A DNA stretch of 21,814 nucleotides, from positions 1-21,814 of the forward strand of contig DCFC01000054.1 of the NCBI GenBank assembly GCA_002314325.1. Direction: 5' to 3'. The translations under genes were made by a program, and so were the position numbers. Positions 1 through 21,814 of this stretch are shown here, piece after piece. Below the pieces are notes generated by a model, which was not told where the DNA came from, did not search any database, and saw nothing but the letters and a program-made list of their open reading frames with translations. The stretch's first letter is position 1; every line of letters starts with the position of its first letter. This stretch comes from Megamonas hypermegale. GTDB lineage: Bacteria > Bacillota > Negativicutes > Selenomonadales > Selenomonadaceae.

Positions 1-86
1 TTATATAAATAATTCTATGTAAAATACTGCGATTTCTGGTGTGATTACTATTGGATTTGTTTGATATCTATTTGTTATTGTGATTT

Positions 87-113
87 TTGACTTAAATTTT
101 ATAGCTTTATAAT
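87..113 (+). promoter_or_regulatory. Possible promoter of the integrase gene
   Basis: A TTGACT hexamer at 87-92 and a perfect TATAAT at 108-113 lie upstream of the integrase. The 15-bp spacing is shorter than the usual 17, so this is only a candidate. The rest of 1-170 is very AT-rich and shows no coding potential. Confidence 0.35.
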
Positions 114-121
114 AGCACGAG

Positions 122-170
122 CTTAAATTTTTATCAACTCCTGGCGAAAATTTTAAGAAAAAATTTTTTT
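122..170. other. AT-rich inverted repeat ahead of integrase
   Basis: An 11-nt arm at 122-132 (CTTAAATTTTT) is nearly complementary to 147-157 (AAAATTTTAAG), followed after an A-run by seven T residues. It lies between the candidate promoter and the integrase start, so it could be a leader hairpin or attenuator, or a protein-binding site. The A-run between stem and T-tract makes it a poor classical terminator. Confidence 0.3.
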
Positions 171-193
171 AGTACGTTTTTAGTACGCTTTTT
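171..193 (+). repeat. Left copy of integrase-flanking direct repeat
   Basis: This 23-bp unit contains two AGTACG hexamers at 171 and 182, exactly 11 bp apart, each followed by a T-rich run. The same unit recurs at 1352-1374 with one mismatch at position 7 (T here, C there). One-helical-turn spacing fits arm-type binding sites for the N-terminal domain of the adjacent tyrosine recombinase. That role is inference; the repeat itself is directly visible. Confidence 0.75.
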
Positions 194-282
194 CTCTATA
201 AATGAAGGGCAGAAAATTCATCTCGATAAGTAAAATATATTCACTATTTTACAAATTTTATACAGAGAAAGGAATGAATTTT

Positions 283-1353
283 ATGTCGGTCTACAAATAC
301 GAGAAAAGAAATTCATGGTATGCAAGCTTTTACTACACGGATTGGACAGGCAAGCGCAAAAAGAAGAAAAAAGAGGGCTTTGCCAGCAAGAAAGAGGCGC
401 AGGCATTCGAGCACGACTTTCTGGAAAAAATAGCCGGACAATGCACGATACGGTTTAATTTGCTGGTAGAAGCATATCTTGAAGATTGCAAAAAGCGGAT
501 AAAAAATTCCACGTATACGACAAAGAACACCATTATTCAAAAGCACTTACTGCCGTTTTTTGCCGCTGCGCGCGTCAATGAAATCACTTCCTCAACCATT
601 CGGCAATGGCAGATATGGATGCTGCAAAAACACACGGACAAAACGACACAGTATCTGCATTACGTCAATATTCAATTATCCTGCATATTCAACTTTGCCC
701 GAAAATACTACGGCTTGGCTGTAAATCCGGTGAAGCAGTGCAATACGTTGGGCAATACGAAAACGCGGGAGAAATATTTCTGGACTTTGGCGGAATTCAA
801 TAGTTTTATAGAAAAAGTAGATAAAAAAGACTCATTTTATATACTTTTTAATCTACTGTTCTGGACGGGAATGCGCCGCGGCGAACTGCTGGCACTGCGC
901 CCGATGGATTTTGATTTTCTCCAGAAGCAGGTTATCATCCGCCGCAATCTCATATTCGTAAAAAATAAACCGCAGATGAATTCGCCGAAAACAAAAACGA
1001 GCCGGCGCACTATAAGCGTGCCGCAATTTTTAGTGGATATGGTGCAAACATATATAATGAAGGAAAAAATACGCGATGACCAATTATTATTCTGCTGCAT
1101 GCCGTACCATATTACAAAGAAAATAAAAGACTACAGCAAAAAAGCCGGTATACGCCCCATCAGAATACACGATTTCCGTCATTCACACGCTTCACTGCTG
1201 ATAGAGCAGGGGTATTCGCCGATGATTATCGCCGAGCGGCTGGGGCATAAGGACATAAGCACGACATTGAAAGTTTATGCACATTTATACCCTGATAAAC
1301 AGAAAAAACTGGCGGAGTCTTTGAACAGTTTATATCAAAAAATAAAAAAATAG
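283..1353 (+). CDS. Tyrosine recombinase / phage-type integrase
   Basis: A site-specific recombinase of the tyrosine (phage integrase) family, about 356 aa, which cuts and rejoins DNA at attachment sites. The first 50 residues form a lysine-rich arm-DNA-binding domain (YKYEKRNSWYASFYY onward). A SAM-like core-binding domain follows at about 55-145, then the catalytic domain. The full catalytic set is visible, numbered from this start: Arg198 in TGMRRGEL, a Lys in PKTKTSRR, His296 and Arg299 in HDFRH, His322 in LGHKD, and Tyr332 in KVYAH. I chose ATG 283 because AAAGGA lies 9 bp upstream; an in-frame ATG at 202 lacks a ribosome site. It is flanked by 23-bp direct repeats, the right one overlapping the stop codon. 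No other phage or ICE genes are visible. It is probably the end of an integrated element lying mostly left of the window, or a solitary remnant. It appears intact. Confidence 0.93.
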   Translation: MSVYKYEKRNSWYASFYYTDWTGKRKKKKKEGFASKKEAQAFEHDFLEKIAGQCTIRFNLLVEAYLEDCKKRIKNSTYTTKNTIIQKHLLPFFAAARVNEITSSTIRQWQIWMLQKHTDKTTQYLHYVNIQLSCIFNFARKYYGLAVNPVKQCNTLGNTKTREKYFWTLAEFNSFIEKVDKKDSFYILFNLLFWTGMRRGELLALRPMDFDFLQKQVIIRRNLIFVKNKPQMNSPKTKTSRRTISVPQFLVDMVQTYIMKEKIRDDQLLFCCMPYHITKKIKDYSKKAGIRPIRIHDFRHSHASLLIEQGYSPMIIAERLGHKDISTTLKVYAHLYPDKQKKLAESLNSLYQKIKK

Positions 1354-1374
1354 TACGCTTTTAGTACGCTTTTT
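1352..1374 (+). repeat. Right copy of integrase-flanking direct repeat
   Basis: AGTACG occurs at 1352 and 1363 with the same 11-bp period as the left copy. The unit begins inside the TAG stop codon of the integrase and abuts a terminator hairpin. It matches 171-193 at 22 of 23 positions. Confidence 0.75.
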
Positions 1375-1416
1375 GGCAATAAATCCTTTATTCATAAGGC
1401 TTTATTGCCATTTTTT
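1375..1416 (+). terminator. Rho-independent terminator after the integrase
   Basis: GGCAATAAA (1375-1383) pairs perfectly with TTTATTGCC (1401-1409), and CCTT/AAGG extends the pairing inward. Six T residues follow at 1411-1416. Confidence 0.85.
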
Positions 1417-1440
1417 AATTATTTATATAAGATAATCAAT

Positions 1441-1481
1441 AAAAAGCGGTAATGTTGATAAGTCAACATCATCGCTTTTTT
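1441..1481. terminator. Second, probably bidirectional terminator
   Basis: AAAAAGCG...CGCTTTTT arms enclose a perfect ATGTTGA/TCAACAT inner stem, with A-runs on one side and T-runs on the other. It could stop transcription from either side, isolating the integrase from the downstream gene. Confidence 0.7.
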
Positions 1482-1517
1482 CTTTTGGCAAAAGACGGCA
1501 AAAAGCTTAAAATCTCA

Positions 1518-1544
1518 TTGCAAATTTTACAGTTATAGTATAAT
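1518..1544 (+). promoter_or_regulatory. Candidate promoter of the transferase gene
   Basis: TTGCAA at 1518-1523 and perfect TATAAT at 1539-1544, with a short 15-bp spacer. It would give an untranslated leader of about 70 nt before the TTG start at 1621. Confidence 0.4.
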
Positions 1545-1620
1545 ATTGATGTAGTATTTACACGGATTTTACAGTATTGAGATTGTTAAGGTTAAAGTTT
1601 GTTGGGAAAGGAAGTTTACA

Positions 1621-3315
1621 TTGTTTAATAAGGGGTCATTGTTAAAGATAACCAATTATTTGCAAAGAATTTGTGATGAGCATTTCAAGTTTATGATTAC
1701 GCTGTTTATAATCAACAGCCTGACGACGGCATGGTCGCTGTTTGATGAGGAAAAAGCCGACGTTGCCATCGGATATATTTTTTCGGTATGGCTCGGTTCG
1801 CTGCTTATCGCCTGCCTGATTGACCTTCTGCCGAAACGGTTTCTGCAGAAAATTGTCAAAGCGGTGATTATCATACCAGCGGGACTGATTTTCATCGGCG
1901 AGTTTTTCACTATGTACCGCTACAAGGCGTTAATCGGCACGGGCATTATCAATTCCGCACTGGAAACGAATATGCGCGAAGCGACGGAATTTCTCACAAT
2001 GTACGTCGGTCTTTCCGGCTTTTTGTCGGTCGCGGCGGCTGTCGCTGTGGGAATTGCTCTGTATAAATTAAATCCTTTGAAAAAAATTCACGTTACGAGC
2101 CGCACGAAGCGCAAGGCTGTAAGCGCGCTGGCTGTGGTAAGTATTTTTTATACGATTAGAATGTTCACCGTCTACACCGATTTCATGTGGGAGGATGAAG
2201 TCCTGCCGATACAGCGCGTGTACGCTTCCACGTCCGTAGCGGTGCGCAATATGCAGGCCTACCATGATTTGTCCTCGCAGGTCAACAGCAATGTCGTCCT
2301 GACGGAGAATAACAGCAAGATTAAAAATATCGTATTCATTCTGGGCGAGTCGACAAACCGCAATCATATGCACCTGTACGGCTACTATCTGCCGAATACG
2401 CCGAACCTCGACGCACTCAACGCTAAAGGCGAGCTGGGCGTATTCACCGACTGTATCAGCCCTCACTCCACGACAATCGCCGTGCTCAGCAAGCTGTTCA
2501 CGTTCTGCGATTACGAATCTGATAAGGAATGGTTTCACTATAATAATCTAATCGACGTGATGAACGCCGCAGGCTACAAGACGCATTGGCTTTCCAATCA
2601 GGAAACGTCCGGCATCTGGGGCAATGTGGCGCAGATTTATGCGGCGCACAGCGATGTCAGCGCATTCACCCGTATCCGCGATTCGCGCGAGGATTACGGT
2701 ATTGAAGACGGCGAGCTGTTCCCGCTGATTGATGATGCCATCGCACACAGAAGCGATGACAGAAACTTTTACGTAATTCATCTGATGGGCGGCCACGGTC
2801 TGTATTACAACCGCTTCCCGTACAGCTTCAGCAAATTCTCCAAAGACGATATCCAGCTGCCGATAACGGACGGCAAGAAGGAAATCGTGGCGCAGTACGA
2901 TAATGCGCTTTACTATAATGATTATATTGTAAGCAGCATCATCGACAAGTTCCGCGACAGCGAAACGCTCGTCATCTATGTGCCGGACCACGGTGAAGCC
3001 GTATACGATGAAGGCGAGGATATGTCCGGTCATATCGAGGAAAATCCGACGCATCATATGATTGAAATCCCGGTCATCATGTGGGCTTCCGATAAGTTCA
3101 AGGCGAAATATCCGGAAAAATGGGCGCAGATTAAAAATTCCGTAGACCGTCCGTACATGACGGATGATATGATTCATACCGTTATGGATTTGGCGGACAT
3201 CAAGACGGCTGAGTTCAATCCGGCGAAAAGTATTGTAAATGATAATTTCGATGCCAGCCGCGTGCGCATGTTTGACGGCATGAACTATGATACGGAAATT
3301 AAAGATAAAAGATAA
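1621..3315 (+). CDS. Phosphoethanolamine transferase-like sulfatase-superfamily membrane protein
   Basis: A 564-aa inner-membrane enzyme of the alkaline-phosphatase/sulfatase fold, closest in layout to EptA/CptA-type enzymes that move phosphoethanolamine from phospholipid onto lipid A or LPS core. About five membrane segments fill residues 22-185, and the periplasmic catalytic domain starts near 236. Metal and catalytic residues can be assigned by motif: Glu243 in LGEST, the nucleophile Thr284 (or 285) in SPHSTT, the HLMGGHGLYY loop at 387-396, Asp456-His457 in PDHGE, and His471. The start is TTG 1621, supported by GGGAAAGGAAG about 8 bp upstream. It is a single-gene unit with its own candidate promoter and terminator. 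An LPS-modifying role fits a diderm Firmicute. The exact acceptor, and whether it alters polymyxin susceptibility, cannot be read from sequence. Alternatives in the superfamily are other phosphoglycerol or phosphoethanolamine transferases; the architecture does not suggest LtaS. Confidence 0.85.
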   Translation: MFNKGSLLKITNYLQRICDEHFKFMITLFIINSLTTAWSLFDEEKADVAIGYIFSVWLGSLLIACLIDLLPKRFLQKIVKAVIIIPAGLIFIGEFFTMYRYKALIGTGIINSALETNMREATEFLTMYVGLSGFLSVAAAVAVGIALYKLNPLKKIHVTSRTKRKAVSALAVVSIFYTIRMFTVYTDFMWEDEVLPIQRVYASTSVAVRNMQAYHDLSSQVNSNVVLTENNSKIKNIVFILGESTNRNHMHLYGYYLPNTPNLDALNAKGELGVFTDCISPHSTTIAVLSKLFTFCDYESDKEWFHYNNLIDVMNAAGYKTHWLSNQETSGIWGNVAQIYAAHSDVSAFTRIRDSREDYGIEDGELFPLIDDAIAHRSDDRNFYVIHLMGGHGLYYNRFPYSFSKFSKDDIQLPITDGKKEIVAQYDNALYYNDYIVSSIIDKFRDSETLVIYVPDHGEAVYDEGEDMSGHIEENPTHHMIEIPVIMWASDKFKAKYPEKWAQIKNSVDRPYMTDDMIHTVMDLADIKTAEFNPAKSIVNDNFDASRVRMFDGMNYDTEIKDKR

Positions 3316-3329
3316 TAAATAAGCAACAT

Positions 3330-3377
3330 GAGCGCAATCATGATTTAATTTTATTTCATGACTGCGCTCTTTTTTTA
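3330..3377 (+). terminator. Terminator after the transferase gene
   Basis: GAGCGCA (3330-3336) pairs with TGCGCTC (3363-3369). An inner CATGA/TCATG pairing adds to the stem, and a run of eight T residues follows. Confidence 0.88.
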
Positions 3378-3405
3378 TTTATTTTGCGTCTTTGCCAGAA
3401 GTATA

Positions 3406-3529
3406 CTGCATGAAGATAAAATTCCAGTCGGTAACCGGCAGTATAATACTTTATATTCATTCGACGTTGACACTTAACCTCATTAAATATAAAGTATTAT
3501 ACTGCTTTGAAAAATCAACTGGCACAATA
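3406..3529 (+). repeat. Palindromic intergenic element, copy A
   Basis: First of six related elements. The stem GCAGTATAATACTTTATATT (3438-3457) pairs perfectly over 20 bp with 3486-3505 around a 28-nt loop (3458-3485). The right outer arm ends in ACTGGCACAA, the family's terminal repeat. The left outer arm has drifted and its boundary is approximate. The stem differs from copy B by an exchanged base pair (ACTT/AAGT against AGTT/AACT), so pairing is kept. The loop contains TTGACACTTAACCTC. Confidence 0.85.
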
Positions 3530-3697
3530 AGCTTAAAACATCATTTTTTACATTTATTTTGCAGATTTTTGCCTGCTTTTTACAAACGGCGGCGCTTCTT
3601 TACAATTTTTTTGTGTACATATTACAAAATCCCGGTAGAGTGGACACGGGAAAATTGGTTAAATATATATTGTTGAATTCAGTTATTATTTAATCCG
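3530..3697. other. AT-rich spacer between repeat copies A and B
   Basis: No gene is seen here. A short TCCCG...CGGGA inverted pair lies near 3630-3651. The transporter operon's promoter should be here or in copy B, but no well-spaced -35/-10 pair stands out. Confidence 0.5.
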
Positions 3698-3817
3698 TTA
3701 TGCTGGTAAAAAAGAGCCTTTAAGCCAGCAGTATAATAGTTTATATTCGTTCGATGTTGTCACTTAACCTCACTAAATATAAACTATTATACTGCTTTGA
3801 GAAATCAACCAGCACAA
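3698..3817 (+). repeat. Palindromic intergenic element, copy B
   Basis: A full-length 120-bp copy. Outer inverted repeat TTATGCTGGT (3698-3707) against ACCAGCACAA (3808-3817). Stem GCAGTATAATAGTTTATATT (3728-3747) is perfectly complementary to 3776-3795, extended by one A-T pair. The 28-nt loop is at 3748-3775. It ends 39 bp before the ATPase start, so it would be in or near the leader of the transporter mRNA. Confidence 0.9.
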
Positions 3818-3856
3818 TAGGTATTTATCCGTAAAATAAAAGAAGAGGTTGAAAAG

Positions 3857-4639
3857 ATGCTTGAACTGAAAAAAATACGCAAGTCTTATGATAACGTAGA
3901 AGTTTTGAAAAACATTGATTTGACAATCGAAAAGGGTGAAATCGTGTCCATTCTCGGCCCGTCCGGCTGCGGCAAGACGACGCTGTTGAACCTGATTTTG
4001 GGTCTTACGAATGTAACGGGCGGCCATATTGTCTTTGACGGCGAGGATATCACGCATATGCCGATGGAAAAACGCGGTTTCAATATCGTATTCCAGGATT
4101 ATGCACTGTTCCCGAACTTAAACGTTTATGAAAATATCGTTTACGGGCTGAAAAACAAACCGAATATCTCCACGCCGCAGGAAGTGCAGGATTTAATCAA
4201 TCTGCTCGGTCTCGGCGAACATTTGAACAAAAATATCGAAGAACTGTCCGGCGGTCAGAAACAGAGAACGGCGCTTGCCAGAACGCTCGTCATGAAGCCG
4301 CGTATTCTGCTCCTCGACGAACCGCTATCGGCGCTCGACGGTGTCATTAAAGAGTCAATTAAGCAGAAAATTAAACAGATTGCCCGCGATTTCAAACTCA
4401 CGACAATCATCGTTACGCATGACCCGGAAGAAGCACTGACGCTTTCCGATAAGGTTTTAATCGTAAATAAAGGCACAATCGCTCAGTTCGGCAGACCGGA
4501 AGAAATCATCAAGAAACCGGCTGATGATTTTGTGCGCAAATTTATCTTAAAACAGCTGGAAATCAAGCGCAACAATATTATGGAACTGTTCTGGGACGGC
4601 AATGCTTCTGCCGCTGAAAATTATCTTCAGGTGGGTTGA
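3857..4639 (+). CDS. phnT: Phosphonate (AEP)-type ABC transporter ATP-binding protein
   Basis: The cytoplasmic ATPase of an importer, 260 aa. Walker A is GPSGCGKT at 34-41, the Q-loop Gln80, the signature LSGGQ at 130-134, Walker B ILLLDE at 150-155 and the H-loop His188 in VTHDPEEA. It belongs to the polyamine/iron/AEP branch of ABC ATPases. Members of the PhnT/FbpC/PotA type usually carry a C-terminal TOBE-like regulatory domain and run to about 350 aa; this one stops about 100 residues earlier, so that domain appears to be missing. The stop codon overlaps the permease start region (TGATGATGA), showing translational coupling. AEP as substrate is inferred from phnW and phnX downstream; an Fe(III) importer of the FbpABC kind is the main alternative on sequence alone. 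Confidence 0.85.
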   Translation: MLELKKIRKSYDNVEVLKNIDLTIEKGEIVSILGPSGCGKTTLLNLILGLTNVTGGHIVFDGEDITHMPMEKRGFNIVFQDYALFPNLNVYENIVYGLKNKPNISTPQEVQDLINLLGLGEHLNKNIEELSGGQKQRTALARTLVMKPRILLLDEPLSALDGVIKESIKQKIKQIARDFKLTTIIVTHDPEEALTLSDKVLIVNKGTIAQFGRPEEIIKKPADDFVRKFILKQLEIKRNNIMELFWDGNASAAENYLQVG

Positions 4640-4641
4640 TG

Positions 4642-6318
4642 ATGAGTACATTACTTAAAGGACGAGAATTAAAAGCTATTTTTATAGCTGTTTTAGCTAT
4701 ATTCGCTGCATTTTTAGCCCTGCCGTTCGTGGAAATCATCTATCAGGCGTTTTCCACCGGCGGCGGCTTCGGTTTTGACCATTTCGCCACAATGCTCAGT
4801 GAACGCAATTTCGCAACGGCGTTCGGCAACAGTATCACAATCGCCTCCGTCAGTGCGCTTATCAGCACTATTTTGGCTTTTATCCTTGCCTACACTATTC
4901 ATTACACGAATTTGAACGGCAAATTGAAAAAAGCCATTCAGGTTCTGGCACTGGCGCCGATGTTTCTGCCGACGATTACATACGGTTTCGCCATTATCTA
5001 TTCGCTGGGCAAACAGGGCTTTCTAACAAAAAATCTCGGTATCAATATTGATATCTACGGTTTTAACGGCCTTTTAATCGGCTATCTGATTTATACGCTG
5101 CCGATTGCTTTCCTGCTCATCTTCAATGCTATGAAATATATCGACAAGAAATTCATGATTGTATCGAAAGTTATGGGCGACAGCAATCTGAAAACATTTT
5201 TGCAGACGATAATCCGTCCGCTGCTCGGCACGATGGCGGCATCGTTTGTGCAGTGTTTCTTTCTGTGCTTCACTGATTACGGTATTCCGGCTTCCGTCGG
5301 CGGTCAGTATCAGGTGATTGCAACCGTATTGTACGAACAGATGATGGGCAGTATTCCGGATTTCAACCGCGGCGCCGTTGTCGCTATCGTAATGCTTCTG
5401 CCTTCCATCATCAGTATTGCTCTTTTATGCTATCTGCAAAAATACAATGTACGCTACAGCAAAATTTCGCAGATTGAACTCAAAGTCAATAAACTGCGCG
5501 ACGCTTTCTGGGGCGCATTGTCCGCGATAATCCTCGTCATGGTTCTGTCCATGTTCATCGTAATCTTCCTCATGCCGTTCATTCAGGAATGGCCGTACCG
5601 CATGGCGTTCACGACGGAGCACATCTCCTCCATTCTCAGCGACTCCGCCATCATCGACGTTTATCTGAACTCGCTGTTTGTTGCGGCGCTGACGGCCGTT
5701 ATCGGTCTGTTCGTTTCCTACGGCGCGGCGCTGATTACGGCGCGAAGCTCGCTGGCGGGCAGCAGCAAATTCACGGTGAATTCCATCGCCCTCATCACAA
5801 ACACCATTCCGGGCATGGTAATCGGTATCGCCTATCTCATGCTCTTTTCCGGCAGCACGCTGCAAAATACGTTTGCGCTTATCATCATCTGCAACGTCGT
5901 GCATTTCTTCTCCACACCGTATCTGATGCTGAAAAGCTCACTGGAAAAACTCAACAAATCATGGGAAAATACGGCGCTTTTAATGGGCGACAGCTGGTTT
6001 AAAACGCTGCGCCGCATTATCACTCCGAATATAAAAACAACGATACTGGAAGTTCTCGGTTATTATTTCGTAAACGCTATGGTAACAATCAGCGCCGTCA
6101 TCTTCATCGCCGGTGCGCAGACTATGGTCATCACGGCGAAAATCAAGGAACTGCAGTATTTCGGCAAATTCAATGAAATTTTCGTACTGTCCATCCTCAT
6201 CTTGCTGACGAACCTCGTCGTTAAGGGGCTTTTGGGACTGCTGGCGAAAAAACGAGTAACGGTTAAAAAAGAAAATAACAATAAAATCACAAAAACTAAA
6301 GGGGAATTAGCAGTATGA
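4642..6318 (+). CDS. phnU: Fused double-domain ABC permease, AEP-type
   Basis: A 558-aa inner-membrane permease made of two fused binding-protein-dependent transport domains. Each half has about six membrane helices and one EAA-like ATPase-docking loop, recognisable as VMGDSNLKTFLQTIIRP near residue 178 and LMGDSWFKTLRRIITP near 447. The fusion is typical of FbpB-like and PhnU2-like permeases, so one polypeptide supplies both halves of the channel. I chose ATG 4642 because AGGTGGG ends 6 bp upstream; ATG 4639 and TTG 4636 are in frame but sit too close to that site. It overlaps the binding-protein gene by ATGA at 6315-6318, so all three transporter genes form one coupled unit. Confidence 0.85.
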   Translation: MSTLLKGRELKAIFIAVLAIFAAFLALPFVEIIYQAFSTGGGFGFDHFATMLSERNFATAFGNSITIASVSALISTILAFILAYTIHYTNLNGKLKKAIQVLALAPMFLPTITYGFAIIYSLGKQGFLTKNLGINIDIYGFNGLLIGYLIYTLPIAFLLIFNAMKYIDKKFMIVSKVMGDSNLKTFLQTIIRPLLGTMAASFVQCFFLCFTDYGIPASVGGQYQVIATVLYEQMMGSIPDFNRGAVVAIVMLLPSIISIALLCYLQKYNVRYSKISQIELKVNKLRDAFWGALSAIILVMVLSMFIVIFLMPFIQEWPYRMAFTTEHISSILSDSAIIDVYLNSLFVAALTAVIGLFVSYGAALITARSSLAGSSKFTVNSIALITNTIPGMVIGIAYLMLFSGSTLQNTFALIIICNVVHFFSTPYLMLKSSLEKLNKSWENTALLMGDSWFKTLRRIITPNIKTTILEVLGYYFVNAMVTISAVIFIAGAQTMVITAKIKELQYFGKFNEIFVLSILILLTNLVVKGLLGLLAKKRVTVKKENNNKITKTKGELAV

Positions 6319-7340
6319 AAAAGAGAAAAATTTTAACGGCATTAATGGCCGGTGCGGCGCTGTGCGCTTCCATGCTGTTCGGCGGCTGCGGCGGCTCCGA
6401 CAGTGCGTCCACTTCCAGCGACGACGGCAAAGTTGTCATTTATTCCAACGCTGACGACGAAGCAGTCGACGCGATGAAAAAAGCACTCGACAACAACGGT
6501 TTCAAAGACAAATACATCATGCAGACATTCGGTACGTCCGAGCTCGGCGGCAAGCTGATGCTTGAAGGCAAAAATATCGAAGCCGATGTTGTAACGATGA
6601 GCACGTTCTATCTCGACAGTGCGCAGGAAAAAAATAAAATGTTCGCTGATTTAACTTTCGACTACAAACCGCTCGGCGAAAAAGTAAGCTTCTATGCACC
6701 GATTACTTCGCAGGAAGGTACAATCATCGTAAATACGGAAAAAATGAAAGAAGCCAACCTGCCGATGCCTGCTTCCTTAAAAGATTTGGCCAACCCGATT
6801 TACAAAGACCAGATTTCCGTAACGGACGTGAAGGCATCCTCGACGGCTTGGCTCTTAATTCAGGGTCTTGTAAGCTCCTATGGTGAAGAAGAAGCAAAAC
6901 AGATTTTAGCAGGTATCTATAAAAATGCCGGCCCGCATATCGAAAACTCCGGTTCCGCACCGCTGAAAAAAGTACGCGCCGGTGAAGTGGCAATCGGTTT
7001 CGGTCTCCGTCAGCAGGCTGTAGCTGACAAACAGGAAGGTCTGCCTATCGACTATGTAGACCCGGCGGAAGGCAACTTCTCCTTGCAGGAAGCAGCTGCC
7101 GTTATTGATAAGGGCGACAAAACGAAAGCAGATGCTGCCAAAATGGTTGAATGCATCATTAAAAACGGCAGAGCTGACCTCTTGAAGTCCTACCCGAACC
7201 CGATTTACGAAGGTGAAACTTCCGACTCCGTGTTCAAATCCGCCAATCCGAAAACTTTCGCTGAAAAATTAAGCGTTGACTTACTCAAAAAACATCAGGA
7301 ACTGTCTGAAGCTGCCAAACAGATTGCTTCCGGCAACTGA
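6315..7340 (+). CDS. phnS: AEP-type ABC transporter substrate-binding lipoprotein
   Basis: A 341-aa extracytoplasmic solute receptor. The N-terminus has a lipoprotein signal peptide with lipobox LFGGC and acylation at Cys25, followed by a Ser/Asp-rich linker. The mature part starts VVIYSNADDEAVDAMKKA, the opening of the iron/AEP-type class of periplasmic binding proteins. Its length fits AEP-binding proteins of the PhnS2 kind. The start overlaps the permease stop by ATGA, with AAAGGGGAA upstream. phnW and phnX downstream argue for 2-aminoethylphosphonate as ligand. Because Fe(III)-binding proteins share this fold, the substrate call rests on context. Confidence 0.83.
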   Translation: MKKRKILTALMAGAALCASMLFGGCGGSDSASTSSDDGKVVIYSNADDEAVDAMKKALDNNGFKDKYIMQTFGTSELGGKLMLEGKNIEADVVTMSTFYLDSAQEKNKMFADLTFDYKPLGEKVSFYAPITSQEGTIIVNTEKMKEANLPMPASLKDLANPIYKDQISVTDVKASSTAWLLIQGLVSSYGEEEAKQILAGIYKNAGPHIENSGSAPLKKVRAGEVAIGFGLRQQAVADKQEGLPIDYVDPAEGNFSLQEAAAVIDKGDKTKADAAKMVECIIKNGRADLLKSYPNPIYEGETSDSVFKSANPKTFAEKLSVDLLKKHQELSEAAKQIASGN

Positions 7341-7362
7341 TAATTGCTTTGTAAACAATATG

Positions 7363-7483
7363 TTGTGCCAGTAAAACATCGAGCCTTCATGACAGCGGTA
7401 TAATAGTTTATATTCGTTCGATGTTGTCACTTAACTTCACTAAATATAAACTATTATACCGCTTTGGCAATCAAGCAGCACAA
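7363..7483 (+). repeat. Palindromic intergenic element, copy C
   Basis: Outer ends TTGTGCCAGT (7363-7372) and GCAGCACAA (7475-7483). Stem GCGGTATAATAGTTTATATT (7395-7414) is perfectly complementary to 7443-7462. Compared with copy B, a T-A stem pair has become C-G on both arms. The left arm holds AACATCGA and the loop holds its complement TCGATGTT, so an alternative pairing is possible. It begins 22 bp after the binding-protein stop codon. Confidence 0.9.
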
Positions 7484-7493
7484 CAGGTTAAAT

Positions 7494-7546
7494 AAAAAAG
7501 GTCTAGACAATATCTCCATCATATTGCCATAGGCCTCTTTTTAAGG
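7494..7546 (+). terminator. Terminator or attenuator between transporter and phnW
   Basis: AAAAAGG...CCTCTTTTT arms with an inner CAATAT/ATATTG stem and a T-tail at about 7538-7542. It follows copy C directly and lies just ahead of phnW, so it may end the transporter transcript or act as an attenuator of phnW. Confidence 0.7.
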
Positions 7547-7586
7547 ATTAAAGATAATTTTATTTAAGTTTAAGAGGAGAATTTGC

Positions 7587-8681
7587 ATGAAAAACTACAA
7601 ATTACTGACACCGGGTCCGCTCACTACGACTGATACGGTCAAACAGCAGATGATGTTCGACCACTGCACATGGGACGACGATTATAAGAAAATCACGCTG
7701 GAAATCATCGACGAATTATTAAATCTCGCTCATGTCGATAAAGAAAAATACACGGCTGTATTAATGCAGGGCAGCGGCACATTCGGCGTGGAAGCGGTGC
7801 TCACTTCCGTAATCGGCAAAGACGACTGCCTGTTAATCTGCGCCAACGGCGCTTACGGCAAACGCATGGCTGAAATCGCCAAATACGCCGGTATCGACTA
7901 TCATCTCTATCTGGAAAACTACGACAAAGTTCCGTCTGCACAGAAAGTTGAAGAACTTTTACAGGAATATCCAGAAATCACGCACGTTTCCATGGTGCAC
8001 AGCGAAACGACCTCCGGTATCCTGAACGATATCGCTTCCGTCGCTAAAGTCGTAAAAGCGCAGGGTAAGACGTTCATTGTTGATGCTATGTCCAGCTTCG
8101 GCGGCGTGGATATCGAAGTGGAAAAACTCGGTATTGATTTCATCATCAGCAGCGCCAACAAATGTATTCAGGGCGTGCCGGGCTTCTCCTTCATCATCTG
8201 CGACCGTGAAAAACTGCTCGCAAGCCGCGGCAAAGCGAGAAGTCTGTCGCTCGATATTCTCGCACAGTGGGAAACGATGAGCAAGGACGGCAAATGGCGC
8301 TTCACTTCCCCGACGCACGTTGTTCTCGCTTTTGCTCAGGCGCTCAAAGAACTGAAAGCTGAAGGCGGCATCCCTGCGCGCCATAAACGCTACTGCGAAA
8401 ACAACCGCATTCTCATCGAAGAAATGGCTAAACTCGGCATTAAACCATATATCAGCGGCACATATCAGGGACCGATTATCACGACGTTCTTCTATCCGGA
8501 AAACGCTGATTTCTCCTTCGGCGAAATGTATCAGTACATCAAAGACAGAGGCTACGCCATCTATCCGGGCAAAGTAACGGACGCTGACACTTTCCGCATC
8601 GGCAATATCGGCGAAATCTATCCGGAAGATATGTATAAACTGGCGCAAATCATGACTGATTTCTTAAACAGAAAAAAATAA
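7587..8681 (+). CDS. phnW: 2-aminoethylphosphonate:pyruvate transaminase
   Basis: A PLP-dependent class V aminotransferase of 364 aa, the normal length. It converts AEP plus pyruvate to phosphonoacetaldehyde plus alanine, the first step in AEP breakdown, in the cytoplasm. The N-terminal LLTPGPLTTTDTVK is characteristic. Other motifs are QGSGTFGVEA (61-70), MVHSETTSGILNDI (136-149), VDAMSSFGG with the PLP-pyridine Asp166, and the Schiff-base Lys192 in SSANKCIQG. A conserved Arg sits in DTFRIGNIGE near the C-terminus. AGAGGAG stands about 8 bp before the ATG. phnX lies just downstream and completes the pathway. Confidence 0.96.
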   Translation: MKNYKLLTPGPLTTTDTVKQQMMFDHCTWDDDYKKITLEIIDELLNLAHVDKEKYTAVLMQGSGTFGVEAVLTSVIGKDDCLLICANGAYGKRMAEIAKYAGIDYHLYLENYDKVPSAQKVEELLQEYPEITHVSMVHSETTSGILNDIASVAKVVKAQGKTFIVDAMSSFGGVDIEVEKLGIDFIISSANKCIQGVPGFSFIICDREKLLASRGKARSLSLDILAQWETMSKDGKWRFTSPTHVVLAFAQALKELKAEGGIPARHKRYCENNRILIEEMAKLGIKPYISGTYQGPIITTFFYPENADFSFGEMYQYIKDRGYAIYPGKVTDADTFRIGNIGEIYPEDMYKLAQIMTDFLNRKK

Positions 8682-8694
8682 CAACCGATATATA

Positions 8695-8812
8695 TTGTGC
8701 TGGCAAAACATCCAGCCATATCAGCAGAATAATACTTTATATTCGTTCGATGTTGTCACTTAACCTCACTAAATATAAAATATTATCCTGCTTGAAAAAT
8801 TAATAAACACAA
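8695..8812 (+). repeat. Palindromic intergenic element, copy D
   Basis: Outer ends TTGTGCTGGC (8695-8704) and AAACACAA (8805-8812). Stem GCAGAATAATACTTTATATT (8724-8743) faces 8772-8791 with two mismatches (A-C and C-A), so this is the most decayed stem of the six. The 28-nt loop at 8744-8771 is identical to copy B's. It fills most of the gap between phnW and phnX. Confidence 0.87.
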
Positions 8813-8838
8813 TAATTAACAGATTGGGGTATAAATAA

Positions 8839-9606
8839 ATGAAATACGAAGGAATTATTTTCGATTGGGCAGGCACTACGGTGGATTACGGCTGCATGGC
8901 ACCGGTTAAGGCATTTGACGAAGCATTTCGGGCATACGGTATCGAACCGACAATGGAAGAAATCAGAAAACCGATGGGTATGCTGAAAATCGACCATGTT
9001 CGCACTATGCTCGGCATGGAGCGCATCAATAAATTATGGCAGGAAAAATACGGCCGTGCCTGGACGGAAGATGACGTAAAAGCTATTTACGAACTCAGCG
9101 AAAAGAAAATCTTTGAAGTTCTCGATAAATACACGGATATTAAACCGCACGTTCTGGAAACAATCATCGAAATCCGTAAAAAAGGCCTCAAAATCGGCTC
9201 TACCACCGGCTACACCAGCGACATGATGGAAATCGTAACGGACAGAGCCAAACAGCAGGGCTACACGCCGGATTTCTGGATTAGCCCGGATAAAGTAAAC
9301 AGCAAAGGCCGTCCGTATCCGTACATGATTTTCCGCAATATGGAAGCACTAAATTTCGCTGATGTGCGCAAAGTGCTGAAAGTCGGCGATACGGTAGCCG
9401 ATATCAAAGAAGGCTTGAACGCCGGCATGGAAACGGTCGGCATTATCGAAGGCAGCTCCATCATGGGTCTTACACAGGATGAATACGAAGCACTGCCGGA
9501 AATGGAACGCGAAAAAATCGACTTCAAAGTCGTTTCCACATATCAGGATGCCGGCGCTACCTATATTATCAGAGATATCCGTGCTCTCTTAGATTTATTA
9601 AGATAA
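8839..9606 (+). CDS. phnX: Phosphonoacetaldehyde hydrolase (phosphonatase)
   Basis: A HAD-superfamily enzyme of 255 aa that cleaves the C-P bond of phosphonoacetaldehyde to acetaldehyde and phosphate. HAD motif I is FDWAGTTVD with nucleophile Asp9. Lys50 in GMLK is the Schiff-base lysine expected for phosphonatase in the cap domain, which separates it from ordinary HAD phosphatases. Motif II is STTGYTS, the conserved lysine region is SKGRPYPYM, and motif III is VGDTVADIKEG with Asp184 and Asp188. The ribosome site is modest (TTGGGG about 10 bp upstream). It is separated from phnW by repeat copy D rather than coupled to it, and ends at a strong bidirectional terminator. Confidence 0.96.
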   Translation: MKYEGIIFDWAGTTVDYGCMAPVKAFDEAFRAYGIEPTMEEIRKPMGMLKIDHVRTMLGMERINKLWQEKYGRAWTEDDVKAIYELSEKKIFEVLDKYTDIKPHVLETIIEIRKKGLKIGSTTGYTSDMMEIVTDRAKQQGYTPDFWISPDKVNSKGRPYPYMIFRNMEALNFADVRKVLKVGDTVADIKEGLNAGMETVGIIEGSSIMGLTQDEYEALPEMEREKIDFKVVSTYQDAGATYIIRDIRALLDLLR

Positions 9607-9617
9607 TACACTCACGC

Positions 9618-9657
9618 AAAAAAGGCTTGAAACCGTAAATGATTTCAAGCCTTTTTT
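9618..9657. terminator. Bidirectional terminator between phnX and carbonic anhydrase
   Basis: AAAAAAGGCTTGAAA pairs perfectly with TTTCAAGCCTTTTTT. The symmetric A/T runs let it serve both converging transcription units. Confidence 0.93.
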
Positions 9658-9672
9658 CTTTTCCGTATATCC

Positions 9673-10224
9673 TTATTTATAACCGTTAGCGACGATATCC
9701 ACTTTGCCCGTATCAGGATGGAAAATCAATCCGTGCACCGGAATGGTTTCCGCAATGAGCGGATTTTTGCGGATTTTATCCACAGCGTCCTGCACATTTT
9801 CGACCGGATGATGGAAATTATCCACCCAGTGAATGAGTTCATCTTTTACATTGTCAATGGCGCTCTGTTCTATGCCCATATCGAGCATGGCTTTTATCAG
9901 TTCGTCCGAGGTGGCATGAGCCATGCCGCACTCATGATGACCTATGACCATGATTTCCTTTACGCCAAGTTCGTAAATGCAGACGAGCAGACTGCGGATA
10001 ATATCGCTAAAATCGCTTGTAATACTGTTGCCTGCCGTTTTAATGATTTTGGCTTCGCCGCGGCCGATACCCAGTGCAGGTTCAAGAAAATCGACCAGAC
10101 GGGTATCCATGCAGGTAATGATTGCCAGCTGGCGTTGCGGCAGTTTACTTATGCCTATAAAATCCGCCGGCAGATGAGATACGAATTTTTCATTGGCCTG
10201 CGTTACTTCATCCAGTAATGTCAT
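9673..10224 (-). CDS. Beta-class carbonic anhydrase
   Basis: A 183-aa zinc enzyme interconverting CO2 and bicarbonate in the cytoplasm. Zinc ligands are placed by motif: Cys38 in TCMDTRL (the CxDxR motif, Asp40 and Arg42) and His96 with Cys99 in GHHECGM. AAGGAGA lies about 7 bp before the ATG. It is the last gene of the - strand group, 17 bp after the epimerase-like gene, and faces phnX tail to tail. The short length and lack of extra domains fit the clade often found in Firmicutes. The physiological role (bicarbonate supply) is family knowledge. Confidence 0.92.
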   Translation of the reverse strand: MTLLDEVTQANEKFVSHLPADFIGISKLPQRQLAIITCMDTRLVDFLEPALGIGRGEAKIIKTAGNSITSDFSDIIRSLLVCIYELGVKEIMVIGHHECGMAHATSDELIKAMLDMGIEQSAIDNVKDELIHWVDNFHHPVENVQDAVDKIRKNPLIAETIPVHGLIFHPDTGKVDIVANGYK

Positions 10225-10241
10225 AATAGTCTCCTTTGATA

Positions 10242-11126
10242 TCAGCCGATAGTGATTGTATAATCAGCTTCAAATTTTTCATTTGCACGCAGGTCAATGA
10301 TACCTTCTTTTACGGAAATTTCGCGTTTCTGCGTGCTGTCGGCAAGACCGTACCACGGTTCAATACAGATGAACGGCGCATTGGACGGTTTCGTCCAGAT
10401 ACCGAGATACGGAAAACCTTTGAAATTCACTTTTACGAAATGATTATTGGCAGGATTTCTAAATTTTACTTCTTCAGAAAACAGATTTTTAAATACGAGT
10501 GCGTCTTCTAAAAACAGATTGTGATTTAAACGCAGAACTTTGCCATAAACGAGATTTACAGGGATAACGCGTCCGTCGAATAAACCGGCGGAATTTAAAC
10601 GATGTGAAGACAGCGGACTTTGTTCCGTCTGCTCAAATTCGATTTCATGTTCATCGAATTTTCCTTCATTGCCGATTGGGCAATTGAAGGCAGGATGAGC
10701 ACCGATGGAGAAGAACATTTCCTTGCGGTCATCAAGATTGTAAACTTTCCATGCCACTTTTACGGTAAAATGTTCTATGGTATAGATTATCTGCAGTCTG
10801 AATTTGAAAGGATAATTTTTTAATGTATCCTCTGTATAGGAAAGTTCGTATGTTAAACTGCTGTCCGTCTGTTCAATCAGAGTAAAGTCCATATCACGGG
10901 CAAAGCCGTGTCCCGTCATGTTGTAAACGGAGCCGTCATATTCGTATTGTCCGTTTTTAAGTTTGCCTACAAATGGGAACAGTACCGGAGCATGTCTCTG
11001 CCAGTATCTGGCATCAGCCTGCCAAATGTATTCATCGCCTGTTTCTTTCAGGACGAGACTGTGGATTTCGGCACCGTGAGTGTCTACACTGAGACGGATG
11101 ACGTCATTTTCTAAAGTAGTCAACAT
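10242..11126 (-). CDS. Aldose 1-epimerase (galactose mutarotase-like) family protein
   Basis: A 294-aa protein of the GalM-like beta-sandwich fold, most like the LacX/YeaD subgroup. Such enzymes interconvert alpha and beta anomers of sugars or sugar phosphates. Two histidines in the expected places are visible: His73 in TGHGFARD and His144 in GAHPAFNCP. A candidate catalytic Glu lies in ICIEPWYG near the C-terminus. The frame extends to a GTG at 11135, but AAGAGG overlaps that codon. The ATG at 11126 is 8 bp from AGAGG and is the better start. Repeat copy E lies between this gene and the upstream GerMN gene. No sugar operon accompanies it, so the substrate is unknown. Confidence 0.85.
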   Translation of the reverse strand: MLTTLENDVIRLSVDTHGAEIHSLVLKETGDEYIWQADARYWQRHAPVLFPFVGKLKNGQYEYDGSVYNMTGHGFARDMDFTLIEQTDSSLTYELSYTEDTLKNYPFKFRLQIIYTIEHFTVKVAWKVYNLDDRKEMFFSIGAHPAFNCPIGNEGKFDEHEIEFEQTEQSPLSSHRLNSAGLFDGRVIPVNLVYGKVLRLNHNLFLEDALVFKNLFSEEVKFRNPANNHFVKVNFKGFPYLGIWTKPSNAPFICIEPWYGLADSTQKREISVKEGIIDLRANEKFEADYTITIG

Positions 11127-11151
11127 ATAAAACACCTCTTATTATTATCTA

Positions 11152-11272
11152 TTGTGCTAGTTGATTTTCTAAAGCAGTATAATAGTTTATATTTAGTAAA
11201 GTTAAATGATAACAGGTAGCGGATATAAACTATTATACTGCTGGCTATAGGCTCAATGCTTTACCAGCACAA
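11152..11272 (-). repeat. Palindromic intergenic element, copy E
   Basis: Reverse-oriented relative to A-D, hence aligned with its - strand neighbours. Outer ends TTGTGCTAGT (11152-11161) and ACCAGCACAA (11263-11272). The 19-bp perfect stem is 11174-11192 against 11223-11241. The 30-nt loop (11193-11222) is diverged, but its reverse complement still matches the family (TGTTATCATTTAACTTTACT). The element starts 8 bp after the GerMN gene's stop codon. Confidence 0.87.
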
Positions 11273-11279
11273 GTTATAT

Positions 11280-11864
11280 TTACAGTAAATCATTCATGCG
11301 GCTTACCGGCTCGGTCAAATCGAGATGACCGCCCAGGATATCAAGCGGCTGACCTTCCAATGTGAACCGGACCGCTTTTATTTCCGGAAATTCCGTTAAT
11401 GTATCGACGATTGACCCGACGAGCATGATTTCACCCGTAGAACCGCCGGTGAAATTCGTCTGAAACTCCTTGCTGAAGTCGACAGTCGCCGTATCATCTT
11501 TCACCGTTACATTTAAAACTTTTGCGCCCTTCGGCATAATGCCGATGCCTTCCGCTTCATTGGCAGGTCCTGCAATCAGCGCATTTACCGCCTGTGCATA
11601 TTTATCGCTGCTGTCTGTAATCTGTCTTTTAGCGGCGATTAGTTTTTCCGCATTGGCATCAGGGAAATAAACAGTAATTTCCGTCTGTGTCTTAGCGGCG
11701 CTTACCGTTTTATCCTCGTTTGGCGCTGCGGCCATTTCCGTCTGCGCCGTTTCACTCGGCTTTTGCGCTCTGTCGCCGGTGGAAGCATTCTGATTGTCGC
11801 AGCCGGCAACCATGAGTAAAATGATGATGGAAAGAATAGTTAGTAGACATCTGATTGGTTTCAT
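11280..11864 (-). CDS. GerMN-domain lipoprotein
   Basis: A 194-aa predicted lipoprotein with signal peptide and lipobox LMVAGC (Cys22), then a low-complexity linker. One GerMN domain spans about 67-185: ITVYFPDANAEKLI, ALIAGPANEAEGIGIMPKG, VDFSKEF and AVRFTLEGQ. GerMN domains are known from the spore-germination protein GerM and from envelope proteins of non-spore-formers; their function is poorly defined. It lies 32 bp downstream of an N-acetylmuramoyl-alanine amidase on the same strand, a pairing that fits a cell-wall role. GGAAGTGA precedes the ATG. Confidence 0.88.
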   Translation of the reverse strand: MKPIRCLLTILSIIILLMVAGCDNQNASTGDRAQKPSETAQTEMAAAPNEDKTVSAAKTQTEITVYFPDANAEKLIAAKRQITDSSDKYAQAVNALIAGPANEAEGIGIMPKGAKVLNVTVKDDTATVDFSKEFQTNFTGGSTGEIMLVGSIVDTLTEFPEIKAVRFTLEGQPLDILGGHLDLTEPVSRMNDLL

Positions 11865-11896
11865 ATAGACTCACTTCCTAAATATGACTAAATATA

Positions 11897-12952
11897 TTAG
11901 CTGTTGAAATATTCGCTGATACCGCGGGCAATGGCCTCAGCAAACTGTTTCTGCCACTGCGGGTCGCTGAGCATTGCCTCTTCATTGTAGTTGGTGATGA
12001 ATGCCGTTTCAACGAGAACGGCCGGCATGGCGGAGCGTTTCAGAACGTAGAAATTGGCGGTTGAAGCGCCGCGGTCGCGCAGTTTGCTTGTATTTACCAT
12101 TTCGTTTTGAATAGCGGCGGCGAGCCGTCTACCGTTATAGCTGCCGGCATAGTAGAACGTTTCCGTGCCGTTAGCGGCTGAACTGGAAAAAGCATTGCAG
12201 TGAATGCTGACGAATATATCCGAGTTCACGTTGTTGCCGACATTGACACGCGCCTGGAGTTCATTTGCCGCCGAAGCGTTCGGTCCGTATACGTCCGTAT
12301 CGCCGGTGCGCGTCATCACTACGTTCGCCCCGTTCCATGTCAGAATATCCGCCAGATTTTGCGAAATGGCAAGCGTGGCTTCCTTTTCCGTATAACCGCT
12401 CGGCCCGATTGCTCCCGTATCGGAGCCGCCGTGTCCCGGGTCGATAGTAATCGTTTTGCCGCTCAAATCGCCAATATCTATATTGTTGCCGTTATCTTTC
12501 ACTTTTTTCAGAGCAGCACCGGCAAAAGTGATATCAATGGCGATACCGTCCGTTTTATGCGTATCGTCTTTTTCCAAAGCGTAAATACGATAGCTGCTCT
12601 TTATTAATTCGCCTTTTGTATACAATTTTCCTTGTATATAATCATTATCCATCTCCTGCAGAAAAATTTTTCTGCCGATTTCACCGTCGAGATTTTCCTG
12701 ACGCGGAATGGAGGATATTCGAGCATCCTTCATTCGGAAAATCAGCTGGCTTGGATTGTTCGGGTTGATGTTAGCGGAAAACTCCTCTACCGGGCGATTG
12801 GTGGCGATTTCCACATGCAGGTACTGCACGCCGTGCTCAGTGCTTTCCACCGTATAGGAGACATTTTTTATCGTGGCTGTCTTGGCGAAGGAAATGCCCG
12901 GGACAGCCAGCAGCATTACCATTAATGAAAATATAAACAGTTTTTTCAGCAA
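11897..12952 (-). CDS. N-acetylmuramoyl-L-alanine amidase (AMIN + Amidase_3)
   Basis: An exported peptidoglycan hydrolase, 351 aa from the chosen start, that cuts the bond between N-acetylmuramic acid and the stem peptide. A signal peptide (LLAVPGISFA) is followed by an AMIN-type targeting domain (about 25-150) and a C-terminal zinc-dependent Amidase_3 domain (about 165-350). Zinc and catalytic motifs are DPGHGG, the Glu in GYTEKEATL, SIHCN and the terminal Glu in LVETAFITN. The frame could begin at GTG 12961, but AGAGG abuts that codon. TTG 12952 has proper 8-bp spacing, the same layout as the epimerase gene. The ribosome site overlaps the stop of the DUF3006 gene, so the two are coupled. 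Confidence 0.92.
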   Translation of the reverse strand: MLKKLFIFSLMVMLLAVPGISFAKTATIKNVSYTVESTEHGVQYLHVEIATNRPVEEFSANINPNNPSQLIFRMKDARISSIPRQENLDGEIGRKIFLQEMDNDYIQGKLYTKGELIKSSYRIYALEKDDTHKTDGIAIDITFAGAALKKVKDNGNNIDIGDLSGKTITIDPGHGGSDTGAIGPSGYTEKEATLAISQNLADILTWNGANVVMTRTGDTDVYGPNASAANELQARVNVGNNVNSDIFVSIHCNAFSSSAANGTETFYYAGSYNGRRLAAAIQNEMVNTSKLRDRGASTANFYVLKRSAMPAVLVETAFITNYNEEAMLSDPQWQKQFAEAIARGISEYFNS

Positions 12953-12963
12953 AAAGGACACCT

Positions 12964-13173
12964 CTATTTTTTCAGTGAATTCAACAGACTGGCTACTTCT
13001 TCCTTAGCTTTCTGCGTAGCCTCGTCATCGTATTTTATATTGATAGTAACATAATCGCCTTCTTTTAAATTTTTATCCAGCAGTCGGCGCGGAAAATTTA
13101 TTTTTATCTCCTCGTCGCCTGCAAGCAGTACGGCTTTGTCTTCTTCAAAGCGGTCAATTACGGCGTAAATCAT
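12964..13173 (-). CDS. DUF3006 family small protein
   Basis: A 69-aa protein matching the DUF3006 pattern. It starts MIYAVIDRFEEDKAVLL, then a short beta-rich body with INFPRRLLD and EGDYVTINI, then a charged helical tail. It has no signal peptide. AAGGAG stands upstream of the ATG, and the gene follows the MBL lipoprotein gene by only 3 bp. In many Firmicutes, DUF3006 genes sit next to ComEC-like MBL proteins. The function is unknown; the pairing suggests a shared process. Confidence 0.85.
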   Translation of the reverse strand: MIYAVIDRFEEDKAVLLAGDEEIKINFPRRLLDKNLKEGDYVTINIKYDDEATQKAKEEVASLLNSLKK

Positions 13174-13176
13174 AAT

Positions 13177-14049
13177 TTATTTCTCCTTTTGTATGGTGTA
13201 GTTGTCGCTGCCGTCAGTCAGAATGGTGACAGTCCCGTCTTTGTCGGTGCGGTAAACGTTCATATCGTATTTTTTATAACGGTCGAGCGTCTGCTTGTGC
13301 GGATGGCCGTATTCATTGTCTGCCGCCAGCGAAATAATGACATCTTTCGCCTTCACGGCTTTTAAGTAGCTGTCGCTGGAAGAAGTGCGGCTGCCGTGGT
13401 GCGGTGATTTCAAAACGTCGCTTTGCAGCTCATTGCCGTAACTTTTCGTCATGTTCTGCTCGGCTTCGCGCTCACTATCGCCGGTGAACAGCATCGTAAA
13501 ATCGTTGTAGCGGAGCTGACCAACGAGAGAATTATTGTTTAAATCATCATCGCTTTGCAGCATTTTTTCCGTCGGGCTGAACACCTTGAACGATACACCG
13601 CCGCCGAAATCAACACTGTCGCCCGCTTTTAACTGATGATAGGCGATATTTTGCTGTTTGATGTTCTTCAAATACGTCTGATACGTTTTCGTCGTCGTCG
13701 TATCGCCGTTGTCATATACTTCCTTAACTTTGAAATTCTTGAAAACGGCATATGCCCCGCCGATATGGTCGGCGTGCGGATGAGTTATTATCAGTTTGTC
13801 AATAGTCTTGATATCGCGCTCTTTCAGCAGTTTTACGAGCCGGTCGCGCTCATCGATATCGCCCGTGTCAATCATGACGATTTCATCTTTCGTATAGATA
13901 AGACTGGCATCGCCCTGCCCGATATCGAGCACTTCGATTTTGACCTCACCGCCGGACGTGGCAGCGGTTTTATCCGCCGCATCGTTTTTGGCACAGCCGG
14001 CGCAGACCATTGTTAAAATTATCAACATTAATAAAAAAATTTTTTTCAT
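13177..14049 (-). CDS. ComEC/Rec2-like MBL-fold lipoprotein
   Basis: A 290-aa metallo-beta-lactamase-fold hydrolase resembling the soluble C-terminal domain of ComEC, but standing alone behind a lipoprotein signal peptide (lipobox VCAGC). Motifs in order are EVLDIGQGDASLI, MIDTGD, the zinc motif THPHADHIGG, MLFTGDSE, and SPHHGSRTSS with a further histidine in EYGHPH. In ComEC this domain is proposed to degrade the non-transforming DNA strand. For the stand-alone secreted forms, extracellular nuclease or phosphodiesterase activity is only a guess. No channel domain is present. AAAGGA lies 8 bp before the ATG, and the gene heads a - strand operon with DUF3006, amidase and GerMN genes. Confidence 0.88.
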   Translation of the reverse strand: MKKIFLLMLIILTMVCAGCAKNDAADKTAATSGGEVKIEVLDIGQGDASLIYTKDEIVMIDTGDIDERDRLVKLLKERDIKTIDKLIITHPHADHIGGAYAVFKNFKVKEVYDNGDTTTTKTYQTYLKNIKQQNIAYHQLKAGDSVDFGGGVSFKVFSPTEKMLQSDDDLNNNSLVGQLRYNDFTMLFTGDSEREAEQNMTKSYGNELQSDVLKSPHHGSRTSSSDSYLKAVKAKDVIISLAADNEYGHPHKQTLDRYKKYDMNVYRTDKDGTVTILTDGSDNYTIQKEK

Positions 14050-14094
14050 GCTAGCATCCTTTCTTATTTAGCAAAAAATTTTCAGCTTGAATAG

Positions 14095-14138
14095 GAAAAA
14101 GTGTCCCTAATGCAAATTCTGTTTATGATAGGGACACT
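14095..14138 (-). terminator. Terminator of mazF
   Basis: AGTGTCCCTA (14100-14109) is perfectly complementary to 14129-14138. Read on the - strand the stem is followed by TTTTTCC, which suits the end of the mazF transcript. Confidence 0.82.
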
Positions 14139-14183
14139 ATAATTTTGTTAGTATTATATAAAATTTTTTATGTATAGACAATT

Positions 14184-14558
14184 TTAAAATTTAACTAATC
14201 CTAAACTAATCATCAATGCCTTGTTCACTTCCTGCATGTGGTGTTTGTCTAGCGTGGTTACCTTTTTACTGAGACGGGACTTGTCTATCGTTCGCAGCTG
14301 TTCAACGAGAACCATAGAGTCTCTTTCCAGATTACAGGATTTTGCAGGCAGGTCAACGTGTGTGGGCATATGTGTTTTTCCTAATTTAGCCGTGATAGCC
14401 GCCACGATAATCGTAGGGCTGTATTTGTTGCCAATATCGTTCTGCACAATCAGAACGGGACGCAGACCGCCTTGTTCCGAGCCGATTACAGGACTTAGAT
14501 TGGCATAATAAATGTCGCCACGCTTTACAATATCATTTCTTTTCAGCAGAATTACCAT
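14184..14558 (-). CDS. mazF: MazF/NdoA-type endoribonuclease toxin
   Basis: A 124-aa PemK/MazF-family toxin of the Bacillus NdoA (EndoA) type, a sequence-specific mRNA interferase. Recognisable stretches are VKRGDIYYANLSPVIGSEQG, RPVLIVQNDIGNKYSPT, VAAITAK, PTHVDLP and VLVEQLRTIDKSRLS. Compared with NdoA the N-terminus is about 9 residues longer. ATG 14558 has no good ribosome site and is the only canonical in-frame start in the region, so translation may be weak or begin at a rare codon. A CopG/EndoAI-type antitoxin normally sits directly upstream; here the 180 bp upstream hold no such ORF. In Bacillus the order acpS...alr-ndoAI-ndoA is known; here acpS and nnr are followed directly by mazF. 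Confidence 0.92.
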   Translation of the reverse strand: MVILLKRNDIVKRGDIYYANLSPVIGSEQGGLRPVLIVQNDIGNKYSPTIIVAAITAKLGKTHMPTHVDLPAKSCNLERDSMVLVEQLRTIDKSRLSKKVTTLDKHHMQEVNKALMISLGLVKF

Positions 14559-14670
14559 CGCAAGAAATTTATTTTCATAAATTTGCGCTCTTGCAGCCGG
14601 TTTCCAACTCCTTGTCTTTAAATAATAAGATAATTAACGCGACTTTGTAATCATCAATGAACATATGTCT

Positions 14671-14700
14671 ATTATAACATATATTTTACTTTTTTTTATA
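14671..14700 (-). promoter_or_regulatory. Candidate mazF promoter
   Basis: A perfect TATAAT on the - strand (14676-14671) with only a weak TATAAA-like -35 about 18 bp upstream. The leader of about 110 nt to the mazF ATG holds an AAGGAG (14613-14608) too far from that ATG to serve it. 14559-14741 otherwise contains no supported gene. Confidence 0.35.
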
Positions 14701-14741
14701 CTTATTTGAGAGACAAATTAGCAGTTATATTTTTATATTTG

Positions 14742-14862
14742 TTGTGCTAGTTAATTTCTCAAAGCAGTATAATAGTTTATATTTGTTCGATGTTGCCACT
14801 TAACCTCACTAAATATAAACTATTATACTGCCGGCTAAAGGCTCGATGTTTTACTAGCACAA
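14742..14862 (-). repeat. Palindromic intergenic element, copy F (loop inverted)
   Basis: Perfect outer inverted repeat TTGTGCTAGT (14742-14751) / ACTAGCACAA (14853-14862) and the longest perfect stem, 21 bp (14764-14784 against 14811-14831). The asymmetric arms are in - orientation: the right side reads GGCTCGATGTTTTACTAG, the reverse complement of copy C's left arm. The 26-nt loop (TTGCCACTTAACCTCACT) reads in + orientation like copies A-D. Arms and loop therefore disagree, unlike all other copies. It sits between nnr and mazF. Confidence 0.9.
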
Positions 14863-14884
14863 TGGGTATTTTTTATAACTGCTT

Positions 14885-16435
14885 TTAGCATTTGTCAATC
14901 TGGCGGCGGGCCTGCGGCAAAGCGGCGAGAATATCTCCGGCGATAAGACCGGCCTGTCCGTTTTGAGCAGCGAGGTCTCCGGCAAGTCCGTGCAGATATA
15001 CGCCGATTGGAGCAGCCATATTGCCGGCGAGTTTTTCCGCGACAAGCCCGGCAATCGTTCCGGCGAGGACATCACCGCTGCCGGCTGTCGCCATTCCGGC
15101 ATTGCCCGTTGTCGTTACAAAAATATTTCCGTCTGGATAGGCGATAAGCGTCTTTTCGCTTTTAAGCACGAATACGGCGTTAAAATATTCAGCTGCTTTG
15201 CGGACGATTTCCCAGAGGTTCTGTTTCAAATCGTCGATGGAAATATGCAGCAGCGTCGCCATTTCACCGAAATGCGGTGTCAGTATCGGCGTCTGCTTGA
15301 TGTTTTTCAGTTCATCCGGCGCCTGACTGAAAGCGAAAATACCGTCGGCATCGATGACGAGCGGTTTGTCGACGGAAACGGCAAAATCGCGCACCAGCTT
15401 GCATGTCGCTTCATTTCTGCCGAGCCCCGGACCGATTAGGACGGTATCGTAACTGTCCGCCATTTTCTGCAAGACGGACAGAGCACTGTCGCCCAAAATA
15501 CCCGGCTTGATTTCCGGCAATGGCTGCGTCATAACTTCCGTCAGTTTACCGGCAAAAATATCGTAGAGGCTTTCCGCCGAAGCAAGTGTGGAAATACCGG
15601 CGCCAATGCGCAGTACGGCGCTGCTCGACAGCGCAGCGGCTCCCGTAAGCCCGAGTGAGCCGGCAACGGTAAGCACCTTGCCGCAGCTGCCTTTATAAGC
15701 ATCGCGCGGCCGTTTGTTCAGATGATTTTCGACAAAATCACAATCGACAGCTTCCTGTTTTATCGTATCCTGACTGAGCAGACTGTACGGCAGACCGATG
15801 GAATTTACAACGATTTTGCCGGTGTAGTTGCAGCCGGGATACATGATTAAACCGATTTTCGGCAGACCGAGCGTCAAAGTGATGTCGGCTTTGACGGCGA
15901 CGGGATTTACCGCACCTGTATCGGCATTTACGCCGCTCGGCATATCGACGGATAAAATCGGACGGTTGCAGGAATTTAAAATGGAAATACATTTAACCAT
16001 GTTTTCGCGCAGTTCGCCATGAATACCCGTGCCGAGCAATGCGTCGATAACGCAGTCGGAAAAAGTCAGGGATATCTGCAGTCTGTTCCAGTCTCTTTCC
16101 GTCGTAATCTGATATATTTCCGCCTGCATATTCATTAAAATATCGTAGTTTATTTTGGCGGAAGGCGTAAAATGCTCCGTATTGCCGATGATGAAAATTT
16201 TTACTTTGGCATGGCCGTTGAGCAGATGGCGGGCAGCTGCAAAACCGTCGCCGCCGTTATTGCCGCAGCCTGTGATAATACAGAACGTTTTTCCTACGCT
16301 GCCGCCGCAGAGTTTCACGGCTTCAGCCGCCGTTTCGCGTCCGGCGTTTTCCATCAGCACTATTTCCGGAATACCGTAAACGTTGATGGCGTCGGAGTCA
16401 ATTTGCCGCATTTGTGCGGCGGAAGATATTTTCAA
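14885..16435 (-). CDS. nnr: Bifunctional NAD(P)H-hydrate epimerase/dehydratase
   Basis: A 516-aa metabolite-repair enzyme with both halves fused. The N-terminal YjeF_N epimerase (about 1-210) interconverts R- and S-NAD(P)HX; motifs are LMENAG, GCGNNGGDGFAAARHL, VIDALLGTG and VDMPSGVNADTG. The C-terminal ribokinase-like dehydratase (about 235-515) turns S-NAD(P)HX back to NAD(P)H using a nucleotide; motifs are GKVLTVAGSLG, ILTPHFGEMATLL and TGNAGMATAGSGDVLAGTIAG. The start is TTG 16435 with GGAGGG 8 bp upstream, directly after acpS, so the pair is coupled. The acpS-nnr order is common in Firmicutes. Length and motifs indicate an intact protein. Confidence 0.94.
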   Translation of the reverse strand: MKISSAAQMRQIDSDAINVYGIPEIVLMENAGRETAAEAVKLCGGSVGKTFCIITGCGNNGGDGFAAARHLLNGHAKVKIFIIGNTEHFTPSAKINYDILMNMQAEIYQITTERDWNRLQISLTFSDCVIDALLGTGIHGELRENMVKCISILNSCNRPILSVDMPSGVNADTGAVNPVAVKADITLTLGLPKIGLIMYPGCNYTGKIVVNSIGLPYSLLSQDTIKQEAVDCDFVENHLNKRPRDAYKGSCGKVLTVAGSLGLTGAAALSSSAVLRIGAGISTLASAESLYDIFAGKLTEVMTQPLPEIKPGILGDSALSVLQKMADSYDTVLIGPGLGRNEATCKLVRDFAVSVDKPLVIDADGIFAFSQAPDELKNIKQTPILTPHFGEMATLLHISIDDLKQNLWEIVRKAAEYFNAVFVLKSEKTLIAYPDGNIFVTTTGNAGMATAGSGDVLAGTIAGLVAEKLAGNMAAPIGVYLHGLAGDLAAQNGQAGLIAGDILAALPQARRQIDKC

Positions 16436-16438
16436 GAT

Positions 16439-16810
16439 TTATCCCTCCAATATAGCCTGTGCTATAGCATAATCTTTCGAGTGGCTCAGTGATATGAATA
16501 TATTGTAGATTTTGCGCTTGGTGGCGCTGTAGGCGAAATAGCCGTACAGTTTCACATGCGGTGCTCCGGCCTCGTCGACGACTATCTCGATATCCTGCCA
16601 TGTGCCGCCGCGCATTCCCGTGCCGAAAGCTTTGACTACGGCTTCTTTGGCGGCAAATCTGGCGGCATACGAAGACGCGCGCATTATGTTGCGGCCGTTG
16701 CAGTAGGACTGTTCCTGCGCCGTGAAAATGCGGTCGAGGAATTTCTCATTATCCAGCGATTGGCGTATGCGCTTGATTTCTACAATATCGACACCTGTTC
16801 CTTTTATCAT
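16439..16810 (-). CDS. acpS: Holo-[acyl-carrier-protein] synthase
   Basis: A 123-aa 4'-phosphopantetheinyl transferase that activates ACP for fatty acid synthesis. The metal-binding signature is complete: Asp8 in GTGVDIVEI and Glu56 in RFAAKEAVVKAFG. IFTAQEQSYC and the C-terminal SLSHSKDYAIAQAIL are also typical. The ribosome site AAGGGTG precedes the ATG. It lies 16 bp after the ZnuA-like gene and 3 bp before nnr, in one - strand operon. Confidence 0.95.
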   Translation of the reverse strand: MIKGTGVDIVEIKRIRQSLDNEKFLDRIFTAQEQSYCNGRNIMRASSYAARFAAKEAVVKAFGTGMRGGTWQDIEIVVDEAGAPHVKLYGYFAYSATKRKIYNIFISLSHSKDYAIAQAILEG

Positions 16811-16826
16811 GTAATCACCCTTAATT

Positions 16827-17729
16827 TTATTTTAATGCTTCCTGCAAAGTCCGGGCATTTTTCTGCATGGCTTCGATATAAGCGTCGGCATCGTCCGCGC
16901 CGGTAACGACAGGGTCGAGCGTATAGATTTTAGCTCCCGTTTCGTTGGCGATGGCTTCAGCCGCCGTGGAAGAATACTGCGGTTCGGCAAAGAGCGCCTT
17001 TGTCGGCATATCCTTTACCTGATTTATGATATCGGTAAGCTCGCTCGGCGAAGGTGATGTTCCCGGTTCGCGTTCGATGACACCGACGATTTCCAGATTG
17101 AATTCCTGTGCAAAATAAGGGAAAGCTTCATGGAACGTAACGATTTTCCGCTGCGGCAGCGGGTCGATAACCGCGTGCATCTCGTCTTTCAGCTGCTGCA
17201 GGCGCGCAATGTACTCGTCGGCGTTTTTATGATACTGCTCCGCGTGCTGCGGGTCAGCTTTGCTCAGCTCTTCCGCTATCGTCTGCACCTGCGTTATGCT
17301 GTTGGATACGCTCACCCATACGTGCGCATTTTCGCCATGCTCATCAACGAGCAGCGGAATATTTGCCGACGAATCAATGACATACAGCTGTTTCTGTTCA
17401 TTGATAATATCATCGAGAAACGCTTCCATACCAGCGCCGTTGGCGACGAATACATCGGCGTTTTCCAGTTTTTTCATGTCAGCAGGCGTCATCTGGTAAT
17501 CATGCAGACAGCCCGTTTGCGGCTTAGTCATATTTTCTACAACGACACCGTCAATTCCTTTGGTAACGTTTATAGTTTCAATATAAATCGGATAAAAAGA
17601 TGTTACGATTTTAAATTCGCCGTTTTTTTCGGTGTTACCAGCATTATCCGATGCCGTTTTATTGCCGCCGCAGCCGGAAAACAGAGCCGTAAGCAGCAGA
17701 CAAAGCAGTATAGACAGTATTTTCTTCAA
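16827..17729 (-). CDS. Zinc/manganese ABC transporter binding lipoprotein (ZnuA/AdcA-like)
   Basis: A 300-aa cluster A-I (SBP_bac_9) metal receptor with lipobox LFSGC (Cys20). Three metal-ligand histidines are in their usual contexts: His76 in GCLHDYQMTP, His136 in ENAHVWVS, His200 in VTFHEAFPYF. The fourth ligand region is FAEPQYSS or LDPVV. The His/Asp-rich loop found in many ZnuA proteins is reduced to VDEHGENAH, so Zn or Mn cannot be decided by eye. The start is TTG 17729, with AGAGGAG well placed. No permease or ATPase gene is next to it; it must work with a transporter encoded elsewhere, or be an extra receptor. It is followed by acpS. Confidence 0.88.
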   Translation of the reverse strand: MKKILSILLCLLLTALFSGCGGNKTASDNAGNTEKNGEFKIVTSFYPIYIETINVTKGIDGVVVENMTKPQTGCLHDYQMTPADMKKLENADVFVANGAGMEAFLDDIINEQKQLYVIDSSANIPLLVDEHGENAHVWVSVSNSITQVQTIAEELSKADPQHAEQYHKNADEYIARLQQLKDEMHAVIDPLPQRKIVTFHEAFPYFAQEFNLEIVGVIEREPGTSPSPSELTDIINQVKDMPTKALFAEPQYSSTAAEAIANETGAKIYTLDPVVTGADDADAYIEAMQKNARTLQEALK

Positions 17730-17770
17730 ATTTATTCTCCTCTTAATACATTTAAATCACATTAAAAAGA

Positions 17771-17947
17771 TTGACACTCCCATGTCTAAAGACAGGGGAT
17801 TCTTAAGAAGTTCGACCACAGTCAGTCGATTTTTATTCTTAAAGGGCTTGCCAACAGCCCTCTACACAGTTCCTCATATTTGAAGTTCTGCTTACTTAGT
17901 TATCGGGCATATATCCTCATAGCTAAAGCTAGAGGATATATGCCCGA
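17771..17947 (-). mobile_element. Small IS200/IS605-like remnant with solo omegaRNA-like right end
   Basis: Read on the - strand, this 180-bp stretch starts with a strong hairpin (17903-17947), passes through a GGGCTGTTGGCAAGCCC hairpin region, and finishes with GAATCCCC-type hairpin sequence and GGGAGTGTCAA, ending TCAA at 17774-17771. The end resembles the right end beside tnpB at 20721 (GAATCCCC...GGGGAGTACGTCAA). No transposase ORF fits inside. It looks like a non-autonomous (MITE-type) derivative that kept both ends and the scaffold. The exact left boundary is inferred. Confidence 0.65.
17903..17947. repeat. 16-bp perfect hairpin, probable IS605-type left-end stem
   Basis: CGGGCATATATCCTC (17904-17918) is perfectly complementary to 17932-17946, plus one flanking T-A pair, around a 13-nt loop. 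There is no T-run on either side, so it is not a rho-independent terminator. IS200/IS605 transposases recognise subterminal hairpins, which fits its place at the far end of the remnant. Confidence 0.7.
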
Positions 17948-17985
17948 ATTCGATAAAATCTCCAATAGATATTTTTTTATTGAAA

Positions 17986-18933
17986 TTATATTTTTATCTG
18001 GGAAGCGGCGTTAAGCGTTGCACGCGCCTGGGTCATGATATTTTCGATAATGTCCTTAACCGGTTCTTCTTTTTGCAGCAGAGTCAGCGTCTGACCAGCC
18101 TGAACCATGCCGTTTACCACGTCGCCGTCAACAGCAGCCAGTCTGTTCGTACCGGTAGCCATGCGCAGCAGTTCTTCCTTCGGTGTTTTGCCTTCGTTTT
18201 CCTTCTGAACGAAATCGAGCGAGAATTTATTCTTAACACCGCGAACGGCGCCGCCCAGTGTAAGACCGGTAACAATTGTATCGGTATCAATAGCTTCGAT
18301 GAGTTTTGCCTTCATATTCGGATGAACGCCACATTCTTCAGCTACGAGGAAGCGCGTACCCATCTGAACACCGCCCGCACCCATCAAGAGAGCAGCGGCA
18401 AGACCGCGTCCGTCGGCGAAACCGCCCGCCATTACGACCGGAATATTGTCAATAACAGGCAATACCTGTTCCATCAATGCCATCGTCGTGAGTACGCCGA
18501 TATGACCGCCTGCTTCCATGCCTTCCGCCACCATTGCATCAGCACCGGCTGCGGCTACACGTTTTGCCAGTTTCACATTCGGAATTACCGGAATAATTTT
18601 TATACCTGCTTCTTTCAGTTTCGGGAAATACGGTACAGGATTGCCCGCGCCGAGCGTAACGAAAGCCGGTTTTTCTTCGCAGATAACGTCGATGATTTCT
18701 TCCTTATTCGGTGCCATAAGCATAACATTCACACCGAACGGCTTATCCGTGAGCTGCTGTGCTTTTCTTATTTCTTCGCGCACATATTCAGTCGTTCTGC
18801 CGCCGCAGGAGATAATCCCCGCACCGCCGGCGTTGGAAACGGCAGCAGCCAGTTTGGCATCGGAAACCCAAGCCATGCCGCCTTGAATAATCGGATATTT
18901 TATACCAAGAACTTCAGTAATGTATTTTGCCAT
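17986..18933 (-). CDS. fabK: Enoyl-ACP reductase II (FabK)
   Basis: A 315-aa FMN-dependent TIM-barrel enzyme that reduces trans-2-enoyl-ACP in the last step of each fatty-acid elongation round. YPIIQGGMAWVSD, KPFGVNVMLM, TLGAGNPVPYFPKLKEAG, AEGMEAGGHIG, AGGFADGRG and MGTRFLVAEE follow the streptococcal FabK pattern. The catalytic-site His144 falls at the same position as in Streptococcus pneumoniae FabK. The close relative nitronate monooxygenase is the alternative, but the HIG motif and overall similarity favour FabK. TAGGAGG precedes the ATG. It appears monocistronic, with an extended -10 promoter upstream. FabK-type enzymes resist triclosan, a family property. Confidence 0.9.
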   Translation of the reverse strand: MAKYITEVLGIKYPIIQGGMAWVSDAKLAAAVSNAGGAGIISCGGRTTEYVREEIRKAQQLTDKPFGVNVMLMAPNKEEIIDVICEEKPAFVTLGAGNPVPYFPKLKEAGIKIIPVIPNVKLAKRVAAAGADAMVAEGMEAGGHIGVLTTMALMEQVLPVIDNIPVVMAGGFADGRGLAAALLMGAGGVQMGTRFLVAEECGVHPNMKAKLIEAIDTDTIVTGLTLGGAVRGVKNKFSLDFVQKENEGKTPKEELLRMATGTNRLAAVDGDVVNGMVQAGQTLTLLQKEEPVKDIIENIMTQARATLNAASQIKI

Positions 18934-18971
18934 GCAAAAATCCTCCTAAATATTTAAAAGTAGATATTACT

Positions 18972-18980
18972 ATTATACCA
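18972..18980 (-). promoter_or_regulatory. Extended -10 promoter of fabK
   Basis: TGGTATAAT on the - strand is a perfect -10 box with the TGn extension; no good -35 is present, as expected for extended -10 promoters. It lies about 40 bp upstream of the fabK ATG. Confidence 0.55.
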
Positions 18981-19022
18981 CGCATATAACGATTATTATA
19001 TCATATTTATCATAGTCAGTAG

Positions 19023-19268
19023 TTATGAATTTTTAATAAGCAACAATTTTTCCCGCCGCGACATTTTTTTAATTTGCGCTTCCCGTTTCTGCGCCGCCTG
19101 CTTAGTGGAAAATATTTCGTAATAAAGCAGCTTGACCGGCAGACGCCCGCGCGTATAACGGGCACCCCTGCCGGCATTGTGCGTTTTTATCCGTTTAGCC
19201 AAATCATTTGTCCAGCCGGTATAAAGTGTATCATCACTGCACTTTAATATATAAGTGTAGCAATCCAT
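19023..19268 (-). CDS. GIY-YIG nuclease-domain protein (UPF0213/YhbQ-like)
   Basis: An 81-aa single-domain GIY-YIG protein. The motif appears as [17 protein letters not shown], followed by the catalytic-type Arg in [10 protein letters not shown] and [17 protein letters not shown]. It belongs to the small stand-alone YhbQ/YazA-type proteins, which are linked to DNA repair or structure-specific cleavage but poorly characterised. Its ATG overlaps the cyclophilin stop codon by one base (TAATG) with no separate ribosome site, so its translation depends on the upstream gene. Confidence 0.88.
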
Positions 19269-19867
19269 TATTCATTTGCGTTGTTTGCTTCAATGGTAAT
19301 TTTATTGATAACTACGTCTTCAACCGGTCTGTCCATGAAATCCGTCTGTACATGGCCGATTTTTTCCACAACATCCATGCCTTCGATGACTTTGCCGAAT
19401 ACGGCATGATGACCGTCGAGCCACGGTGTCTGGTCAAGCGTGATGAAGAACTGCGAACCGCCCGTATTCGGACCGGCATTAGCCATGGACAGGATACCGG
19501 CGCTGTCGTGTCTTAAATCTTTGTGGAATTCATCTTTAATAGTGTAGCCAGGACCGCCCGTACCGTTGCCGTTCGGGTCGCCGCCCTGAATCATGAAGCC
19601 GTCGATTACACGGTGGAAAATCAGGCCGTCATAAAAATTATGCTGGGCAAGTTCGATAAAATTGGCTGTGGTAATAGGAGCTTTATCCTCGAACAGTTCG
19701 ATAGTAAAAGTTCCCATATTGGTGTCAAATACTGCTACGCGATTTTGGTTCATTGATTGAACTTCCTTTCCGTTTATGTTTAGTTGTTTTTCTGCCAAAG
19801 AGCAGTTGGTAAAATTTATCAGCCCGAAAAGAGCTGTCAGCAAGCAGAGAAATAAAATTTTCTTCAT
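19268..19867 (-). CDS. Cyclophilin-type peptidyl-prolyl isomerase
   Basis: A 199-aa prolyl isomerase. The cyclophilin core (about 42-195) has [15 protein letters not shown] with the catalytic Arg, GSQFFIT, the Trp in TPWLDG and HAVFGKV. The first 38 residues hold a hydrophobic signal peptide ([16 protein letters not shown]), so the long form should be exported or membrane-anchored. The lipobox position (FTNC) is a poor match for acylation. An internal ATG at 19753 (residue 39) has GGAAAGGAAG at ideal spacing and would give a 161-aa cytoplasmic enzyme. GGGG upstream of ATG 19867 is a weaker site. It follows the MBL gene by 16 bp and is coupled to the GIY-YIG gene. Confidence 0.92.
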
Positions 19868-19883
19868 AAAATAATACCCCGTT

Positions 19884-20585
19884 TCAACGTTTTATAATAT
19901 GCGTATCTCCGGCAAAGCGCGGACTCCAGACGGAAATTTCATCTTTGTGCGGAAAATCATCCGGCACTTGCCAGATTTTGTGGCTGACATTGTGCATGGT
20001 GATGAGATTTTTCACCTTTGTATGCGCGGCAAATTCACGCGCGCCGATATCCCAGAATTCCTCCAGACGGCTGTCCACCGGGAAAAAAGCAATATCGGTC
20101 TGCAGATTTTCCATAAGCTTGAGCTGCTTTTTAAAACCGTTGCGGGCAAAAGCGATATTTTCCGCCGTGTCGCCTTTCCAATGCCACCAATTGAAATCAC
20201 CGGCATGGAAAATCCGCCAGCCGTCCTTTTCAATGTAAAAACAGATACCCTCGTCCGTCGAACTGAACGATTTTACGAGTATGCCATTGTCCTCATACGT
20301 TGTGTACTCGTCGAGAATGACCGTTTTGTTTTCCGGCGGCAGCGCCTTTTTTATATCATAACTGAGAAAATAGCGCGTCGTTTTGCCGCTGAATTTGGCA
20401 ATCTGCGGATTGTAATGGTCAAAATGAGCATGCGAGGCGAAAAAATATACTTCACGTTTATTTTCGATTGCTGGTAAAACAAGATTATGTTCATCCAGAT
20501 AATAATCGAAAATCATCGCCCAGTTATCCGTTTCCAGAATGAAACCGCTGTTGAATAAATATGTTATTTTTGCTGTGTCGTTCAT
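19884..20585 (-). CDS. MBL-fold metallo-hydrolase
   Basis: A 233-aa cytoplasmic metallo-beta-lactamase-fold protein without signal peptide. It begins [20 protein letters not shown], followed by the metal motif [10 protein letters not shown], then [10 protein letters not shown] and [11 protein letters not shown], with further histidines near the C-terminus (TMHNVSH). The layout resembles UlaG-like or uncharacterised MBL hydrolases; the substrate is unknown. AAGGAG is well placed before the ATG. It is the first gene of an operon with the cyclophilin and GIY-YIG genes, under a recognisable promoter. Confidence 0.85.
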
Positions 20586-20610
20586 TTTCTATCTCCTTGT
20601 CTACATTAGT

Positions 20611-20639
20611 ATTTTGGCAAATTTTACAAATAGTGTCAA
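20611..20639 (-). promoter_or_regulatory. Promoter of the MBL-cyclophilin-GIY-YIG operon
   Basis: On the - strand, a perfect TTGACA (20639-20634), a 17-bp spacer, then CAAAAT (20616-20611). It lies about 25 bp before the MBL gene start. Confidence 0.6.
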
Positions 20640-20720
20640 TACCTATGGATGTTTAGTTAAATTTTTAGTACAAGTATAGCGTGATTTTTATTTTTTGGTT
20701 ATAATGAATAATGATAACTT

Positions 20721-20860
20721 TTGACGTACTCCCCAGTTAGGGGATTCTGGGATACTGACGAACCTTGCTATCAAATGACAGTCTTATGAGATCTCTCCTC
20801 AATGGACAACGCCCTGCCCATATTTATCGTTTAACGAGAGTAGAACATTCTCTCTCCTTC
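20721..20860 (-). ncRNA. IS200/IS605-type right end and probable TnpB omegaRNA
   Basis: Downstream of, and probably overlapping, the 3' end of tnpB. Read on the - strand the tract runs through GGGCAGGGCGTTG and GAATCCCC-TAACT-GGGG, a 5-nt-loop hairpin, and ends GTACGTCAA with TCAA at 20724-20721. This is the layout of IS605-family right ends, which encode omegaRNA scaffolds. The adjacent host DNA (20720 downwards, AAGTTATCATTATTC) would be the guide. The 5' boundary is a guess. Confidence 0.7.
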
Positions 20861-21814
20861 TTTCTTTATATTTATAGCGGCATTTAAATCTCTGTCGTGG
20901 TGTTTGCCGCATTTTGGACAAGTCCACTGCCTTATTCTCAGATCTTTGAGTTCTTTGTTTTGGTAGTCGCAATTACTGCACAGCTGACTTGACGGAAAGA
21001 ATTTTCCTACTTCAATAACGATGGAACCTGTCTTTTCTGCTTCATATTTCAATTTGTTTACAAAGTCGGCAAAACCTAAATCTGATATTTTTCTACCGAA
21101 GCGTTTCTGCATAGCTTTTAAATTCAAGTTTTCGATAGAGATTAAAGCGTATTTTTGGGCTAGATACTGTGCCGTTTTCCAATGAAAATCACGACGCATA
21201 TTTGTTACTTTTTTATGCAGTCTTGCTAAATTCAGTCTAGCTTTTTGACGATTGTTGGAAGATTTCTGTTTACGGGATAAATTGCGATTAGCTTTAGCGA
21301 TTAGTTTTGCATTTCGTTTAAAAAACAGCGGAGAAATAATATTTTTCCGTTCTGAACCTGTGAGAAATTTCTTCAGACCGAAGTCGAAACCGACGCTTTC
21401 ACCTGTTCTTGTTAAGACTTCATTTTCATTTGTTTCACAGGAAAAATACAAATAAATATCGCCTAAAGCATCACGCTTTATGGTTACTGTTTTTACTTTT
21501 CCGTCGATATCCCGTGATTTAAAATACCGGTATTTCTGATTGGCTATTCTAATAATGTTTCCGTCATACAGTTTCCAACCTGACGTTTTCAAAGTATACG
21601 ATTTATACTTGCGTACTTTCTTAAATGACGGCGGGGCTGAACGGATATTATGCTTCTGATTTCTGAAAAACAGCTTGTAGGCGCGGTCTATACGCTCAGT
21701 TATATTCTGCACCGCCTGTGAGCCAATTTCATTAAGATAGCTGAACTTTGTTAGTTTTTTCAGTTTAGTCAAGTGTCCCTGCAAAGTAAATTTGTGCAAT
21801 GATTTTTTAAATAA
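20831..21814 (-). CDS. tnpB: TnpB RNA-guided nuclease of an IS200/IS605-type element (5' end outside window)
   Basis: The C-terminal part of TnpB, at least 327 aa. The frame stays open through the right edge of the window; the TTG at 21799 is internal, because the residues before it (FKKS then LHKFTLQ) continue a normal TnpB sequence. The RuvC nuclease is complete: Asp in VGFDFGLKKF, Glu in ISIENLNLKAM and the final Asp in HDRDLNAAINI. The zinc finger with two CxxC pairs (CSNC, CPKC) lies in between. TnpB uses an omegaRNA made from the element's right end to cut DNA matching the insertion junction. No tnpA is visible; it may lie upstream beyond the window. The protein looks active as far as can be seen. 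Confidence 0.93.
   Translation of the reverse strand, partial: LFKKSLHKFTLQGHLTKLKKLTKFSYLNEIGSQAVQNITERIDRAYKLFFRNQKHNIRSAPPSFKKVRKYKSYTLKTSGWKLYDGNIIRIANQKYRYFKSRDIDGKVKTVTIKRDALGDIYLYFSCETNENEVLTRTGESVGFDFGLKKFLTGSERKNIISPLFFKRNAKLIAKANRNLSRKQKSSNNRQKARLNLARLHKKVTNMRRDFHWKTAQYLAQKYALISIENLNLKAMQKRFGRKISDLGFADFVNKLKYEAEKTGSIVIEVGKFFPSSQLCSNCDYQNKELKDLRIRQWTCPKCGKHHDRDLNAAINIKKEGERMFYSR

Follow-up and report, generated by a model that had tools for sequence, protein, structure and literature searches.

Short palindromic repeats have been described in several bacterial groups, and one review table covers seven such families, none of them from Negativicutes (PMC2229807); the main text of a 2024 review of MITEs uses no word beginning Negativicutes or Selenomonad (PMC10969869). 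The ERIC or IRU elements of enterobacteria are presented in the earlier review as palindromes of 127 bp that are co-transcribed in Yersinia and contain an open frame, and are tabulated with a 7-bp terminal inverted repeat (TIR), TA termini and a duplication (PMC2229807). The Correia or NEMIS elements of Neisseria measure about 105-155 bp and are credited with TIRs, stem-loop transcripts, promoter-like sequences and reported inversion (PMC2229807, PMC10969869), the TIR being given as 24 bp and the duplication as TA (PMC2229807). The RPEs of Rickettsia are listed as palindromes of 105-146 bp with a 12-bp TIR, an open frame and an uncertain duplication, and also lie in frame inside genes (PMC2229807). 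REP and REPIN sequences have a unit of 20-40 bp and are intergenic palindromes, recorded as lying mostly between unidirectional and convergent ORFs (PMC3733652).

The repeat analysed here occurs six times in the window, by which we mean the whole 21.8-kb stretch of DNA examined, and, judged from its sequence, it looks like an undescribed MITE-like palindromic family of Selenomonadaceae. It shares its build with ERIC, Correia/NEMIS and RPE elements, from all of which it is set apart by host class and tabulated TIR length. Unlike ERIC, it shows no regular duplication and belongs to another host class; unlike Correia/NEMIS elements it has TIR-like ends of about 10 bp and unequal arms, and the inversion seen in one copy involves the loop only; unlike RPEs, it is intergenic in all six copies. 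At about 120 bp the unit also exceeds that of REP and REPIN sequences, and assignment to these was rejected for want of a common tag (GTAG occurs only in copy E, CGTC only in copy A, and GGAG in none of the six). The first-pass annotation had allowed that the repeat might prove to be a known, described family. A search of Rfam with the window gave no match at the gathering threshold, and for the segment 3380-3850 searched by itself every match fell below threshold, the highest-scoring one being to a microRNA hairpin model (24 bits, where 100 are required); among the titles listed for open-access literature on Selenomonas, Negativicutes, Megamonas, Veillonella and palindromic MITEs, none dealt with it.

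Six copies of the repeat and their genomic setting

All six copies that had been annotated are present where they had been placed, as follows.

Copy A: 3406..3527, plus strand; core 3438-3505, right arm 3506-3527
Copy B: 3698..3817, plus strand; core 3728-3795; 39 bases upstream of the start codon (3857) of an ABC ATPase gene
Copy C: 7363..7483, plus strand; core 7395-7462; in the gap between a solute-binding-protein gene and a class-V aminotransferase (phnW-like) gene
Copy D: 8695..8812, plus strand; core 8724-8791; in the gap between the aminotransferase gene and a HAD hydrolase (phnX-like) gene
Copy E: 11152..11272, minus strand; core 11174-11241; neighbouring genes also on the minus strand
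Copy F: 14742..14862, minus strand by its arms (L to R, as its neighbours); core 14764-14831, which reads plus

The start of copy A (3406) is taken from the first-pass annotation, as the left end of this copy is not recognisable; copies B to F are 118-121 bp long. Searched with its filters switched off, a covariance model of the core (68 bp) found the six copies at 88.7-101.5 bits and, because the copies are palindromes, the same six on the opposite strand at 48.3-55 bits. The model was built from these copies, so its scores for them follow by construction, and the informative part is that no seventh copy appears: the next-best place in the window, with 18 bits (E 0.06), is a hairpin that has no relation to the repeat. 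The pattern CAYTTAACYTYAYTAAATATAA, derived from the copies and covering the loop and 3' stem, matches six times in the window and not once in 100 shuffles.

We chose 21 genes from the ORF list, 20 of which have a Pfam match; the remaining one is NnrD-like, with Pfam domains listed for its homologues. Among the best 120 of 7984 matches to the NnrD-like protein, the named relatives come from Propionispira, Massilibacillus, Anaerosinus, Mitsuokella and Selenomonas at 50-56% identity, and a search of 149 genomes of a Bacilli genome's phylum gave no close relative, the best-scoring match being 32% identical. The named relatives, together with the Megamonas hypermegale label on the best relative of the repeat (below), support placement in the Negativicutes. 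Bases outside the 21 genes make up 13.7% of the window and contain all six copies, in agreement with their annotation as intergenic. The copies sit in gaps between genes of the same direction, A and B together in one gap; since 11 of the 12 gaps of at least 60 bp are codirectional, only the orientation of the copies is informative, and not the type of gap. By their arms all six copies are oriented along transcription, copy A being judged from its right arm only, a bias with a two-sided p of about 0.03 if the copies are independent, with A and B sharing a gap.

In three copies (B, D and E) the distance to the following start codon is 16-39 bases, D lying 26 bases upstream of the HAD hydrolase gene and E 16 bases upstream of the listed start of an aldose epimerase-like gene; copy C is 103 bases upstream of the aminotransferase gene. 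The listed start of the epimerase-like gene is a GTG at 11135, and the true start may be an in-frame ATG nine bases on. The adjoining genes are diverse, with products assigned to ABC transport, aminotransferase, HAD hydrolase, aldose epimerase and PemK. The transporter, class-V aminotransferase and HAD hydrolase genes span 3857-9606, with copy B in front of them and copies C and D in gaps between them. This group presumably resembles a 2-aminoethylphosphonate operon; the names phnW and phnX are our own interpretation of matches to a class-V aminotransferase and a HAD hydrolase next to a transporter. The PemK/MazF-type gene lies at 14184-14558, and no antitoxin-like ORF stands beside it among ORFs of at least 70 aa.

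Build and orientation of the unit

The core is exactly 68 bp in length, with a 20-bp stem and a 28-nt loop except in F, where they measure 21 bp and 26 nt; these values fall within the 19-21 bp and 26-30 nt annotated at first pass. The G+C content of the core is 26-31%. On folding, the six copies give z values of -5.0 to -7.6, and for each copy none of 200 shuffles was as stable. Stem positions are paired in 97.5% of cells, a level reached by 1 of 500 shuffles, and the covariation score of the stem was reached by 6 of 500. Two stem pairs are altered on both sides, pair 3/66 in copy C (G-C for A-U) and pair 12/57 in copy A (C-G for G-C); as many two-sided changes arise in 32 of 500 shuffles, which makes this count weak evidence. 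Copy D has two mismatched stem pairs and a diverged right end, and in copy E the loop-closing pair is broken and the loop is the most diverged of the six. Differences per site amount to 0.070 in the stem versus 0.171 in the loop.

The arms are of unequal length, 29-32 nt on the left (B-F) versus 21-22 nt on the right (A-F). All-against-all scores divide them into two classes: class L is made up of the arms upstream of the core in B, C, D and E and the one downstream of it in F, and class R of the arms downstream of the core in A-E and the one upstream of it in F. The upstream arm of copy A falls in neither class and has no similarity to the other arms. Shuffled arms reach a score of 19 at the 99% level and 31 at most, so that an individual score of twenty-odd does not decide the matter; the strongest scores of the two F arms are 30-45 and 23-34, every one of them in the swapped class. 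The loop of F aligns with the other loops on the plus strand, and its arms read minus; the F loop is thus inverted relative to its arms. The minus-strand orientation of E, the inverted core of F and the degenerate left end of A are all additions to the first-pass annotation.

Common outer ends, claimed there for all copies, are found at 10 of the 12 ends as inverted motifs of the type TTGTGCTRGT. With at most one mismatch this motif occurs 10 times in the window, where 2.0 are expected, and every occurrence lies at an element end; the two ends left unmatched are the left end of A, which has no similarity, and the right end of D, which is more diverged. The last two bases to the left and first two to the right of the unit are CG/TA in B, TG/CA in C, TA/TA in D, TA/GT in E and TG/TG in F. 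TA thus flanks both sides in copy D only, and the side of the right arm reads YA in all six copies. The two-base match in D and F, with none in B, C and E, agrees with the earlier remark that no consistent target-site duplication is visible; target duplications of MITEs are reported to fade with age (PMC10969869).

In its length (118-121 bp in B-F, MITEs being shorter than 500 bp), its AT-richness, its stable stem-loop, its terminal inverted repeats and its lack of a transposase gene, the repeat resembles MITEs. The MITE-like reading proposed at first pass fits the build as judged from the DNA (size, TIR-like ends, an AT-rich palindromic core and intergenic sites), whereas its mobility is putative. 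No autonomous partner was found in the window, where the sole transposon-type gene, of the TnpB family, is separated from the closest end motif by about 6 kb. This gene (20831-21799) is 64% identical to one on a plasmid of Megamonas funiformis and has no relative in the viral contigs.

Relatives beyond the window

As one frame is open across the core, relatives were sought by protein search. An alignment of the six core translations, run against predicted proteins, retrieved 11 short ORFs of 306 candidates at E 0.1; a second query, to which eight of the first hits had been added, retrieved 16 of 2237 at E 1, with all 11 recurring and five new, so that eight of the 16 are found by construction. 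The E-values of these relatives go down to 5e-21. By eye, the 16 ORFs represent about 13 sites with different flanks, P0125, P0126 and P0128 sharing one and P0123 and P0127 another. The first-pass annotation had named confinement to the six sites as a finding that would count against a repeat family; these protein hits place relatives at some 13 further sites in other sequences.

The best relative is labelled Megamonas hypermegale, and this one partial protein is the sole basis of the link to Megamonas. The ORF with this label, P0121, contains one full translated core followed, by eye, by an apparent piece of a second unit. In P0134 the frame of the element is continuous with that of an ORF for which YacG is the best Pfam match (E 8e-5, under the curated cut-off), and in P0135 it is a longer reading frame that extends into the element. 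A left arm was recognised by eye in eight of the 16 relatives and a right arm in fourteen, in standard order throughout. The flipped order of F, present in one of six copies in the window, was found in none of the 16, in a protein search that sees only units with the frame open and whose query rows are mostly in standard order.

Searches of phages and plasmids gave no relative, either with blastn (nine weak matches at E 10, with E-values of 0.4-5, none in a Selenomonad) or with tblastn using P0121, and the viral contigs contained neither the repeat patterns nor relatives. They did contain one relative of the integrase of the window, a tyrosine integrase whose gene is flanked by 34-bp direct repeats at 170-203 and 1351-1384 that are 88% alike and att-like in arrangement; a tblastn search of phages with this integrase gave no pointer to a host. 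A scan of the genome collection with one exact pattern returned two stretches, and both were rejected as members: in L001 the pattern site, with 13.7 bits (E 0.4), ranks under a chance match elsewhere in the same stretch (17.1 bits), and L002 has no match to the core model. The pattern is strict, and its failure is therefore no proof of absence. One Megamonas plasmid had no credible core (best 12.1 bits), with the end motif occurring 8 times against 4.5 expected.

Origin of the repeat and alternative readings

We consider it probable that the repeat is an undescribed MITE-like family of Selenomonadaceae (Negativicutes), spread in trans, bearing a hairpin and shaped by template switching. The unit of about 120 bp consists of a left arm, a 20-bp stem, a 28-nt loop, the returning stem and a right arm, closed by inverted ends of the TTGTGCTRGT type, and a transposase recognising these ends probably acted on it in trans. 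Copies would persist in gaps between codirectional genes, where a transcript would carry the 20-bp hairpin; by analogy with NEMIS and ERIC, as these are reported, the hairpin could be cut by RNase III or could shield RNA ends (PMC2229807, PMC10969869).

The two-sided changes at stem pairs 3/66 and 12/57, taken with the inverted loop of F, suggest that the palindrome was most likely kept near-perfect, and the loop of F flipped, by a replicating polymerase that switched template from one stem arm to the other. Template switching between inverted repeats has been described as homogenising arms and inverting spacers, with 2-5 bases changed in the spacer inversions reported in yeast (PMC8604942, PMC8794818); its application to a loop of 28 nt is on that account an extrapolation.

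Much of the same evidence may be read in terms of selection on RNA. A cis-acting RNA or mRNA-processing element, in which a sense hairpin controls mRNA stability or ribosome access, would account for the reading of all six copies along their neighbour genes, for the short distances from B, D and E to start codons and for a stem that varies less than the loop and stays almost fully paired. We regard this as rather unlikely: the neighbour genes are unlike each other and the relatives have other flanks, pairing between loop and ribosome site is at the shuffled level in the five copies scored (0.08 for B, and 0.50, 0.62, 0.24 and 0.56), Rfam offers no match at the gathering threshold, and template switching can keep a stem paired without selection. 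A portable promoter whose direction is set by the loop, with TTGTCA, a 17-bp spacing and TAAACT lying across the loop and 3' stem and inversion redirecting it, has in its favour promoter-like sense matches at 9-10 of 12 positions in A-D, and Correia elements are reported to carry promoters and to be able to invert (PMC10969869). Antisense matches are equally good, however (best sense scores in A-F of 10, 9, 9, 10, 9 and 8 versus 10, 9, 10, 8, 9 and 9 antisense), the region is rich in such matches (46 versus 24.5 in shuffles), and the flipped arrangement is absent, by eye, from the 16 relatives; we hold the promoter reading to be very improbable. By the standards of site-specific invertases, a spacer of 28 nt is short. 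A self-flipping palindrome family, in which the arms fix the orientation of the unit and template switching toggles the 28-nt loop, so that each copy would be a slow switch ahead of its gene with two states of hairpin and promoter-like sequence, strikes us as a long shot.

It is scarcely credible that the repeat acts through translation, as a short peptide or an in-frame protein insert. In all six copies the core has the same one frame free of stops, and the 16 relatives turned up as predicted proteins, but the relatives were sought in that open frame, and their frame is thus no evidence for coding. Of 24 substitutions relative to copy B, 5 are synonymous in the open frame (0.21 versus a neutral 0.22), as compared with 4 of 24 and 10 of 24 in the other frames, the latter of which has stop codons, and the frames of the arms are out of register with that of the core.

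Should the MITE-like family be dense in Selenomonadaceae genomes, it may influence the expression of operons and could be used to tell strains apart. Its arms and its loop can be oriented separately, which also makes the repeat a natural system for measuring the frequency with which template switching at replication flips a bacterial hairpin loop.

A role as an intrinsic terminator was rejected, the window containing 10 terminator-like sites versus 13.5 in shuffles. Two of these sites touch copies of the repeat, one over the core of C and the other at the left edge of A, both on the minus strand. Ahead of copy A, a hairpin followed by a T run at 3332-3375, after a sulfatase-family gene, has by eye the form of a terminator. 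A further perfect inverted repeat of 16 bp with a 13-nt loop, outside the repeat family, lies at 17903-17947 in the gap between the ZnuA-like and FabK-like genes.
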